Source of the DNA: Cryobacterium arcticum
Lineage (GTDB): Bacteria; Actinomycetota; Actinomycetes; Actinomycetales; Microbacteriaceae
DNA: 64,000 bases
Assembly: GCF_001679725.1 (NCBI RefSeq)
Contig: NZ_CP016282.1
Coordinates: 186,001-250,000, forward strand
Direction of reading: 5' to 3'
Position numbers and translations under genes: made by a program. The number at the start of each line of letters is the position of its first letter. Position 1 is the stretch's first letter. Below the pieces are notes generated by a model, which ran no database searches, was not told the origin of the DNA, and saw nothing but the letters and a program-made list of their open reading frames with translations. Shown here piece by piece: positions 1-64,000 of the stretch.

Positions 1-491
1 CGGCCGGAGACCAGGTTGCCGTCGACGACGGCCGCGCCGTTCTCGAAGGTGCCGCCGCCCAGTTCCACGTCCAGTTTGAGGGCGGGATAGGCCGAGGAGG
101 TGCGCCCCTGGAGCACTCCGGCCGCGGCCAGCAGCATGGGCCCGTGGCAGAGCGCGGCGACCGGCGCGTTGGTCTCGAAGAAGTGCCGCACGATGCGCTT
201 GGCGTCCTCGTCGTTGCGGATGTACTCCGGCGCCCGGCCGCCCGGAACCACCACGGCAAGGTAGTCGGCGGGATTCACGTCCTTGAACGCGATGTCGGCA
301 TCCCACATGTGGCCGAGCTTCTCGGTGTAGGTGTCGAAGCCGTCGACGAAGTCGTGCACCACGAATTGCAGTTTCTTCTTCTCCGGGGCCGCGATGTGTA
401 CCTCGTACCCGGCCTCGCGCAGGCGCTGGTACGGGTAGAACACCTCGAGAGTCTCGGCGGCGTCTCCGGTGAGAATGATGATCTTGTCCAT
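1..491 (-). CDS. DJ-1/PfpI family protein (3' end outside window)
   Basis: The gene runs off the left edge; 163 codons are visible from the ATG at 491. The start reads MDKIIILTGDAAETLEVFY, the usual beta-strand opening of the PfpI/DJ-1 glutamine-amidotransferase-like fold. The nucleophile-elbow motif ALCHGPMLLAAAG carries the Cys-His pair typical of class I amidotransferase-like proteins, and VVPGGRAPEYIR supplies the conserved glycine turn. Family members are intracellular proteases, deglycases or chaperones; the substrate cannot be read from sequence. It is on the same strand as the membrane protein at 618-1013 and the rhamnose genes, but the 126-bp gap argues for separate transcription. 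The family call is secure; the function is not. Confidence 0.85.
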   Translation of the reverse strand, partial: MDKIIILTGDAAETLEVFYPYQRLREAGYEVHIAAPEKKKLQFVVHDFVDGFDTYTEKLGHMWDADIAFKDVNPADYLAVVVPGGRAPEYIRNDEDAKRIVRHFFETNAPVAALCHGPMLLAAAGVLQGRTSSAYPALKLDVELGGGTFENGAAVVDGNLVSG

Positions 492-617
492 GGCATACCT
501 CTCTGTATGGAGATTCTGGATATGGTTCTGGACGCCAGCATCCGTCGGCGCGCGTCTATCGGCAACCCCTCTCGCCTGCTGCCGTGAGCGTCGGGGCGTG
601 GCGAGCAGCTCGAACGG

Positions 618-1013
618 CTAGAGGAAGAGCAGGACGACGCCCAGGATCGCCGAAGCGACGCCCAGGGCGAGCAGGATCAGGCCGGTCAGCCGCAGGGCCT
701 TGCCGTCATGGTCGGGCGAGTGGGTGCGGCAGCGCTCCGGGGACCGGGCGCTGAACCACACCGTGACGTCGTCGCCGGGATCCAGGTGCTCCGTCTCGTG
801 ACTGTCGGCCAGGGCCTCGTGCACCTCACCGGTGCTGTCGAACCAGCGGATCACCGGGCCGGATGCCGTGGCGGCGACGACGCCGTCGGTCTGCACCCAG
901 CGACCGCCGAAACCACGCACGGATACCCCGGCGATATAGAGCGGAAGACCGACGAGCAGGCCCACGATGGTGAAGATCTCGCTGAGCATCGAGATGATCG
1001 CATGAAGGTCCAC
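618..1013 (-). CDS. Small two-helix membrane protein (DUF3592-like)
   Basis: A 131-residue protein with one transmembrane segment near residues 13-33 (FTIVGLLVGLPLYIAGVSV) and a second at the C-terminus (about 109-131). Between them lies a soluble region with GPVIRWFDSTGEVHEA and DPGDDVTVWFSARSPERC. This helix, beta-rich extracytoplasmic domain, helix layout with a WVQTDGVV segment matches DUF3592-type proteins, whose role is unknown. It lies 29 bp downstream of rhaB on the same strand and may be read through from the rhamnose operon, but nothing in it suggests a sugar function. Confidence 0.7.
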   Translation of the reverse strand: MDLHAIISMLSEIFTIVGLLVGLPLYIAGVSVRGFGGRWVQTDGVVAATASGPVIRWFDSTGEVHEALADSHETEHLDPGDDVTVWFSARSPERCRTHSPDHDGKALRLTGLILLALGVASAILGVVLLFL

Positions 1014-1042
1014 CCGTGCCCGCCGTTTCCGTGTCGCTCTGC

Positions 1043-2518
1043 CTAGTCTGAAATGTTATCGTGCACGACCAGGCCCCGCGGCGTCGGCGAGTAGACACGG
1101 GGTGGATGCGCCTGGTGCACGAGTGCCCGCAGGCTCTCCAGACTGCCGGTGGCGAAGCCCTGCGCGCGGGCCTGCACGAGCACGTTCCCGATCGCGGTGG
1201 CCTCCACCGGACCGGCCAGCACCGGCAGCCCGGTGTAGTCGGCCGTGAGCTGGCAGAGCAGCTCGTTCTGCGACCCGCCGCCCACCAGGTGCACCGTGCG
1301 CACGGGCTGGCCCGAGAGTTCGGTGATCGTGCGGAGGGTGCGGGCATGGGCCGCCGCGAGGCTCTCCACGATGCTGCGCACCAGCTCTGCCCGGCTGCCG
1401 GGCGGGCGGATGCTGTGCTCCCGGCAGTAGCCGTCGATGCGGTCGGGCAGGTGTCCCGGCGCCAGGAAGCGGGGGTCGTCGACATCGAAGAGGGTGGTCG
1501 GCCCGGGCAGTGCGGCGGCCTGGGCGAGCAGGGCCGGCAGCTCGACGGGGTCGCCGTCACGCTCCCAGGTGCGGATCGACTCGCTGAGCAGCCAGAGGCC
1601 CATCACGTTGCGGAGGTAGCGCACACGACCGTCCACGCCGCCCTCGTTGGTGAAGTTCGCCGCGCGGCTGGCCTCCGAGAGCACCGGCGCCGGGAGCTCG
1701 ACCCCAACGAGCGACCAGGTGCCGCTGGAGATGTAGGCGCAGTCGTCGGTGAGCATCGGCACACCCACCACGGCGGAAGCTGTGTCGTGCGATCCCACCG
1801 CCACCAGCTCGAGCCGGCTCCCGCCGACATCTGCGGCCACGGAAGGCAACAGCGGCCCGATGGCTTCGCCCGCGGCCACCAGGTCGGGAAACAGCGTGCG
1901 CGGCAGGCCCAGCCGGTGCATCAGCTCGGTGTCCCACTCGGCGGCGGTGCCCCCGACGGCGCGCAGCAGCCCGGTGGTCGAGGCGTTGCTGCGCTCGGCG
2001 ACCCGCCGGCCGGTCAGCCAGAACCCGAGCAGGTCGGGGATCAGCAGCAGGCCGTCGGCGACCGCGAGGTCCCCGCTGGCCCGGTCCGCCGCCAGCTGGT
2101 ACAGGGTGTTGAAGGGCAGCACCTGCAGACCGTTCCGGCCGTAGAGCTCGGCCGGCGGCACCAGGGCATGGGTGGCTTCCACCCCGGCTGCGGTGCGGTC
2201 GTCCCGATAGTGGAAGGGGGCCCCCAGCATCCGGTCGCCGCGTAGGAGCGCATAGTCGACGGCCCAGGAATCGATCCCAACACTGGCCAGCTCGGGAGCC
2301 TCCCGCGCGGCCGCCCGTAGGCCCGCGAGCGAGTTGCGGTACAGCTCCAGGATGTTCCAGTGCAAACCGTCGATGGTGCGCACCGGGTTGTTGGGGAACC
2401 GGGCCACCGAATGCAGGTCGAGCCGGTTCGGGCCGACGTGCCCGAGCATCACCCGGCCGCTCGATGCGCCGAGGTCGACCGCGGCGACCGTGCCTCCGGC
2501 ACCCTGCCCCGCGTTCAC
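1043..2518 (-). CDS. rhaB: L-rhamnulokinase
   Basis: A 491-residue FGGY-family carbohydrate kinase that would phosphorylate L-rhamnulose to L-rhamnulose-1-phosphate in the cytoplasm. The N-terminal phosphate-binding segment AAVDLGASSGRVMLG is characteristic of RhaB, followed by the substrate-side motif GIDSWAVDYALL near residue 82. The second actin-like half contains VAVGSHDTASAVVG, YISSGTWSLVGVE and the nucleotide-site motif VHLVGGGSQNELLCQLTA. Length matches the family. Its start overlaps the stop of the upstream aldolase/dehydrogenase gene by 4 bp (2515-2518), so it is the last and translationally coupled gene of the operon. Confidence 0.93.
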   Translation of the reverse strand: MNAGQGAGGTVAAVDLGASSGRVMLGHVGPNRLDLHSVARFPNNPVRTIDGLHWNILELYRNSLAGLRAAAREAPELASVGIDSWAVDYALLRGDRMLGAPFHYRDDRTAAGVEATHALVPPAELYGRNGLQVLPFNTLYQLAADRASGDLAVADGLLLIPDLLGFWLTGRRVAERSNASTTGLLRAVGGTAAEWDTELMHRLGLPRTLFPDLVAAGEAIGPLLPSVAADVGGSRLELVAVGSHDTASAVVGVPMLTDDCAYISSGTWSLVGVELPAPVLSEASRAANFTNEGGVDGRVRYLRNVMGLWLLSESIRTWERDGDPVELPALLAQAAALPGPTTLFDVDDPRFLAPGHLPDRIDGYCREHSIRPPGSRAELVRSIVESLAAAHARTLRTITELSGQPVRTVHLVGGGSQNELLCQLTADYTGLPVLAGPVEATAIGNVLVQARAQGFATGSLESLRALVHQAHPPRVYSPTPRGLVVHDNISD

Positions 2519-4551
2519 CGCAGGAACGCGGCGGCGACGCCGGCGTCGACCGGGATGTGCAGGCCGGTGGTGTGGCTGAGGTCGCTCGTGCAGAGCACGA
2601 AGACGGCGTTGGCCACGTTCTCGGGCAGCACCTCGCGCTTGAGCAGGGTGCGCTGGGCGTAGTACTTGCCCAGATCGTCTTCCGCCACCCCGTAGACCGC
2701 GGCGCGCTTGGCGCCCCAGCCGCCGGCGAAGATGCCGGAGCCGCGCACGACGCCGTCGGGGTTGATGCCGTTGACCTTCACGCCGTACTCGCCGAGTTCG
2801 GCCGCCAGCAGCCGTACCTGGTGGGCCTGGTCGGCCTTCGTCGCCGAGTAGGCGATGTTGTTCGGCCCGGCGAACACCGAGTTCTTCGACGAGATGTAGA
2901 TGATGTCGCCGCCGAGTTTCTGGTCGATGAGCACCTTCGCGGCCGCCCGTGAGACCAGGAACGAGCCCTTGGCCATCACGTTGTGCTGCAGGTCCCAGTC
3001 GGCCACCGTGGTCTCGAGCAGGGACTTCGACAGCGACAGCCCGGCGTTGTTCACGACCAGGTCGAGGCCACCGAACGCGAGCAGCGCGGCGTCGACGGAT
3101 GCCTGCACCGCTGCCTCGTCAGTGACGTTCGCCTGTACGCCGATCGCCACGTCTGCGCTGCCGATCTCGGCGGCCGCGGCCTGGGCCTTCGCCAGGTCGA
3201 GGTCGGCGATCACGACGCAGGCGCCCTCTGCCGCCAGGCGGGTGGCGATGGCCTTGCCGATGCCGGAGGCCGCGCCGGTGACGAGCGCCACCCGGGTGGC
3301 CAGCGGCTTGGGCTTGGGCATCCGCTGCAGCTTGGCCTCTTCGAGCGCCCAGTACTCGATCTTGAACTTCTCGGCCTCGTCGATGGGGGCGTAGCTCGAG
3401 AGGCCCTCGGCGCCTCGCATGACGTTGATGGCGTTGAGGTAGAATTCGCCGGCCACCCGGGCGGTCTGCTTGTTGGCGCCGTAACTGAACATGCCCACTC
3501 CGGGGATCAGCACGATGAGAGGGTCCGCGCCGCGGATCGCGGGGGAGCCGTCGACCGCATTCCGGTCGTAGTACGCCTGGTAGTCGGCGCGGTACGCCTC
3601 GTGCAGCTCCTGCAGCCGGGCGAGGGAGTCCTCCACCGACGCATCCGCCGGCAGGTCGAGCAGCATCGGCTTGACCTTGGTGCGCAGGAAGTGGTCGGGG
3701 CAGCTCGTGCCCAGGGCCGCCAGCCGCGGGTGCTCGCTGCGGGAGAGGAAGTCCAGAACCTCGGGGACGTCGGTGAAGTGGCCCACCTTGGCGCTGTCGG
3801 TGGAGACCAGGCCGCGCAGGGTGGGGGCGAGGGCCGCCGCCTTGGCGCGGCGGTCGGCCTCGGCCAAGGCGCCGAAGCCGGTCAGCTCGGCGCCGAACGG
3901 CTCGGGTGAGGAGTGCTCGGCGATGTAGGCGGTTGCGGTGTCGATGATCCACAGCGAGTTGGCCTCGCAGGCCGCGCTGGTGTCGCCCCAGGCCGTGATG
4001 CCGTGGCCGCCGAGGATGCAGCCGGTGGCCTGCGGATTGGCGTCCTTGATGGCCGCGATGTCCAGGCCCAGCTGGAAGCCGGGTCGGCGCCAGGGCACCC
4101 AGACCACCCGGTCGCCGAAGATGGTGCCGGTGAGCGCCTCGCCGTCGGCGGCGGTCGCGATGGCGATGCCGGCATCCGGGTGCAGGTGGTCGACGTGCGC
4201 CGCATCCACCAGCCCGTGCATCGGGGTGTCGATCGACGGCGCCGCGCCGCCCTTACCGTGCAGGGTGTAGTCGAGGGCCGCGACCATCTCGTCCTCGCGG
4301 TCGACACCGGGATAGACGTTCGTGAGGGCGCGCATCCGGTCCAGCCGCAGCACGGCCAGCCCGGGCTCGGTGAGGGTGCCGAGGTCGCCGCCGGAACCCT
4401 TGACCCAGAGCAGCTGGATCTCCTCACCGGTGACCGGGTCGGTTTCGGTGCCCGTGGCCGAGGTGTTTCCGCCGGCGTAGTTGGTGTTCTTCGGGTCGGC
4501 GCCGAGCCGGTTGGAGCGGCTGATGAGCTCCAGAGCGGTGGGGTTGGTCAT
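2515..4551 (-). CDS. Bifunctional rhamnulose-1-phosphate aldolase / short-chain dehydrogenase
   Basis: A 678-residue two-domain enzyme. Residues 1 to about 410 are a class II (zinc) aldolase domain with metal-ligand motifs DTPMHGLVDAAHVDHLHPDA and GGHGITAWGD; this half would cleave L-rhamnulose-1-phosphate to dihydroxyacetone phosphate and L-lactaldehyde. From about residue 418 a Rossmann short-chain dehydrogenase follows: VALVTGAASGIGKAIA binds the cofactor, NNAGLSLSKS is the structural motif and YSATKADQ holds the catalytic Tyr-Lys pair; this half would oxidise lactaldehyde. The fusion is the usual RhaD/RhaE-type protein of actinobacteria and some Gram-negatives. It sits between rhaI and rhaB. 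Confidence 0.92.
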   Translation of the reverse strand: MTNPTALELISRSNRLGADPKNTNYAGGNTSATGTETDPVTGEEIQLLWVKGSGGDLGTLTEPGLAVLRLDRMRALTNVYPGVDREDEMVAALDYTLHGKGGAAPSIDTPMHGLVDAAHVDHLHPDAGIAIATAADGEALTGTIFGDRVVWVPWRRPGFQLGLDIAAIKDANPQATGCILGGHGITAWGDTSAACEANSLWIIDTATAYIAEHSSPEPFGAELTGFGALAEADRRAKAAALAPTLRGLVSTDSAKVGHFTDVPEVLDFLSRSEHPRLAALGTSCPDHFLRTKVKPMLLDLPADASVEDSLARLQELHEAYRADYQAYYDRNAVDGSPAIRGADPLIVLIPGVGMFSYGANKQTARVAGEFYLNAINVMRGAEGLSSYAPIDEAEKFKIEYWALEEAKLQRMPKPKPLATRVALVTGAASGIGKAIATRLAAEGACVVIADLDLAKAQAAAAEIGSADVAIGVQANVTDEAAVQASVDAALLAFGGLDLVVNNAGLSLSKSLLETTVADWDLQHNVMAKGSFLVSRAAAKVLIDQKLGGDIIYISSKNSVFAGPNNIAYSATKADQAHQVRLLAAELGEYGVKVNGINPDGVVRGSGIFAGGWGAKRAAVYGVAEDDLGKYYAQRTLLKREVLPENVANAVFVLCTSDLSHTTGLHIPVDAGVAAAFLR

Positions 4552-4612
4552 GACGAGCTTCTTTCGAGGTCAGAGTGAGGTGGAGCGAGGGGACCGCGGG
4601 CCAACGCGGCCC

Positions 4613-4685
4613 GGCTGGTGCCGATCCGGACAGGTGCGCCCGGTACGCGGGGCACAGGTGCCGGCACTGGCAACAGTTGCGGGCG
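4613..4685. repeat. Intergenic hairpin repeat, copy 1 of 3
   Basis: The non-coding gap after the rhaI stop contains an imperfect dyad with GATCCGGACAGGTGCGCCCG on the left and GCGGGGCACAGGTGCCGGC on the right, closing with GGCAACAGTTGCGGGCG (4669-4685). The last 17 bases recur exactly, in reverse complement, at 53359-53375, and the body aligns with the larger hairpin at 9224-9294. It may act as a terminator or attenuator between rhaI and the aldolase gene, but there is no T-run. Family membership is inferred from the shared blocks. Confidence 0.5.
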
Positions 4686-5861
4686 TCAGGCGCCCCAGCC
4701 GGCCTGCTGACCGCCGGCGCGGTCGGCGGCGATCTGCGCCTGATAGCCGGATGCCGCGTAGGCGGCCATGGGGTCGGCGGGCAGCCCGCGGGTCTCGCGC
4801 CAGGCGGCGAGGTCACCGCGCACGTCGGTATAGAAGGCGTCCATCAGGATGCCGTTGGCGCCGAGCACATCCCCGGCGTCCTGCGCCGCGCGGAGGGCGG
4901 TGCCGTCCACGAGCAGCGCCCTGGCGGTCATCTCCTGCACGTTGAGCACCGAGCGGATCTGGCCGGGGATCTTGTCTTCGACGTTGTGGCACTGGTCGAG
5001 CATGAAGGCGACGGGGGAGTCCGGCCCGAAGCCTGCGCCGCGGATGACCTCGTAGAGGATCCGGAACAGCTGGAACGGGTCGGCCGCGCCGACGATGAGG
5101 TCGTCGTCGGCGTAGAAGCGGGAGTTGAAGTCGAAGGAGCCGAGCTTGCCGAGCCGCAACAGCTGGGCGACGATGAACTCGATGTTGGTGCCGGGGGCGT
5201 GGTGGCCGGTGTCCAGGCAGACCAGGGCGCGGTCGCCGAGGGCCGACACCTGGGCGTAAGACGTTCCCCAGTCCGGTACGTCGGTGTGATAGAAAGCCGG
5301 CTCGAAGAACTTGTACTCGAGCACGAGTCGCTGCTCGGCCCCGATGCGCTCGTAGATGGCGGCGAGGGAGTCGGCGAGCCGGTCCTGGCGGCCGCGGATA
5401 TCGCCCTGGCCGGGGTAGTTGGTTCCGTCGGCGAGCCAGATCTTGAGGTCCCGCGACCCGGTGGCGTGCATGATGTCGATGCAGTCGAAGTGGTGGTCGA
5501 TGGCCTTCTGGCGCACGGCGGCATCCGTGTGGGTGAGGCTGCCGAACTTGTAGGCGTCGTCCTGGAAGGTGTTGGAGTTGACCGTGCCGAGCGCCAGGCC
5601 GTGGTCGCCGGCGAAGTCGCGGAGGGCCGCATAGTCGTCCACCTTGTCCCAGGGGATGTGCAGCGCCACGGTGGGGGCCAACCCGGTGTGCCTGTGCACG
5701 GTGGCGGCATCCGCGATCTTCTCCTGGATGGTGCGGGGCGTGCCGGGCGTGGAGAACACCTTGAATCGTGTGCCGGAATTGCCGAATGCCCAGGAGGGCA
5801 GTTCGATGGCCTGGGCGGCCAGCTGGGCGGTGATGGAATCGAACGACGTCATGAGGGTCAC
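4686..5861 (-). CDS. rhaI: L-rhamnose isomerase
   Basis: A 391-residue xylose-isomerase-like TIM-barrel enzyme that would interconvert L-rhamnose and L-rhamnulose. Visible metal-site segments are LVLEYKFFEPAFYHTDV (metal-binding Glu), ALVCLDTGHHAPGTN (His) and SFDFNSRFYADDDL (Asp). Length and motifs fit the RhaI type found in Rhizobium and actinobacteria rather than enterobacterial RhaA. It is the first gene of the operon; the LacI-type operator at 5901-5912 is 40 bp upstream of its start, so induction by rhamnose through the divergent LacI protein is the simple model. Confidence 0.9.
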   Translation of the reverse strand: MTLMTSFDSITAQLAAQAIELPSWAFGNSGTRFKVFSTPGTPRTIQEKIADAATVHRHTGLAPTVALHIPWDKVDDYAALRDFAGDHGLALGTVNSNTFQDDAYKFGSLTHTDAAVRQKAIDHHFDCIDIMHATGSRDLKIWLADGTNYPGQGDIRGRQDRLADSLAAIYERIGAEQRLVLEYKFFEPAFYHTDVPDWGTSYAQVSALGDRALVCLDTGHHAPGTNIEFIVAQLLRLGKLGSFDFNSRFYADDDLIVGAADPFQLFRILYEVIRGAGFGPDSPVAFMLDQCHNVEDKIPGQIRSVLNVQEMTARALLVDGTALRAAQDAGDVLGANGILMDAFYTDVRGDLAAWRETRGLPADPMAAYAASGYQAQIAADRAGGQQAGWGA

Positions 5862-5900
5862 TTCTCTGTGAGAGCCGGGAGTGGTGCCTGCGAGTCTAAA

Positions 5901-5912
5901 TGAATCGTTTCA
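5901..5912. promoter_or_regulatory. LacI-type operator upstream of rhaI
   Basis: The 12-mer TGAATCGTTTCA is an imperfect palindrome (TGAAWCGWTTCA type) with the central CG usual for LacI-family sites. It lies 40 bp before the rhaI start and just downstream of the rhaM remnant. A near-identical second site is at 6090-6101 and a third at 41859-41870. The likely ligand protein is the LacI regulator at 6257-7264; this is inferred from position and symmetry. Confidence 0.65.
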
Positions 5913-5918
5913 ACAGAG

Positions 5919-6088
5919 TCAAGCCTGCGAGAGGCCACGCAGCTGGTCCTCGAGGTTGAAGACCTCCCGCAACTGAAGGAAACCCTGGTCCGGAGTGTCA
6001 TCCAGGTCGACGAAGAATTCGGCCATCTCCGCCTGCCACCGGGCGTTGACCGAGGTCTGGGCCATTCCGGCCTGGGCCACGGTGAGCG
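5919..6088 (-). pseudogene. rhaM: Truncated L-rhamnose mutarotase (rhaM remnant)
   Basis: Reading the minus strand, an open frame ending in TGA at 5919-5921 encodes NARWQAEMAEFFVDLDDT, then PDQGFLQLREVFNLEDQL and a short tail. This is the C-terminal half of RhaM, the mutarotase that interconverts rhamnose anomers; the family is about 105 residues long. The N-terminal half, including the first catalytic His region, is absent: upstream of about 6088 the sequence becomes a LacI-type operator. Only a 48-codon frame from the ATG at 6065 remains, so an active enzyme is unlikely. The position beside rhaI and the regulator is right for rhaM, pointing to in-place deletion. Confidence 0.75.
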
Positions 6089-6089
6089 T

Positions 6090-6101
6090 TGAATCGTTTA
6101 A
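6090..6101. promoter_or_regulatory. Second LacI-type operator, regulator/rha intergenic region
   Basis: TGAATCGTTTAA, within TTGAATCGTTTAAA, differs from the rhaI-proximal operator by one base in the outer position. It lies about 155 bp before the lacI start and at the broken edge of the rhaM remnant. Two sites 189 bp apart across the divergent region would suit LacI-family looping or dual control. Binding is inferred, not shown. Confidence 0.6.
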
Positions 6102-6256
6102 ACGGCCGGGCCTCGAACATAGATCGGCGTTGGGCGGCTGTCAATCGGTCCCAACGGCCGCGCCCGGGCTGCAGCCAGGCGGCACTCCATCCGCACCTCG
6201 GCCGCCTGTTCGGCGGCGGATAAGGTGGAGCGACAGCAGCGATTGGATGGGCTCAC

Positions 6257-7264
6257 ATGGCGGTAAGCGTGCGCGAGGTGGCGGCCCTGGCCAAGGTTTC
6301 CGTCGGCACGGTGTCGAACGTGATGAACCGTCCGGACAAGGTATCGCCGGACACCGTGGAGCGGGTGCAGGCCGCCATCCGCCAACTGGGCTTCGTGCGC
6401 AACGACGCCGCCCGCCAGCTGCGCGCCGGGCGGAGCCGCAGCATCGGCCTGGTCGTTCTCGACGTGGGCAATCCGTTCTTCACCGACCTGGCGCGCGGCG
6501 CGGAGAAGCGTGCCGCCGAGGCGGGCCTGACCGTGCTGCTGGGCAACAGCGACGATGACGTCCTGCGCGAGAACGCCTACCTCGATCTGTTCGAGGAGCA
6601 GCGCGTGTTCGGGGTTCTCGTGTCGCCGGTCGACGACGCGAACGAGCGTCTCGCCGGGCTGCGGGAGCGCGGAACGGCCACGGTCCTGATCGACCGCGAG
6701 GCGGGTGACCAGAGTTTCTCCTCGGTGTCCGTGGACGACCCGGCCGGGGGCTTCGCCGCTGCGAAGCACCTGCTGGAGCGCGGCCGGCGGCGGCTGGCCT
6801 TCGTCGGCGGACCCGCGAGCCTCCGCCAGGTCGCCGACCGGCTCGCCGGCGCCCGCCGGGCTGTGGCCGAGCAGGCCGGCGCGAGTCTCGACGTGATCGA
6901 GACCACGGCGTTGTCGGTCTTGGAAGGCCGCCGGGCCGGAGAAGCCATCCTGGCGAGGCCACAGGCCGAGCGCCCGGACGCGGTCTTCGCGGCGAACGAC
7001 TTGCTCGCCCTCGGCGTGCTCCAGGCCCTGAACATGAGCGGCGGCATCCGGGTCCCGGGTGATATCGCCTTGATCGGATACGACGACATCGCCTTCGCCG
7101 CGGCGGCCGTCGTACCGCTGTCGTCGATCCGCCAGCCGAGCGAGCTGATCGGCTACACGGCCGTTGACCTGCTCCTGCGGGAGGCGGCGGGCGGTGCCGC
7201 GGCCGAGCACGAGCAGGTCGTCTTCCAGCCCGAACTCGTGGTGCGGGCGTCCACCGGAGGCTGA
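6257..7264 (+). CDS. LacI-family transcriptional regulator, probable rhamnose repressor
   Basis: A 335-residue LacI/GalR protein. Residues 3-41 form the helix-turn-helix and hinge (VREVAALAKVSVGTVSNVMN), followed by a periplasmic-binding-protein-like effector domain opening with SIGLVVLDVGNPFFTDLARG and including DAVFAANDLLALGVLQAL and VPGDIALIGYDDIAFAAA. It is divergent from rhaI, with two matching operators in the region between, so it most probably represses the rhamnose operon and is relieved by rhamnose or a derivative. The effector assignment is contextual. Confidence 0.88.
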   Translation: MAVSVREVAALAKVSVGTVSNVMNRPDKVSPDTVERVQAAIRQLGFVRNDAARQLRAGRSRSIGLVVLDVGNPFFTDLARGAEKRAAEAGLTVLLGNSDDDVLRENAYLDLFEEQRVFGVLVSPVDDANERLAGLRERGTATVLIDREAGDQSFSSVSVDDPAGGFAAAKHLLERGRRRLAFVGGPASLRQVADRLAGARRAVAEQAGASLDVIETTALSVLEGRRAGEAILARPQAERPDAVFAANDLLALGVLQALNMSGGIRVPGDIALIGYDDIAFAAAAVVPLSSIRQPSELIGYTAVDLLLREAAGGAAAEHEQVVFQPELVVRASTGG

Positions 7265-7283
7265 GCCGGCGACCGCTTCAGCT

Positions 7284-8675
7284 TCAGCGCGGAGTGGTCG
7301 CCTCGATGACGGCGATCTCCCGCGTCGCGGTCTCGCGATCACGGTCGCGTTCCGCCGCGGCGGCCTTCTCCGACACGACGCGGATGGCCGAGGTGAGCGG
7401 ACGCCCGTCGCCCCGGTGCCGCACATTGAATCGTGGCGTGCGGGGCGAGGTGCGCGGCCGGATGCGCACGCGCAGGCTCTGGTATTTGATCATCCAGAAC
7501 AGCACGACGGCGGCCGCGAGCAGCCCCGACACGGCGGCGACGCCGATCGACCAGCGTGGACCGTACTGGTCGGCCACCCAGCCCACCAGCGGGGCGCCGA
7601 GCGGGGTGCCGCCGGCGAAGATGGCCATGTACAGCGCCATCACCCGGCCGCGCATGGCGGGCTCTGTGGTGGTCTGTACATAGGCGTTCGCCGTGGTCAT
7701 CAGGGTGAGCGAGGCGAGCCCCACGAACGCGAGCGAGATCGCGAAGGTGAGATAGGTGGGCATCAGCGCCGCGACCGTGCAGGAGAGGCCGAAGAAGAAC
7801 GCACCGCCGATCACCAGGCGCATCCTCGGGCGGCTCCGCCGCGCGGACAGCAGGGCGCCGGCCACGCTGCCCACCGCCATGATCGAGCTCAGCATGCCGA
7901 ACTCGCTGGCACCCATGCCGAACTCCACGGTGGCCATGGTGGAGGTGAAGATCGCGAAGTTGAACCCGAAGGTGCCCACCAGGAACACCGTGATCAACAC
8001 GGCGACGATGTCAGGTCGGTGCCACACGTAGCGGAAGCCGGCCATCAGTTGGCCGCGCTCGCGTGGCGCGCGCGGTTGCTTGCGGAGTTGTTTGGTGCGG
8101 AGGAGCGTCATGGCGAACACCGTGAAGGCGAAGGTCACGGCGTTGATCAGGAAGACCCAGCCGGCGCCGACCGCCACCGTGAGCACACCGGCCGCGGCCG
8201 GTCCGATCAGCCGGGCGCCGTTGAACGAGGCCGAGTTGAGCGCCACGGCGTTCGAGAGGTTGTCGTCGGGAACCAGCTCGGAGACGAAGGTCTGCCGGGC
8301 GGGGGCGTCGATGGCGGCCACCACGCCCAGGGCGAGGGCGAAGAGGTAGACGTGCCAGAGCTCGACCACGCCCGTGACGGTGATGATGCCCAGGCCGAGG
8401 CCCAGCATGCCCATGAGGGACTGGGTGAGCATGAGCAGCTTGCGCCGGTCGAACCTGTCCGCGATGAGACCCGACCACGGCATCAGCAGCAGTTGGGGCC
8501 CGAATTGCAGGGCCATCACGATGCCCACCGCGGTGGCGTTGTAGTCGGTGAGCTGGGTCAGCACGATCCAGTCCTGGGCCGTGCGCTGCATCCAGGTGCC
8601 CACATTGGACACCAGGGCGCCGGCGAACCAGATCCTGTAATTGACCACGCTCAGGGAGCGGAACATTGCACTCAA
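7284..8675 (-). CDS. MFS transporter (EntS/MFS_3-like exporter)
   Basis: A 463-residue major facilitator protein opening with LSVVNYRIWFAGALVSNVGT and WMQRTAQDWIVLTQLT, the signature of the MFS_3 (DUF894, EntS-like) group. The loop 2-3 motif GLIADRFDRRKLLMLTQ is clear, and about twelve hydrophobic segments follow. The last roughly 70 residues are a charged cytoplasmic tail (AAAAERDRDRETATREIA), longer than usual. Its start overlaps the stop of the MarR gene by 4 bp (8672-8675), so the two form an operon. MarR-controlled MFS pairs usually export drugs or other small molecules; the substrate is unknown. Confidence 0.88.
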   Translation of the reverse strand: MSAMFRSLSVVNYRIWFAGALVSNVGTWMQRTAQDWIVLTQLTDYNATAVGIVMALQFGPQLLLMPWSGLIADRFDRRKLLMLTQSLMGMLGLGLGIITVTGVVELWHVYLFALALGVVAAIDAPARQTFVSELVPDDNLSNAVALNSASFNGARLIGPAAAGVLTVAVGAGWVFLINAVTFAFTVFAMTLLRTKQLRKQPRAPRERGQLMAGFRYVWHRPDIVAVLITVFLVGTFGFNFAIFTSTMATVEFGMGASEFGMLSSIMAVGSVAGALLSARRSRPRMRLVIGGAFFFGLSCTVAALMPTYLTFAISLAFVGLASLTLMTTANAYVQTTTEPAMRGRVMALYMAIFAGGTPLGAPLVGWVADQYGPRWSIGVAAVSGLLAAAVVLFWMIKYQSLRVRIRPRTSPRTPRFNVRHRGDGRPLTSAIRVVSEKAAAAERDRDRETATREIAVIEATTPR

Positions 8676-9142
8676 CTGTCGGTGAGCTCCTTCATGATGT
8701 CGGTGGCGGCGGCCAGAACCTGGCGCTGCTCGGGGGTGAGCCGCAGGATGCGTTTGGCGATCCAGTCATCGCGGCGGCGGCGAGTCTCCTTCACGAGGGC
8801 CAGCCCGGCCGGGGTGACGGTGAGGATGACCTTGCGGCCGTCTTCGGCCGAGCCGGCCCGGTCGACCAGGCCCGCCTGCACCAGCGCGTTCACGGTGCGA
8901 TTCATCGAGGGCGGGGTGACCCGTTCCTCCTCGCTGAGCGCGCTGAGGGTCATCGGCCCCAGTCGGAAGACGGCGCCGAGGGCCGAGAACTGGCCGCCGG
9001 TGAGTTCGTTCTCGGCCTGTTCCTGGCGCACGCGCCGGGCAAGCCGGCCGTTGGCCAGGCGGAAGTCGTGGCTCAGTTCGGCGACGGTGCGGCGCTTCGT
9101 GTGCGGCGCCGCGGCAGGGGGAGTCGGAGGAAGGAGAGTCAT
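8672..9142 (-). CDS. MarR-family transcriptional regulator
   Basis: A 156-residue winged-helix protein with the MarR arrangement: a dimerisation helix region, then MTLSALSEEERVTPPSMNRT as the DNA-reading helix-turn-helix and LVDRAGSAEDGRKVILTVT as the wing. It is the first gene of a two-gene operon with the downstream MFS transporter (4-bp overlap). Two small palindromes sit within 35 bp of its start at 9149-9175, which suggests autorepression relieved by a ligand the exporter removes. Confidence 0.9.
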   Translation of the reverse strand: MTLLPPTPPAAAPHTKRRTVAELSHDFRLANGRLARRVRQEQAENELTGGQFSALGAVFRLGPMTLSALSEEERVTPPSMNRTVNALVQAGLVDRAGSAEDGRKVILTVTPAGLALVKETRRRRDDWIAKRILRLTPEQRQVLAAATDIMKELTDS

Positions 9143-9148
9143 GATTAC

Positions 9149-9175
9149 TTAGCCTAACAAATTAGCCATGCTAAT
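9149..9175. promoter_or_regulatory. Probable MarR operator (two palindromes)
   Basis: Immediately upstream of the marR start the sequence has TTAGCCTAA (9149-9157, arms TTAG/CTAA) and ATTAGCCATGCTAAT (9161-9175, arms ATTAGC/GCTAAT around CAT). The stretch is markedly AT-rich for this genome. Location and symmetry suit a MarR autoregulatory site that also controls the MFS gene. Confidence 0.6.
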
Positions 9176-9223
9176 GATTCCCGCGCGCCCGCCAATGACC
9201 TCCGGAGCGCCGTGCGGCGCCCA

Positions 9224-9294
9224 TAACTGGTCCCGGTCCGGACATTCGCACCCGGTGTGCCGGGTGCAGATGTCCGCATGGGCACCGGTTACGG
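9224..9294. repeat. Intergenic hairpin repeat, copy 2 of 3
   Basis: About 70 bp between marR and the hydrolase gene fold into a long cruciform. GCACCCGG-tgtg-CCGGGTGC is a perfect inner stem; CGGACAT and ATGTCCG form the next, and AACTGGTCCC pairs imperfectly with GGGCACCGGTT at the base. The block CCGGTGTGCCGGGTGCAG is repeated at 53393-53410, and the whole aligns with 4613-4685. It occupies the divergent promoter region of two unrelated operons, so it looks like a dispersed element and not a gene-specific signal. Confidence 0.65.
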
Positions 9295-9306
9295 CAGAAT
9301 GAGCCC

Positions 9307-10200
9307 GTGCCCACCTTCATTGACGAATACGGCGTCCCCATCGTGTACTACGCCTGGCCGGTCGACCATCCCCGCGCCATCGTGCAGCTCGTGCACGGGG
9401 TGGGCGAACACGCCCTGCGCTACCGCGAGGTGGCGCGCGCGCTGAACCTGGCCGGGTACACCGTCTACGCCGACGATCACCGTGGCCACGGGCAGACCGG
9501 GATGCGCCAGCACGGTGGCAACGCCGAGATGCTCGGCCGGCTCGGCCCTGGCGGTCTGCGCGCCGCGGTCGCGGCCGTACATGGCTTCAGCGACGAGATC
9601 CGCCGGCTCACGCTCGAGCAGGCCGAGCCCGGGGAGCCGGCCCTGCCGCTGGTGCTGGTCGGGCACAGCTGGGGGTCGTTCATGGCCCAGATGCTCGTCA
9701 ACCAGCATCCCGACGACTACCAGGCCGTCGTTCTCACCGGCACCGCCTACCGCTGGCCCGGCTATCTCGACAGCGGCGACCTCAACCGCAAACACAAGCA
9801 CCTGGGCTCGACCGGCGCCGAATGGCTCAGCCGGGACCCGGCCGTGGCGGCGGCGTTCGTGGCCGATCCGCTCACGACGAGCGTGCCGCTGGCCAGGCTG
9901 TTCGGGCTGCGGGATGCCGCCCGCATCCTCGGCCGCCCGGCCCGCGGCCTCCCCGCCGGGTTGCCCCTGCTCATCCAGGTCGGCGGCGATGACCCGGTCG
10001 GCGGGGAGCGCAGCGCGCAGAAGCTCGCCCAGGTCTACCGGCGCCGCTCGGGGCTGACGGATGTGCGGGTGATCGTCTACCCCGGCGCCCGGCACGAGGT
10101 GTTCAACGAGACCAACCGCGACGAGGTGCTCGCCGACCTGGTCTCCTGGCTCAATACGTACCTCCCCGAGCCCGCCGGAACGGCCCCGACCGACGATTAG
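9307..10200 (+). CDS. Alpha/beta hydrolase (monoacylglycerol-lipase-like)
   Basis: A 297-residue serine hydrolase. The oxyanion-hole region is IVQLVHGVGEHALRYREVA, strand 4 gives YADDHRGHGQTG, and the nucleophile elbow is VLVGHSWGSFMAQ (GxSxG with Ser). Candidate acid and His are in VGGDDPVGGERSAQ and VYPGARHEVFNE. The HG-x-GEH and DHRGHGxS patterns are typical of the monoacylglycerol lipase/lysophospholipase (Hydrolase_4) group. The GTG at 9307 is the start; the nearby ATG at 9299 is in another frame. No signal peptide is seen, so it is cytosolic. Single gene, substrate unknown. Confidence 0.85.
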   Translation: MPTFIDEYGVPIVYYAWPVDHPRAIVQLVHGVGEHALRYREVARALNLAGYTVYADDHRGHGQTGMRQHGGNAEMLGRLGPGGLRAAVAAVHGFSDEIRRLTLEQAEPGEPALPLVLVGHSWGSFMAQMLVNQHPDDYQAVVLTGTAYRWPGYLDSGDLNRKHKHLGSTGAEWLSRDPAVAAAFVADPLTTSVPLARLFGLRDAARILGRPARGLPAGLPLLIQVGGDDPVGGERSAQKLAQVYRRRSGLTDVRVIVYPGARHEVFNETNRDEVLADLVSWLNTYLPEPAGTAPTDD

Positions 10201-10209
10201 GCTGGGCTC

Positions 10210-11259
10210 ATGCATGGTGAATACAAGGTTCCTGGCGGCAAGCTCGTTGTGGTCGACCTCGAGGTCGTCGACAACGTCATCAGCGGTTTCCGTCTGGCCG
10301 GGGATTTCTTCCTCGAACCCGACGACGCCCTCGAGGACATCAACGCCGCGGTGAACGGTCTCGCCGCCGACAGCGACGCGGCCACCATTGCCGCGGCCGT
10401 GCGGGCGGCACTGCCGCCCGAGGCCACCCTGCTCGGCTTCTCGCCGGAGTCGGTCGCCGTTGCCGTGAGGCGCTCACTGGCCCACGCCAGCAGCTGGCGC
10501 GACTACGACTGGCAGCTCATCCACGCCAAGGCCGTGCCGCCGGTGATGCAGATGGCGCTCGACGAGGTCCTGGCCGTCGAGGTGGGCGAGGGTCGTCGCC
10601 AGCCCACCCTGCGCATCTGGGAATGGAACGAGCCCGCCGTCGTCATCGGCAGCTTCCAGTCGCTCAAGAACGAGGTCGACGCTGTCAACGCCGAGAAGCA
10701 CGGCTTCACCGTGGTGCGCCGGGTGAGCGGTGGCGGCGCGATGTTCATGGAGGCCGGCTCCGTGATCACCTATTCGATCTATGCGCCCACCGAACTCGTG
10801 CACGGCATGACCTTCGCCGACTCCTACGCCTTCCTCGACGAATGGGTCATCACGGCCCTCAAGTCGCTTGGCATCGACGCCCACTACCAGCCGCTCAACG
10901 ACATCACGAGCCCCACCGGCAAGATCGGCGGGGCCGCGCAGAAGCGTCTCGGAAGCGGCGCTGTGCTGCACCACGTCACCATGAGCTACGACATGGACGG
11001 CGAGAAGATGGTGCAGGTGCTGCGCATCGGCCGGGAGAAGCTCAGCGACAAGGGCATCACCAGCGCCGCCAAGCGCGTGGATCCGTTGCGCAGCCAGACC
11101 GGGCTCAGCCGGGCCGAGATCATCGACCGCATGAAGCAGACCTTCACGAGCCTGTACGGGGCCACGCCGGGAGATATCACCGACGAGGAATATGCCAAGG
11201 CCGCCGACCTGGTCGAGAGCAAATTCAGCACCGACGAATGGATCGGCCGCGTTCCCTGA
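10210..11259 (+). CDS. Lipoate-protein ligase A family protein with N-terminal accessory domain
   Basis: A 349-residue protein. Residues 1 to about 90 resemble the small lipoate-ligase accessory (C-terminal) domain, here at the front: GKLVVVDLEVVDNVISGFRL and PPEATLLGFSPESVA. From about residue 98 comes the BPL/LplA catalytic domain, with RRVSGGGAMFMEAGSVITYS (the lipoyl-adenylate loop) and NDITSPTGKIGGAAQKRLG (the catalytic Lys region). It would ligate lipoate or a related acid to E2/GcvH-type domains, or act as an octanoyltransferase. The domain order is the reverse of E. coli LplA. It starts 9 bp after the hydrolase stop, so co-transcription is likely. Confidence 0.85.
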   Translation: MHGEYKVPGGKLVVVDLEVVDNVISGFRLAGDFFLEPDDALEDINAAVNGLAADSDAATIAAAVRAALPPEATLLGFSPESVAVAVRRSLAHASSWRDYDWQLIHAKAVPPVMQMALDEVLAVEVGEGRRQPTLRIWEWNEPAVVIGSFQSLKNEVDAVNAEKHGFTVVRRVSGGGAMFMEAGSVITYSIYAPTELVHGMTFADSYAFLDEWVITALKSLGIDAHYQPLNDITSPTGKIGGAAQKRLGSGAVLHHVTMSYDMDGEKMVQVLRIGREKLSDKGITSAAKRVDPLRSQTGLSRAEIIDRMKQTFTSLYGATPGDITDEEYAKAADLVESKFSTDEWIGRVP

Positions 11260-11283
11260 CGGCCAGCGAACAGGCCTGGGGAG

Positions 11284-11604
11284 CTAGCGGCCGCGACTCA
11301 GCAGGTCCTGGTACTCGGCGTGCGAGTCGATCCAGTCGGCGACGAACGGGCAATCCGCCACCACGGTGAAATCCGTGCGGGTGCGCACGTCGTCCAGCGC
11401 CTGCTCCACCAGGATGCTCGCCAGGCCGTGATCGCGCCGGGCCGGATCCACCTCGGTGTGGGTGAAGCGCAGCTCCTCGCCCACGATGCGGTAGTCGGCC
11501 AGGCCGACGGGCTCGCCATCCTGCCAGAGGGTGTAGCGAGAGACCTCGGGCTCGTGCTCCACCCGAGCGCCGGATCCGTCTGTCGTCAATTCGTCGGTCG
11601 TCAT
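11284..11604 (-). CDS. Small GNAT-like N-acetyltransferase (YjdJ type)
   Basis: A 106-residue protein of the short Gcn5-related type. The segment RYTLWQDGEPVGLADYRIVG is the first beta hairpin, FTHTEVDPARRDHGLASILV is the acetyl-CoA loop with an RxxGLA pyrophosphate-binding turn, and ADCPFVADWIDSHAEYQDLL closes the domain. Proteins of this group are close to the minimum GNAT length and their substrates are unknown. It is convergent with the lipoate-ligase gene, 24 bp away, and divergent from the methyltransferase gene, with 34 bp between the starts. Confidence 0.82.
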   Translation of the reverse strand: MTTDELTTDGSGARVEHEPEVSRYTLWQDGEPVGLADYRIVGEELRFTHTEVDPARRDHGLASILVEQALDDVRTRTDFTVVADCPFVADWIDSHAEYQDLLSRGR

Positions 11605-11638
11605 CGGAACAGCGTAGGCCGACTGACAGAATGAGGGA

Positions 11639-12544
11639 ATGCCAAACGCGTGGACTCAGGCCTCTCCCAGCAGGGTCATCGAGGCCGACAACCTCGAGGT
11701 GCTGCCGACGCTTCCCGACGGGGCGTTCACGCTCATCTACCTCGACCCGCCGTTCAACACCGGCCGGTCGCAGAAGCGGCAGGCCACCACGTCGGTGCGC
11801 AGCACCCAGGCCAGCGGCGCGCACGCGGCCGGCACCATCACGGGTTTCAAGGGCCAGAGGTACGAGCGCATCAAGGGTGACCTGCTCGGCTACGACGACC
11901 AGTTCGAGGACTACTGGGCGTTCCTCGAGCCCCGGCTGATCGAGGCCTGGCGGCTGCTCGCCGACGACGGCACGCTCTACCTGCACCTCGACTACCGCGA
12001 GGCGCACTACGCCAAGGTGCTGCTCGACGCCCTCTTCGGCCGGGAGTGCTTCCTCAACGAGCTCATCTGGGCCTACGATTACGGCGCCAAGTCGAAGAAC
12101 CGCTGGCCCACCAAGCACGACACGATCCTGGTCTACGTGAAGAACCCCAAGAGCTACTACTTCGACTCCAGCACGGTCGACCGCGAGCCGTACATGGCCC
12201 CGGGCCTGGTGACGCCCGAGAAGGTGGCCAAGGGCAAGCTGCCCACGGATGTCTGGTGGCACACCATCGTCTCGCCCACGGGCAAGGAGAAGACCGGGTA
12301 TCCCACGCAGAAGCCCGTGGGCATCCTGCGCCGCATGATCCAGGCGTCCAGCCGTGAGGGCGACTGGGTGCTGGACTTCTTCGCCGGCAGCGGCACCACG
12401 GGCGCCGTCGCGGCCGCGCTCGGCCGCCGCTTCCTGCTCATCGACCAGAACCCGGAATCCCTCGCCGTGATGCACGAGCGGCTCGGCGGGCTCCCCGAGG
12501 TCGATTTCGTCGACGCGGAGCGGGAGACAAGACTGGGAGCATGA
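11639..12544 (+). CDS. Site-specific DNA methyltransferase (N6-adenine/N4-cytosine class), orphan
   Basis: A 301-residue S-adenosylmethionine-dependent DNA methylase. The catalytic motif IV is LIYLDPPFNTG near residue 33 and the cofactor motif I is DFFAGSGTTGAVAAALG near 245, the order of the beta class (catalytic motif first). YPTQKPVGILRRMI is the conserved motif X segment. No restriction endonuclease or specificity subunit is adjacent, so it is a solitary methylase of regulatory or replication type, or a relic. It overlaps the LLM oxidoreductase start by 4 bp. Its target sequence cannot be read from the protein. Confidence 0.88.
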   Translation: MPNAWTQASPSRVIEADNLEVLPTLPDGAFTLIYLDPPFNTGRSQKRQATTSVRSTQASGAHAAGTITGFKGQRYERIKGDLLGYDDQFEDYWAFLEPRLIEAWRLLADDGTLYLHLDYREAHYAKVLLDALFGRECFLNELIWAYDYGAKSKNRWPTKHDTILVYVKNPKSYYFDSSTVDREPYMAPGLVTPEKVAKGKLPTDVWWHTIVSPTGKEKTGYPTQKPVGILRRMIQASSREGDWVLDFFAGSGTTGAVAAALGRRFLLIDQNPESLAVMHERLGGLPEVDFVDAERETRLGA

Positions 12545-13467
12545 GACTCCGCATCTTCACCGAGCCCCAGCAGGGTGCCAGCTACGACGACATCCTCGCG
12601 GTCGCGCAGGCCACCGAGACGCTCGGCTTCGACGCCTTCTTCCGCTCCGACCACTACCTCGCGATGGGCGATCACGTCTCGGGGCTGCCGGGGCCGACGG
12701 ATGCCTGGACCACGCTGGCCGGTCTCGCCCGCGAGACCGAGCGCATCCGGCTCGGTACCCTGGTGTCGTCGGTCACCTACCGGCCGCCGGGGATCCTGGC
12801 GATCCAGGTGGCCCAGGTGGACCAGATGTCGAAGGGCCGCGTGGAGTTGGGCCTGGGCACCGGCTGGTTCGAACAGGAGCACCTGGCCTATGGGATCCCC
12901 TTCCCGGCGAAGCGGTTCGGCATGCTCGAGGAGCAGCTCGAGATCGTGACCGGCCTCTGGGAGACCCCGGTGGGCCAGACCTACAGCTTCACCGGTGAGC
13001 ACTACACGCTCGTCGACTCGCCCGCCCTGCCCAAGCCCAGCCAGGCTCGCGTGCCCGTGATCGTGGGCGGCGGCGGTGCCAAGCGCACCCCGGCGATGGC
13101 CGCGCGGTTCGCCACCGAGTTCAACCTGCCGTTCCCGGAGTTCGCCGACATCCCGGGCAAGTTCGCCGGGGTGCGCCGGGCCTGCGAAGCGGTGGGCCGC
13201 GACCCCCGCGAGCTGGTCTACTCGACCGCGCTCATCGCGGTTGCCGGAGCTGACGAGGCCGAGTTCGCGCGCCGGGCCGCGGCCGTGGGCCGCGAGCCCG
13301 GGGAGCTGCGCGAACACGGTATCGCCGGAACCACGAGTGAGATCGTCGACCGGCTCGGCGCGCTCGCCGAGGACGGCGTGGAGTGCGTCTACCTGCAGAT
13401 CATGGACCTGGCCGACCTCGACCACCTGGACTTCATCGCGCGCGAGGTCGTGCCGCAGCTGGGCTGA
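12541..13467 (+). CDS. LLM-class F420-dependent oxidoreductase
   Basis: A 308-residue luciferase-like TIM-barrel protein. It opens with MRLRIFTEPQQGASYDDILA, has GFDAFFRSDHYLAMGD and LGTLVSSVTYRPPGILA early, and the diagnostic GRVELGLGTGWFEQEH and VPVIVGGGGAKRTPAMAARF. This pattern matches the actinobacterial F420-dependent LLM group (TIGR03560-like) and not FMN bacterial luciferases. The substrate is unknown. Translation is coupled to the upstream DNA methyltransferase by an ATGA overlap, though no functional link is obvious. Confidence 0.88.
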   Translation: MRLRIFTEPQQGASYDDILAVAQATETLGFDAFFRSDHYLAMGDHVSGLPGPTDAWTTLAGLARETERIRLGTLVSSVTYRPPGILAIQVAQVDQMSKGRVELGLGTGWFEQEHLAYGIPFPAKRFGMLEEQLEIVTGLWETPVGQTYSFTGEHYTLVDSPALPKPSQARVPVIVGGGGAKRTPAMAARFATEFNLPFPEFADIPGKFAGVRRACEAVGRDPRELVYSTALIAVAGADEAEFARRAAAVGREPGELREHGIAGTTSEIVDRLGALAEDGVECVYLQIMDLADLDHLDFIAREVVPQLG

Positions 13468-13515
13468 CCCGCTTCAGACCGGCCAGCGTCAGCCCGGCCC
13501 GCTTCAGACTGGCCA

Positions 13516-13563
13516 TCGCCAGGCTGAGGCGCGTCAGGCTGAGGCGGGTCAGGCTGAGTCGCG
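13516..13563. repeat. Three-copy 15-bp tandem repeat
   Basis: Between the LLM gene and the convergent lacI gene, AGGCTGAGGCGCGTC is repeated about three times with one- or two-base changes (AGGCTGAGGCGGGTC, then AGGCTGAGTCGCGC). The last copy forms the 3' end of the lacI coding region. It looks like a small replication-slippage tract; no function is proposed. Confidence 0.55.
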
Positions 13564-14577
13564 CAGCACCAGGCGGGTCGGCATGATGTTGTGGTGCGGC
13601 ACGGCGTCGTCGCCGGCCAGTAGGCGCAGCAGCAGGTCGGCCATGGCGAAGCCCATCTCCTTGGACGGCTGGCTCACCGTGGTGAGCGAGATCGGGCCGG
13701 AGAGCGCGGCCGGGCTGTCGTCGAAGGCCACCACCGCGATGTCCCGCGGAACGGCCCGGCCCAGTTCGGCCAGCACAGCCATGGAGCCCACGGCCATCAG
13801 GTCGCTGGCCACGAAGAGGGCGTCGATGTCGGGGCTGCGCTCCAGCAGGCGGCGGGTGGCGGCGGCGGCGCCGGCGGCCGTGAAGTCACCGTGCTCCACG
13901 GCATCCGCGGGCAGCCCGGCCTGGCCCAGAGCGTGGCGGAACCCGTTGAGGCGGTCGATGCCGGCGGGCATGTCGACGGGGCCGGTGATGGTGCCGACTC
14001 GGTGCCGGCCGATGTCGATGAGGTGCTGCACGCCGCTGATCGCACCCGCGACGTTGTCGACGTCGACGAAGTAGTTGTCGGCGCCGGAGTGGTTGGTGGG
14101 CCGGCCACCGAAGACCACGGGCATGGTGGATTCGAGGTTGGCCACAAAATCGTCACCGGTGTGGTGCGAGATCACCAGGGCGCCGTCGACGTTACCCGAG
14201 CGCAGGTAGCGCATGGTCTTGTGCCGGGGGTCGCTCGAGGCGACGAGCAGGTTGAGCGTGTAGTCGCTCTCGTCGAGGCGCTGCGTGATGCCCTGCACGA
14301 CGGCGGCGAAGTAGGGGTCGCCGAAGAACTTGGTCATATCTTCGGGCACGACCAGCGCGACGGACTGCGTCTGGTGGCTGGCCAGCGATCGGGCGGCCCG
14401 GTTGGGCACGTAGTTGAGCTGCTCGATGGCCGCCTGCACCGACTCCACGACCTCGGGCCGCACCTTCGGCGAGCCGTTGACGACCCGGCTGACCGTGGCT
14501 CGGGACACGCCCGCGGCGGCGGCCACCATCTCGAGGGTCGGCTGGGGCGGCCGCGCACTCCGGGTTCCCAATGTCAT
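13549..14577 (-). CDS. LacI-family regulator, CebR/CelR-like
   Basis: A 342-residue LacI protein. The headpiece PTLEMVAAAAGVSRATVSRV with VNGSPKVRPEVV is followed by the effector domain starting SVALVVPEDMTKFFGDPYFA; the VALVV...FFG-PFF stretch resembles CebR/CelR, the cello-oligosaccharide repressors of Streptomyces and Thermobifida. It is divergent from the ABC importer at 14852-18216, and the palindromes between them (TGAGAGCGCTCTCA twice) differ from the CebR box TGGGAGCGCTCCCA at two symmetrical positions. It should repress the importer; the inducing sugar is inferred to be a beta-glucoside or similar. Confidence 0.87.
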   Translation of the reverse strand: MTLGTRSARPPQPTLEMVAAAAGVSRATVSRVVNGSPKVRPEVVESVQAAIEQLNYVPNRAARSLASHQTQSVALVVPEDMTKFFGDPYFAAVVQGITQRLDESDYTLNLLVASSDPRHKTMRYLRSGNVDGALVISHHTGDDFVANLESTMPVVFGGRPTNHSGADNYFVDVDNVAGAISGVQHLIDIGRHRVGTITGPVDMPAGIDRLNGFRHALGQAGLPADAVEHGDFTAAGAAAATRRLLERSPDIDALFVASDLMAVGSMAVLAELGRAVPRDIAVVAFDDSPAALSGPISLTTVSQPSKEMGFAMADLLLRLLAGDDAVPHHNIMPTRLVLRDSA

Positions 14578-14668
14578 GGGGTCATTCTATTTCGCAAGTT
14601 CGTCCGGGGGCGTTCAGCGCGCTGTGCGGTCTTCGACACGCCGGTTCGCGGCCGGCGAGGGGGTCGCC

Positions 14669-14698
14669 TTGACAAGCGCTCCGATGGTGTCCTAAGGT
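14669..14698 (+). promoter_or_regulatory. Putative sigma-70-type promoter of the ABC importer operon
   Basis: TTGACA at 14669-14674 is a consensus -35 box. A weak -10 (TAAGGT at 14693-14698, spacer 18) follows, then the twin palindromes at 14711 and 14734. Operators just downstream of the likely start of transcription are well placed to block initiation or escape. The -35 is clear, the -10 is not. Confidence 0.5.
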
Positions 14699-14710
14699 GG
14701 CGGTGATCAA

Positions 14711-14747
14711 TGAGAGCGCTCTCACGCAGTTGATGAGAGCGCTCTCA
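14711..14747. promoter_or_regulatory. Twin LacI operators (TGAGAGCGCTCTCA x2)
   Basis: Two perfect 14-bp palindromes, identical to each other, lie at 14711-14724 and 14734-14747 with centres 23 bp apart. The second extends to a 16-bp palindrome with flanking A/T. The central GCGC and length are those of CebR/CelR boxes. Two turns of helix between centres would place two dimers on one face of the DNA. The cognate regulator is presumably the LacI protein encoded at 13549-14577. Confidence 0.85.
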
Positions 14748-14851
14748 TCTATGGTCGGTGAGCGTGTCCCCGGAGGCGTTCGCCGGTACGACAGCTGTTC
14801 CCGCACACACGTTCTGCATTCGCACACGCACACGCACACAAAGGAGTGAAA

Positions 14852-16183
14852 GTGAAGTTCTCACAACGCACCAAGGTTGGGGCCGCAGTAGCCTGCGCCG
14901 CATCCTTCGCCCTGATCGCGACCGGCTGTTCCTCGGCCGGCACCGACAACGCATCAGGCGACAACCCCATCGAGTTGACCGTCACCACGTTCGGCAGCAT
15001 GGGAATGGCCGACCTCTACGCAGAGTACGAGGCCGCCAACCCGGGCATCACGATCAAGGCCAACAACATCGACACGGGTGGCAACGCTCGCACGGATGCG
15101 TTCACCAAGATCGCCGCCGGCAGCGGACTGTCCGACGTCACCGCCGTGGAAGAGGGCTGGCTCGGCTCGATCATGGACGTGTCTGACCAGTTCGTCGATC
15201 TCTCCGACTATGGCGCAGACAAGATCAAGGACCGCTGGGTTCCGTGGAAGCTCGCCCAGGGCACCGACGCGGACGGCCGCATCATCGGCTACGGCACCGA
15301 CATCGGCCCGGAGGGCCTGTGCTACAACAGCAAGGCTTTCGCCGCAGCGGGGCTCCCGACCGACCGCGCCGAAGTTGCCGCAGCACTCGGCGGCGCCGAC
15401 GCCACCTGGGACAGCTACTTCGCCCTCGGCGAGCAGTACCAGAAGGCAACCGGCAAGGCCTGGTTCGACCAGTCCGGCTTCATCTGGAACTCCATGGTGA
15501 ACCAGATGGACGAGGGCTACTACACCGCGGATGGCGAGCTCAACGTCGTTGACAACGCCGACCTCAAGGCAGCCTGGACGAAGCTGGCAACAGCCGACAG
15601 CAAGGGCCTCTCCGCCGCGCAGACCCAGTGGGACTGGAACAAGGGTGCGTCGTTCACCGACGGAACCTTCGCGACCTTCATGTGCCCGGGCTGGATGCTC
15701 GGAGTCGTCCAGGGCCAGGTTGAGACCGCCGGCGGCGACGCCACCGGCGCGACCGCAGGCTGGGACTTCGCCGACGTCTTCCCCGGCGGTGCAACCAACT
15801 GGGGTGGAACCTTCCTGACCGTTCCGACGCAGTCCAAGCACCCGCAGGAAGCCGCTGACCTGGCAGCCTGGTTGACCGACGCTGACCAGCAGGTCGCCGA
15901 GTTCAAGGCGCAGGGCCCGTTCCCGAGCGTCACCGCAGCCCAGATGGATCCCGCTCTTGCTGAAGCAACCGGCGTTTCCGCGTTCTTCAACGACGCGCCG
16001 ATCGCCGACATCCTCACCAAGCGTGCCGACGGAGTGAAGGCCCAGTTCAAGGGCCCGGACGACTCGACGATCCAGGAGCAGGTCTTCGGCCCGTCCGCGA
16101 TCTCGCTCGACCAGGGTGTCTCAGGCGACAAGGCCTGGGATGACGCCATGACGCTGTTCGACCAGCTCATCACCAACAAGTAG
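14852..16183 (+). CDS. Extracellular sugar-binding lipoprotein of an ABC importer (CebE-like)
   Basis: A roughly 443-residue family-1 solute-binding protein. The signal peptide MKFSQRTKVGAAVACAASFA ends in the lipobox LIATGC, so it is a membrane-anchored lipoprotein. The mature part starts ELTVTTFGSMGMADLYAEYE and carries YNSKAFAAAGLPTDRAEVAA. The TFG...LY-EYE and GLPTDRAEV patterns resemble CebE, the cellobiose/cellotriose binding protein. The GTG at 14852 is preferred because AAGGAG at 14841-14846 is 5 bp before it and overlaps the alternative GTG at 14846. First gene of the operon behind the twin operators; the ligand is inferred. Confidence 0.88.
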   Translation: MKFSQRTKVGAAVACAASFALIATGCSSAGTDNASGDNPIELTVTTFGSMGMADLYAEYEAANPGITIKANNIDTGGNARTDAFTKIAAGSGLSDVTAVEEGWLGSIMDVSDQFVDLSDYGADKIKDRWVPWKLAQGTDADGRIIGYGTDIGPEGLCYNSKAFAAAGLPTDRAEVAAALGGADATWDSYFALGEQYQKATGKAWFDQSGFIWNSMVNQMDEGYYTADGELNVVDNADLKAAWTKLATADSKGLSAAQTQWDWNKGASFTDGTFATFMCPGWMLGVVQGQVETAGGDATGATAGWDFADVFPGGATNWGGTFLTVPTQSKHPQEAADLAAWLTDADQQVAEFKAQGPFPSVTAAQMDPALAEATGVSAFFNDAPIADILTKRADGVKAQFKGPDDSTIQEQVFGPSAISLDQGVSGDKAWDDAMTLFDQLITNK

Positions 16184-16202
16184 TAGCAAGAATCCGCTCG
16201 AC

Positions 16203-16241
16203 CGGGCTCCCCGACGCCGAATCCAGGCGTCGGGGAGCCCG
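16203..16241 (+). promoter_or_regulatory. Perfect 16-bp intercistronic stem-loop
   Basis: CGGGCTCCCCGACGCC (16203-16218) is exactly complementary to GGCGTCGGGGAGCCCG (16226-16241) with the 7-base loop GAATCCA. It lies between the binding-protein stop and the first permease, without a following T-run, so it is more likely an mRNA-stabilising or partial-attenuation hairpin than a full terminator. Such structures allow a binding protein to be made in excess over permeases. Confidence 0.8.
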
Positions 16242-16261
16242 ACTTGAAGGCAGAAAGTCAC

Positions 16262-17314
16262 ATGACACGAACACTCGAACCAGAGATCAGCGCTCCCGCT
16301 CCTCTCAAGCGCCCCGGTCGCGCGAGCGCCCTCACCTATAAGCACAAGCTGAGCCGTCTCGACGTCAAGCTCTCGCCGTACCTGTACATCTCGCCGTTTT
16401 TCGTGCTGTTCGGTCTCGTGGGACTGTTCCCGCTGATTTACACCTTCGTGGTGTCCCTCAACAACTGGAATCTGCTCAGCGGGCCGGGGGAGTGGGTCGG
16501 CTTCGACAACTACACCGCGGAACTCGCGGACCCGTTGTTCTGGAATTCCCTGTTCAACACCATGAGCATCTTCCTGCTCTCGAGCATCCCGCAGCTCGTC
16601 GTCGCCACGGCCATCGCCGCGATCCTCGACCAGAACCTGCGCGCCAAGACCTTCTGGCGCATGAGCGTGCTCATCCCCTACGTCGTCACACCGGTCGCCG
16701 TCGCCCTGATCTTCTCCAGCATGTTCAGCGAGCAGAGCGGACTGGTGAACCACCTGCTCAGCTTCGTCGGCGTGGACCCCATCGGCTGGAAGACGGATGT
16801 GCTGCCCAGCCACCTGGCCATCGCCGGCATGGTGAACTGGCGGTGGACCGGCTACAACGCGCTCATCCTGCTCGCCGCGATGCAGTCCGTTCCGCGTGAC
16901 ATCCACGAATCCGCCGCCCTCGACGGGGCCGGCTTCGTACGCCGGTTCTTCTCGATCACGCTGCCCAGCATCCGCCCCACCATGATCTTCGTGATCATCA
17001 CCGCCACCATCGGCGGACTGCAGATCTTCACCGAGCCGCGCCTCTACGACGCAACCAGCACCACCGCGGGAGGAGCGCACCGGCAATTCCAAACCACGGT
17101 GCTCTACCTCTGGGAGATGGCATTCCAGAGGCAGAACTTCGGCAAGGCATCAGCCGTGGCCTTCATCCTCTTCCTCATCATCGTGGCGTTCGGCCTGCTC
17201 AACTTCCTGATCTCGCAGCGGATCGCGACGACGGACAGTCGCTCCGATGTCAAAAAAGCCAAACGCGAGCTCGCCCGAACGCTCCGAGACAGCGCAAAGG
17301 AGCCCCGCGCATGA
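16262..17314 (+). CDS. ABC sugar importer permease 1 (MalF/CebF-like)
   Basis: A roughly 350-residue inner-membrane permease with six predicted helices; the first is LYISPFFVLFGLVGLFPLIY near residue 45. The cytoplasmic EAA loop is IHESAALDGAGFVRRFFSIT, ending in LPSIRP, which docks the ATPase. The ATG at 16262 is preferred over the TTG at 16244. The gene follows the binding protein after the stem-loop and overlaps permease 2 by 4 bp (17311-17314). No ATP-binding gene is present, as is usual for actinobacterial sugar importers energised by a shared MsiK-type ATPase. Confidence 0.9.
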   Translation: MTRTLEPEISAPAPLKRPGRASALTYKHKLSRLDVKLSPYLYISPFFVLFGLVGLFPLIYTFVVSLNNWNLLSGPGEWVGFDNYTAELADPLFWNSLFNTMSIFLLSSIPQLVVATAIAAILDQNLRAKTFWRMSVLIPYVVTPVAVALIFSSMFSEQSGLVNHLLSFVGVDPIGWKTDVLPSHLAIAGMVNWRWTGYNALILLAAMQSVPRDIHESAALDGAGFVRRFFSITLPSIRPTMIFVIITATIGGLQIFTEPRLYDATSTTAGGAHRQFQTTVLYLWEMAFQRQNFGKASAVAFILFLIIVAFGLLNFLISQRIATTDSRSDVKKAKRELARTLRDSAKEPRA

Positions 17315-18216
17315 CCGACACAATTGCCCGCCCCGAGACCTCGTCCGGCAGCGGATCCGCGTCAGCGGCACCCAAGAAGACCAAGCACAAGGGCCTCGGC
17401 ATCGACCGCCGGCCCGGTTTCCTCACCTACGGCATCCTGATCGCGCTGTTCGCCGGCGGTACCTACCCGCTGTGGTGGTCCGTTGTGGTGGGCGCGAGCC
17501 CGTCGTCGGTGCTGTCGCAGGATTGGCCGCCGCTGCTTCCCGGCGGGCAGTTCTGGGAGAACGTGGCCGTGGTCTTCGACACCGTGCCGTTCTGGCAGGC
17601 GCTGCTCAACAGCGTGATCGTCTCGACGATCATCACCGTCTCGGTGGTGTCGTTCTCCACTCTCGCCGGCTACGCGTTCGCAAAGCTCCGGTTCCGCGGC
17701 AGCAACGGGCTGATGGTCTTCGTCGTCGCGACGATGGCCATTCCCACCCAGCTCGGCATCATCCCGCTGTTCATCCTGATGCGTCAGTTCGGTTGGACCG
17801 GATCGATCGGTGCAATCATCATCCCCACCCTCGTGACGGCGTTCGGCGTGTTCTTCATGCGTCAGTACCTGGTCGACGTGATTCCGGACGAACTGATCGA
17901 GGCCGCCCGGGTGGACGGCGCCAACATGATCACCACGTTCTGGAACGTGGCCGTGCCGGCCGCGCGACCCGCGATGGCGATCCTGTCGCTGTTCACCTTC
18001 ATGATGGCCTGGACCGACTTCCTCTGGCCGATGATCGTGTCGCCGCAGAACCCGACCCTCCAGGTGGCGCTCAGCCAGCTGCAGTCGGCTCGGTACATCG
18101 ACTACTCGGTCGTTCTCGCCGGTGCCGTGCTCGCCACCCTCCCGCTGTTGATCCTGTTCGTGCTCGCAGGCAAGCAGCTCATCTCCGGAATCATGGCCGG
18201 GGCCGTCAAGGGCTAA
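17311..18216 (+). CDS. ABC sugar importer permease 2 (MalG/CebG-like)
   Basis: A 301-residue permease of the MalG type. After a basic, Ser/Ala-rich cytoplasmic leader (about 40 residues) come six hydrophobic helices. The EAA motif is PDELIEAARVDGANMITTFW with VAVPAARPAMA, and the C-terminus ends GKQLISGIMAGAVKG, a conserved MalG-family tail. It is translationally coupled to permease 1 and is the last gene of the operon; no glycosidase follows in the window. The adjacent CebR-like regulator points to oligosaccharide import. Confidence 0.9.
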   Translation: MTDTIARPETSSGSGSASAAPKKTKHKGLGIDRRPGFLTYGILIALFAGGTYPLWWSVVVGASPSSVLSQDWPPLLPGGQFWENVAVVFDTVPFWQALLNSVIVSTIITVSVVSFSTLAGYAFAKLRFRGSNGLMVFVVATMAIPTQLGIIPLFILMRQFGWTGSIGAIIIPTLVTAFGVFFMRQYLVDVIPDELIEAARVDGANMITTFWNVAVPAARPAMAILSLFTFMMAWTDFLWPMIVSPQNPTLQVALSQLQSARYIDYSVVLAGAVLATLPLLILFVLAGKQLISGIMAGAVKG

Positions 18217-18375
18217 GGCCCGCCACGCATCCTCGGAAGTCGACTGGCCAACCGCTTACGACGGGCGCACCACAGGGGAACTATCGGGTGCGCTTCGTCG
18301 GGGCCGGGGCTGCGGCTGCGGCCGGGGGCTGGCCGGTCGATGCGTTCGCCGCACCCGGGCGGGAGTGCCCGGGCG

Positions 18376-19958
18376 TCAGAACGGTGGAGGATTGTCGTCC
18401 GGACCCGCGCGCCCAGACGCTGACAGGCGTGCTTCGCCCGGCGGCTGTGGCCTCGCCGGTTGCGCGGAGCGAGGTGACGTGTCTCCGCTCGTCCCTGGGT
18501 TCAGGGCGGCGCGGGTGAGGTCCTGCGCTCGGATGTTGGTGTAGGTCTTGCCGCCGGGGGTGGTCCAGGTGAGGGTGCCGTCGGGGGCTTGTCGGGTACT
18601 GAAGCTGCTTTGGTGTTTCAACCGGTGGCCGCTTCGGCAGAGGGCGACGAGGTTGTCGGCGCTGGTGTCACCGCCGGCGGACCAGGCCTGGGTGTGGTCG
18701 ATGTCGCTGGTCACGGCACGGCGGTTGCAGCCCGGCTCCTGACAGGTTTGGTCGCGGATCTGAACGTAGCGCCGCAGGTCCGCGGGCGGGTCGTGGGCGG
18801 TGCGCCCGATGGAGAGGGTGCAGCCGGTGTGCGGGTGGGTGAGGACGCTGATGAAACTCGTCGCTTTCCCGCGAGCCGCCGGGCGGTGTCCAGGTCGATG
18901 GGCCCGTAGCCGTCCAGGATCGCGGGCTGGTCGCCCTGGTCGAGGAGGGTGAGGACGGGGATGGTGATGTTCACGGTGCCGTGGATACCCCTGCCAAGTT
19001 TCCCGTCAGCCCCGACCCCGTCCAGGAGCAGGTCTCGGTACGCGTCGGCTCGGCGTTGGTCGCGGGTGCGGCAGACGATCGGCTCCGGATCCCGTGCCGC
19101 CCCTGGTTTCAGTGCAGGTGCCGGTTCAGGCGCGGGTGCGTCACCGGCCCCACACGCGGTTGCATCGGCGGCAGCGTCGTCATCGTCGAGGGTCTTGGCG
19201 ATTTGGGTGAGGCGCTCGTAGATCGCTTGGGCTTCGTCGGCCTTGAGGTAGGCGTTCAGCCAGGACATGCCGTTGATGTCGGGGCGGAGGACCACCCGGC
19301 GTTCCTTCACACCGGCGTCGACACGCTCCTGGAGAGGGATCGGGTGCAGCGACTCCATGATCTGCCGGGCGACCTTGGCGAACTTGCTGGCGGAGAGTTT
19401 CTCCGCCGCCGGCAACACCATCTCCTCCAGTGTGGGCAGCACGTGTTCGGGCAGGTCCACCGGGAGGGCCGCGGTGACCTCGAGCATCCTCAGCGCGTGA
19501 CCCCAGCCGATCCGGCCCTCGGTCAACGCCCGGTGGAACCGGGGCAGCTGGGCCACAAGCCGGGCGGCGTCGAAGATCATCATGCCCGCGGTCTGCGAGC
19601 TCATTCGCAGGGCGAAGCCGACCTCGGCGGCCATGCTCCGGCGGGCCAGCTCCTCGTCATCCCACGCGGGACCGTGGTTCTGGGTGTCGATGTCGTTCCG
19701 ACCTGACTCCAACGGGTCACCGGCCAGCCCGGCGATAATGCGCCGGTCGTGACCGAGCCCATCCAGCTGCGCCAACAACCGGATGCGTTCCGCGTATCCG
19801 GCCGCGATGACTTTTTCGTTCTCCACAAGCGGGTCGATGACCGCGCTGATCGCTTCCGCGACAGGATCGACGTAGTCCTCGGAGAACCCGTCGGAGGTGT
19901 CGTCCGGAGAGTCATCCGGGGTGCTCCCTGGTGTGGCATTCGAGGTGGCCATAGGCAT
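18376..19958 (-). pseudogene. DUF222/HNH endonuclease-like protein, frameshifted
   Basis: Two frames together make one 13E12-repeat/DUF222-HNH protein of about 525 residues. The first frame (start at 19958) carries the DUF222 part, including EDYVDPVAEAISAVIDPLVE and DINGMSWLNAYLKADEAQAI. After LDTARRLAG, near 18865-18870, it goes out of register. The other frame continues correctly with ATSFISVLTHPHTGCTLSIG, YVQIRDQTCQEPGCNRRAV and the HNH motif DIDHTQAWSAGGDTSADN. One base lost in the GGAAAGCG stretch explains the break, which could be a true mutation or a sequencing error. These genes are common multicopy proteins of actinobacteria; their role is not established. Confidence 0.8.
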
Positions 19959-20052
19959 AGTGAAGCACCAGCCACCGACACCGCGGATCCCAATGAATCA
20001 GCGGTGGAGAACCTCACCGGACCCCTCCCTGTGGAGGAGGGGCCCTCGGCGG

Positions 20053-20748
20053 TCAGGCGAAGATCGCGACGGCTTCTGAGACGCCGGCGGGACCCGAAAT
20101 GAGGTGCAGGGTCGCGCGCGCGCCAGCACCGGTACGGATCATCTCGGCGAGTACCGCAGCCACGTCGGTGCGCGGAATGCTGCCCTTGGTCTCCGGGTGC
20201 ACGGTGCCGCTTTCGTCGGGGCCGGTGCGCTCGAGGCGTACCAGTCCGGTGGCGTCATCGTCGGTGAGTGTTCCAGGCCGCACGATGGTCCACGCGAGGT
20301 CGCGGCGCACCAGGTCTTCTTCGGCGCCGAGCTTGGCGCGGAGGTACGCGACGAAGTCGTCTGGGACCTCCGACGGGGTGGCCCCATCGCGCACGAGGTC
20401 GGCACCTGTCGACGAGATCTGCACCAGCCGAGGCACACCGGCGTACTCTGCCGCGTCCGCGAGCAGAACCGCAGCGCCCAGGTCGACTGAATTCTTGCGC
20501 GCATCGCCGCTTCCGGCTCCGGCTCCGGCCGCGAAGACCGCGACATCGGCCCCGGCGAGAACCTCCGCCAGCTTCTCGACCGTGGTGTTCTCGAGATCGA
20601 TCACCACCGGTTGGCCTCCGTCCAGCAGAAGATCGGCGCTCTGTTCCTCCGAACGGATCAGGCCGACGACGGTGTGCCCGTCACGGCTCAGCTCCCGGGT
20701 GAGGGCTCGAGCGATCTTTCCATGGCCACCTGCTATAACAATTCGCAT
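20053..20748 (-). CDS. NAD(P)-binding protein (atypical SDR, YwnB-like)
   Basis: A 231-residue Rossmann protein opening MRIVIAGGHGKIARALTREL, a GxxGxxA-type dinucleotide turn. Further features are ADVAVFAAGAGAGSGDARKN, VPRLVQISSTGADLV and LAWTIVRPGTLTDDD, the pattern of NAD(P)-binding atypical SDRs (SDR_a5 group) that usually lack the YxxxK pair. An upstream in-frame GTG at 20766 is possible, but the ATG at 20748 aligns with the family start. It is divergent from the VanY-like gene. The substrate is unknown. Confidence 0.85.
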   Translation of the reverse strand: MRIVIAGGHGKIARALTRELSRDGHTVVGLIRSEEQSADLLLDGGQPVVIDLENTTVEKLAEVLAGADVAVFAAGAGAGSGDARKNSVDLGAAVLLADAAEYAGVPRLVQISSTGADLVRDGATPSEVPDDFVAYLRAKLGAEEDLVRRDLAWTIVRPGTLTDDDATGLVRLERTGPDESGTVHPETKGSIPRTDVAAVLAEMIRTGAGARATLHLISGPAGVSEAVAIFA

Positions 20749-20840
20749 ACCTAGGGGAACAGTCACCGGCTCGGCGGAATTCCCTCACGACGGCTGAGCA
20801 GCGCGCCGCAGCGACACATCCGCAGACTAGGCTCGGCAAC

Positions 20841-21707
20841 GTGACAGGAGAATCGCGCCGGGGGGCGTCACCGAAAGTACGCCGCAGACGCGCTCTGGTG
20901 GGAGCAGTTGCGGTGCTCCTTGTCGCGGCCGGGATCACGGCCGTCGTCGTGGGCGGAGCCACCGGGCGCGCGGCATCGTCGACCTCCACGGGCCAGGCCC
21001 AGCCGGCCACACCGTCCGGCACTCCCGAGCCGACCGCACCTGTCGAGCCGGTGCGGCCGTCCCCGTCGGCCACTCCCGAACCCGCTCCGGCGCCCACCTT
21101 CGACCGTGCGGCCCACTCGATCGACGACCCCAACAGCATCTGGGTGGTCGTGGACAAGCTCAGGCCGTTGAACCCGGTGGACTACAGCCCGGACGACCTC
21201 GTCGACGTGCCGATTCCCTACGCCAACGAACCGAGGATGCGCCACGAAGCCTCCGACGCCGTCGTCGCCCTCTTCGCCGCCTTCACCGCCGAGACCGGGC
21301 TGGCGCTGCAATCGCAGAGCGCCTACCGCAGCTACGACACCCAGACCAACGTCTATAACAAGGACATCGCCAACCTCGGCCAGGCCGGCGCCGACCTCAG
21401 CACGGCCCGCCCGGGAACCAGCGAGCACCAGACCGGGCTCACCATCGACATCAGCGCCCAGCCCGGCCAATGCTCCCTCGCGGCCTGCTTCGGCGACACC
21501 CCGCACGGGCAGTGGCTCGCCGCCAATGCCTGGCGTTTCGGCTTCCTCCTGCGCTACCCGGCCGACAAGGTCGACGTGACCGGTTACGAGTACGAACCCT
21601 GGCATTTCCGGTACATCGGCATCGATCTGGCCACCGAGATGCACAACACCGGTGTCACCACGCTCGAGGAGTTCTTCGGCCTGCCGGCGGCACCCAACTA
21701 CAACTGA
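20841..21707 (+). CDS. D-alanyl-D-alanine carboxypeptidase, VanY/M15B family
   Basis: A 288-residue membrane-anchored zinc peptidase. An N-terminal helix (RRALVGAVAVLLVAAGITAV, about residues 15-35) is followed by a Ser/Thr/Pro-rich linker that spans the wall. The M15 domain has SAYRSYDTQTNVYNKDIA, then the zinc motif TSEHQTGLTIDI (His and Asp) and the second site EPWHFRYIG. It would trim D-Ala from peptidoglycan stem peptides. It begins a run of three secreted wall-active proteins on this strand. No vanA/H/X genes are nearby, so this is a housekeeping enzyme and not a resistance cluster. Confidence 0.9.
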   Translation: MTGESRRGASPKVRRRRALVGAVAVLLVAAGITAVVVGGATGRAASSTSTGQAQPATPSGTPEPTAPVEPVRPSPSATPEPAPAPTFDRAAHSIDDPNSIWVVVDKLRPLNPVDYSPDDLVDVPIPYANEPRMRHEASDAVVALFAAFTAETGLALQSQSAYRSYDTQTNVYNKDIANLGQAGADLSTARPGTSEHQTGLTIDISAQPGQCSLAACFGDTPHGQWLAANAWRFGFLLRYPADKVDVTGYEYEPWHFRYIGIDLATEMHNTGVTTLEEFFGLPAAPNYN

Positions 21708-21808
21708 TCAGCGGGGCCGTGCGGCGGTTTGCGAGGCTCCGCACAGGTTCCACTCACGTGGGTGTGTTTTCCTAACGGGTCCCCACCCAGCCGACGAGAA
21801 ACGACTTC

Positions 21809-23005
21809 GTGCGCCCCGCTCCTTCACCAGACTCCCGTAAATCCACCCGCAGACAACTCAAACGCCAACTGAAAAAGGCGCAGCGCAAGCGCCACCTGCT
21901 GATCGTCGCGAGCGTCACCGCCGGCTGCACGGCCGTCGCAATCGTTGGCAGCCTCGTCCTCGACAGCGGCGCCTTCAGCGCCGAGGCGACAGCGCCCGTC
22001 GCAGCCAGCGCGGCCGTCACCACGGCAACGCCCGCCCCCTCGGCCACCATCACCGCGCCCACGGTGATCGAGCCGGCCCAGCCGATCATCCGCAGCGCCG
22101 TCGTCGCGGCTGACGGCACCCCCGCCGGCCCGGTCACCGGCGGCACCCTGGTGACGGTCACCGGCACCGACCTCGCCGCCGTGACCAGCGCCAGCTTCGG
22201 CGGAAACCCCGCCACAGTGGTCTCGGCGACCAACGACACCGTGACCCTGCAGACCCCCGCGGCCACCGACCTCACAACGGGCTCGGTCACCGTGAACCTC
22301 TTCGCCGGTACGGATGCGCCGGTGCAGGTGGTCGGCGGAGCGAGCGTCAGCACCGCCGCGGGCACGACAGCAGTCGGGTCGACGGACGGCACCTCGTCCG
22401 ACCAAAGCTCGGTCGCCGCCGCTGCCCTCACCCAGGCCATCGAACCCACCGCCGGCACCGCGATCGCCGCGGCGACCGCCACCGACGCGGCCGCGACCGT
22501 CGCCCCCGTGACGCCGGAACTCACTTTCACCTACGTGCCCGACCCGAGGATCACCGCCCAGATCGACTACGTCCTCGCACACTGGCAGGTCTACAACTCC
22601 TCCGTCTACGGCGCCATCCCGGGCAACGACTGCGTCAACTTCACCAGCCAGTCCCTCATCGCGCGCGGCTGGACCATGGACGCCGAGTGGTCATTCATCG
22701 GCGGCCAGTACAGCCCGGCCTGGGCCAGTTCCACGGCCTTCGCCGCCTACCTCGCCGCCCACCCGGAGCGGGCCACGCCCCTTCGCGCCGACCAGCGCGA
22801 CGAGGTGAAGGTGGGTGACATCGTGCAGTTCGACTGGGACGATTCCGGAGACAAAGACCACACCGGCATCGTCACGCGGGTCGAGCACACCGCCACCGGC
22901 ACCGAGATCTACTACGCCGGCCACACCAACAACACCGACTACCGTTCGGTGGACGAATCGTTGGCCCTGTCGGGCGGCAGCGTCAGCTACTGGAGCGTCG
23001 TCTAG
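21809..23005 (+). CDS. Secreted protein with IPT/TIG-like and amidase (Amidase_6) domains
   Basis: A 398-residue protein. It has a basic N-terminus, an export helix around residues 28-55, a Thr/Ala-rich linker, an IPT/TIG-like immunoglobulin fold (GGTLVTVTGTDLAAVTSASF then GGNPATVVSA), a second Ala/Thr linker, and a C-terminal catalytic domain. The latter has the putative amidase Cys motif IPGNDCVNFTSQSLIARGW, DIVQFDWDDSGDKDHTGIVT and a final YYAGHTNNTDYRSVDE. The Cys and the two His-containing segments look like a papain-like triad. Probable peptidoglycan-directed hydrolase; a smaller paralogue follows. Confidence 0.82.
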   Translation: MRPAPSPDSRKSTRRQLKRQLKKAQRKRHLLIVASVTAGCTAVAIVGSLVLDSGAFSAEATAPVAASAAVTTATPAPSATITAPTVIEPAQPIIRSAVVAADGTPAGPVTGGTLVTVTGTDLAAVTSASFGGNPATVVSATNDTVTLQTPAATDLTTGSVTVNLFAGTDAPVQVVGGASVSTAAGTTAVGSTDGTSSDQSSVAAAALTQAIEPTAGTAIAAATATDAAATVAPVTPELTFTYVPDPRITAQIDYVLAHWQVYNSSVYGAIPGNDCVNFTSQSLIARGWTMDAEWSFIGGQYSPAWASSTAFAAYLAAHPERATPLRADQRDEVKVGDIVQFDWDDSGDKDHTGIVTRVEHTATGTEIYYAGHTNNTDYRSVDESLALSGGSVSYWSVV

Positions 23006-23116
23006 GCCGAAGCCTTGCGCAGTCGGGCTCATCATCGTCTCATGGGTCTGTCCCAGACTCTTCAAACAAACCTGTGGTTCGCTTGGTGATTCGTCCCCCC
23101 CCGAATAGAGGTAGTT

Positions 23117-23797
23117 GTGGCTTTAGCTCGACCAGCACGGATCGGCGTCGTCGCCTTGGTACTCGGCGGAATCGTCGTCGGGTCTGTGGCTCTGGCCTCG
23201 GGCGCCCGCCAGGGTGACTCAACGCAGGCCTCCACCGCAGCTGATGCGGCCAGCACCGCCGTGCAGGAATCCGAGCCGCGTGAGACCCCCGCGACCACGG
23301 CCTCCCCGGTCGACGTGGACCCCGCGGTGCAGGCCCAGCTGAGCTACGCGCTCACTTACTGGAGCGACTACAACACCGACGAATACGGTGTAGTCGACGG
23401 CAACGACTGCGTGAACTTCACCAGCCAGTCGCTTGTCGCCCGCGGCTGGGCGATGGACGAGGACTGGTGGACCAGCGGCACCGGCTCGGACTTCGACTTC
23501 TCGTCGCCGTGGGTGAGTTCGACGGCGTTCATGAACTACATCGCCGACTCCGGCCGGGCCACCGCGCTCACCGACGACCAGCGCGACCAGGTGAAGCTCG
23601 GCGACGTCGTGCAGTTCGACTGGGACAACTCCGGCGACCGCGACCACACCGCCGTTGTGTCCCGCATCGAGGGCAGCGGCGATGACATCGAGATCTTCTA
23701 CGCCGGGCACACCGACGACACCGACTACCTCTCGGTGGACTTCGCCGTCACCGAGAAGCACCCGGGTGGCACCGCGTACTACTGGAGCATCCCGTAG
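23117..23797 (+). CDS. Secreted amidase-domain protein, short paralogue
   Basis: A 226-residue protein: GTG start, export helix at residues 5-28 (IGVVALVLGGIVVGSVALAS), a short Ala/Thr linker and one Amidase_6-type domain. It matches the C-terminal domain of the preceding gene almost segment for segment: VDGNDCVNFTSQSLVARGWA, DVVQFDWDNSGDRDHTAVVS and FYAGHTDDTDYLSVDF. It lacks the IPT/TIG module. The pair looks like a tandem duplication with different wall-targeting parts. It ends about 35 bp before a strong terminator. Confidence 0.82.
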   Translation: MALARPARIGVVALVLGGIVVGSVALASGARQGDSTQASTAADAASTAVQESEPRETPATTASPVDVDPAVQAQLSYALTYWSDYNTDEYGVVDGNDCVNFTSQSLVARGWAMDEDWWTSGTGSDFDFSSPWVSSTAFMNYIADSGRATALTDDQRDQVKLGDVVQFDWDNSGDRDHTAVVSRIEGSGDDIEIFYAGHTDDTDYLSVDFAVTEKHPGGTAYYWSIP

Positions 23798-23824
23798 CTC
23801 GCTAGGCCAAAATCGGCACGCCCA

Positions 23825-23875
23825 CTTGCGCAAAAATGCCCCTTCACGGCTCGTGAAGGGGCATTTTCGCGCAAG
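23825..23875. terminator. Bidirectional Rho-independent terminator
   Basis: AAAATGCCCCTTCACG (23833-23848) pairs perfectly with CGTGAAGGGGCATTTT (23852-23867) around a 3-base loop, with further pairing of CTTGCGC and GCGCAAG outside. A- and T-tracts on both sides allow it to stop transcription from either strand. It lies between the convergent amidase and phosphoglucomutase genes. Confidence 0.88.
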
Positions 23876-23887
23876 TCGCGCTGGGCG

Positions 23888-25504
23888 CTAGCTGATCGCG
23901 GCGTCGACGATGGCCTTGGCCTCGATCTGCACCTGCTTGAGGTGCTCCGGGCCCTTGAACGACTCGGCGTAAATCTTGTAGACGTCTTCGGTGCCGCTGG
24001 GCCGGGCCGCGAACCAGGCGTACTCGGTGAAGACCTTCACGCCGCCGATGGCGGCGCCGTTGCCCGGGGCGTGGCTGAGCGCGCCGATGATCTTGTCGCC
24101 GGCGAGCTCGGTGGCGGTGATGGCGTCTCCGTCGAGCTTGCTGAGCGCGGCCTTCTGGGCCGGGGTGGCCACGGCGTCGATGCGCTCGTAGGCCGGGGCG
24201 CCGAAGTGCTCGGCCAGTTCGGCGTAGCGCACGCTGGGCGACTTGCCGGTCACGGCGACGATCTCCGAGGCGAGCAGCGCCAGCAGGATGCCGTCCTTGT
24301 CGGTGGTCCAGACGGTGCCGTCGAAGCGCACGAAGCTCGCTCCGGCGCTCTCCTCGCCGCCGAACGCGACCGAGCCGTCGATGAGGCCGGGCACGAACCA
24401 CTTGAAGCCCACCGGTACCTCCCACAGCTCGCGGCCGAGGAACCCGGCGACGCGGTCGATCATGGTGGAGGAGACCAGCGTCTTGCCGATCGCGGCATCC
24501 GCCCGCCAGCCGTCGCGGTGGCTGTACAGGTATTCGATGGCCACGGCCAGGAAGTGGTTCGGGTTCATCAGGCCGGCGTCCGGCGTGACGATGCCGTGCC
24601 GGTCGGCGTCGGCGTCGTTGCCGGTGAGGATGTCGAACTCGTCCTTGTGTGCCAGCACCGAGGCCATGGCGGAGGGGCTGGACGGGTCCATTCGGATCTT
24701 GCCGTCCCAGTCGAGCGTCATGAACGCCCAGGTGGGGTCGACGTGCGGGTTGACCACGGTGAGGTTGAGCTCGTAGCGGTCGCGGATCGCGCCCCAGTAG
24801 CCCACGCTCGCGCCGCCCAGCGGGTCGGCGCCGATGCGGATGCCGCTGGCCTTGATGGCCTTCATGTCGATGATGTTTTCGAGGTCGTCGACGTAGTGGC
24901 CGCGGAAGTCGTAGGTCTCGACGGCACTGGGCTCACTCATGCGCACATCGCGCATGCCGCCCTCGATGATCTCGTTGGCGCGGTTGGCGATCCACGAGGT
25001 GGCGTCGCTGTCGGCGGGTCCACCGTGCGGCGGGTTGTACTTGAAGCCACCGTCCATGGGCGGGTTGTGGCTCGGGGTGACGACGATGCCGTCCGCCTGG
25101 TCGTCGTGGCCGGCGCGGTTGTAGGCGAGGATCGCGTGCGAGAGCGCCGGGGTGGGCACGTAGTCGTCGAACTCATCGACCAGCACACGCACGTCGTTGC
25201 CCACGAGCACCTCGAGGGCCGTCGTGGTTGCGGGGCCGCTGAGCGCGTGGGTGTCGGCGCCGATGAACAGCGGTCCGGTGATGCCCTGGCCGGCGCGGTA
25301 TTCCACGATGGCCTGGGTGGTGGCGAGGATGTGGTTCTCGTTGAACGCGGTGTTCAGCGAGCTGCCCCGGTGGCCGGAGGTGCCGAAGACGACCCGCTGA
25401 GCCGGAACCGAGACATCCGGCTTCAGGTCGTAATACGCCCTGATGAGGGCTTCGACGTCGATCAGATCGGATTTCTGGGCCGGGGTGCCTGCGCGTTCGT
25501 TCAT
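23888..25504 (-). CDS. pgm: Phosphoglucomutase (alpha-D-glucose phosphate-specific)
   Basis: A 538-residue enzyme interconverting glucose-1-phosphate and glucose-6-phosphate for glycogen and cell-wall precursor synthesis. Hallmarks are [13 protein letters not shown] near residue 42, the phosphoserine loop [13 protein letters not shown], the metal-binding loop [16 protein letters not shown], the sugar loop FGGEESAG and the phosphate loop [12 protein letters not shown]. The start at 25504 ([10 protein letters not shown]) fits the family length; the frame is open further upstream but that part overlaps the divergent pheA gene. It faces the terminator at 23825-23875. Confidence 0.94.
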
Positions 25505-25540
25505 GCCCCCCAGTCTTGCACTCCAACTAGGCTGTGAGCC

Positions 25541-26485
25541 ATGCCAGAGACTCCCGATGTGCACTACAGCTTCCTTGGGCCGGCGGGAACCTTCACCGAG
25601 GCCGCCCTCGCCCAGGTTCCGGAGGCCCAGGGCCTGCCGTGGCGGGCCGTCAACAACGTGGGTGAGGCCTTCGCCGACGTCGTGAGCGGGCGCAGCGTGG
25701 CCGCCATGATCGCCATCGAGAACTCCGTCGACGGCGGCGTCAGCGCCACCCAGGACGCCCTCGCGAGCGTGCCCAATCTGCGGATCATCGGGGAGTACCT
25801 GGTGCCCGTGAACTTCGTGCTCGTTGCCCGGCCCGGCACCGCCCTCGAGGACGTCAAGATCGTGAACGCCCACCCGGTGGCGTACGCGCAGTGCCGCAGC
25901 TGGCTGGAAGGCACCCTGCCCAAGCACGGTCATATCCCCTCGTCGAGCAATGTGGCCGCCGCGGCTGCCCTGTTCGAGCCCGGCCCGGCCGATGCCGCCG
26001 TGGCTCCGCCTGGCATCGAGAAGCACCACGACCTGGTCGTGCTCGCCCGCAACATCGGCGACAACCCCAACGCCGTCACCCGGTTTGTGCTCGTGGGCCG
26101 CACCACGGTCATCCCCGCCCCCACCGGCGCCGACAAGACCAGCGTGATCGTGGAACTGCCCGAAGACCGCGCCGGCGCACTGCTCGACATGCTCGAGCAG
26201 TTCGCCACCCGCGGTGTGAACCTCAGCCTGATCCAATCCCGGCCGATCGGCGATGCCATGGGTCGATACAGATTCGTCATCGACGCCGACGGGCACATCT
26301 TCGACGAGCGCGTGGCGGATGCCCTGTTAGGCCTTCGCCGGTTCAGCCCCAAGGTGCTCTTCCTGGGGTCCTACCCGCGGGCCGACAAACAACCCAATGT
26401 GTTCACTTCCCGCTATAACGACGAGGTCTTCATCGAGGCCAGGGACTGGCTGCGCGGCCTGATCTCGGGGGAGCCGGGCGCGTGA
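25541..26485 (+). CDS. pheA: Prephenate dehydratase
   Basis: A 314-residue monofunctional enzyme converting prephenate to phenylpyruvate. The catalytic domain has [39 protein letters not shown] and the conserved TRF site [13 protein letters not shown]-terminal ACT domain ([20 protein letters not shown], then [14 protein letters not shown]) should give phenylalanine feedback inhibition. It is divergent from pgm with 36 bp between the starts, and overlaps the next membrane-protein gene by 4 bp. Confidence 0.93.
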
Positions 26486-27024
26486 GCACCCCGGGGGGAA
26501 CCGACCGGCCGGCTTTCGACCCGCGCCACGATGCCATCTACCAACGTGGCTACCAGGCCGGTGACTCCCCGGCGGCCCAGCCGGGTGCTGCGCCGGCCGG
26601 TACCTCCCGGGCCGCTGCCGCACGGATCGGCCCTCCGCCGACCGGGCCCAGCTCGCCGACCGCCGCGGCATTCGCCGGCACCGTCGCAGCCGACGAGATC
26701 GGCGACCTCGACCCGTTGGGCTTCGACTCGGATGGCTTCCACGACGAACTTGAACGGCCGCGGTGGAACCCGTTCATCGCGCTGCTCTGGGTGCTGGGCG
26801 TCGCGCTCGCGGGCGGCGGTGCGGCGTTGCTGTGGCAGACCGTGGGCAATATGTTCCGGAACAACTCGTACTCGGGCAATGGAGAGCCGCCGGTCTCGTT
26901 CATACTGCAGCAGTTCAGCTATCTGGTGGCGCCGCCCCTGATCTCGGCCGGCCTGATCATCCTGGCCGGGCTGCTGTTCTGGCACGCGGCCGCCTGGCGG
27001 GCCCGCCGGCGCATCACCGGCTGA
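26482..27024 (+). CDS. Hypothetical membrane protein with two helices
   Basis: A 180-residue protein with a GTG start overlapping the pheA stop. The first 90 residues are Pro/Ala-rich and disordered, followed by EIGDLDPLGFDSDGFHDELE and two transmembrane segments near 100-122 (FIALLWVLGVALAGGGAALL) and 148-172. It ends in a basic tail (RARRRITG). No known domain is recognised; similar proteins are common in Microbacteriaceae. The coupling to pheA is probably positional only. Confidence 0.7.
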   Translation: MSTPGGTDRPAFDPRHDAIYQRGYQAGDSPAAQPGAAPAGTSRAAAARIGPPPTGPSSPTAAAFAGTVAADEIGDLDPLGFDSDGFHDELERPRWNPFIALLWVLGVALAGGGAALLWQTVGNMFRNNSYSGNGEPPVSFILQQFSYLVAPPLISAGLIILAGLLFWHAAAWRARRRITG

Positions 27025-28030
27025 GAACGGCCGGCACCCGCACCAGCAGCGCCCCGGCATCCGCGCGCAGGAAAACGCTGCGGACCAGCCCGAACTCGTC
27101 GCCGTCCAACTCGAACTCCTGCGGCTTGTCGGGCACGATGCGGATGTCGGTGGCGCGCAGCACGGTCATGGCCCGCTCGTCATCGGTCTCGGTGAGCTCG
27201 ATGATGCGCCGCCCCACTGCGAACCGGCGCAGCACGCCGTTCTGCCAGGTGACGCGGCGCCAGATCTTCAACCAGCCGAGCACCCCACGCGGCTGCAGCA
27301 CGGCGATGTCCAGGATCCCGTCGTCGACCAGCGCCTCGGGCAGGAACTGGATGTTGCCCGGCAGCACACCGCAGTTGGCGATCAGGATGGTGCTCACGAG
27401 CGCCTGGTGCTCGCTGCGGGTGCCCAAGTTGTACCGGATGCGGAACTGCTCCGCCTTGGGCAGGGCGCGCATGCCCGCGTCCACGTATGCCAGCCAGCCC
27501 ACCTGCTTCTTGAGGTCGGGGCGGGTGGCGGCGATCATCTGGGCGTCGAGGCCGAGGCCGGCCATGACCAGGAAGGCGTGGTCCTCGATGCGGTTGTCCG
27601 CGTAGGTCACCGACGCGATGCCCAGGTCGATCGCCCGGCTGTGGCCGGTGAAGGCGATCACGATGGCGTCATCGAGGCTGTTCAGGGGCAGCTGCAGGTT
27701 GCGCGCCAGCAGGTTTCCGGTGCCCACCGGCAGTACGCCCAACGGCACCTCGGAGGAGCGCAGTGACTCCGCGACGGCGCGCACCGTGCCGTCGCCGCCC
27801 GCGACGAGAACCAGGTCCACTCCCAGGCGCAGCGCCTGACGGGTGACCCGCTGCCCGGGGTCCTGCACGCTGGTCTCGAACCACAGCGTCTCGCCCCACT
27901 CCGCAGCGGCGGCAGCGGCGGTGACCCCGGCGCGCAACCGCACGACATCCGTCTTCACCGGGTTATAGACCACCGCGGCCCGGCGAACGACGGATGCGGC
28001 GTCACGCGGAGCGGAACTGGGATCGGCCAT
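27014..28030 (-). CDS. Diacylglycerol/sphingosine kinase-like lipid kinase
   Basis: A 338-residue DAGK_cat-domain protein. AAVVYNPVKTDVVRLRAGV opens the fold; LVLVAGGDGTVRAVAESL is the conserved GGDGT nucleotide site and LGVLPVGTGNLLARNLQLP the second. The C-terminal beta-sandwich includes GNIQFLPEALVDDGILDIAV. It would phosphorylate diacylglycerol or a similar lipid at the inner membrane. Its 3' end overlaps the convergent hypothetical gene by 11 bp. It is divergent from serS with 58 bp between the starts. Confidence 0.88.
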   Translation of the reverse strand: MADPSSAPRDAASVVRRAAVVYNPVKTDVVRLRAGVTAAAAAAEWGETLWFETSVQDPGQRVTRQALRLGVDLVLVAGGDGTVRAVAESLRSSEVPLGVLPVGTGNLLARNLQLPLNSLDDAIVIAFTGHSRAIDLGIASVTYADNRIEDHAFLVMAGLGLDAQMIAATRPDLKKQVGWLAYVDAGMRALPKAEQFRIRYNLGTRSEHQALVSTILIANCGVLPGNIQFLPEALVDDGILDIAVLQPRGVLGWLKIWRRVTWQNGVLRRFAVGRRIIELTETDDERAMTVLRATDIRIVPDKPQEFELDGDEFGLVRSVFLRADAGALLVRVPAVLSR

Positions 28031-28088
28031 TCGCTCAGGCTAGCAACAGGCCGCCGGGCGGAGCATGCGGCGCTTGTAGACTGACCGA

Positions 28089-29354
28089 GTGATTGATCCG
28101 GTGCTGCTACGCGAAAATCCCGACCTCGTCAAGCGATCGCAGGAGGCGCGGGGTGACTCCGTCGCGGCCGTCGACGAGGCGCTCGCCGCCGACGCCGACC
28201 GTCGGGCGTCCATCACGAGCTTCGAGGCCCTGCGGGCGTCACAGAACGCCTTCGGCAAGACCGTGGCCCAGGCCCCCCCGGCCGAGAAGAAGGCCCTCGT
28301 CGCCCAGGCGCAGAACCTCGCCGCCGAGGTCAAGGCGGCCGGTGTCGTCGCCGCGGAGGCCGAGGCCCGCTTCACGAGTGTGATGCGCACCATCGCCAAC
28401 CCGATCATCGACGGCGTTCCGGCCGGCGGCGAAGCCAACTTCGCCACCCTGCGCACCCACGGCGAGATCCCCACCTTCGACTTCGAAGCGCGCGACCACC
28501 TCGAGATCGGTGAGCTGCTCGGCGCCATCGACATGGGTCGCGGCGCCAAGGTCTCCGGCGCCCGCTTCTACTTCCTCCGCGGCATCGGCGCCCGGCTCGA
28601 GATCGCCCTGATGAACATGGCCCTCGACCACGCGCTCGCGGCCGACTTCATCCCGATGATCACGCCCACCCTGGTGCGCCCGGAGATCATGGACGGCACC
28701 GGCTTCCTCGGCGAGCACGCCGACGAGATCTACCACCTGCCCGCCGACGACCTCTACCTCACCGGCACCAGTGAGGTGGCCCTGGCCGGTTACCACAGCG
28801 ACGAGATCCTCGACCTCACCGACGGGCCGCTGCGCTACGCCGGCTGGTCCACCTGCTACCGCCGCGAGGCCGGTTCGGGCGGCAAGGACACCCGCGGCAT
28901 CATCCGCGTGCACCAGTTCAACAAGCTCGAGATGTTCACCTACGTGCTGCCGGAGAACGCCGAAACCGAGCACCTGCGCCTCGTGGCCCTGCAGGAGAAC
29001 ATGCTGCAGGCCCTGGGCCTGAGCTACCGCGTGATCGACGTCGCCGCCGGCGACCTCGGCTCCAGCGCCGCCCGCAAGTACGACATCGAGGCCTGGGTGC
29101 CCACCCAGAACGCCTACCGCGAGCTCACCAGCACGAGCAACTGCACCACCTACCAGGCGCGCCGCCTGGACATCCGCTATCGCACGGAGACCGGCAAGAC
29201 CGCCCCGGTCGCCACCCTGAACGGCACCCTGGCCACCACCCGCTGGATCGTCGCCATCCTGGAAACCCACCAGCAGGCCGACGGTTCGGTGCGTGTACCC
29301 GAGGCTCTGCGGCCCTATCTCGGCGGGCTCGAAGTCCTCACGCCTATCCGATGA
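28089..29354 (+). CDS. serS: Seryl-tRNA synthetase
   Basis: A 421-residue class II synthetase that charges tRNA-Ser. The N-terminal coiled-coil arm (about residues 30-105, Ala/Lys/Glu-rich) is evident. The catalytic core has [38 protein letters not shown], motif 2 [20 protein letters not shown] and motif 3 [20 protein letters not shown]. Two tRNA-Ser genes lie 0.9 and 2.4 kb downstream. The following HAD gene overlaps its end by 4 bp. Confidence 0.95.
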
Positions 29355-30163
29355 CCGTCACCACCGACGCGCCCTGGCTCGTCGCCCTCGATATCGACGG
29401 CACCACCCTGCACGAGGACGGCACCATCAGCGAGGCCGTCGTGCGACAGGTGCGCCGCGTGGCCGCCGCCGGCCACCAGATCATGCTCGCCACCGGGCGG
29501 AGCGCCGCGTCCACCCTGCCGGTTCTGGACCGCCTCGAGATCACCCCGCAGTTCGTGGTCTGTTCCAACGGCGCCATCACCCTGCGCCGCGACGCGGATG
29601 CCCCTATGGGCTACCGCAGGGAATGGGTCGAGACCTTCAACCCCAGCGACGTGCTGCTCTCCATCCGCTCGCACCTCAACAACGCCCGCTACGCCGTCGA
29701 GGACGAGCACGGCTACTACCGGTACACCGAGGCATTCCCCGATTCCACCATCGGCCTGGACAGCGAGCACGTCCCCTTCGAGGAGCTACTGCGGCACGAC
29801 GCCACGCGCGTCGTCGTCGTTTCGCCCGACCACGACATGGAGGACTTCCTCCAGGTGGTCGAACAGATGGGGTTGAACCAGGTCAGCTACGCGATCGGCT
29901 GGACCGCCTGGCTCGACATCGCGCCGGACGGCGTGAACAAGGCCACCGCCATGGAGCGGGTGCGTGCCGAACTCGGCATTCCGCGAAGCCGGGTGATGGC
30001 CGTCGGCGACGGGCGCAACGACATCGACATGCTGCTCTGGGCCGGCTCAGAGGGCCGCGGCGTGGCCATGGGCCAGTCCCCAGATGACGTTCTCGAGGCG
30101 GCCAGCGAACTCACCGTGAGCGTGCAGGACGACGGCCTGGCCGTGGTTCTGAGCAGCCTCTAA
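29351..30163 (+). CDS. HAD-superfamily hydrolase, Cof type
   Basis: A 270-residue phosphatase. Motif I is [14 protein letters not shown], motif II the TGRS segment [12 protein letters not shown], motif III the Lys in [17 protein letters not shown] and motif [20 protein letters not shown]. The C2 cap domain between motifs II and III is of the Cof type, which acts on sugar phosphates, nucleotides or flavin phosphates. It is translationally coupled to serS, an arrangement common in actinobacteria and of unknown meaning. Confidence 0.9.
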
Positions 30164-30293
30164 CCCCCAGAACGCGCGCGTGCAGTCGCTTGTCAGCCTC
30201 GCGTGTCAGGCTGCACATTCCGCTATCGGCTAAGATCGGGCGCAGTTCGTAGTTGGACCGCGCCCGTTGTGGCACGGCCCGGCATCCGAATCT

Positions 30294-30381
30294 GGAGGGC
30301 TGTCCGAGCGGCCGATGGAGCCAGTCTTGAAAACTGGTGGGCAGAAATGTCTCGTGGGTTCGAATCCCACGCCCTCCGCCA
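30294..30381 (+). tRNA. tRNA-Ser (UGA anticodon), CCA encoded
   Basis: An 88-nt cloverleaf: acceptor GGAGGGC pairs with GCCCTCC, discriminator G, then encoded CCA. The anticodon arm CCAGTCTTGAAAACTGG places TGA in the loop. A long class II variable arm follows, as required for serine tRNAs, and the T-arm reads GTGGGTTCGAATCCCAC. It would read UCA and related serine codons. It lies 39 bp before the LCP gene. Confidence 0.95.
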
Positions 30382-30419
30382 TCAGGCGGCCGAACCTGCA
30401 GCACGACGAGAGGAAATGA

Positions 30420-31691
30420 GTGAGCGACCAGTTGCGCCCCCGCTCCAGACGATCGAAGCAGATCAGCACGATCGCCCGGCACGGACGGCTCAAGCGCTCC
30501 AACGCCTTCGCCAACGTCGCCAAGATCCTCGCCGCCACCCTCGCCGTGGTGATGGTGAGCGGCGTCTCCGTCGCCGCCCTGGCCACCCTCAACGTGGCCG
30601 CGAGCGTCAAGCCGGGCGTCACGCTCGACAACGAGACCGACGGCCCGATCCCCTCCATCAGCTCGATCGACGGCGGCGCCAACCTGCTCCTCGTCGGCAG
30701 CGACAGCCGTGCCGGCCAGGGGGACGGCTACGGCGACCCCGAGGAGGAAACCTCCGTGCTCAACGACGTCACAATGTTGCTGCACATCGCCGAAGACCAC
30801 AGCAGCGCCACTGTGGTCAGCTTCCCCCGGGACACCTTCGTGCCCATCCCGGAGTGCCCGGACCCCGACGGCGGCACCTTCAGTGCCATGAGCAGCCAGA
30901 AGATCAACACCACTCTCAACTACGGCGGCCTTGCCTGCACGGTCAAGACCGTGGAGGCGCTCACCGGCCTGTCCATCCCCTACGCCGCACTCGTGCAGTT
31001 CAACGGTGTCGCGGCCATGTCCGAGGCCGTCGGCGGGGTGCCCGTGTGCATCGCCGAGCCCATCGTCGACTCGTACACCGACCTCGACATCCCCGCCGGC
31101 CTGCACGAGCTCAAGGGCCTCGAGGCCCTGCAGTTCCTGCGCACCCGCCACGGCGTCGGCGACGGCAGCGACCTGGGCCGGATCAGCAACCAGCAGGTGT
31201 TCCTTTCCGCGTTGGCGCGCACCTTGAAGAGCTCCGACACGCTCAGCGACCCGATCAAGCTGTATTCGATCGCCAAGGCCGCGGTCGACAACATGGAGTT
31301 GTCGAACACCTTGAAGAGCATGGACACCATGGTGTCCATCGCTATGGCGCTCAAGGACATCCCGCTGGACAAGGTCGTGTTCGTGCAGTACCCGATCAAC
31401 TACGTCGACGGCGGCGTCGAGCCCGATGAGACGGCAGCCGCCGACCTCATCGCGGCCATCAACGCGGACGTCTCGCCCACCCTCGCGCCCGGCGAGGCCG
31501 ACTTCCTGTCGGTGCCCGACCCCACCGCCAGCGCCACACCGACCGACCCGGCGACGGAGGACCCCGCGGCCACTGACGCCCCGGTGACCACCGACCCGGC
31601 ACCGACCGCGACGGCACTGCCCAGCAACGTCTACGGGCAGGATGCCTCGCAGCAGACCTGTTCGTCCGGTCGTCCGGTCGAAGACCAGTAG
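30420..31691 (+). CDS. LytR-CpsA-Psr (LCP) family wall glycopolymer transferase
   Basis: A 423-residue type II membrane protein. After a basic cytoplasmic tail, a helix at about residues 38-60 (ILAATLAVVMVSGVSVAALA) anchors the extracellular LCP domain. Conserved parts are LLLVGSDSRAGQGDG, VVSFPRDTFVPIP with the catalytic Arg, and FLRTRHGVGDGSDLGRISNQ. These enzymes attach undecaprenyl-linked glycopolymers to peptidoglycan. The C-terminus is a Thr/Pro/Ala/Asp-rich tail of about 60 residues. The GTG at 30420 has AGGAAA just upstream. It sits between the two tRNA-Ser genes. Confidence 0.9.
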   Translation: MSDQLRPRSRRSKQISTIARHGRLKRSNAFANVAKILAATLAVVMVSGVSVAALATLNVAASVKPGVTLDNETDGPIPSISSIDGGANLLLVGSDSRAGQGDGYGDPEEETSVLNDVTMLLHIAEDHSSATVVSFPRDTFVPIPECPDPDGGTFSAMSSQKINTTLNYGGLACTVKTVEALTGLSIPYAALVQFNGVAAMSEAVGGVPVCIAEPIVDSYTDLDIPAGLHELKGLEALQFLRTRHGVGDGSDLGRISNQQVFLSALARTLKSSDTLSDPIKLYSIAKAAVDNMELSNTLKSMDTMVSIAMALKDIPLDKVVFVQYPINYVDGGVEPDETAAADLIAAINADVSPTLAPGEADFLSVPDPTASATPTDPATEDPAATDAPVTTDPAPTATALPSNVYGQDASQQTCSSGRPVEDQ

Positions 31692-31697
31692 CCGCAG

Positions 31698-31736
31698 CGC
31701 GGCATCCGCTGAACCCATGTTCAATCGGATGCCGCG
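31698..31736 (+). terminator. Stem-loop after the LCP gene
   Basis: CGCGGCATCCG (31698-31708) is complementary to CGGATGCCGCG (31726-31736) with a 17-base loop. It begins 7 bp after the LCP stop codon. There is no long T-run, so it may be a weak terminator or an mRNA 3'-end stabiliser. Confidence 0.55.
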
Positions 31737-31782
31737 GTGCCGTTAGTATGGTGCATGTGCGTTTGCGAAAGCTCTCGCTCAG

Positions 31783-31872
31783 GAGACGTCGCATAGTCCG
31801 GCTTAGTGCACCACCCTGCTAAGGTGGAGTGCCCTTCACGGGGCACCGAGGGTTCAAATCCCTCCGTCTCCG
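31783..31872 (+). tRNA. tRNA-Ser (GCU anticodon)
   Basis: A 90-nt class II tRNA. Acceptor GGAGACG pairs with CGTCTCC, discriminator G; a full CCA is not encoded (CAC follows). The anticodon arm CCACCCTGCTAAGGTGG has GCT in the loop. A long variable arm (GTGCCCTTCACGGGGCAC) and T-arm GAGGGTTCAAATCCCTC are clear. It decodes AGC/AGU and is followed 13 bp later by a terminator. Confidence 0.95.
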
Positions 31873-31885
31873 CACTTCACGAAAG

Positions 31886-31918
31886 CCCGCTGGATCCTCA
31901 AGATCCAGCGGGTTTTTT
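31886..31918 (+). terminator. Rho-independent terminator of tRNA-Ser(GCU)
   Basis: CCCGCTGGATC (31886-31896) pairs exactly with GATCCAGCGGG (31902-31912), 5-base loop, followed by TTTTTT (31913-31918). A textbook intrinsic terminator placed directly after the tRNA. Confidence 0.93.
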
Positions 31919-32065
31919 CGTTCTCCCAGCCGTCTGCGCCGAGAGACCGCGCCCGGAGATGAGCTTGTCTGTGAGAACTCTCAGACAGTAGGCTTGCCCC
32001 AGGAGGACGGTAGTTGAACATCCGATGAACATTTCACCGGCTGAGCTGTAGGCGGCCGCACTGAG

Positions 32066-33592
32066 ATGAAGCTCGATTTGACCGAACTTGCCCTGGAACT
32101 CGAGGGCGGCGCCGCCCGCGCCGTCGAGGTGCGGGTCTCCGGTCGCCGGGTGCTCACCCTCGCCGCCGAACTGGCCGAGACCGCCGCGAACGGCGTGGTC
32201 CGGTACCGGCTGCCGCCCGCCTTCGGCCTCACTCTGCGCGGCTCGGGGGATGTCGTCGTGCACGCCGTCGACACCGGGGCCGAGCTCGCGCGCACGCCGG
32301 TGCGATCCGTCGTCGACCCCGACGGCGGGTTGCGCTTCACCGACGCCTCCGGCACCCCGGTGGTGCTGAACAAGTGGGGACACCACTCGCTGACCTTCGC
32401 GGACGCCGCCGACGAGATCATCGCCGACCTGCTGCGGCGCACCAGCGAGGTCTTCGCCGCCCTCACCCGCTTCGGCCTGACGCCGTGGATCATGGGCGGC
32501 ACCCTGCTCGGCCCGGTGCGCTCTGGCGCGCTCCTGCCGCACGACGACGACGCCGACGTCGGTTACGTCAGCGCCCACGAACACCCGGTCGATGTGGCCC
32601 TGGAGAGCTTCGCGCTGCAGCGCTTCCTCGAGCGGGCCGGCTACACCGTCATCCGGTACGGCGCCACCCAGATGCAGGTGCTCTTCCCGGAGGAGGCCGG
32701 GACGGCCTTCCACGTCGACATCTTCGGCGGCTTCTACCGCGACGAGATGTTCATGCAGCCGTTCCACGTGCGCGCACCGATACCCCGGGACACCTTCGAG
32801 AACCTCGCCGAGATCACCATCGAGGGCTGGTCGTTCGCGGCCCCGAACCCGCCCGAACGCTGGCTCGAGGCGAATTACGGACCCACTTGGCGCATCCCGG
32901 ATGCCGGCCACCGGTTCGTCACCCCGCCGGAGGCCGCCCGGCGGTACGGCAACTGGTTCGGCACCACCAACCAGCACCTGCACTTCTGGGAGGAATTCAA
33001 CGCCGCCCGAGCGGGCATCCACGAGGAGCCGGCAGCGGCCGCGCGGGCCTTCCTCGACCGGGTGCCGGTCGGCGCGACGATCTACGAGCTGGCCTACGGC
33101 GGCGGCGACGACCTGGCGCACCTGGCCGGCCGAGGCCACCGGGTCGTGGGGGTGGACTACTCGGCATCGGCCGAGGCCGCCGTGCGCGCGCGGCTGGCCG
33201 ACGACCACCCCACCGTGGAACTCCGCCGCGTCGACCTGGGCGACACCCGGCAGACCCTCGCGCTGGCCGCCGCCGAGTTGAGCGCCCCCGGCACCGCCCA
33301 CATCTACTCCGCCGGCATCGTGCAGGCCCTCACCGTGGAAGCGCGCCAGACGCTGCCCACCCTGGTGGAGCTGCTGCTGCGCCGGGGCGGCGAGTGGGTC
33401 GCCAGCTTCCCCACGGTGCCCGCACCCGGACTGAGCGTGGACGATCCCACCACCTGGCACCTCACGGTGAGCCAGTTCCGGCAGTTGCTGGCAGCCGCCC
33501 CCGCCCTGGAGATTCGCTCCGTCGAGGTGGACATCGAAACCGACAGACGCATCGCCACGGTTGGCGTTGCCCGGAAAGGAACGTTGCAGTGA
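32066..33592 (+). CDS. LicD-family protein fused to a methyltransferase domain
   Basis: A 508-residue protein with three parts. Residues 1 to about 105 are a beta-rich N-terminal region of unknown kind. About 115-290 is a LicD-like nucleotidyltransferase-fold domain: ALTRFGLTPWIMGGTLLGPV, then LLPHDDDADVG (the metal-binding Asp cluster) and FHVDIFGGFYRD. About 335-500 is a class I SAM methyltransferase: TIYELAYGGGDDLAHLAGRG and HRVVGVDYSASAEAA. LicD proteins add phosphocholine or sugar-phosphate groups to wall polymers. The fusion suggests modification of a glycopolymer by phosphotransfer and methylation; this is inference. It overlaps the next gene by 4 bp. Confidence 0.8.
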   Translation: MKLDLTELALELEGGAARAVEVRVSGRRVLTLAAELAETAANGVVRYRLPPAFGLTLRGSGDVVVHAVDTGAELARTPVRSVVDPDGGLRFTDASGTPVVLNKWGHHSLTFADAADEIIADLLRRTSEVFAALTRFGLTPWIMGGTLLGPVRSGALLPHDDDADVGYVSAHEHPVDVALESFALQRFLERAGYTVIRYGATQMQVLFPEEAGTAFHVDIFGGFYRDEMFMQPFHVRAPIPRDTFENLAEITIEGWSFAAPNPPERWLEANYGPTWRIPDAGHRFVTPPEAARRYGNWFGTTNQHLHFWEEFNAARAGIHEEPAAAARAFLDRVPVGATIYELAYGGGDDLAHLAGRGHRVVGVDYSASAEAAVRARLADDHPTVELRRVDLGDTRQTLALAAAELSAPGTAHIYSAGIVQALTVEARQTLPTLVELLLRRGGEWVASFPTVPAPGLSVDDPTTWHLTVSQFRQLLAAAPALEIRSVEVDIETDRRIATVGVARKGTLQ

Positions 33593-33912
33593 ACAACGTT
33601 GCAGTGCACAGAGTGAAGACGCTGGTCGGGAGGGTCGTGCGCAAGCTGGCCCCCGAGACCATGCGCACCCTGGAATACGCCGGCGATCTCCGGAGGCTGG
33701 ATGAGCGCCTGCCGGGGGTCGTGCGCCGAGTCGACGATCTGCAGACACGGATGGAGGGTGTGGAGCACCGGTTGGCCGAGCTGGATGGTGTGCCTCTCGC
33801 GGTGGACGAGCTCCGCCGCGATTCCCTGCGGGTCGCCGAACTCACCGACCTTGTCGTCACGGCGCTGGGCACCCTGCCCCGGCCCGCCGGCGAACGGCGG
33901 CCACCGCAGTAG
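33589..33912 (+). CDS. Small coiled-coil protein coupled to the LicD-methyltransferase gene
   Basis: A 107-residue protein with GTG start at 33589, preceded by AAAGGA 8 bp upstream and overlapping the upstream stop. The first 30 residues are basic (VKTLVGRVVRKLAPETMRTL). Residues about 35-75 form a probable coiled coil (LDERLPGVVRRVDDLQTRME, then VEHRLAEL), and the tail is Pro/Arg-rich. A 15-bp duplication (ACGTTGCAGTG repeated) surrounds the start, giving a second possible GTG at 33601. No known family. Similar coiled-coil partners often accompany glycan methyltransferases and may tether or measure; that is speculation. Confidence 0.72.
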   Translation: MNNVAVHRVKTLVGRVVRKLAPETMRTLEYAGDLRRLDERLPGVVRRVDDLQTRMEGVEHRLAELDGVPLAVDELRRDSLRVAELTDLVVTALGTLPRPAGERRPPQ

Positions 33913-33930
33913 CCTCCCGGGCGCAACCGG

Positions 33931-34920
33931 TCACCGCTTGTTGCTCAGCGGCACCAGGGTGACGGGCGAGAGATCGACGGTTACCCGGTCAGGGTCGAGT
34001 CCTGCGGCCTCCAGCGCCGTCTCCAGGTCGGTGGTGCCGGGGATCGGCGGCGCTCCCTGCACGTGCAGGATCACCTCGGTGCCCTGGGTCGAGACGCCGG
34101 TGACGGTCCAGCCCACGCCGGCGGCCCACTCCTGGCCCACCGACTGCACGGTGCCTTCGGCGTTGCTGCGTGCGGTGACATCCACGCTGGTGAGGGTGAG
34201 CGGGATGCCGATGAGCAGCAGCATGCCGGCCAGCACGGTCACCGGGCCGAGCAGGTTCGGGGCACTCTGGTCGCCCGGCACCCTGCGGCGGGTCAGCCGG
34301 CTCACCCCGTAGACCGACATCACCACGATCCCGGTACCGAGAATGGCGACCACGTTGGTGGCGAAGAGCAGCAGGGCGCCCAGGAACTGCGGCACCGACC
34401 CGGACTCGAGCACCAGCCCGGCGACGGCCAGGGGCGGCACGAGCGAAATGGCGATGGCCACGCCGGGGAGGGTGTCGGAGATGTCCCGCCTTACGAGCGC
34501 CACCGAGCCCACCACGCCGGTACCCAGGGCGGCGAGCAGGTCGATCAGCCGCGGGGTCACCCGGCCTGCGACCTGGGCATTGGTGGCGGCCAGAACCGGC
34601 GTCTGCACCAGCAGCCCCACCGCGAACCCGATCGCCGTCGCGGCCGCGGCGCCGGTCAACACCAGGAGCAGGGCCCGGGCGAGGTTGACCCGGTCGCCCA
34701 ACACCGTGGCCAGCATGGTGCCGAGGATCGGCGTCATCAGGGGCGCCACGATCATCGCTCCGATGACCGTGGCGGTGGAATCCCCGACGATCCCGGCCGA
34801 GGCGATGATCGAGGCGAGCACCAGCAGCATCCAGAAGCGCGAATAACGTGCTCCGGCAGTGGGGCCGTCGAAGAAGACGGCATCCTGCATATCGGCGGTG
34901 CTGTTGAACCGGTCGCTCAC
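33931..34920 (-). CDS. DUF389 family membrane protein
   Basis: A 329-residue integral membrane protein with six or more helices. The DUF389 signature is clear: FWMLLVLASIIASAGIVGDS, TATVIGAMIVAPLMTPILGT, then DTLPGVAIAISLVPPLAVAG. The C-terminal 90 residues are a soluble periplasmic or cytoplasmic domain (VDVTARSNAEGTVQSVGQEW). The function is unknown for the whole family. The gene is divergent from the phosphoesterase gene at 34974 and converges on the coiled-coil gene with 18 bp between. Confidence 0.88.
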   Translation of the reverse strand: MSDRFNSTADMQDAVFFDGPTAGARYSRFWMLLVLASIIASAGIVGDSTATVIGAMIVAPLMTPILGTMLATVLGDRVNLARALLLVLTGAAAATAIGFAVGLLVQTPVLAATNAQVAGRVTPRLIDLLAALGTGVVGSVALVRRDISDTLPGVAIAISLVPPLAVAGLVLESGSVPQFLGALLLFATNVVAILGTGIVVMSVYGVSRLTRRRVPGDQSAPNLLGPVTVLAGMLLLIGIPLTLTSVDVTARSNAEGTVQSVGQEWAAGVGWTVTGVSTQGTEVILHVQGAPPIPGTTDLETALEAAGLDPDRVTVDLSPVTLVPLSNKR

Positions 34921-34973
34921 GCTGTGACCCTAGCCCCGGTGCGCTCAGGCCGGTAGCCGGGCCAGAATGGGAC

Positions 34974-35480
34974 ATGGCCACCCGACTGCTCCTGATCTCC
35001 GACACCCACGTTCCCCAGCGGGCCCGGCGCCTGCCGGACCAGGTCTGGCAAGCCGTCGACGAAGCCGACCTGGTGCTCCACGCCGGTGACTGGGTGCACC
35101 TCAGCCTGTTCGAGGAACTGTCCGAGCGGGCCCGCGACCTCCGCGGCGTGTACGGCAACAACGACGGCGACGCGCTGCGCCGGGTTTTGCCGGAGGTGAT
35201 GCACGAGACGATCGAGGGCATTCGCTTTTCGATGGTGCACGAGACCGGGGACGCCCCCTCCCGCCACACGCGCATGGACGCCGCCTTCCCGGACACGGAT
35301 GTACTCGTCTTCGGGCACAGCCACATTCCGTGGGACACCGTCTCGCCCGCGGGTATGCGGCTGCTCAATCCGGGCTCGCCCACCGACCGGCGCCGGCAAC
35401 CGGCGCACACGTATCTCACCGCCCTGGCTTCCGAGGGGCAGCTGCACGACGTGACCCTCGTGGCGGTCACGCCGGATTAG
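34974..35480 (+). CDS. Metallophosphoesterase, YfcE/MJ0936 family
   Basis: A 168-residue calcineurin-like phosphodiesterase. All family motifs are present: LLISDTHVPQRARRLP (D-x-H), LVLHAGDWVHLSLFEEL (GD), GVYGNNDGDALRRVL (GNND), MVHETGDAPSRH and VLVFGHSHIPWDTV (GHSH), binding two metal ions. The compact length matches YfcE-type proteins acting on small phosphodiesters. It converges on the GGDEF/EAL gene with only 6 bp between the stops. Confidence 0.9.
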   Translation: MATRLLLISDTHVPQRARRLPDQVWQAVDEADLVLHAGDWVHLSLFEELSERARDLRGVYGNNDGDALRRVLPEVMHETIEGIRFSMVHETGDAPSRHTRMDAAFPDTDVLVFGHSHIPWDTVSPAGMRLLNPGSPTDRRRQPAHTYLTALASEGQLHDVTLVAVTPD

Positions 35481-35486
35481 GCGCGT

Positions 35487-37250
35487 CTACGCGGTCGAGC
35501 GGGTTTCGACGAATCTGGCCAAAAACTCGCCGGCGGGGATCGGTCGGGAGTAGAGGTAGCCCTGCGCGAAGGCGCAGCCGCGGTCGCGCAGCCACCGGGC
35601 CTGCGTCTCGGTCTCCACTCCCTCGGCGATCACGTCGAGGCCGAGCGCGGCGGCCAGCTTGATCGCCAGCTCGGCGACGGGCGACTCGGTGTCGGCATCG
35701 ATCACGCCCACGAACGACTGGTCGATCTTGATCACGTCGAGATCAATCTCGGTGAGCCGGGCCAGGCTCGAATGCCCGGTGCCGAAGTCGTCCATCGAGA
35801 TGAGCACGCCGGCGCCGCGCAGCAGCCGGATGTTGTCGCGCACGGCGCCCGCATCGGTGCCGAATTCAGTCTCGGTCACCTCGATGCGCACCAGGTCGGG
35901 AGGGAAACCGGCGGCGGCACACTCGGCGAGCACATACGCACCGTAGCCGTCCGACGCCAGCTCCCTGGCCGACGCGTTGATCGACACGCTCAGGGGCCGT
36001 CCTTCGGGACTCCGCAAGCGGCGCCAGTTCTCGGCGGCCGCGATCGATTCCCGCACGATCCACCGGCCGAGCACCTGGATCGAGCCGCTCGCCTCACAGA
36101 GGGGAATGAACTCGGTCGGTGAGACGAGCCCCCTGGTCGGATGTTGCCAGCGAACGAGGGCCTCCGCACCGACGGCACGGCCACCGGTCAGCTCGATCAC
36201 CGGCTGGAACCAGAGGAAGAACTCCCCGTTCGCCAGGCCGTCCCGCACGGCCGTGGGGGAGGCGTAGTAGCCGCCGTGGCTGACGATCTTGCCCCGGCCC
36301 ACCCGTTGGGCCTCGAAGAGGGATTTCCCTGCCCGGCCGAAGAACTCGCTTTCCGATTCGTTGCCCTCCCGCACCGCGATGCCGGCCGAGAACCCGGCGA
36401 CCTGGCCCCGTAGGCCTTCCAGCAGGTCGCGTGCCCGGGCGGCGGTGAAGCCGGGCAGCAGGATGGCGAAGGCGTCGCCCTCCATGCGGGCCATCGTGGC
36501 CGCGGCGGGCAGAGCCGCCGAGACCCCTGCCACAAACGCCACCATGGCCGCGTCGCCGGCCTCCTGACCCTCTCGCCGGTTGACCAGCGCGAATTCGTTG
36601 ATGTCCAGGCGCACCAGGGCCAGCGACTCGCCCGGGCCGGCGTCGCGCATGGCCGCCGAGAGCACCTGCTCGAAGCCGGCAAAGTTGGGGATGCCGGTGA
36701 GATCATCGGTCTCTGCCAGGAGGGCGCTGCGCGCGAACCAGGTGAGCCCCAGGCCCGTGGCCAGCATGAGCAGCGCTGCCATGGCGACGTCGGCCGGCGC
36801 GGTGCCGGGGCTCAGGGCCAGGGTGATCAGCGCGAGCGGGATGAACACGATCGGGTAGACCAGCGACTGGGCGGCGGGGAGCACCGCGAAGGCGATCAGG
36901 GCCAGAAGGCTCGGGGTCCAGGCGAAGGTGAACGAGACCGCCTGGCCACCCGTGGCGGCTTGGCAGAGCAAGCCTGCCGCGCCCATCCAGCAGAGCACGA
37001 TGTGGCGCAGTGGCACCCGCATCCGGTGCCGGAACAACACGGTGAGCACACCGGTGCAGAGGAGGGCCAGGCCCACGCCGAGGGGCACGGTGTCGGGGGC
37101 GCCGCTCTGGAGGGAAGCGTTGACGGCATAGAGGAGGAGGGGCAACCCGAAGCCCACTTGGGCCAGGCCGAGCAGTGCGCCGGCCGAACCGGCCGCGGTG
37201 AAGAGTCCCGGATGGTAGCCCACGCCCTGGCGCTGAGAAGTGCGTGCCAT
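35487..37250 (-). CDS. Membrane GGDEF/EAL protein, probable cyclic-di-GMP phosphodiesterase
   Basis: A 587-residue signalling protein. About residues 15-190 contain six or more helices (GAAGLLCQAATGGQAVSFTF region). A GGDEF domain follows (DDLTGIPNFAGFEQVLSAAM), but the signature loop reads MEGDAF instead of GGDEF, so cyclase activity is unlikely. The EAL domain appears intact: VGAEALVRWQHPTRG, ISMDDFGTGHSSLARL, LDVIKIDQSFV and DVIAEGVETETQARWL. It should hydrolyse c-di-GMP, with the inactive GGDEF perhaps sensing GTP. The ATG at 37250 is chosen; the frame is open upstream but lacks the hydrophobic pattern. Confidence 0.88.
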   Translation of the reverse strand: MARTSQRQGVGYHPGLFTAAGSAGALLGLAQVGFGLPLLLYAVNASLQSGAPDTVPLGVGLALLCTGVLTVLFRHRMRVPLRHIVLCWMGAAGLLCQAATGGQAVSFTFAWTPSLLALIAFAVLPAAQSLVYPIVFIPLALITLALSPGTAPADVAMAALLMLATGLGLTWFARSALLAETDDLTGIPNFAGFEQVLSAAMRDAGPGESLALVRLDINEFALVNRREGQEAGDAAMVAFVAGVSAALPAAATMARMEGDAFAILLPGFTAARARDLLEGLRGQVAGFSAGIAVREGNESESEFFGRAGKSLFEAQRVGRGKIVSHGGYYASPTAVRDGLANGEFFLWFQPVIELTGGRAVGAEALVRWQHPTRGLVSPTEFIPLCEASGSIQVLGRWIVRESIAAAENWRRLRSPEGRPLSVSINASARELASDGYGAYVLAECAAAGFPPDLVRIEVTETEFGTDAGAVRDNIRLLRGAGVLISMDDFGTGHSSLARLTEIDLDVIKIDQSFVGVIDADTESPVAELAIKLAAALGLDVIAEGVETETQARWLRDRGCAFAQGYLYSRPIPAGEFLARFVETRSTA

Positions 37251-37351
37251 GCGGAGCCCCTGTCCACTTGTCGTGCAATCGGCGGCTGCGTCGCCGGCCT
37301 GTGCCCAATCTAGCAACGTCGACCGGGAATGAGTTCCAGGGTCGACGCGGC

Positions 37352-37852
37352 TCACTCGGCGGGCTTGAGCACCTCGTTCGTGAATCCCTCGAGGCGGGCG
37401 AGCAGCCCGGCGCCCCGGGTGACGACCATCTCGGCGGCGGGGTTCGGCTGCATCTGTGACGGCGGCGGCAGGATGCGGATGAGTGTGGAGCAGGCCAGAT
37501 CGGAACAGATATACGTGCCGACGGTATTGCCGTCGCGGCCTGCCTGACCGGCCTTGGGCACGCTGAACAGGCTCACCTGGTGGGCCGGCTGTTGGGTGCG
37601 GCACAGTGAGCAGAATGCCGACATCGACCGGCCCGGTCCGCGGGTCGCGGCGCGCAACACCATGCCGAGGGGAGTGTCGCCCCGCCAGAAGACTATGTAG
37701 CCGCGCTGGGTGACTTGCGGATCGCGCCAACCCAGGTATTCGCGTTCATCCCAGATGGTCTCGTGCAGGCCGGGCAGCGGCATCCGGGCGATCTCCTCGG
37801 CCGTGGCGTTCACGATGGAGCTGCGGATCTCGGCAGCGGAAAGTGGTTTCAT
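37352..37852 (-). CDS. FBP (treble-clef zinc finger) domain protein
   Basis: A 166-residue protein resembling the elongation-factor-G-binding/FBP C-terminal zinc-finger family. It has LHETIWDEREYLGWRDPQV and YIVFWRGDTPLGMVLRAA, followed by the treble clef with two Cys pairs: SAFCSLCRTQ and GTYICSDLACSTLIRI. Members bind EF-G and are linked to fusidic acid response in some Firmicutes; in actinobacteria they are usually uncharacterised. The ATG at 37852 has GGAAGGGAGATC directly upstream and is preferred to the longer frame. Confidence 0.8.
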   Translation of the reverse strand: MKPLSAAEIRSSIVNATAEEIARMPLPGLHETIWDEREYLGWRDPQVTQRGYIVFWRGDTPLGMVLRAATRGPGRSMSAFCSLCRTQQPAHQVSLFSVPKAGQAGRDGNTVGTYICSDLACSTLIRILPPPSQMQPNPAAEMVVTRGAGLLARLEGFTNEVLKPAE

Positions 37853-37970
37853 GATCTCCCTTCCGATAATTCGTACAGCGTAGTCGAGGCCTCCGGCCGC
37901 CTCAATGCCCGCCAACCACAGCGCCCCCGGCGCGTCAAACGGGCCGGGGGCGGAAGGAGAGGATGCGAGA

Positions 37971-38825
37971 TCAGGCGACCGAGCGCAGCCCGTCGATGAG
38001 CGGGGTGGTCGGGCGGCCGATCAGGGTGGCGAGATCGTTCGTGCCACCGGCGAGCAGGCCGTCGCGGGTGTTGCCGTCGAGCGCGACGACGAAGCCGACG
38101 GTGCCGCCGTCCAGGCCGGCGCCGGTGAGGATGGCGCTGTGCTCCTCGGGCGTGACCGAGGTGAAGACCACCGGGCTGCCGACGACCTCGGTGAGGGCGG
38201 CGGCCATGTCGGTGCCGGTCCAGGCCACGTCACCGGCGAGTTCGTAGGTGACGTTCTCGTGGCCGGGGGTGGTGAGCACCACGGCGGCGGCCTCGGCGTA
38301 GTCGGTGCGCGAGGCGCTGGCGACCCGGCCCTCGCCGGCGCTGGTGAGATAGACGCCGTTCTCGCGGGCCTGCTGCACAGCGGACGCGTAGTTCTCGGTG
38401 TACCAGCCGTTGCGGAGGATGGTGACGGGAAGGCCCGACGCGTGCAGCGCCTCCTCGGTGGCCTTGTGCTCGGGGGCGAGGATCAGCGCGGAGGTGTCTG
38501 CCTTGGGGGCGCTCGTGTAGACGATGCGGCCCACGCCGGCGGCGACGGCGGCGGTGATGGCGTTGGTGTGCTGCGCGACGCGCTGGCCCACCTCGCTGCC
38601 GGAGACGAGCATCAGTGCGTCGGCGCCGGCGAACGCGGCCTCGAGGCTGGCCGGGTCGGTGTAGTCGATGGCGGCGGTGCCCACGCCCGACGCGGCCAGC
38701 TCGGCGAGGCGTTCGGTGTTGCGGCCGACGGCGGTGATCTCGGCGGGGGCGACGCCGCGGTTGAGCAGGTGCTCGACGATGAGGCGGCCGAGCTGACCGG
38801 TGGCTCCGGTGACGACGATAGACAT
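37971..38825 (-). CDS. NmrA/QorB-like NAD(P)H-binding protein
   Basis: A 284-residue atypical SDR beginning MSIVVTGATGQLGRLIVEHL, with GADALMLVSGSEVGQRVAQH, GVGRIVYTSAPKADTS and LPVTILRNGWYTENYASAVQ. The VTGATGQLG start and RNGWYTENY segment are diagnostic of the YtfG (QorB) quinone oxidoreductase subgroup. The divergent HxlR-type regulator at 38935 mirrors the ytfG-ytfH arrangement of E. coli, supporting a redox or electrophile-responsive role. Confidence 0.9.
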   Translation of the reverse strand: MSIVVTGATGQLGRLIVEHLLNRGVAPAEITAVGRNTERLAELAASGVGTAAIDYTDPASLEAAFAGADALMLVSGSEVGQRVAQHTNAITAAVAAGVGRIVYTSAPKADTSALILAPEHKATEEALHASGLPVTILRNGWYTENYASAVQQARENGVYLTSAGEGRVASASRTDYAEAAAVVLTTPGHENVTYELAGDVAWTGTDMAAALTEVVGSPVVFTSVTPEEHSAILTGAGLDGGTVGFVVALDGNTRDGLLAGGTNDLATLIGRPTTPLIDGLRSVA

Positions 38826-38904
38826 GGGGTTTCCTTCCGTAGCACGCAGTCGCGCGCCTTCTGGGGGATGTAACCAGCGACTTCCCCCATTACTTCCCAA
38901 CCGC

Positions 38905-38926
38905 AGGTACCCACCTTTTGGTAAGC
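38905..38926. promoter_or_regulatory. Possible HxlR/QorR-type operator in the divergent region
   Basis: The 109-bp region between the two divergent starts is AT-richer than its surroundings and contains GGTACCCACCTTTTGGTA, with arms TACC/GGTA eight bases apart, ending about 10 bp before the hxlR-like start. Position and dyad would suit control of both genes. The arms are short, so the call is tentative. Confidence 0.35.
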
Positions 38927-38934
38927 TACTTTCC

Positions 38935-39408
38935 ATGACGTCCACACTGCCCGATATGCGTGATGTGCAGCCTGTGCCTGCTGCCGCTGTCGCACCGCCC
39001 GCCGCCGAGCTCGCGGTGCGGGATCGCCTGGCCCGGCTGGTCGGTGACCCGGCGCCCGCCTCCGACGGGGCAGCGGCACCGAACGTGTTCGCGGCGGGAT
39101 GCGCCAGCCGCGTGGTTCTCGACCACGTGACGAGCAAATGGGGCGTACTGGTGATCGTGGCGCTCGCCGAGACCAGCCTGCGCTGGGGCGAGTTGCGCCG
39201 CGGTATCGAGGGCATCAGCGAGAAGATGCTGGCGCAGACGTTGCGCATCCTCGAGGCCGACGGCCTGGTGCATCGGGCGGCCCAGCCGACAATCCCGCCG
39301 CGGGTGGACTACAGCCTGACCGAGCGCGGGCAGGAGCTGGCCGGGCACCTCATTCCCCTGGTGCGCTGGGTGGGGTCGAACGCCGGCGACATCGTGGGCG
39401 GTCGCTGA
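38935..39408 (+). CDS. HxlR-family transcriptional regulator
   Basis: A 157-residue winged-helix protein; residues 1-50 are a Pro/Ala-rich extension not seen in most HxlR proteins. The core includes VFAAGCASRVVLDHVTSKWG with the single sensor-type Cys near its start, LRRGIEGISEKMLAQTLRIL as the recognition region and VDYSLTERGQELAGHLIPLV. A Cys at this position acts as redox or electrophile sensor in QorR/HypR/YodB relatives. It is divergent from the QorB-like gene and probably represses it. Confidence 0.88.
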   Translation: MTSTLPDMRDVQPVPAAAVAPPAAELAVRDRLARLVGDPAPASDGAAAPNVFAAGCASRVVLDHVTSKWGVLVIVALAETSLRWGELRRGIEGISEKMLAQTLRILEADGLVHRAAQPTIPPRVDYSLTERGQELAGHLIPLVRWVGSNAGDIVGGR

Positions 39409-39443
39409 GCGGTCGCTTGGCGGCTACGTCATGAGCCGGGCCG

Positions 39444-41030
39444 TCAGAGGTCGGGCAGGAATTCCAGCCACGCCCTCCGTCGCTCGCCGCGTGGGTCGGA
39501 CTCCACCCGGTCGGCCTCGTCGAAAATCAGGGTGAGCCGGTCCGCCTCGGTGTAGACCGGCCATTCCGCTCCGGCCTGGCCCGAGGAGGCGAACCGCAGC
39601 CAGTGCGCCCGCATCCGCTCGCCGGTGCTGAGGAAGCTGTGGCGGCCGCCCAGCGCGGTGAGGGTGCGCACGCGACGGTCGGTGCCCGACCCGGAGAGGG
39701 CCAGCAGCTCGAGCCCGTGGGTGGCGTCGTAACCCATGAGGCGCAGCAGCCGGGGAGCCAGGTCGAAACGGTAGAGGTAGACCGGGGCCGTGCGGGAGTG
39801 CAGATCGGCGACCTGCACGCTGGGAAACCAGAAAGCGTAGTCGCCGCCGAAGTCCAGCTCGGCGCGGATGGGCGGCAACGCCGAATACACCGCCCGCATG
39901 CCCTCGTGGGAGTGCGGCGGGGCCGCGTCGAAGAGTGATTGGATGCGACGGATCGACCGCGGCAGGATGTCGATCCGGCCGCGGAACATCGAGCCCTCCC
40001 GGTCGTTGGTGCCGATCATCAGGGGTACCGGGTGGGCGTGCCCGCGCCGGAAGGCGTCGAGAGGGCGTTCGGGGAGAAAATCGCCGTCGACCACGGGGGC
40101 CATGCAGAACGTGCCGGGGTCGACATCCGGCGTGTTGCGTTGCACGACCAGGGCAGCCCGCACCAACGCCGGCCAGGTCGCGGTGTCGAGCAGTTCGCCG
40201 GCCGGGCGCCGCCCGCCGGCCAGCTCGGGCGCCCGGCCTTGGCGCAGTGCCTCGATGAAATCGACGGCCCAGCGGCCGGCCAGCGTGCGTGAGTAGGCGG
40301 CATTCGACGGGGGGCTCTGGGCGATGGCCTGTGCGAACAGACCGGCGGCGGCGGGAGTGGCCAGCAGCGTCACCACGGCGTTGCCGCCGGCGGACTCGCC
40401 GATCACCGTGACGTTGTGCGGGTCGCCGCCGAACGCCCGGATGTTCTCCTGCACCCACTCGAGGGCGGCAACCTGGTCGCGCAACCCGAGGTTGCTTTCG
40501 AAGAGGCGGCTGCGGGTGCTGAACCGGCTGAAGTCGAGGTAGCCGAGGGCGCCCAGCCGGTAGTTGATCGCGACGTAGATGGTGCCGCCGGAGCGCACGA
40601 TGGCCTGGCTGCGCTCCGTGAAGTCATTCGAGGATCCGGAGGTGTAACCGCCTCCGTGGATGTACACCATCACCGGCAGGTTGTCGGCCTCCGGCCGGTC
40701 GGCGGGGCGTTGCACGTTGAGAGTGAGGCAGTCCTCGCCCATGCGGGTGCGTCGGTCGACACCTTTGAACTGGGTGCCCCGGTCCTGCGGGGCGACGGGG
40801 CCGTACCTGCTGGCGTCCCGCACGCCCCTCCACGGGATGACGGGCTCGGGGGCCCGGAAGCGCAGCACCCCCACCGGCGGTGCCGCGTAGGGGATTCCGC
40901 GCCAGGTCTGCACGCCGGCGACGGGCCGGCTGCCGCGCACAATGCCGCCGGTGACGTGCACGTCGACAGGCCAGGACCGGGCGGTGGACGGCGACGGTGC
41001 CAAGCCGTTCTCGGACAGGGGACGGAACAT
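39444..41030 (-). CDS. Type B carboxylesterase/lipase
   Basis: A 528-residue alpha/beta hydrolase of the carboxylesterase B family. GGIVRGSRPVAGVQTWRGIP opens the fold, the oxyanion hole is MVYIHGGGYTSGSSNDF, the nucleophile elbow is VTVIGESAGGNAVVTL (catalytic Ser), and GEDCLTLNVQRP is the EDCL signature. A Glu and the catalytic His (ATHGLELLAL) follow. No signal peptide is seen. The start at 41030 matches the family; the upstream open frame is an antisense shadow of the flavodoxin gene. It lies 47 bp after that gene and is probably co-transcribed. Confidence 0.88.
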   Translation of the reverse strand: MFRPLSENGLAPSPSTARSWPVDVHVTGGIVRGSRPVAGVQTWRGIPYAAPPVGVLRFRAPEPVIPWRGVRDASRYGPVAPQDRGTQFKGVDRRTRMGEDCLTLNVQRPADRPEADNLPVMVYIHGGGYTSGSSNDFTERSQAIVRSGGTIYVAINYRLGALGYLDFSRFSTRSRLFESNLGLRDQVAALEWVQENIRAFGGDPHNVTVIGESAGGNAVVTLLATPAAAGLFAQAIAQSPPSNAAYSRTLAGRWAVDFIEALRQGRAPELAGGRRPAGELLDTATWPALVRAALVVQRNTPDVDPGTFCMAPVVDGDFLPERPLDAFRRGHAHPVPLMIGTNDREGSMFRGRIDILPRSIRRIQSLFDAAPPHSHEGMRAVYSALPPIRAELDFGGDYAFWFPSVQVADLHSRTAPVYLYRFDLAPRLLRLMGYDATHGLELLALSGSGTDRRVRTLTALGGRHSFLSTGERMRAHWLRFASSGQAGAEWPVYTEADRLTLIFDEADRVESDPRGERRRAWLEFLPDL

Positions 41031-41077
41031 CGTGCGTCCTTCCCGCCCCGGTTCGAGTGCTCGGGGCCTTGCGTCTC

Positions 41078-41815
41078 CTAGCGGTACTCCGGATTCGGTT
41101 CGAAACCGAAGCGCTCGCCGGCGTCCCACTCCTGACGCAGATTGCCGTAGGCGGGGATGCCGCGGTTGGCCTTGAGGATTGCCGCCAGGTGCATGAGGTT
41201 CCAGGTCATGAACGTGGTGTTGCGGTTGGTGAACTCGTTCTCGGGGCCGCCGGAGCCGGCATCCAGGTAGCTGGGGCCGGGGCCGATCTCGCCGATCCAG
41301 CCGCTGTCGGCCGCGGGCGGGATCGTGTAACCGATGTGCTGCAGGCTGTAGAGGATGTTGGAGGCGCAGTGCTTCACGCCGTCTTCGTTGCCCGTGATGA
41401 TGGCGCCGCCGACCTTGCCGTAGTAGACGTACTGGCCCTTGTCGTTGTACTCGCCGGACATCGCATAGAGCCGTTCGATGATCCGCTTGGTGACTGAGCT
41501 GTTGTCGCCGAGCCAGATCGGGCCGCCGATCACCAGGATGTCGGCGGCGGCGACCTTGTCGAACAGCGCCGGCCAGGCATCCGTTGCCCACCCGTGCTCG
41601 GTCATGTCGGGGTACACGCCCGTGGCGATGTCGTGGTCGATGGCGCGAATGACCTCGACGTGCACGCCCTGCTCACGCATCAGGTGCGCGCTGAGCGTGA
41701 TCACGCCCTGCGTGTTGCTGATCTCCGGGCTGCGCTTGAGGGTGCAGTTGATGAACAGGGCGCGGAGGCCCTGGTATTCGAACGAAGCCTGGGTGTTGCG
41801 TGTGCTGTGCGCCAT
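41078..41815 (-). CDS. Flavodoxin-like NAD(P)H:FMN reductase family protein
   Basis: A 245-residue flavodoxin-fold protein. LRALFINCTLKRSPEISNTQ is the FMN phosphate loop, AADILVIGGPIWLGDNSSVT the central strand and isoalloxazine loop, and GKVGGAIITGNEDGVKHCAS the second FMN contact, as in the NADPH-dependent FMN reductase group. The ATG at 41815 is taken as start; a TTG at 41827 is possible. A LacI-type operator lies about 45 bp upstream. With the carboxylesterase it may form a small catabolic unit; substrates are unknown. Confidence 0.85.
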   Translation of the reverse strand: MAHSTRNTQASFEYQGLRALFINCTLKRSPEISNTQGVITLSAHLMREQGVHVEVIRAIDHDIATGVYPDMTEHGWATDAWPALFDKVAAADILVIGGPIWLGDNSSVTKRIIERLYAMSGEYNDKGQYVYYGKVGGAIITGNEDGVKHCASNILYSLQHIGYTIPPAADSGWIGEIGPGPSYLDAGSGGPENEFTNRNTTFMTWNLMHLAAILKANRGIPAYGNLRQEWDAGERFGFEPNPEYR

Positions 41816-41858
41816 GCCCGTAGTCAAGCACCCGCATCAGGCCTCGTCTAGGCCGGTG

Positions 41859-41870
41859 CGAATCGTTTCA
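41859..41870. promoter_or_regulatory. LacI-type operator upstream of the flavodoxin/esterase genes
   Basis: CGAATCGTTTCA matches the rhaI-proximal operator TGAATCGTTTCA in 11 of 12 positions, 32-43 bp before the TTG at 41827 (44 bp before the ATG). No LacI gene is adjacent, so a regulator encoded elsewhere, possibly the rhamnose repressor 35 kb away, may act here. Confidence 0.5.
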
Positions 41871-41882
41871 GCCGGGGGGAGC

Positions 41883-42422
41883 TCAGCCGGGGAGTTCAGT
41901 CGGGGCGTGCCGGCGCTCGGCGCGGCGCGCGGTCAGGGTCGTGTACAGCGTGATGGTGAGCAGGGCGATCAGTCCGAGAAAGGCCGCGGTGCTGACGAGA
42001 TACAGTACCCCTCCCCACGGGGCGTAGGCGGCCCCCGAGATCCCGTAGCCATCGGCCAATGACAGGCCGGCGCCAAAGGACGCGGCAAAGTGGGATGGCG
42101 CCCCGAGCCCGACCAGCCAGAGAACGGCGGCGAGGATGGCCGTCGGCGGTGTGGCCGGCAGTCGACGGGCGAGCGCGAGCACAAGCGCCGCAAGCACTAC
42201 GCCGATGACCGCCCAGGCGAGCACCACGGGTTGCCCGAGCGACCCGCCGGTGCTCCCCAGCCGTCGGTGGATGTCGTCGAGTGATGCGCCGGGCACCGCC
42301 GCGAGTGGATTCCACACGAGTATCTGCATGGTGCCGACCACGGCATACGTGGTCATCGCCACCAGCCCGACCAGGCCGATGATGGTGCTCTTGCGCGACG
42401 TGTGCACTTTCGGAGTCCCCAT
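41883..42422 (-). CDS. Hypothetical four-helix membrane protein
   Basis: A 179-residue protein with four predicted membrane segments, starting with STIIGLVGLVAMTTYAVVGT near residue 11, then about 62-82, 90-108 and 137-160, and a basic C-terminal tail (TARRAERRHAP). The loop after helix 1 contains LVWNPLAAVPGASLDDIHRR. No known family is recognised. It sits alone between the LacI-type operator region and the end of the MFS gene. Confidence 0.65.
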   Translation of the reverse strand: MGTPKVHTSRKSTIIGLVGLVAMTTYAVVGTMQILVWNPLAAVPGASLDDIHRRLGSTGGSLGQPVVLAWAVIGVVLAALVLALARRLPATPPTAILAAVLWLVGLGAPSHFAASFGAGLSLADGYGISGAAYAPWGGVLYLVSTAAFLGLIALLTITLYTTLTARRAERRHAPTELPG

Positions 42423-42474
42423 GCCGTGAGCCTAGCCAAGCGGCAGGGGGCGTGAAGTCCGCAAATGGACCGGC

Positions 42475-43677
42475 TCAGGATGCGGGCGTGGACTCCGCAA
42501 CGCGCTGCGGGCGCGGCCCGAAGCGGCGGGCGAGGAACAGCACCGGGATGAGGAGCACCATCGGCAGCAGGAACGCGTGCGCGAGGCCGGTGGAGTCGGC
42601 GAGCAGGCCCACGAGAACGGCGCCGAGTACCGCGCCGGCGTAGTTGAACAGGTTGACCCTGGCGATCACCTCGTCGCTGCGGGCCTCGTGCAGATCGCCC
42701 GCCGCGCTGAACGCGAGCGGAACCAGGGCGCCCACCCCGAAGCCGGCCAGAGCGAAGCCCGCCACGGCCGCCCAGGTGACGGGAACCAGGGCGACGAGCA
42801 GGCAGCCCAGGATCGCCAGCACCGTGGTGACCACGGCCAGAATCACCCGACCGAACCGGCGCACCAGCACATCCGCTCCGATGCGGGTGACCAGGATGGC
42901 CGCTTGGTACGCGGCGTAGCCGAGTGGGGCGATCGCGGCGCCGGTGAGCAGCACGTCGTGCAGGTAGACGGTGCTCCAGGTGCTCACCGCGGAGTCGACC
43001 ACGAACGCGGCCAGCACCACCGTGCCGAACAGGGCGATGCCGCGGTGGGGCAGCTTGCCGTGCGGCGCCGCATCCGGCGCCGGGGCCAGTTTGGTGAGCC
43101 GCGGGTCGAAGCCCCGCACCCCGACGATCGCGATCGTCAGGGCGACGATCGCGCCAGCCACCAGGGCGATGCTCGCGTTGGCCGCGGTGCCGGCGACGGC
43201 CGACATCAGCAGGGCCCCGACGATGGCCGCGCCGGTGTACCAGGCGAAGAAGCCGGCCATGACCGAGACGCCCACGCGTTGCTGCACGAGAACGCCCTGC
43301 ATGGCCCCGGATGCGTCGACGATGCCCAGGCCCGCACCGTAGATCGCGAACGCGGCGATGAACGCCGGCAGCCCGATCGGGGAGGCGATCAGCGGAAGCG
43401 CAACGGCCTCGAGCAGGAGCCCCACCACGAGGGCGACGCGGCTGCCCCAGCGCAGGGCGAGCCGGTCGGCCGCGAGCGACCCGACGGCCGCCGCGAGGCA
43501 GACCAGCAGCACGATCAAGGACACCACGGTGTCGTCGATGCCGTACCGGGTCTTCAGGTTGGGCAGCGAGGTGACCACGACCGCGTAGCCGAACCCCTGG
43601 GCGGCGTAGCTGGCGCTGACCGCCACCCGGGAGCGACGGACGCTGACCGGGGGGTGGATCATCGTGGGTGCGCTCAT
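42475..43677 (-). CDS. MFS transporter of the TetR-controlled operon
   Basis: A 400-residue, 12-helix major facilitator. It begins VAVSASYAAQGFGYAVVVTS with LPNLKTRYGIDDTVVS, and has the loop motif SLAADRLALRWGSRVALVVG. The two six-helix halves are separated by a basic loop (APDAAPHGKLPHRG). Its start overlaps the aminotransferase stop by 4 bp, making it the last of four genes. It probably moves the substrate or product of that enzyme; direction and substrate are unknown. Confidence 0.88.
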   Translation of the reverse strand: MSAPTMIHPPVSVRRSRVAVSASYAAQGFGYAVVVTSLPNLKTRYGIDDTVVSLIVLLVCLAAAVGSLAADRLALRWGSRVALVVGLLLEAVALPLIASPIGLPAFIAAFAIYGAGLGIVDASGAMQGVLVQQRVGVSVMAGFFAWYTGAAIVGALLMSAVAGTAANASIALVAGAIVALTIAIVGVRGFDPRLTKLAPAPDAAPHGKLPHRGIALFGTVVLAAFVVDSAVSTWSTVYLHDVLLTGAAIAPLGYAAYQAAILVTRIGADVLVRRFGRVILAVVTTVLAILGCLLVALVPVTWAAVAGFALAGFGVGALVPLAFSAAGDLHEARSDEVIARVNLFNYAGAVLGAVLVGLLADSTGLAHAFLLPMVLLIPVLFLARRFGPRPQRVAESTPAS

Positions 43678-44969
43678 GCGGTCGGCTCCAATTCGGGGTG
43701 GTGGGCTCGCACAATGCCGAAGGCTTCGTGCGCGATCTCGAGAGTGCGGGTGATGTCGGCGGAGGTGAGAGCGGCGTTGATGAAGTGGTTGTGGTGCGAG
43801 GTGAGGAACACCCCGCGCCGGACGCTCTCGGCCACCCACTCCTGGTGCAGCATGAGCGAGTCGTCGTCCGCGATGCGGAGGTAGAACAGAGCAGGTGCCC
43901 CGGAGGCTATCAGGGTGAAGCCGTTCTCCGCCGCTACAGTCGTCAATCCGGTGGTGAGGTCGGTGCCGAGCCGGGCGAACTGGGCCGGCGCATCCAGCTG
44001 CTTGAGCTTGGTGAGGGTGGCGATGCCGGCCGCGAAGGGCACCGCGCTCATCCAGTAGCTGCCGGTGTAGTGCAGGCTGCTCACGGTGTCTTTGAGGGAC
44101 TCCCGGCCGCAGAGCGCCGAGACGTTGTACCCGTTGGCGAGGGCCTTGCAGAAGCAGATGAGGTCGGCCTTGAACCCGAAGTAGTGGTCGGAGCCAGCCA
44201 GGTCGAGCCGGAACCCGGCGCGCACGTCGTCGACGATGAGCACCACCCCGTGCGCGTCGCAGAGCGCACGCACGGCCTGCCAGTAGCCCGCCTCCGGGAG
44301 GGTGTTGTCGGTGAAGTTGCCGTGCATGTAGGGCTGGGCGATGAGGCCCGCGATGGTGCCGCGGTTCTCGCTGAACAGGCGCTCAAGGGCGGGCAGGTCG
44401 TTGAAGTCGACGTAGAGGTTGTTCGCCACCTCCTCCTCGAGCACGCCGGGGTAGTCGAGCTTCTGCGCCCAGGGCGAGACGCCGTGATAGAAGCCGTTGA
44501 TGAAGACGATCTTCTTGCGCCGGGTTGCGGCGCGGGCGGTGAGCACCGCGAGGGTGGTGGCGTCGCCGCCGTTCTTGGCGAAGAACGCCCAGTCGGCGCT
44601 CGCCACGGTGTCCACGAGCAGCTCGGCGAAGTCGACCATGATGGCCGAGGGGATGGTGACCACGTCTTCGAGGCGGGCCTGCTCGGCGGCGGCGGCATCA
44701 ACATCCGGATCGGCGTAGCCGAGCACATTGGGCCCGTAACCGCACATGTAGTCGATGTACTCGTTGTCGTCGAGGTCCCAGAACCGGGTGCCCTCGGCGC
44801 GGGACGAGAACAGCGGGAACGAGGTCTGCGGGATATAGCAGCCCTCGGTGGGGCCTTGGTGGCCGTAGATGCCCGACGGGATGACCTGCAGCGCGCGGTC
44901 GAACGCGGCGCGGCTCTTCTCGAAGGTGTACGGGACGGTGGGCGCGGTGCGCGCGGGGACAAGGCTCAT
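43674..44969 (-). CDS. Class III PLP-dependent aminotransferase (glutamate-1-semialdehyde aminomutase-like)
   Basis: A 431-residue fold-type I PLP enzyme. RFWDLDDNEYIDYMCGYGPN is the conserved N-terminal strand, AFFAKNGGDATTLAVLTARA the phosphate-site region, VVLIVDDVRAGFRLDLAGSD holds the ring-binding Asp (DDVRxGFR in place of the usual DEVxTGFR), and ADLICFCKALANGYNVSALC contains the Schiff-base Lys. It resembles the HemL group but is not in a haem cluster. It lies between the unknown 259-residue protein (1-base stop/start overlap at 44969) and the MFS gene. Possible roles are amine or amino acid isomerisation. Confidence 0.87.
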   Translation of the reverse strand: MSLVPARTAPTVPYTFEKSRAAFDRALQVIPSGIYGHQGPTEGCYIPQTSFPLFSSRAEGTRFWDLDDNEYIDYMCGYGPNVLGYADPDVDAAAAEQARLEDVVTIPSAIMVDFAELLVDTVASADWAFFAKNGGDATTLAVLTARAATRRKKIVFINGFYHGVSPWAQKLDYPGVLEEEVANNLYVDFNDLPALERLFSENRGTIAGLIAQPYMHGNFTDNTLPEAGYWQAVRALCDAHGVVLIVDDVRAGFRLDLAGSDHYFGFKADLICFCKALANGYNVSALCGRESLKDTVSSLHYTGSYWMSAVPFAAGIATLTKLKQLDAPAQFARLGTDLTTGLTTVAAENGFTLIASGAPALFYLRIADDDSLMLHQEWVAESVRRGVFLTSHHNHFINAALTSADITRTLEIAHEAFGIVRAHHPELEPTA

Positions 44970-45748
44970 CAGGCTGACTTTCCGAGGTAGTGACCGACAC
45001 GGTCGAGGATGCGGTTGACGTTGTCGACCATGGAGATGACACCGCGCATGGCCAGGCGGCCGTCGCTCATGCAGGCGATGGCGGAGAGGTCGCCGGCGAG
45101 GATGCCGCCGGTGACCTCGAGGGTGGAGAAGGTGAGTGCCCCGCGCGGATGCGGCGAGGGCGCCGCGACGAAGGTGGCGTGGTGGTCGCGGAGCGCCAGA
45201 TGGTAGGCGAGGGTGCCGGTGACCTCGAGCGCGATGTCGCCGTCGGGGATGTGCTGGGCGCTGAACCTGCCGCTGCGGTCTTCGTTGGCGACCTGGGCGA
45301 GGGCGGCTGCGGCCACGTGCAGGGTGAGGATGGTGCTTGTCTCGCGGAACTCCGGGTCGGCCAGGTCGGCCTCGGCGGGCTGCAGGTATCGGCCGAGCAG
45401 CTCGGTGAGGGGAGCGAAGACGCCAGTGAGGAAGCGCAGCCGGTGCGGGGCGGCCACCGGAATCGGCTGGGCGGTGCCGTCGATCATCCGGTTGAAGTGG
45501 GCGACGGAAGTGAAGGCCAGGGTGATGACCGGGGCCTTCGGCTCCCGGCCCCAGAGCACGCCGGTCGACTGGAAGCTCAGCTGCGCGCGCGGCAGGCCGG
45601 GCACGACAAAGCGGATGCCCACCGGCATCGCCGTGTCGGCGAGGAGGGCCCGGGCCGCCGGAACCCGGTCGACGAGCAACGAAAGCGTGCCGAGCACGGC
45701 ATAGAGGTTGATATGCGCCTGGACGCGTGGGTCGGTGTCAATCAGCAC
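44969..45748 (-). CDS. Unknown protein, possible SCP2-like lipid-binding fold
   Basis: A 259-residue soluble protein; GTG start at 45748 with GAGGAG about 7 bp upstream. There is no signal peptide. SFQSTGVLWGREPKAPVITL, VAHFNRMIDGTAQPIPVAAP and the C-terminal segment ACMSDGRLAMRGVISMVDNV are the most distinctive. The last, with ILDRVGHYL, recalls the end of SCP2-type sterol-carrier domains, but I do not recognise the family with confidence. The start overlaps the TetR stop by 11 bp and its end touches the aminotransferase start, so it is an integral member of the operon. Confidence 0.65.
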   Translation of the reverse strand: MLIDTDPRVQAHINLYAVLGTLSLLVDRVPAARALLADTAMPVGIRFVVPGLPRAQLSFQSTGVLWGREPKAPVITLAFTSVAHFNRMIDGTAQPIPVAAPHRLRFLTGVFAPLTELLGRYLQPAEADLADPEFRETSTILTLHVAAAALAQVANEDRSGRFSAQHIPDGDIALEVTGTLAYHLALRDHHATFVAAPSPHPRGALTFSTLEVTGGILAGDLSAIACMSDGRLAMRGVISMVDNVNRILDRVGHYLGKSA

Positions 45749-46502
45749 GGGGCTGCTCCTCAGCGAGGTCGAGTGGTGGTGTCGGGGATGAGATGGGTCG
45801 GGGCGCGGCGGTGGTGGCCGAAGTGGCGGCCGGCCGGGCCGGTGCGGCCAGGCGGGCGAGGGCATCCGCGGCGAAGACGACGCTCTCGCGGGCCGCTTCG
45901 GTGTCACGATCGGCCAGCCAGGTGCTGGTGATCCCGTCGGTGAGGGTGACCAGCAGTCGGGCCGCTCGGGCCAGGGGCACCGACCACTCCCGCCCGCAGG
46001 CGGTGGCGGCGAGGCGGAGGCTGTGTTCGGCGGCTCGGTAGTAGGCCCGGTACTGGTCGCTCGGTTGGGATGTCGGCGGGTTCTGGCGCAGCGCGTAGAG
46101 GCTGAGCTCCAGCAGGGCCTGCTCGCGCTGGGGGTCGGCCACGAGCAGGTCGAGGTACCGGTCGAGGCCCTGCCGGAGGGTGTCCGCAAGGCCGGCTGAG
46201 CTGCTGCCGTCGTCGCCGGGCAGGGCCGCCACGGCCGCCACGGCCGCATCGTGCTCCTGAGTGGTGACGGTGTCGATCACCGCGGCGAGCAGGTCGTCCC
46301 GGGAGTCGAACGCGTAGTGGAAGCTGCCCAGGGGCATGCCGGCCTCGGCCACGATGGCGCGGGTCGTGGCCGCCGCCAACCCGTGCCGCGCGATCACGCG
46401 CACGGCCGCATCGATCAGTGCGGCGCGGCGATCGGCGAGGGCTAGGCGGGTCATGGGTCGGCGGTCGGTCTGCGGCGGGGGCGACGAGCGGGCGATGGTC
46501 AA
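45738..46502 (-). CDS. TetR-family regulator
   Basis: A 254-residue regulator. The DNA-binding domain is RAALIDAAVRVIARHGLAAA then TTRAIVAEAGMPLGSFHYAF (residues about 25-70). The ligand domain follows and ends in a disordered Pro/Thr/Ala tail (about 225-254). The TTG at 46502 has GGAG 8 bp upstream; the ATG at 46454 (MTRLALADR) is a plausible alternative. A perfect inverted repeat 28 bp upstream (46530-46545) is the probable autoregulatory site. First gene of the four-gene operon. Confidence 0.88.
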   Translation of the reverse strand: MTIARSSPPPQTDRRPMTRLALADRRAALIDAAVRVIARHGLAAATTRAIVAEAGMPLGSFHYAFDSRDDLLAAVIDTVTTQEHDAAVAAVAALPGDDGSSSAGLADTLRQGLDRYLDLLVADPQREQALLELSLYALRQNPPTSQPSDQYRAYYRAAEHSLRLAATACGREWSVPLARAARLLVTLTDGITSTWLADRDTEAARESVVFAADALARLAAPARPAATSATTAAPRPISSPTPPLDLAEEQPRAD

Positions 46503-46529
46503 CGCAGGAGCTCCAGTGGGTCAAGTGAC

Positions 46530-46545
46530 TTGGACGCTTGTCCAA
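46530..46545. promoter_or_regulatory. Probable TetR operator
   Basis: TTGGAC-GCTT-GTCCAA is a perfect 6-bp inverted repeat with a 4-bp spacer, 28 bp upstream of the tetR start. Size and location are typical for TetR-family autoregulation, and repression here would control all four genes of the operon. Confidence 0.7.
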
Positions 46546-46744
46546 TTAGCTCAATCTCGCCCATCGTCCCGGCGCGCGCAAGCGAATTCGACGGGCTTCA
46601 CCGCCCGGAAACACAACCGTTCGACGGCCGAAATGCAGGCGCGGGCCGACGCGGCGCGTCGGCACAATCTGCCGGAAACATCCGTCTCGTACGCTGGGCC
46701 CCGAGACGCCGCGCGGTGCGGCGCCACAGAACGAAGAGGCCACC

Positions 46745-47329
46745 ATGCAGACCGAATTCACCCTCTCCCTCCCGCCCTGGCTCGTCGAGGAGCTGCCCGG
46801 CCTGCCCGCGGTGCTGTCGACGCTCGACGAACGGATGGCCCTGGTCAACGCGCTCGCCGCCCGCAACTACCGCGAGGGCAACGGCGGCCCGTTCGCGGCC
46901 ATCGTGGTCGACGCCACGACCGGCGCCCTGGTATCGGTGGGTGTGAACGTGGTGCTCTCCTCCGGGGTGGCCGGCGCCCATGCCGAGATCATGGCCCTCG
47001 GGCTGGCCCAGCGCGCCACCGGGACCTGGGACCTCGGCGCGGACCCCGCCCGGCCGCTGGAGCTGGTGGTCAACTGGCGTCCGTGCGTGATGTGTTACGG
47101 CGCCACGATGTGGTCGGGCGTGCGCCGGCTGGTGGTGGCGGGCTCCGGGGCCGAGCTGGAGGAGCTCACCGGTTTCGACGAGGGGCCGATGCGCGAGGAC
47201 TGGGCCGAGCAGTTCGAGGCGCGTGGCATCACCGTGGTGCAGGACATCGGCCGCGAGGAGGCGCTGCAGGTGTTCCGGGAGTACGGAGCGGCCGACGTGC
47301 TGGTCTACAACGCGCGCGGGGCCAGCTGA
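46745..47329 (+). CDS. Cytidine/deoxycytidylate deaminase-family nucleoside deaminase
   Basis: A 194-residue zinc deaminase. The metal site is GAHAEIMALGLAQ (HAE, with the proton-shuttle Glu) and NWRPCVMCYGATMWSGVRRL (PCxxC). The N-terminal half contains NYREGNGGPFAAIVVDATTG, as in guanine deaminase/TadA-type enzymes. It is not the tRNA deaminase, which is encoded at 57467. Probable role in purine or pyrimidine salvage. It is divergent from the TetR operon with about 240 bp between the starts. Confidence 0.87.
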   Translation: MQTEFTLSLPPWLVEELPGLPAVLSTLDERMALVNALAARNYREGNGGPFAAIVVDATTGALVSVGVNVVLSSGVAGAHAEIMALGLAQRATGTWDLGADPARPLELVVNWRPCVMCYGATMWSGVRRLVVAGSGAELEELTGFDEGPMREDWAEQFEARGITVVQDIGREEALQVFREYGAADVLVYNARGAS

Positions 47330-47421
47330 GCCGCCGGAGGCACTGCCGCAGCCGGGCATGCCTCTGACCGGTCGCCGACACACAGTCGGCGACCGGTCAC
47401 AAGGGATTCGGTTGGGCCGGC

Positions 47422-48876
47422 CTAGCTTTCGCTAGCCTGCCCGGCACTCAGCCCCATTCGGCGACGCAGCCCAGCGAGCGCGAGGAGCAGCAGCGAGCCC
47501 AGCATCACCGGGATCAGGGCGATGGCCGCGAGGAACGCCGGGTTGGCCCCGGTGCTGGCCAGGGCGGCGGGCAGGAGACCGGCGGTTGTCGAGGTCGACA
47601 GTGCGCCCTGTGTGACGGATGTGGTCGGGGACACGCCCGCGGGGATCACGGTGTCCCGCGGGCCGGTGGGGCTAACCGGTCTGACCGGCGTTACCGGCGT
47701 CACGGGGGTGACCGGGGTGACCGGCGTTACGGGGTTGACCGGCGTCACCGGCGTCACCGGCGTCACCGGGGTGACCGGGGTGACCGGGGCGCCGGGAACC
47801 GTGGTGGTGGAGCCCGTCGTGGTGCTGTCGCCGATCACCGAGACCGCATTGCCGCCCACCGTGACGGGGATCAGCAGGTCGAGAAGCGCCTGGGTGCCGC
47901 CGAGGATGCTGTCGCTTCCGTCGGTGTTAGCGGCTTCCGGTCCTGCCGTCGTGGAGCCGACGGGGGCCGTAGTGGTGTCCGTGCTGGTCGAGTCTCCGAC
48001 TACGGAGATGGCGTTTCCACTGACGGTGACCGGGGCGACGGCGTCGAGAACCGCCTGGGTGCCGCCGAGGATGCTGTCGCTTCCGTCAGTGTTAGCGGCG
48101 TCGGGGCCCGCGGTCGTTGACTCGGAGGGAACGGTGGTGGTGGCATCCGTGGTGGTGGAGTCTCCGAGGACGGAGATGGCGTTGCCGCTGACGGTGACCG
48201 GGGCGACGGCGTCGATGACGGCTTGGGTGCCGCCGAGGGCGGTGTCCTCTCCGTCAGTGGTCGGGGCGGCAGCCGGTGCCGTTGCCGCTGGGTCGGCCGG
48301 GGCCGTGGTTGTGGTGTCCGTGCTGGTCGAGTCTCCGACGACGGAGATGGCGTTTCCGCTGACGGTGACCGGGGCGACGGCGTCGATGACGGCCTGGGTG
48401 CCGCTGAGGATGCTGTCGCTTCCGTCGGTGCTTACGGCCTCAGGTCCTGCCGACGTGGACTCGGCCGGGGCCGGGGCCGGGGCGGTGGTGGCATCCGTGC
48501 TGGTCGAATCTCCGATTACCGAGATCGAATTGCCGCTGACGGTGATTGGCGCAGCGGCGTCGACGACAGCTTGGGTGCCGCCGAGAACGCTGTTGTCTCC
48601 GTCGGTGGTCGAAGCGGCGGGCGATGCTGATGCTGGCGGGTCGCTCGGTGCGGTTGTGGTGGCATCCGTGCTGGTCGAGTCTCCGATGATGGAGATCGCA
48701 TTGCCGGACACGGTGACGGGTAGGACGGTGTCGATCACCGCCTGGGTGCCCGACAAGATTCCGTCGGTACCGGATGTTTCGGGTGCTTCTGCGGCATTGG
48801 CAACACCGGCGCCGATGGCCGAGAGGCCGCCGACGAGGAGGGCGCAGTACAGGCCCTTTTTGACGAACGAGAACAT
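47422..48876 (-). CDS. Secreted repeat protein with chaplin-like repeats and LASTG sorting signal
   Basis: A 484-residue cell-surface protein. Residues 1-28 are a signal peptide ending VANA. Six repeats of about 55-60 residues follow, each with [20 protein letters not shown] then [12 protein letters not shown]. The [14 protein letters not shown] core resembles the beta-forming half of chaplins (VNVCGNSVNVIG), with Ser in place of Cys. A Pro-Val-Thr run follows, then LASTG, a hydrophobic segment and RRR: a class E (LAxTG) sortase anchor. AAGGAG lies about 7 bp before the ATG. Probably a wall-anchored, amyloid-like or adhesive surface protein; function inferred. Confidence 0.78.
47681..47790. 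repeat. 9-bp minisatellite inside the surface-protein gene
   Basis: A run of GTCACCGGC/GTGACCGGG-type 9-mers, about twelve copies with small variations, encodes the Pro-Val-Thr linker before the LASTG anchor. Length change in steps of 9 bp would keep the frame and alter the distance of the chaplin-like repeats from the wall. Confidence 0.8.
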
Positions 48877-48959
48877 GGTTTTAACTCCTTGAACGATTGA
48901 TGTGGTGCCTCCGAGGGAGGCGGTGGTCGCGGTCTGCGAGTACTCAGCAGCGCGACCGA

Positions 48960-50009
48960 TCAATCAGGAGTGGAACCGGGGTTGAACGAGGGGGCGAGCG
49001 GAAGCTCATCGCCGGTGGCCGACGACGAGTGGAATCGGACCACGGGCGCAGCCAGCAGTCCGGAGGGCGTGGTGGTGGCTACGGGCGACCCGTTGCCCGG
49101 GCCGGAGCCGCTGATCGAACCGCCGGCCGGCGCAGGCAGCGCGGTCGGGGAGAACGGCGTGCCGAACGGTGTTGCGGGAGCCGTCGGAACCGGGGACCCT
49201 GCGACCACAGAGGCCGTCGCGGTAGCGGTGGCTGGGGCGGCGGACGTCGGCGCGGTGTTCCATCCGGGTAGCGCCGAGGGCGTACCGGAGCCGCTCTGCG
49301 TCTGGCCGTGAGCGACAACGATCTGTGCCGCCTCGCCGGGGGCAGCGGGTGAACCCAGCGTGGGCTCCAGGCCGGCCGATACGCCGTTCGGCGCCGGCAC
49401 GGTGCCGACGACAGGCGTGCTGGTCGGGGGCAAGACGTCGCCCACGGGCACCACCACGGCGTCGATGACGGGTGTCAGCACCGGTGTCGCCACGGCGGCT
49501 ACCGGGGCCACGACCTCGGTCACGACCGGGGCCACGACATCCTGAACCACGGGCGTCACGACGGCATCGAGGGTGGGGGAGACGACCTGGTCAACGAGCG
49601 GGTCGACCACCGACTGGGTGATGGGTTCGACCACCGCAGCGACCACGGGCACCGCCACATCGTTCACCACGGGAACGGCCGACATGACCTGGGTTGCCGT
49701 TGCGTCGGCACCGTCGAGCACCTCGCCAACCTGCACGGCATCTGCAACGGGCGCGGCCACCCGAACGGTGCCTGCCACGGTGTCAACGTATCCGTCGAGG
49801 GTGTCGACCACCGGGGCCGTCGAGTCCGGCAGGCCGCCCAGGAGCGAGTCACCGGTGCCGGTCTCGCGGTATGACGCAGAAGCGGTCGAAGCCGAGGCCG
49901 AGGTGGGGGCCGACAGTGTGTCGAAGACCAGCCAGGCGGCGGCGGCGGCGACAATCGCCAGGGCGATGCGCGCCGGCGAAGCGAGATGTATCCCCTGTTT
50001 TCGCTCCAC
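48960..50009 (-). CDS. Secreted Val/Pro-rich low-complexity protein
   Basis: A 349-residue protein, GTG start at 50009 with AAGGGGGG upstream. An export helix (ARIALAIVAAAAAWLVFDTL) spans about 13-33. Residues about 85-210 are an unusual repetitive stretch of valine and proline spaced by acidic or small residues, such as VVEPITQSVVDPLVDQVVSP and VVAPVVTEVVAPVAAVATPV. The rest is Pro/Ala/Thr/Ser-rich. There is no anchor, so it may be released or held by its N-terminal helix. It is immediately upstream of the LASTG protein on the same strand, 83 bp away, and the two are probably co-expressed. No known family. Confidence 0.7.
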   Translation of the reverse strand: MERKQGIHLASPARIALAIVAAAAAWLVFDTLSAPTSASASTASASYRETGTGDSLLGGLPDSTAPVVDTLDGYVDTVAGTVRVAAPVADAVQVGEVLDGADATATQVMSAVPVVNDVAVPVVAAVVEPITQSVVDPLVDQVVSPTLDAVVTPVVQDVVAPVVTEVVAPVAAVATPVLTPVIDAVVVPVGDVLPPTSTPVVGTVPAPNGVSAGLEPTLGSPAAPGEAAQIVVAHGQTQSGSGTPSALPGWNTAPTSAAPATATATASVVAGSPVPTAPATPFGTPFSPTALPAPAGGSISGSGPGNGSPVATTTPSGLLAAPVVRFHSSSATGDELPLAPSFNPGSTPD

Positions 50010-50194
50010 GTCGTCACCCCCCTTGGTGCGGCTCGTCTGAATATGAGCGAACCACAGGACTCCTCGGATGTCCAGCAATTGTGCACAATCAGCACTTCCG
50101 CCTCGCTCCGGGCCGGGCCGAGTTCGCCGAGATTACGGCCGATTATCGGGCTGCATCCTGCCGGAGAAGCCCCCGATTGAGGTTGACTAGGGGA

Positions 50195-51580
50195 ATGACT
50201 CCCGCGCAGCGACGCATCCTGATCGTCGCCATCCTGTCGTCGTTCGTGGCGTTCCTGGACGGCTCCATCATCAATGTGGCGTTACCGGCGATTTCCCGGG
50301 AGCTCGGCGGTGGGCTGCCGCTGCAACAGTGGGTGGTCGACGGCTACCTGCTCAGCCTGGGCGCGCTGATTCTGGTGGCCGGGTCTCTCTCCGACACATT
50401 CGGACGGGTGCGGGTGCTGCGGGCCGGGCTGATCTGGTTCGGCATCACCTCGCTCGCCTGCGGTCTGGCTCCCACCGGTCTCTTCCTGGTCATCGCCCGC
50501 GTGCTGCAGGGTGTGGCCGCTGCGTTGCTGGTGCCCAGTTCACTCGCCCTGATCACCTCGAGGTTCAGCGGGGTCGCGCAGGGCAAGGCCATCGGTGCCT
50601 GGACCGGCTGGACCGGCGTGGCCGGCATCGCCGGGCCGCTGCTGGGCGGGCTCCTGGTGGATGCGGCGACCTGGCGGTTGGTGTTCTTCATCAACGTGAT
50701 CCCGATCGCTCTGACCCTGATCCTGCTGCGCCGGGTGGAGGAACCCCTGCGGCCCGCCGCCGGTGCCCGCGTGGATGTGCTCGGTGCCTGCCTGGCCGTG
50801 GTGGGATTGGGCGGCCCGGTGTTCGCGCTCATCGAGCAGGGCCGGTTCGGCTGGACGAGCCCGGTGGTCTACCTGCCCCTGCTGGTGGGCTTGGCCTCGT
50901 TCGGCGCGTTCCTGTGGTGGGAGGCGCGGGCCCCGCATCCGATGATGCCCCTCGGCCTGTTCCGGGTGCGCAACTTCGCCGTGGGCAACATCGCCACCGT
51001 CGGCATCTACGCGGCACTCAACCTCGGATTCTTCCTCTTCGCGCTCTACCTGCAGGAGGTCGGCGGGTTCTCGGCCACGCTGGCCGGGTTGGCCGGCATT
51101 CCGGCCACCGTGATGATGCTGATTTTCGCCACACTCTTCGGCACTTTGGCCGGAAAATACGGTCCGCGACTGTTCATGACCGTCGGGCCGATCGTGGCCG
51201 GCAGCGGGTTCCTGTTGGTGACCACGGCGGTGCCGCCGATCAACTTCGCCCTGCACGTGTTGCCGGGAATCGTGCTGGTGGGCCTGGGCCTGTCCATCAC
51301 GGTCGCGCCGCTCACAGCGGCCGTCCTCGGCTCCATTCACCCCGGTCAGGCCGGTATCGGGTCGGCGATCAACAACGCGGTCGCCCGGGTGGCCGGCTTG
51401 ATCGCGATCGCCATGACCGGCACCATCGTCGGCTCCACCCTCGATGTGGCCGGTTTCCAGCGGGCGATGGTGGTTGTGGCGGCGCTGATGTTCCTGGGCG
51501 GAATCGTGTCCTGGTTGGGCATCCGTCGGGTCGTGCCGGTGGCGGATGCGCCGCCCTCGGCCATCGGAGAGCCGGCCTAG
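50195..51580 (+). CDS. MFS multidrug exporter, DHA2 family
   Basis: A 461-residue transporter of the 14-helix DHA2 type. ILIVAILSSFVAFLDGSIIN opens helix 1 with the D-x-x-IVNVALP motif (DGSIINVALPAI), QWVVDGYLLSLGALILVAGS continues, and the loop motif is SDTFGRVRVLRAG. Motif C in helix 5 reads GIAGPLLGGLLVDAATWRLV, the antiporter signature. Proton-driven export of drugs or metabolites is likely. The ATG at 50195 is preferred; the frame is open upstream without coding character. It is divergent from the surface-protein pair. Confidence 0.9.
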   Translation: MTPAQRRILIVAILSSFVAFLDGSIINVALPAISRELGGGLPLQQWVVDGYLLSLGALILVAGSLSDTFGRVRVLRAGLIWFGITSLACGLAPTGLFLVIARVLQGVAAALLVPSSLALITSRFSGVAQGKAIGAWTGWTGVAGIAGPLLGGLLVDAATWRLVFFINVIPIALTLILLRRVEEPLRPAAGARVDVLGACLAVVGLGGPVFALIEQGRFGWTSPVVYLPLLVGLASFGAFLWWEARAPHPMMPLGLFRVRNFAVGNIATVGIYAALNLGFFLFALYLQEVGGFSATLAGLAGIPATVMMLIFATLFGTLAGKYGPRLFMTVGPIVAGSGFLLVTTAVPPINFALHVLPGIVLVGLGLSITVAPLTAAVLGSIHPGQAGIGSAINNAVARVAGLIAIAMTGTIVGSTLDVAGFQRAMVVVAALMFLGGIVSWLGIRRVVPVADAPPSAIGEPA

Positions 51581-51664
51581 TGGCCTCATGCGCACGTGGG
51601 CGCCTCAAATAACTGTTATAGTTTCTAAGTTGTCTTCGAGCGTTTCGCTGCAGAAGTCACCACT

Positions 51665-51737
51665 GCGCCCGTAGCTCAACGGATAGAGCATCTGACTACG
51701 GATCAGAAGGTTGGGGGTTCGAATCCCTTCGGGCGCA
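51665..51737 (+). tRNA. tRNA-Arg (ACG anticodon)
   Basis: A 73-nt class I tRNA: acceptor GCGCCCG pairs with CGGGCGC, discriminator A, no complete encoded CCA. The anticodon stem-loop TCTGACTACGGATCAGA carries ACG, whose A34 would be converted to inosine by the TadA enzyme encoded at 57467. T-arm GGGGGTTCGAATCCC. A TATAGT at 51617-51622 may be its -10 box. Confidence 0.95.
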
Positions 51738-51817
51738 CAGATTGAAAGCGGTTCACTTCGGTGGGCCGCTTTTGTCGTTTCCGGTGTCTGCTGAGACGAC
51801 CGTGTCAGGATGGAGCG

Positions 51818-52756
51818 ATGCGCCGCGCTTCCGATCCCCGCACCTACGACCTCGATGCCCTCCGCGACCGGCTGCTCCCCGAGGACGAGGGCACGGTGAA
51901 TGACAGCATCCCGCAGCTCGCCGCCGCCGATCCCGGGCTCTGCGGGATCGCCCTCGTGCTCCCCGACGGCAGCATCCGGGCCAGCGCGCAGGCCGACCTG
52001 CCCTTCAGCGTGCAGTCGGCGGTGAAACCGTTCCTCTTCGCCCTCGCCCTGCAGGACACCGACGGAGCCGCACTCGACCGCATCGGCATCGAACCGACCG
52101 GGGAGGCCTTCGACGCCATCAAGCTCGAGAGTGGCACCGGCCGGCCGCCGAACCCCATGGTCAACGCCGGGGCTCTACTCACGGCCGCCCTGGTCGACGG
52201 GGACGACGTCGAGGCCCGCAACGACCGCATCCTGCGCGGGCTGTCGGCCTTCGCGGCCCGGCCGCTCGAGGTGGACGAGGAGATCGCCCGCGACGAGCAC
52301 CTGATGGGTGACCGCAACCACGCCCTGGCGCACCTGATGCGCTCGGAGGGCACCCTCGGCGTCAGCGCCGACGACGCCGTGGCCGTGTACGCCCGGGCGT
52401 GCGCGGTGCTTGTGGACGCCACCGCGCTGGCCGTCATGGGCGCCACCCTCGCCTGCGGCGGTGTGAACCCCGTGACGGGCGAGCGTGTGGTCGCCGCGGC
52501 GGTGGCCCGTGACGTCATGTCGGTCATGGCCACCTGCGGGGTCTACGACGGTTCCGGCCGGTGGATGCGCACGGTCGGCGTCCCAGCCAAATCGAGCGTC
52601 TCCGGGGCCATCGTGCTCGCCGCGCCGGGCCGTCTCGGCGCCGCCATCGTGAGTCCGCCGCTCGACGCGCAGGGCACCAGCGTGCGCGGGCGCATCGCGA
52701 GCGAGCGGCTCAGCGCCGACCTCGGCCTGCACGCCTTCGGGCCGCACGCCGGCTGA
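51818..52756 (+). CDS. glsA: Glutaminase
   Basis: A 312-residue serine-dependent glutaminase of the GlsA/YbaS beta-lactamase-like fold, hydrolysing glutamine to glutamate and ammonia. The catalytic S-x-x-K is in LPFSVQSAVKPFLFALAL; substrate-site segments are PTGEAFDAIKLE, PPNPMVNAGALLTAALVDG and YARACAVLVDATALAVMGAT. The end includes VGVPAKSSVSGAIVLAAPGR, the lid and Ser/Lys-proximal part of the family. The ATG at 51818 is chosen. It follows tRNA-Arg and converges on the Nudix gene with 13 bp between. Confidence 0.9.
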   Translation: MRRASDPRTYDLDALRDRLLPEDEGTVNDSIPQLAAADPGLCGIALVLPDGSIRASAQADLPFSVQSAVKPFLFALALQDTDGAALDRIGIEPTGEAFDAIKLESGTGRPPNPMVNAGALLTAALVDGDDVEARNDRILRGLSAFAARPLEVDEEIARDEHLMGDRNHALAHLMRSEGTLGVSADDAVAVYARACAVLVDATALAVMGATLACGGVNPVTGERVVAAAVARDVMSVMATCGVYDGSGRWMRTVGVPAKSSVSGAIVLAAPGRLGAAIVSPPLDAQGTSVRGRIASERLSADLGLHAFGPHAG

Positions 52757-52769
52757 GGGCGCCCGGCCG

Positions 52770-53345
52770 TCAGTCGAGCCGGTGCGCCAGCTCCGCGAGA
52801 ACACCGGCCAGCCGGCGGTCGAAGTGCGGGGGAACGTTCTCGGGCAGCGCATCCACCGGCCACCAGGCCACGTCGTCGCTCTCGTCGCTGGCCACCGGGG
52901 CCGCCTCCGGGCGGGCCACGGCCGCGAAACCCACGTCCCAGTGCGCGCTGCACCTGAAGCCGCCGCCCAGGGTGTGTCGGTCGACGTCGAGGATGCCGGG
53001 TCCGAGCGGCACGAGGTCGGCGATGCCGCATTCCTCACGCGCTTCGCGGTAGGCCGCCGCGGCCACCGACGCATCCGCGGACTCGACGTGGCCGCCGAGC
53101 TGCACCCAAAAGCGGCCCTTGCGGTGGAAGCAGAGCAGCACCTGGGCGAGGTCGGGGGTGAAGACGAAGCAGCTGCCCGTGACATGCTCCGGGCCGCCGT
53201 CGCGGCGCAGCGCCGCACCGGGCGAATCCGCGAGGAAGTCGAGGTACTCGTCCCGCAGCATCGCCTGACCGGGTGCGAGCGGCGTCCAGGCCCGGAGCCG
53301 GTCGATCAGGTCATCGGTGGGGGAGCGCAGAGCGGAATCGGGCAC
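52770..53345 (-). CDS. Nudix hydrolase
   Basis: A roughly 191-residue protein. The Nudix box is GGHVESADASVAAAAYREAR with EECGI; it keeps the REAREE metal-binding core, but the first Glu of GX5E appears as Asp. VLLCFHRKGRFWVQLG leads into the box and VAWWPVDALPENVPP is typical of the ADP-ribose/NUDIX-4-like actinobacterial group. The GTG at 53345 (VPDSALRSP) is taken as start; the longer open frame runs through the hairpin repeat. Substrate probably a nucleoside diphosphate derivative; not determinable here. Confidence 0.85.
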   Translation of the reverse strand: MPDSALRSPTDDLIDRLRAWTPLAPGQAMLRDEYLDFLADSPGAALRRDGGPEHVTGSCFVFTPDLAQVLLCFHRKGRFWVQLGGHVESADASVAAAAYREAREECGIADLVPLGPGILDVDRHTLGGGFRCSAHWDVGFAAVARPEAAPVASDESDDVAWWPVDALPENVPPHFDRRLAGVLAELAHRLD

Positions 53346-53358
53346 ATCCGAGGATAGC

Positions 53359-53428
53359 CGCCCGCAACTGTTGCCCGCGTGGACGATTGGTCCCGGTGTG
53401 CCGGGTGCAGGTGTCCGCTGCGGGACCA
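53359..53428. repeat. Intergenic hairpin repeat, copy 3 of 3
   Basis: Begins with CGCCCGCAACTGTTGCC (53359-53375), the exact reverse complement of 4669-4685, and continues with TGGTCCCG (53388-53395) pairing perfectly with CGGGACCA (53421-53428). The intervening CCGGTGTGCCGGGTGCAG is shared with the copy at 9224-9294. It lies between the Nudix start and the end of the DUF1918 gene. Confidence 0.65.
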
Positions 53429-53436
53429 CTCAGAGG

Positions 53437-53622
53437 TCAGTGGGTGTGCTCGACCACAAAATCGGTGCCGGGGAACACCAGCGTCTCGTGGCCGTCGTCG
53501 AACGACACCAGGTAGGGCGGCTCCCCTTCGGGGCCGCGCACCTCACGAATGGTCCCGTGCCGGTCGGGCGTCGAATCGGTCTTTCCTCGAATGATGATGC
53601 GGTCGTTCTCAGTTGCGCGCAT
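53437..53622 (-). CDS. DUF1918 domain protein
   Basis: A 61-residue protein, MRATENDRIIIRG then RHGTIREVRGPEGEPPYLVS and FDDGHETLVFPGTDFVVEH, a small SH3-like barrel matching DUF1918, widespread in actinobacteria and without known function. The ATG at 53622 has a strong AGGAGG 8 bp upstream, which makes the GTG at 53631 (inside that site) unlikely. Single gene. Confidence 0.88.
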   Translation of the reverse strand: MRATENDRIIIRGKTDSTPDRHGTIREVRGPEGEPPYLVSFDDGHETLVFPGTDFVVEHTH

Positions 53623-53707
53623 AACGCTCACCTCCTGCCGGGCAGGTTACGCTCGCGCCCGGCGCCTGCACAGGGGCAGCGACCAGTGGTCGCATCCGCA
53701 GGGCGGG

Positions 53708-54154
53708 TCAGGCGGGCTGGTCCGGTCCCAGCCGCAGCCGGTCGCAGAGGGCCGTGAGCTGCACGAGTTCGTCGGCGCTCAGGCTGTCGCCCACGCGGGT
53801 CGTGATCGAGCCCATGTGATCGAGCGCCACCCGGCGGAACAGCGCGTAGCCGGCCTCGGTGAGCTCGACGATGGCGCCCCGGCCGTCGTCGGGGTCCGGA
53901 TGCTTGGCGACGTATCCGCGGGACGCCAGGCGGTCCACGAGCCGGCTCACGCTCGGCTGAGTGAGCAGCACGTGCTTGTTCAGGTCGCGCAGACGGATGC
54001 TGCGGTCCTCCTGCCGGGACAGGTTGAACATCACGTCGTACTCGTTGAAGGAGATTTCCCGTGACGGGAACTCCTCGGCCAGGCTGCGCATAATGGCGAC
54101 CTGGGCGCGGAACAACGACTCCCAGGCGGCAACTGCCACCGCTCGATCGACCAT
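53708..54154 (-). CDS. MarR-family transcriptional regulator
   Basis: A 148-residue winged-helix protein. ISFNEYDVMFNLSRQEDRSI leads into the helix-turn-helix RLRDLNKHVLLTQPSVSRLV and the wing RGYVAKHPDPDDGRGAIVEL with the conserved D-x-D-x-R wing tip. The N-terminal helix VAAWESLFRAQVAIMRSLAE and the C-terminal helix make the dimer. No efflux gene is adjacent; the target is unknown. Confidence 0.9.
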   Translation of the reverse strand: MVDRAVAVAAWESLFRAQVAIMRSLAEEFPSREISFNEYDVMFNLSRQEDRSIRLRDLNKHVLLTQPSVSRLVDRLASRGYVAKHPDPDDGRGAIVELTEAGYALFRRVALDHMGSITTRVGDSLSADELVQLTALCDRLRLGPDQPA

Positions 54155-54266
54155 GCTGCCTCCTCACCGCCCCCAGGGCATCTCTTGGTCAAGAGTATGG
54201 GACTCGTGGAGCATCCCGCGGCAGCCTAGCCCGATCGCCGCGCTTCGAGGTGGATCAAGCGCACTC

Positions 54267-54848
54267 CTAGGCGTCCCTCACGGCGATGCCCGGGTAGGCC
54301 AGGATCAGGCCGGCGGTGTCGAACGTGAGCTCGCAGGTGACGTCGAACGAGCGCGACTCGTAGTGGAAGCTCAACCCGCGCGGCGAGAGCGCCGTGAGGG
54401 TGTACTCCTGCTCCAAGCGGACGATGCTGAGATCGTTCGCCCGGACGAAGGCCGCGGGTACTCGCACGGGTTCCCCGGCCACGAACTCGAGCCGGTGCAG
54501 GGGGAGGGTGTTGGTGACGCAGGAGGACTCGAAGTCGACGTCCACGCATCCGGTGAGGTCGGCTCGCGGTATCCCGTCGACCTCCCAACCCCGGTCGGCG
54601 GAGCGCCGCAACACCGTGTGCCGCTCGCCGTCCACGGTGGAGGCGGCGGCCCGCACCTCCTGAGTGCGCCAGACGGGGTCGAGATCGATCGAGTAGTCCA
54701 CCGACCAGGCGGATGCGTCCTCCACGGCCGTGGAGACGCCCCGCAGCCGGTGGCCCCGCGGACCACTGTCGGTGAAGAGCACCTCGAAGCCCTGCCGGAC
54801 GCCGGAATGACGCCAACTCGCCTGTCGGGGCAGAGTCTTCAGGTGCAT
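54267..54848 (-). CDS. Putative glycolipid-binding protein (PF06475 type)
   Basis: A 193-residue soluble protein. SWRHSGVRQGFEVLFTDSGP, WSVDYSIDLDPVWRTQEVRA, LTGCVDVDFESSCVTNTLPL and YESRSFDVTCELTFDTAGLI match the putative glycolipid-binding family (PF06475), whose members are lipocalin-like barrels. The biological role is unknown, and the family name rests on similarity to a mycobacterial protein. The gene is single; an AT-rich dyad at 54948-54968 lies about 100 bp upstream. Confidence 0.78.
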   Translation of the reverse strand: MHLKTLPRQASWRHSGVRQGFEVLFTDSGPRGHRLRGVSTAVEDASAWSVDYSIDLDPVWRTQEVRAAASTVDGERHTVLRRSADRGWEVDGIPRADLTGCVDVDFESSCVTNTLPLHRLEFVAGEPVRVPAAFVRANDLSIVRLEQEYTLTALSPRGLSFHYESRSFDVTCELTFDTAGLILAYPGIAVRDA

Positions 54849-55538
54849 GCCATGACCCTAGGCCGACGCCTGGACTTCGTCACGCCTTGGCCGGCAATAG
54901 CGTCGTCCAAGGGAACACTGGGTGAACTCGCAGGAAAATAACGATCCGATAACTGGCGCTCCGTTATCCGTTCGTTATATATTCGTAGTGCATCAACCGT
55001 TTGCTGTGGCGGAAGATGCGAATGTGATTGCAGGACACTCTTGGTGCAAGGGAAGAGGGTCGGTCGTTTGCCTCTACGACCGGCCCTCAATCACGTTAAC
55101 GGGCAGTAGCCGCCGCGCCGCGCTACGCGGCGTCGCCGCTCGAGCCCGTCGAGACCTCGTGAGGTGCGCAGGGTCGGCCCACACGTCGGTCGAGCCCGTC
55201 GAGACCTGGCGACGTGCGCGAGGTCGTGCCCCCACGTCGGTCGAGCTTGTCGAGACCTGGCGACGTGCGCGAGGTCGTGCCCCCACGTCGGTCGAGCTTG
55301 TCGAGACCTGGTGAGGTGCGCGAGGTCGTGCCCCCACGTCGGTCGAGCTTGTCGAGACCTGGTGAGGTGCTCTGAGTCGTAGGGACATCGATGGGCGCAC
55401 TGTCGAGATCGTCTTGCGGGGTTTCGACAGGCTCGACCGCCGGACCGGGGCTTTGACGGGGCCGTCTCGCGGGGTCTCGACAGGCTCGACCAGCGCATGC
55501 GCGCGTGGTCGAGGTCGCCCAGCTGGGCGGGGCGCTAC
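54849..55538. other. 690-bp non-coding interval with AT-rich dyad and repeats
   Basis: No convincing gene. The first 150 bp contain an AT-rich patch with GATAAC (54948-54953) and GTTATC (54963-54968) as inverted arms plus TATATATT-like sequence, perhaps an operator/promoter. From about 55130 a 51-bp tandem array follows, and at 55420-55500 two stretches of TTTCGACAGGCTCGACC and TCTCGACAGGCTCGACC. Reading frames in the array give only VELVETW-type repeats and are not genes. Confidence 0.7.
55130..55375. repeat. 51-bp tandem repeat array, about five units
   Basis: The block CACGTCGGTCGAGCTTGTCG with AGACCTGG recurs with the GAGACC core at 55201, 55252, 55303 and 55354, exactly 51 bp apart; a diverged unit precedes at 55151. 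Each unit carries GGTCGAGCTTGTCGAGACC, the same 19-mer as the right arm of the proC-trk array at 60.6-61.4 kb. Confidence 0.88.
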
Positions 55539-56249
55539 CTAGAAGCGGTCGGGGCTGGGCGTGCTGGCCTGGCGGATCGACACATCCGCGTGGCGGTCGA
55601 AGCGGTAGCCCACGCCGCGCACGGTGCGCACGATGTCTTCGTAGCGGCCGAGCTTGGAGCGCAGGCGGCGCACGTGCACGTCGATGGTGCGCTCGTTCGG
55701 GGCATCCTCTTCGCTCTCGGCGTCCCAGAGCTTGGAGATCAACTCGGCGCGCTCGATGGTGCGGCCTTCGCGCAGCACCAGGTACTGCAGCAGCTCGAAC
55801 TCCTTGTAGGTGAGCGCCGCGGTCTCGTTGTCGAGGATCACGCGCTTGCGGGAGATGTCGACGACGACGCCGCCGGGCGCGCGGTCGGCATCCTCGGCAG
55901 TGTTGCGGTGCTTAGCCAGGGCGGCCGGGTCCTGCAGGGCCAGGCGCACGACGTCCACATCGCGGCCACCGACGCCCTCCGGTGCCAGGGCGACAGCGGC
56001 GTGGGTCTCGGCCGAGGGGGCGATGGCCTGGGTGAGCTTCTTCAGCTCCTCGACGATGCGGTGCAGGCTTGTACCGGCCGCGGCCGCCTTGGCCTCGTCG
56101 ATGCCCACGTAGAGCACGAAGCCGCGAGCCTGGGTGCCCTCCGGCACAGCGCGGATGCGCGGCGCGGCCGGAGCCGGCGCGGGGGCCAGGGTGAGCTCGG
56201 GGCGGAAGGACTGGACGGAACGGGCGGTGTCGATGTGTGCGAGTGACAT
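55539..56249 (-). CDS. Winged-helix (OmpR/PhoB-type) DNA-binding protein without receiver domain
   Basis: A 236-residue regulator. The N-terminal 130 residues are Ala/Pro-rich then a small alpha/beta region (RGFVLYVGIDEAKAAAAGTS, LHRIVEELKKLTQAIAPSAE) lacking the phospho-acceptor Asp pattern. Residues about 130-220 are an OmpR-type domain: VVVDISRKRVILDNETAALT, YKEFELLQYLVLREGRTIER, then NERTIDVHVRRLRSKLG and TVRGVGYRFDRH. It probably acts as a phosphorylation-independent regulator; the target is unknown. A long untranslated region precedes it. Confidence 0.87.
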   Translation of the reverse strand: MSLAHIDTARSVQSFRPELTLAPAPAPAAPRIRAVPEGTQARGFVLYVGIDEAKAAAAGTSLHRIVEELKKLTQAIAPSAETHAAVALAPEGVGGRDVDVVRLALQDPAALAKHRNTAEDADRAPGGVVVDISRKRVILDNETAALTYKEFELLQYLVLREGRTIERAELISKLWDAESEEDAPNERTIDVHVRRLRSKLGRYEDIVRTVRGVGYRFDRHADVSIRQASTPSPDRF

Positions 56250-56771
56250 TGGAGAAATCCTTGAGGTGTGATGATGCGCAAAACCCGGCGCGTCAGCGCT
56301 CGTGGGTTCGAAAAAGATCGGCCGGAGTGGCCGGGCGGCCCCTGTGAGGAGAGCCCTGGAGTCGGTCCGCCGTGAATCTGGCGGCCTCAGCGGCTGTGGG
56401 ACAGCGGGTGAGGGCTGATCGACTCGGCGCTATTGCCTGTCTGGGTTAGCGGCACATTCGGCAACACGCCATCACGCTGCTGCCGGGCATCATCATGCCG
56501 GCAGTCCCCAAAGCCTCGAAGGAGGTCGGGATGCGTGTGGTGGAAGTCATGACTGTGAGTAAAGCCGACTGTGACGAGTTGTGTCAATTCAGTTACGCGG
56601 AATCTCGCCCGTGCGGCTGCATCACGTTCACGGGGAATCTGCGAAATCGGAGGATCTCGCACAAAGGGCCGCTTTCTCAAAGAAAGCGGCCCTCAAATGA
56701 AGTTTTTCAAAGTTTTGTGAATCTAACTGCGGTCGGCGCGTCGCCCGTCGCAGGATCTGCGGAGTGCTGGG
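56250..56771. other. 520-bp intergenic region between the winged-helix gene and upp
   Basis: No supported gene. It holds an imperfect dyad CTGCCGGGCAT/ATGCCGGCAG around 56479-56504 and a strong hairpin at 56666-56692. The part next to the winged-helix start is a long 5' leader or promoter region. A small open frame starting at 56495 on the plus strand has no coding features. I see no recognisable riboswitch. Confidence 0.6.
56666..56692. terminator. Stem-loop downstream of upp
   Basis: GGGCCGCTTTCT (56666-56677) pairs exactly with AGAAAGCGGCCC (56681-56692) around a 3-base loop CAA. It lies about 80 bp past the upp stop, with A-rich sequence on the upp side and weak T-rich sequence beyond, so it probably terminates upp transcription on the minus strand. 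Confidence 0.75.
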
Positions 56772-57404
56772 TCAGACCAGGCCGTAGAGGCGGTCACCGG
56801 CGTCGCCGAGGCCGGGAACGATGTAGCCGTGCTCGTCGAGGCGTTCGTCCACCGCGCCGAGCACGATGGTGACCTCGCGGCCCGCCAGCGCCTTCTCGAC
56901 GGCGGCGAGGCCCTCAGGGGCGGCGAGGATGCAGATGGCCGTGACGTCGACGGCGCCGCGGTCGAAGAGGAACTCGATCGCTGCGATCAAGGAGCCGCCG
57001 GTGGCCAGCATCGGGTCGAGCACGAAACACTGGCGGTCGGAGAGGTCGTCGGGCAGACGCTCGGCGTAGGTGGTGGGCTGCAGGGTCTCTTCATTGCGGG
57101 CCATGCCCAGGAATCCGACCTCGGCAGTGGGGAGCAGCTTGACCATGCCCTCGAGCATGCCGAGCCCGGCGCGCAAGATCGGAACAACCAGGGGCTTGGG
57201 GTCGCTGATCTTCACACCGCGGGCGAGCGACACGGGCGTCTGCACGGTCACCTCGTCCACGCGAACGCCCCGGGTGCCCTCGTACGCGAGCAGGGTCATC
57301 AGCTCTTCCACCAGCGCGCGGAACATCGGCGACGAGGTGCTCTGGTCACGCAACACCGTGAGCTTGTGGGTGATGAGCGGATGGTCGGCTACGTGGACTC
57401 GCAT
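56772..57404 (-). CDS. upp: Uracil phosphoribosyltransferase
   Basis: A 210-residue salvage enzyme making UMP from uracil and [24 protein letters not shown] is the family N-terminus, [20 protein letters not shown] the substrate loop, [20 protein letters not shown] the PRPP-binding motif, and [20 protein letters not shown] with DRLYGLV the uracil-binding C-terminus. Length is standard. It is divergent from tadA with 62 bp between the starts. Confidence 0.95.
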
Positions 57405-57466
57405 AGGCTCAATCTACTAGTTCACGCGGGTCCGCGGCTCTAGTCGGGCGCCCGGGAAGAGGTGAT

Positions 57467-57976
57467 GTGGTGCGGCACAGCGACGAACACGAAGCGTGGA
57501 TGCGCCTGGCCCTCCACGAGGCACAGGACGCCCTGGTCGGCGGCGACGTTCCGGTCGGCGCGGTGGTGCTGGATCCGGCCGGCCGGGTGATCGGCCGCGG
57601 GCGCAACGAGCGGGAGCTGCACCAGGATCCCACCCTGCACGCCGAGGTGGTGGCCATCCGCGAGGCTGCCGCTGCGCTGGGGGACTGGCACCTCACCGAC
57701 TGCACCCTGGTGGTGACCCTGGAGCCCTGTGTGATGTGCGCGGGCGCGATCGTGGCGGCCCGGGTGGCCCGGGTGGTTTTCGGCGCGTGGGACGAGAAGG
57801 CCGGCGCCGCCGGGTCGCTCTACGACGTGCTGCGCGACCGCCGGCTCAACCACCGGGTCGAAGTGGTGTCCGGGGTGGCCGAGGTTGAGTGCGGACGAGT
57901 GCTCAGGGAGTTCTTCGAGGATCCGCTGCGCCGCCCGGCTGCGCCCCGCCCGGCAACGCCGCCAGCCACTCACTGA
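57467..57976 (+). CDS. tadA: tRNA-specific adenosine deaminase
   Basis: A 169-residue zinc deaminase that converts A34 of tRNA-Arg(ACG) to inosine; the matching tRNA gene is at 51665. Motifs are DVPVGAVVLDPAGRVIGRGR, the HAE site DPTLHAEVVAIREAA and TLEPCVMCAGAIVAARV (PCxxC), with DEKAGAAGSLYDVL and LNHRVEVVSGV as the TadA-specific RNA-contact region. The C-terminus is a Pro/Ala-rich extension whose coding sequence overlaps the convergent amidotransferase gene by 74 bp. Confidence 0.93.
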   Translation: MVRHSDEHEAWMRLALHEAQDALVGGDVPVGAVVLDPAGRVIGRGRNERELHQDPTLHAEVVAIREAAAALGDWHLTDCTLVVTLEPCVMCAGAIVAARVARVVFGAWDEKAGAAGSLYDVLRDRRLNHRVEVVSGVAEVECGRVLREFFEDPLRRPAAPRPATPPATH

Positions 57977-58652
57977 ACAGGGCCCGGGATGCCGCCTGCA
58001 TCGCGTCGGAGTGCTCGGCGCGGTCCCGCCGCAGTGTGTCGGCGTCCAGCCCCTCCGCGTCGAGCTCCACGGTGGAGGAGGCCAGCCAGGTCTCGTGCAT
58101 CTCGGCGGTCAGCTCGGGGTGGAACTGCACCGCCAGCGCCCAGTCCTCAATAGCGAAGGCCTCGTTGCCGTACGCATCCGACCCGGCCAGCCGGGTGGTG
58201 CCCTCGGGCAGGTCGAAGGTGTCGCTGTGCCACTGCATCACCGGGATGCCGCTGACATACCGCAGGGGCGAGTCGAGGCCGGCCTCGGTGGGCTGCACCA
58301 GGCGGAAACCGATCTCGTTGCTCGGACCCCGGTAGACGGGGGAGCCGAGGGCGCTGGCCATCAGCTGGGCCCCCAGGCACACGCCGAAGATCGGGCGCCG
58401 GGCGGCCAGTCGGCCGGCGAGCAGGCCCACCTCGTCGGCCAGCACCGGGAACTGGTCGGTCTGGTAGACGCCCATCTCGCCGCCGAGCACCACGAGAAGG
58501 TCGGCCTCGGCCGGGTCGATCTGCCGAACGCCGTCGGTGAGGGTGTCGACGTAGCGCACGCTGTAGCCGTGCTCGATCAGCACCGGCTCCAGGTTGCCCA
58601 GGTGGATGTCGTCGGCGTGCCGCAGGACCAGGGCGACGGGGCCCGCGCTCAT
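57903..58652 (-). CDS. Class I glutamine amidotransferase-like protein
   Basis: A 249-residue protein of the GuaA-amidotransferase-like group. The nucleophile elbow is PIFGVCLGAQLMASALGSPV with the catalytic Cys, the His is in ALAVQFHPELTAEMHETWL, and VVLGGEMGVYQTDQFPVLAD provides the oxyanion turn. Stand-alone members include gamma-glutamyl-polyamine hydrolase-like enzymes and putative GMP synthase homologues; the substrate is unknown. It overlaps the upstream cation-efflux gene by 4 bp and, convergently, the last 74 bp of tadA. Confidence 0.88.
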   Translation of the reverse strand: MSAGPVALVLRHADDIHLGNLEPVLIEHGYSVRYVDTLTDGVRQIDPAEADLLVVLGGEMGVYQTDQFPVLADEVGLLAGRLAARRPIFGVCLGAQLMASALGSPVYRGPSNEIGFRLVQPTEAGLDSPLRYVSGIPVMQWHSDTFDLPEGTTRLAGSDAYGNEAFAIEDWALAVQFHPELTAEMHETWLASSTVELDAEGLDADTLRRDRAEHSDAMQAASRALFSEWLAALPGGAQPGGAADPRRTP

Positions 58653-59611
58653 TCGCGGCCCTTGATGACGATCGCGTCGGTGGGCGGATTCACCGTGGCC
58701 GGGTCGATATAGAGATCGGGTTCGAGGTAGATGACGCGGGCACTGGGCACGGCCTCCCGGATGCGCGCTTCGATGGTGTCGATCCCCGCGGCGACATCGG
58801 AGAACCGTTGCCCGGAGTCGAAGGAGAGCTTGGCGGCGACGAGCAGCTCGTCCGGGCCGAGGTAGAGCGTCTTGAGGTGGATGAGGTTCTTCGTCTCCGG
58901 GCCGGCCAGGATGGCGGACTTGATGGCGTCGACATCCTTGACGCTGGCGCCCTCGCCCACCAGCAGGCTTTTGGTCTCGATGCCCAGCACGATGGCCACC
59001 AGCACAAGCAGCACGCCGATGCCGAGGGTGCCGACGGCGTCCCAGGTGGCGTCGCCGGTGACCACGGTGAGGCCCACGCCGCCCAGCGCCAGCATCAGGC
59101 CGGTGAGGGCCGCGACGTCTTCGAGCAGCACGACGGGGAGTTCGGGGGCCTTGGCGTGCCGGATGAACTGCACCCAGCTCTCGTTCTTGCGGGTGTGGTT
59201 GGACTCCTTCACCGCGGTGCGCAGCGAGAACGACTCCAGGCCGATCGCCACGAGCAGCACCAGGATCGGCAACCAGGCGTTCTCGAGTTCGTGCGGGTTC
59301 TGCAGCTTCTCGATGCCTTCGTAGATCGAGAACACGCCGCCGACGGAGAACAGGATGATCGACACCACGAAGGCGTACACGTAACGTTCGCGGCCGTAAC
59401 CGAACGGATGCTCGGCGTCGGCCGCCTTCTTCGACTTGCGTCCGCCGATCAGCAGCAGGATCTGGTTGCCCGAGTCGGCGAGCGAGTGCACGCCCTCGGC
59501 CAGCATCGAGGACGACCCCGATACGAACCAGGCGATGAACTTGGTGATCGCGATGCCGAGGTTGGCGAGCAGTGCCGCCACAATCGCCTTGTTTCCGCCT
59601 GATGCGCTCAT
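58649..59611 (-). CDS. Cation diffusion facilitator (CDF) family transporter
   Basis: A 320-residue metal/proton antiporter with about six helices. AIVAALLANLGIAITKFIAW is helix 1, EGVHSLADSGNQILLLIGG carries the HxxxD-type site of helix 2, and DAEHPFGYGRERYVYAFVVS is the diagnostic loop. The cytoplasmic C-terminal domain includes VKDVDAIKSAILAGPETKNL and ARVIYLEPDLYI. Likely exports Zn, Fe, Mn or similar divalent ions. It is translationally coupled to the amidotransferase gene downstream and divergent from proC. Confidence 0.9.
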   Translation of the reverse strand: MSASGGNKAIVAALLANLGIAITKFIAWFVSGSSSMLAEGVHSLADSGNQILLLIGGRKSKKAADAEHPFGYGRERYVYAFVVSIILFSVGGVFSIYEGIEKLQNPHELENAWLPILVLLVAIGLESFSLRTAVKESNHTRKNESWVQFIRHAKAPELPVVLLEDVAALTGLMLALGGVGLTVVTGDATWDAVGTLGIGVLLVLVAIVLGIETKSLLVGEGASVKDVDAIKSAILAGPETKNLIHLKTLYLGPDELLVAAKLSFDSGQRFSDVAAGIDTIEARIREAVPSARVIYLEPDLYIDPATVNPPTDAIVIKGRE

Positions 59612-59681
59612 GCGACCAATCCTAGAACCGTCGCCCTGCCCCGAGAACCGCGGAAACCGTGCCGAAAACTACACTGGGGAG

Positions 59682-60530
59682 ATGACTTCGACCGCACCCG
59701 TCACCCTGCCCGCCATCGCCTTCCTGGGCGCCGGATCGATGGCCAGGGCGGTCTTAGCGGGCCTGCTCAAGCCCACGGTCACGGTGACCGGCGGCATCCG
59801 CACCACCAACCGGTCGGCCGCCAAGGCCGCCGAACTGGCCGGCACCACGGGTGTGACGGCCTGGGCCACCGAGACGGAGCCCGACGCCAACCGGCTCGCC
59901 GTGGCCGGCGCGGGCATCGTGATCGTGGCGGTCAAGCCCGCCATGGTGCCCGACCTGCTCGCCGAGATCGCCGACAGCCTTGAGCCGGGCACCCTTGTCG
60001 TGAGCGTCGCGGCTGGCGTGACCATCGCCACCTTCGAGAAGCACCTGCCCGCGACGGTGGCCGTGATCCGGTCGATGCCGAACACGCCAGCCGTGGTGGG
60101 CATGGCTGTTACCGGGCTGAGCGCCGGCACCCGGTCCACGGCCGAGCAGATGGCGCTGGCGACGGCGTTGTTCGAAACCGTGGGGGAGGTACTGGTGGTG
60201 TCCGAAGACAAGATCGACGCGCTGAGCACCATTTCCGGGTCCGGTCCGGCGTATGTCTTCTACCTCATCGAGCAGCTCACCCTGACGGCCATCGACAAGG
60301 GGTTCACGCCAGCCGAGGCAGCCACCATGGTCAACGGCACGTTCCTCGGCGCGAGCGCGCTGCTGGCCGTCTCCGACCTCACGCCCACCGAGCTGCGCCG
60401 CCAGGTGACGAGCCCCAAAGGCACCACCGAGCGGGCCGTGCAGCAGCTCGAGACCGGGGGGCTCAAGGAGCTGTTCGACCGGGCCACGGATGCCGCGCTG
60501 GCGCGGGCCCGGGAGCTCGCCGCGTCCTAA
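59682..60530 (+). CDS. proC: Pyrroline-5-carboxylate reductase
   Basis: A 282-residue enzyme for the last step of proline synthesis. AIAFLGAGSMARAVLAGLLK binds NAD(P)H; VIVAVKPAMVPDLLAEIADS, VIRSMPNTPAVVGMAVTGLS and the signature STISGSGPAYVFYLIEQLTL follow, with TSPKGTTERAVQQLETGG closing the active site. The ATG at 59682 matches the family length. It is directly followed by the 1-kb repeat array, which separates it from the convergent potassium-uptake genes. Confidence 0.94.
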   Translation: MTSTAPVTLPAIAFLGAGSMARAVLAGLLKPTVTVTGGIRTTNRSAAKAAELAGTTGVTAWATETEPDANRLAVAGAGIVIVAVKPAMVPDLLAEIADSLEPGTLVVSVAAGVTIATFEKHLPATVAVIRSMPNTPAVVGMAVTGLSAGTRSTAEQMALATALFETVGEVLVVSEDKIDALSTISGSGPAYVFYLIEQLTLTAIDKGFTPAEAATMVNGTFLGASALLAVSDLTPTELRRQVTSPKGTTERAVQQLETGGLKELFDRATDAALARARELAAS

Positions 60531-61544
60531 GCGCCGCCTCCCCAGGTTTCGACAAGCTCAACCAGCGTGTGGTCGCGACCATTTCATGGGTCGCGACCAG
60601 TACGTCGGTCGAGCTTGTCGAGACCTCGTGGGCCGGTCTCTGAGCGCACGTCACCAGGTTTCGACAAGCTCAACCACCGTGTGGTCGCGACCAGTACGTC
60701 GGTCGAGCTTGTCGAGACCCCGTGGGCCGGCCTCTGAACGCACGTCACCGGGTTTCGACAAGCTCAACCACCGTGTGGTCGCGACGGCTTTATGGGTCGC
60801 GACCAGTACGTCGGTCGAGCTTGTCGAGACCTCGTGGGCCGGCCTCTGAACGCTCGTCACTGGGTTTCGGCAGGCTCAACCAGCGTGTGGTCGCGCCCGT
60901 TTCATGGGTCGCGACCAGTACGTCGGTCGAGCTTGTCGAGACCTCGTGGGCCGGCCTCTGAACGCACGTCACCGGGTTTCGACAAGCTCAACCACCGTGT
61001 GGTCGCGACGGCTTTATGAGTCGCGACCAGTACGTCGGTCGAGCTTGTCGAGACCTCGTGGCCCGGCCTCTGAATGCTCGTCACTGGGTTTCGACAGGCT
61101 CAACCACCGTGTGGTCGCGACCAGTACGTCGGTCGAGCTTGTCGAGACCTCGTGGGCCGGCCTCTGAACGCACGTCACCGGGTTTCGACAAGCTCAACCG
61201 GCGTGTGGTCGCGACCAGTACGTCGGTCGAGCTTGTCGAGACCTCGTGGGCCGGCTTCTGAACGCACGTCACCGGGTTTCGACAAGCTCAACCACCGTGT
61301 GGTCGCGACCAGTACGTCGGTCGAGCTTGTCGAGACCTCGTGGGCCGGCCTCTGAACGCTCGTCACTGGGTTTCGACAAGCTCAACCACCGTGTGGTCGC
61401 GACGGCTTTATGGGTCGCGACCAGTACGTCGGTCGAGCTTGTCGAGACCTCGTGGGCCGGCCTCTGAACGCACGTCACCGGGTTTCGACAAGCTCAACCG
61501 GCGTGTGGTTGCGCCGGGTTTCGACAGGCTCAACCGGCGCGTGG
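60531..61544. repeat. 1-kb hairpin repeat array, nine units of 94 or 112 bp
   Basis: No gene. Each unit has a left arm GGTTTCGACAAGCTCAACC, then GTGTGGTCGCGACC, GTCGGTCGAGCTTGTCGAGACC-type right arm (GGTCGAGCTTGTCGAGACC) and a joining segment with GTGGGCCGGCCTCTGAACGC. Left and right arms are nearly complementary. Right arms start at about 60607, 60701, 60813, 60925, 61037, 61131, 61225, 61319 and 61431: spacing 94, 112, 112, 112, 94, 94, 94, 112. The two lengths differ by an 18-bp insert (GGCTTTATG plus GGTCGCGAC). Two extra left arms end the array near 61480 and 61517. The convergent genes on both sides make this a 3'-3' region. Confidence 0.92.
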
Positions 61545-62216
61545 TTAGGAGCCGAGGGCCGCGAAACGCTCGATGTCGCCCTCGGTGCCGGCGACGATGA
61601 TGAGGTCGTGATTGGACACGACGGTCTCGGCAGTGGCGTAGGTGAACGGCCGGCCGGGGCTCTTCACGCCCACGACCGTGACCTTGTGCTTGGTGCGCAC
61701 GCCGGACTCGGTGAGGTTGAGCCCGCGGATCGGCTTGGGCGGGTACATCTTCACGAGCGCGAAGTCATCATCGAATTCGATGAAGTCCAGCATCCGCCCC
61801 GACACCAGGTGCGCGACGCGCTCGCCGGAGTCGGCCTCGGGGTAGATCACGTGGTTGGCGCCGATGCGCTCGAGGATCTTGCCGTGCGACTGGGAGATGG
61901 CCTTCGCCCAGATCTGCGGAATCTGCAGGTCGACGAGGTTAGCGACGATGAGCACGCTGGCCTCCACCGACGAGCCCACGGCGCACACGGCCACCGAGAA
62001 GTCCTGGGCGCCGATCTGGCGGAGCGCGTCGATGGACTTGGCGTCGGCCTGCACGGCGTGGGTGACCCGCTCGGACCACTTCTGCACGAGCGCCTCGCTG
62101 CTGTCCACGGCGAGGACCTCACGGCCCAGACGGTCGAGCTTGCCGGCAGTCGCGGCACCGAACCGACCCAGTCCAATGATCAGAACGGGGGCGTCGTGCT
62201 TGATCCGGTCAACCAA
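61545..62216 (-). CDS. Potassium uptake regulatory subunit (TrkA/KtrA type)
   Basis: A 223-residue soluble protein: an RCK-N domain (APVLIIGLGRFGAATAGKLD, the GxGxxG NAD/ATP turn, then VLAVDSSEALVQKW) and an RCK-C/TrkA-C domain from about residue 140 (GLNLTESGVRTKHKVTVVGV). One RCK unit, not two, indicates a KtrA/TrkA-half-type gating subunit forming an octamer with the membrane protein. It overlaps the upstream membrane subunit gene by 8 bp. Binds nucleotides or c-di-AMP in related systems; not visible here. Confidence 0.88.
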   Translation of the reverse strand: MVDRIKHDAPVLIIGLGRFGAATAGKLDRLGREVLAVDSSEALVQKWSERVTHAVQADAKSIDALRQIGAQDFSVAVCAVGSSVEASVLIVANLVDLQIPQIWAKAISQSHGKILERIGANHVIYPEADSGERVAHLVSGRMLDFIEFDDDFALVKMYPPKPIRGLNLTESGVRTKHKVTVVGVKSPGRPFTYATAETVVSNHDLIIVAGTEGDIERFAALGS

Positions 62217-63693
62217 CGATGGGCCTTTCCTCGGGGCGTTTGAACAACTGTCTGCTTTGGCTCGCTGCCAGCGCCGCCGCGAGAGTCACTGTACCAACCC
62301 GGCCCATGAACATCGTCGCGGCCAGAACGTAGACCCCCTCGGGTGGCAGCTCGGCGGTCAGCCCCGTCGACAGCCCCACGGTCGCGAACGCCGAGATCAC
62401 ATCAAAAAGCACGACGTCAAGCGCCTGCTTGGAGATGTGCAGGATCAGGATGCTCGACACGGCGACCGTGGTCGCGCCCCACAGCACCACGCTGACCGCC
62501 AGGCGCAGGATGTCGCTGGGGATGCGGCGGCCGAAGGCCTCCATCTGCTCCTTGCCCTGGGCCTCGGCGAAGGCGGCCAGGAACAGCACCGCGAGGGTGG
62601 TCACCTTGATGCCGCCGGCGGTGGAGGCCGAGCCGCCACCGATGAACATCAGCATGTCGCTGAGCAGCAGGCTGGAACCGTGCAGGTCGGCGATGTCGAT
62701 GGTGGCGAAACCGCCGGACCGGGTCATCACCGACATGAACATGGATTGGAAGATGGTGTCGCCGGCGTTCAAGGACCCAAAGGTCTTCGGGTTGTCGAAC
62801 TCCAGAATGATGTAGAAGATCATGCCGATGACCAGCAGCAGAACCGTAGTCCAAAGGGTGAGCTTCACGTGCACCGACCAGCGACGGGGTGTGCGCCAGT
62901 GCCTGGCGAAGGTCATCAGCACCGGGAAGCCCAGGCTGCCCAGGAACACGCCGGTCATCAGGGCGCCGAGGAACCAGTAGTCATTGGCGAACTGGCCGAT
63001 GCCCTCCGCATTCGGGCTGAACCCGGTGTTGGTGAAGGCCATCGCGGCGTAATAGATGCTCTGCCAGAGGGCCTCGCCGGTGGGCACGCCGTCGATCAGC
63101 ATCCGCGGGAACAAGAGCAGGGCGACGGCCGCCTCGATGGCCAGAGTGCTGATGGCCACCGTGAGCAGCAGGCTGCCGACCTCACCGAGCCGCACGGCCT
63201 GACCCTCATTGACCGGGCCCATGTGGATGCGCGACGGGTTCGAGTCGCTGGCCGCCATGAGCTTGGCGCGCAGGCCCAGGCGGCGGGAGATGACCAGGCC
63301 CATCAGGGATGCCAGGGTCAGCACCCCCATGCCGCCGATGTTGACGCCGACGACGACGAGAACGTTGCCGAATGCCGACCAGTGCGTGGCCATGTCCACC
63401 GTGCTCAGGCCGGTGACGCAAATCACCGACACGGCAGTGAACACGGCGTCGTGCAGCGGGGTTTCCGTGTCGCCAGCGGAGGCAATCGGCAAGGAGAACA
63501 GCAGGGTGAAGAGCAGGATCAGTGCGGTGAACACGAACAGCGCGAACCGGGACGGCGACTTGCGCACGATCCCATCGACAGAATCGCGGATGCGTCCGTA
63601 CCAGGTGTTGGAATGGCTGCTGAACCGGGCGTTAGGGGTTTGCGTCTTCACTCGAATCCCCGAACTGGATGGTGGTCGATGACAAGTTGTCAT
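62209..63693 (-). CDS. Potassium uptake membrane subunit (TrkH/KtrB type)
   Basis: A 494-residue (or shorter) channel-like protein with four M1-P-M2 repeats. Pore loops show the conserved Gly: VSVICVTGLSTVDM, MAFTNTGFSPNAEG, MTRSGGFATIDIAD and ISAFATVGLSTGLT. KSPSRFALFVFTALILLFTL is the first helix. The ATG at 63693 gives a 50-residue polar leader; the GTG at 63651 is a reasonable alternative. Partner of the RCK subunit downstream. Confidence 0.9.
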   Translation of the reverse strand: MTTCHRPPSSSGIRVKTQTPNARFSSHSNTWYGRIRDSVDGIVRKSPSRFALFVFTALILLFTLLFSLPIASAGDTETPLHDAVFTAVSVICVTGLSTVDMATHWSAFGNVLVVVGVNIGGMGVLTLASLMGLVISRRLGLRAKLMAASDSNPSRIHMGPVNEGQAVRLGEVGSLLLTVAISTLAIEAAVALLLFPRMLIDGVPTGEALWQSIYYAAMAFTNTGFSPNAEGIGQFANDYWFLGALMTGVFLGSLGFPVLMTFARHWRTPRRWSVHVKLTLWTTVLLLVIGMIFYIILEFDNPKTFGSLNAGDTIFQSMFMSVMTRSGGFATIDIADLHGSSLLLSDMLMFIGGGSASTAGGIKVTTLAVLFLAAFAEAQGKEQMEAFGRRIPSDILRLAVSVVLWGATTVAVSSILILHISKQALDVVLFDVISAFATVGLSTGLTAELPPEGVYVLAATMFMGRVGTVTLAAALAASQSRQLFKRPEERPIVG

Positions 63694-63726
63694 GGTACCC
63701 GCACCGGGAATGACTAGCCTTGGGGC

Positions 63727-64000
63727 ATGGCAGACATCTTTGGCGTGGTGGCGGACTCGACCCGACGCGATATCTTACGCATTCTCCTCGAGCGCTACAA
63801 CCAGTCCAGCGCTGCCCAGGGGGAACTGAGCGTTTCCGACATCGTCAATTCCCTCGGCCTGAGCCAGCCGACGGTCTCCAAGCACCTCAAGGTGCTGCGT
63901 GAGGCCGGCCTGGTCGGCGTGCGCGAAGAGGGGCAGCACCGCTACTACCACCTCGACTACGCGCCGCTCGAGGAGATCGAGGATTGGCTGATCCCGTTCC
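63727..64000 (+). CDS. ArsR-family winged-helix regulator (3' end outside window)
   Basis: 91 codons are visible. MADIFGVVADSTRRDILRIL opens an ArsR/HTH_5 fold, and VSDIVNSLGLSQPTVSKHLK is the recognition helix-turn-helix with VLREAGLVGVREEGQHRYYH as the wing. No metal-binding ELCVCD motif is present in the visible part, so a non-metal ArsR type is likely. It is divergent from the potassium genes, with 33 bp between the starts. The remainder lies beyond the right edge. Confidence 0.88.
   Translation, partial: MADIFGVVADSTRRDILRILLERYNQSSAAQGELSVSDIVNSLGLSQPTVSKHLKVLREAGLVGVREEGQHRYYHLDYAPLEEIEDWLIPF

Follow-up and report, generated by a model that had tools for sequence, protein, structure and literature searches.

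An array of 11 forward and 9 inverted copies of the 19-bp imperfect palindrome GGTYTCGACARGCTCRACC lies between the convergent genes proC and trkA of Cryobacterium arcticum, and it is one among many arrays of a genome-wide REP-like family. The array is very probably a BIME/REPIN-type tandem cluster whose dimers were amplified in place by slippage or recombination. Single cores and dimers sit at intergenic sites that are largely common to C. arcticum (genome G000) and its two nearest complete relatives (G030 and G023), and many of these sites hold more copies in C. arcticum. Judging from these sequence comparisons, the array appears to have expanded at this spot from one or two short repeats, as still found in the nearest relatives. 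RAYT transposases are the usual explanation for REP elements; here, hundreds of REP-like copies occur in a genus without a detected RAYT, and the same sites carry 0 to 20 copies across complete related genomes. The genus offers a natural system for studying the transposase-free growth of REP clusters and the limits on their length.

Layout of the proC-trkA array

We analysed a 64,000-nucleotide stretch of the genome (the window), and positions are given in it unless a genome or region is named. The stop codons of proC and trkA stand 1014 bp apart, and the array fills 60545-61535 of this gap (extent from the core match positions, no strand assigned). The convergent proC and potassium-uptake genes named in the initial annotation are upheld by their domains: proC (pyrroline-5-carboxylate reductase, 59682-60530, forward strand, start from the MTSTAPV reading) matches P5CR_dimer (PF14748), and the gene for a trkA-like potassium uptake protein (61545-62216, reverse strand) matches TrkA_N (PF02254) and TrkA_C (PF02080). 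In a search that may omit very near records, the best named match of the TrkA protein was from C. lactosi (99%).

The forward core GGTTTCGACAAGCTCAACC is exact in 8 of its 11 copies and the inverted core GGTCGAGCTTGTCGAGACC in all nine, and together they form nine forward-strand units and a terminal pair. Unit 1 (112 bp, 60545-60656), which folds into one long hairpin, carries its forward core at 60545-60563 and its inverted core at 60607-60625. The same order recurs in unit 2 (94 bp, 60657-60750; cores 60657-60675 and 60701-60719), unit 3 (112 bp, 60751-60862; 60751-60769 and 60813-60831), unit 4 (112 bp, 60863-60974; 60863-60881 with two changes and 60925-60943), unit 5 (112 bp, 60975-61086; 60975-60993 and 61037-61055), unit 6 (94 bp, 61087-61180; 61087-61105 with one change and 61131-61149), unit 7 (94 bp, 61181-61274; 61181-61199 and 61225-61243), unit 8 (94 bp, 61275-61368; 61275-61293 and 61319-61337) and unit 9 (112 bp, 61369-61480; 61369-61387 and 61431-61449). 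The array ends with two direct forward cores 36 bp apart (61481-61535, forward strand; 61481-61499 and 61517-61535). Successive forward cores are therefore spaced by 112, 94, 112, 112, 112, 94, 94, 94, 112 and 36 bp.

Hairpin units had been described from the letters alone, with strict 94- or 112-bp spacing and a 12-bp palindrome between the two arms. The units are confirmed and the spacing holds for all nine; it fails for the last two forward copies, and the palindrome TGGTCGCGACCA is exact at only five places for nine units. Alignment of the units bears out the proposed length change: 94-bp units lack the 18 bp that in 112-bp units sit between two copies of the 9-bp direct repeat GGTCGCGAC, so that the two lengths are related by an 18-bp gain or loss. 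The array is also, as had been said, not a CRISPR, since its spacers repeat and whole-length identity among its nine units runs from 0.88 to 1.00 (36 pairwise comparisons).

With up to three mismatches allowed, GGTTTCGACAAGCTCAACC matches the 64-kb window 25 times, compared to 0.01 expected from shuffled windows. Of these matches, 20 fall between proC and trkA, and the other 5 belong to a second array built from this core family (55138-55491, no strand assigned; 7 cores, unit about 51 bp). This second array sits between a glycolipid-binding protein gene and a transcriptional regulator gene. Elsewhere in the window, positions 47675-48750 hold tandem repeats with periods of 27, 171 and 348 bp, possibly within a coding region.

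Distribution of the core

The initial annotation had proposed counting copies in this genome and its relatives. The 15-bp core TCGACARGCTCRACC occurs 549 times in C. arcticum (304 and 245 by strand; the backwards control occurs once) and between 0 and 316 times in 36 other Cryobacterium genomes. Among 23 genomes from other genera within the order, one has 33 copies and the rest have 0 to 2; across 199 Microbacteriaceae genomes, counts are mostly 0 to 5, with sporadic highs (e.g. 237, 102 and 95). All genus and family counts are of exact 15-mers, and those from draft assemblies, which may collapse arrays, are probably too low. A scan of 396 genomes of the phylum with the looser pattern YTCGACARGCTCR, judged by eye, found most genomes near their own control; the higher counts were 678 in C. 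arcticum, 60 in G348 (control 13), 51 in G041 (control 6), 31 in G403 (control 9) and 26 in G330 (control 2).

The other arrays of the C. arcticum genome have the same cores with different spacers and unit lengths. In one of them (G000:C1:259418-259880), cores with arms TACT/AGCA around TCGACAGGCTC are interspersed in an array of the standard type. Four core clusters (8, 6, 4 and 8 copies) lie within about 15 kb at G000:C1 about 1364441-1380000, three of them near genes for an integrase-family recombinase, LtrA, a ParA-like ATPase and ScpA.

We found no Rfam family at the gathering score in positions 54000-64000. A plasmid or phage origin was rejected, as blastn gave no match in either the plasmid or the phage collection. 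Literature searches returned no paper with the core letters (text only, so that figures were missed), none combining Cryobacterium with the REP phrase and none combining the RAYT phrase with Actinobacteria.

Stem covariation and folding

We characterized the stem in 824 kb of the C. arcticum genome, or 19% of it: the window, the following 400 kb and 20-kb samples from 18 scattered places. This sample contains 173 exact copies of the loop TCGACARGCTC, whose four-base arms are GGTC/GACC at 115 loops, GGTT/AACC at 28, GATC/GATC at 9 and GGTT/GACC at 1. The innermost pair is C-G in 130 cases, T-A in 34, T-G in 2 and C-A in 1 (Fisher P-value on these four cells is 6e-32, which overstates the covariation because the copies are related). 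As read from these counts, the short 4-bp stem is a covarying one, and the other arms found on the same loop in G348 and G041 agree.

Read on the opposite strand, a tag beginning with CG precedes the hairpin in at least 186 of 191 cores. The next two bases vary, CGTC being commonest (60/191), and the tails include TGGTGA and CCGCGA. A core on its own folds poorly (z = 0.53 and -0.31), while the first dimer (60539-60656) folds as DNA into one long hairpin (z = -7.95); for a 94-bp unit (61269-61362), z is -4.0 when folded as RNA and -1.7 when folded as DNA. Adjacent cores are oppositely oriented in 106 of 155 pairs. A rule that dimers combine one T-A arm with one C-G arm had seemed to hold by copies (54 versus 36) and was dropped as unsupported by arrays, of which 5 were hetero, 10 were C-G homodimers and 5 were other.

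Comparison with known REP systems

The family shares the main features of REP, REPIN and BIME elements: it is a short imperfect palindrome, present in hundreds of copies mostly outside genes, and it forms inverted pairs with long hairpins and alternating arrays. As in enterobacterial BIMEs, it combines regular spacing, alternating REP orientation, extragenic location and high copy number; unlike them, it lacks the GT[AG]G tag and TnpA-REP, as these are described in the available portions of PMC2817692 and PMC6006769. GTAG is missing from the 12 commonest tags, which account for 189 of the 191 cores. The Y1_Tnp profile (PF01797, REP transposase/RAYT), which was positive in the E. coli control, gave no match in any of the 37 Cryobacterium genomes scanned, nor in nine others whose core counts are raised. 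Among the 23 genomes from other genera, G051 and G057 do carry it, and neither has any core. No association of the cores with RAYT was found, and this reading was rejected.

According to the part of PMC3116915 available, REPINs of P. fluorescens SBW25 form tandem clusters, the largest ordered one having four REPINs and one REP, and a RAYT gene accompanies each REPIN group. Compared to that partial account, the Cryobacterium array is larger (nine dimers plus two cores), has different core letters and belongs to a genome in which RAYT was not found. The excerpt of PMC3733652 describes CGTC-tagged REPs with an unpaired tag (CGTC, or TGTC or CCTC), a stem of 8-9 bp whose first two positions are AT, a 4-5 nt loop and a tail that is mostly CCA; clusters are rare there, and the five phyla that the excerpt lists do not include Actinobacteria. 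Like those elements, so far as the excerpt describes them, the present family lacks a recognised dedicated transposase, forms inverted dimers and has an unpaired tag at one end, here one that starts with CG. Unlike them, it has a 4-bp covarying stem (GGTY/RACC) in place of the 8-9 bp stem that starts with AT pairs, an 11-nt conserved stretch and common arrays, and it does not end in the CCA tail. The array behaves like a BIME or REPIN cluster and stands outside both the GTAG class (by tag and RAYT) and the CGTC class (by stem and tail).

Copy number at shared sites

The orthologous proC-trkA gap holds a series of 0, 1, 2 and 20 copies, the 20 being those of C. arcticum. There is no core, and a gap of only 6 to 12 nt, in C. 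lactosi, G006, G022, MAG RYN_54 and G010, the gaps of the last two reading the same. G030 has one core and G002 one inverted core; G023 has a direct pair spaced by 36 bp, arranged like the terminal pair at 61481-61535. Flank identity to C. arcticum at this site is 93 to 98% in G030 and G023. Cryobacterium sp. N22 has an array of its own here, with nine exact 15-bp cores and different spacers, while C. zongtaii and G061 carry other, cupin-like DNA (named by eye). The gap of C. shii is taken up by an unrelated repeat, a different inverted repeat in two copies with the ends TTCGACGGAGAT and ATCTCCGTCGAA. An assembly artefact is unlikely to lie behind the array, given its unique flanks, the array of N22 with the same core at the same site and the many other arrays.

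Neither the inverted partner nor its spacer is present in the gaps of G030 and G023, and local material alone is therefore insufficient to produce the array. A 20-bp piece of the spacer recurs at G000 3029025 (0 mismatches), G000 3901927 (2) and G006 3656339 (1), where we used only matches with 0 to 2 mismatches because those with 3 are at the level of the backwards control. These near-copies suggest that the inverted partner was copied from another site, and the array probably began with a copying event, either gene conversion or transposition. No target duplication was evident by eye at the proC-trkA site.

We extended the comparison to 464 kb (G000:C1:186001-650000) with 22 clusters. Over this region, the two relatives have 3 to 5.5 times fewer copies. 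G030 has cores at 16 of 19 comparable sites and 37 copies, compared to 110 in C. arcticum, which has more copies at 11 sites, the same number at 5 and fewer at 3 (498496, 586366 and 605946). G023 has cores at 15 of 19 comparable sites and 21 copies, compared to 116, with C. arcticum having more at 15 and the same number at 4. Left out were 241138 from both counts, where the relatives' stretches end short, 474041 and 524246 from the G030 count, for lack of a flank there, and 498496 and 605946 from the G023 count, again for lack of a flank; kept despite other DNA in the gap were 415280 (G030, 1454 bp) and 409190 and 579300 (G023, 856 and 3787 bp). In the reverse direction, 17 of the 21 G030 clusters and 16 of the 17 G023 clusters have a mappable site in C. 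arcticum, of which 16 and 15, respectively, carry cores. These two-way counts indicate that the sites are mostly common to the three genomes, and that copy number is what differs.

Individual sites illustrate this difference. At 485517, G030 has a single dimer with the same spacer as the 17-core C. arcticum array, and a similar trend is seen at 445870 (both relatives) and 259418 (G023). At 519983, the relatives hold one core and its partner is absent. Core-bearing tandem repeats amount to 5261 bp per 404 kb in C. arcticum, 745 bp per 395 kb in G030 and 178 bp per 400 kb in G023, while core-free tandem repeats in the same stretches come to 1497, 3732 and 358 bp, respectively. By this comparison, repeats have not increased generally in C. 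arcticum.

Gene context of the clusters

By our own codon-usage gene finder, whose predicted starts are rough, 25 of 32 sampled clusters are intergenic, 5 lie in a predicted gene (4 of these within 40 bp of the predicted start) and 2 lie at an edge. Among the 25 intergenic clusters, 12 are between convergent genes, 13 between co-directional genes and none between divergent genes. Both the lack of divergent sites and the number of convergent ones depart from expectation (P-values are 0.0006 and 0.0013, respectively, against shares of intergenic bases, and 0.0018 and 0.0005 against numbers of gaps). A Pfam scan of 40 of the 56 genes flanking the sampled clusters assigned families to 38, mostly metabolic, regulatory, transport and cell-wall; it found no transposase and one phage-integrase-family recombinase.

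Origin of the array

For REPINs, local amplification by the host's replication machinery has been proposed, according to the available part of PMC8049555. In C. arcticum, a dimer that becomes single-stranded at the replication fork, or a dimer in RNA, would fold into a long hairpin, and the hairpins of single-stranded dimers could stall synthesis. The repeated cores would provide homology for slippage or unequal recombination, by which blocks of units would be gained and lost. Such exchange fits the mixed order of 94- and 112-bp units and the 18-bp change between 9-bp repeats. Counting against this reading are the weak folds of lone cores and of the 94-bp unit as DNA, the three sites where G030 holds more copies, and the inverted partners missing from the relatives at proC-trkA and 519983. 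The array would mainly be a by-product without a dedicated function, tolerated because both convergent genes have their 3′ ends there, and it may add hairpins to the ends of transcripts.

Alternatively, an unrecognised mobilising enzyme could have copied the dimers, as non-autonomous transposons, and stacked them; it would be either a DDE transposase that uses the 19-bp cores as terminal inverted repeats or an HUH enzyme that has diverged beyond the reach of PF01797. The hundreds of dispersed cores, the spacer near-copies at two more places in C. arcticum and in G006, and the inverted partner gained at proC-trkA speak for such an enzyme. We nevertheless consider it rather unlikely, because most sites are common to the relatives, Y1_Tnp is absent from all 37 Cryobacterium genomes and the nine others with raised counts, and no transposase is among the 40 scanned flanking genes. 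Long arrays might instead be selected between convergent genes for ending transcripts or protecting them, or for binding gyrase or some other protein, as is consistent with the convergent excess, the lack of divergent sites and the strong RNA folding of the 94-bp unit. However, the nearest relatives have 0, 1 or 2 copies in the same gap, congener counts span 0 to 316, and promoter avoidance alone would yield the same gene context. Nor did the strong bidirectional terminator suggested in the initial annotation hold up: a scan of 60300-61800 for T-run intrinsic terminators gave a single match, at 61664-61681 within trkA, compared to 1.2 in shuffles, and none in 60531-61544. Such selection is distinctly unlikely to explain the array.

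A repair defect, for example in hairpin cleavage or mismatch repair, would let all hairpin arrays grow together, and core-bearing arrays are indeed longer at many sites of the same lineage. This explanation is highly improbable, as core-free tandem repeats show no general rise and SbcD and NucS each score above the cut-off in 40 of 41 Cryobacterium genomes, C. arcticum included. Absence of either protein was thus rejected as the cause.

A possible wider class of hairpins

The cores could belong to a third, unnamed REP-like superfamily, with the conserved loop YTCGACARGCTCR, freely covarying arms and no RAYT, that would occur in several actinobacterial families and, by the viral contigs, beyond them, and whose arrays would grow in place in lineage-specific bursts from a hairpin-specific change. 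We put this forward tentatively, as a possibility toward which we do not lean; its support comes from two actinobacterial genomes and from 93 sites in viral contigs. In those two genomes, G041 and G348, the same loop carries the arms GGT/ACC, GAT/ATC, GGC/GCC, CCC/GGG and TCC/GGA. The arms in G403 pair poorly (5, 6 and 5 of 10). Covariation searches with 14-base patterns returned mostly chance matches, and a control motif, a rearranged string, had 19, 22, 10, 25, 22, 10 and 24 of 71 paired at arm positions 1 to 7, compared to 17 to 19 expected.

Within the set of 120 viral-contig stretches on which the viral arm counts are based, CTTCGACARGCTCAG occurs at 93 sites in 80 stretches. The next three arm positions at these sites are complementary in 77, 63 and 44 cases, compared to 36, 32 and 29 expected from base composition. 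From its sequence, the viral CTTCGACARGCTCAG hairpin looks like a widespread hairpin repeat. That distant genomes combine a conserved loop with arms that vary hints at a broader class, undescribed in the literature searched. In the viral contigs, CGAACG follows 21 of the 124 hairpins with three paired arm bases.
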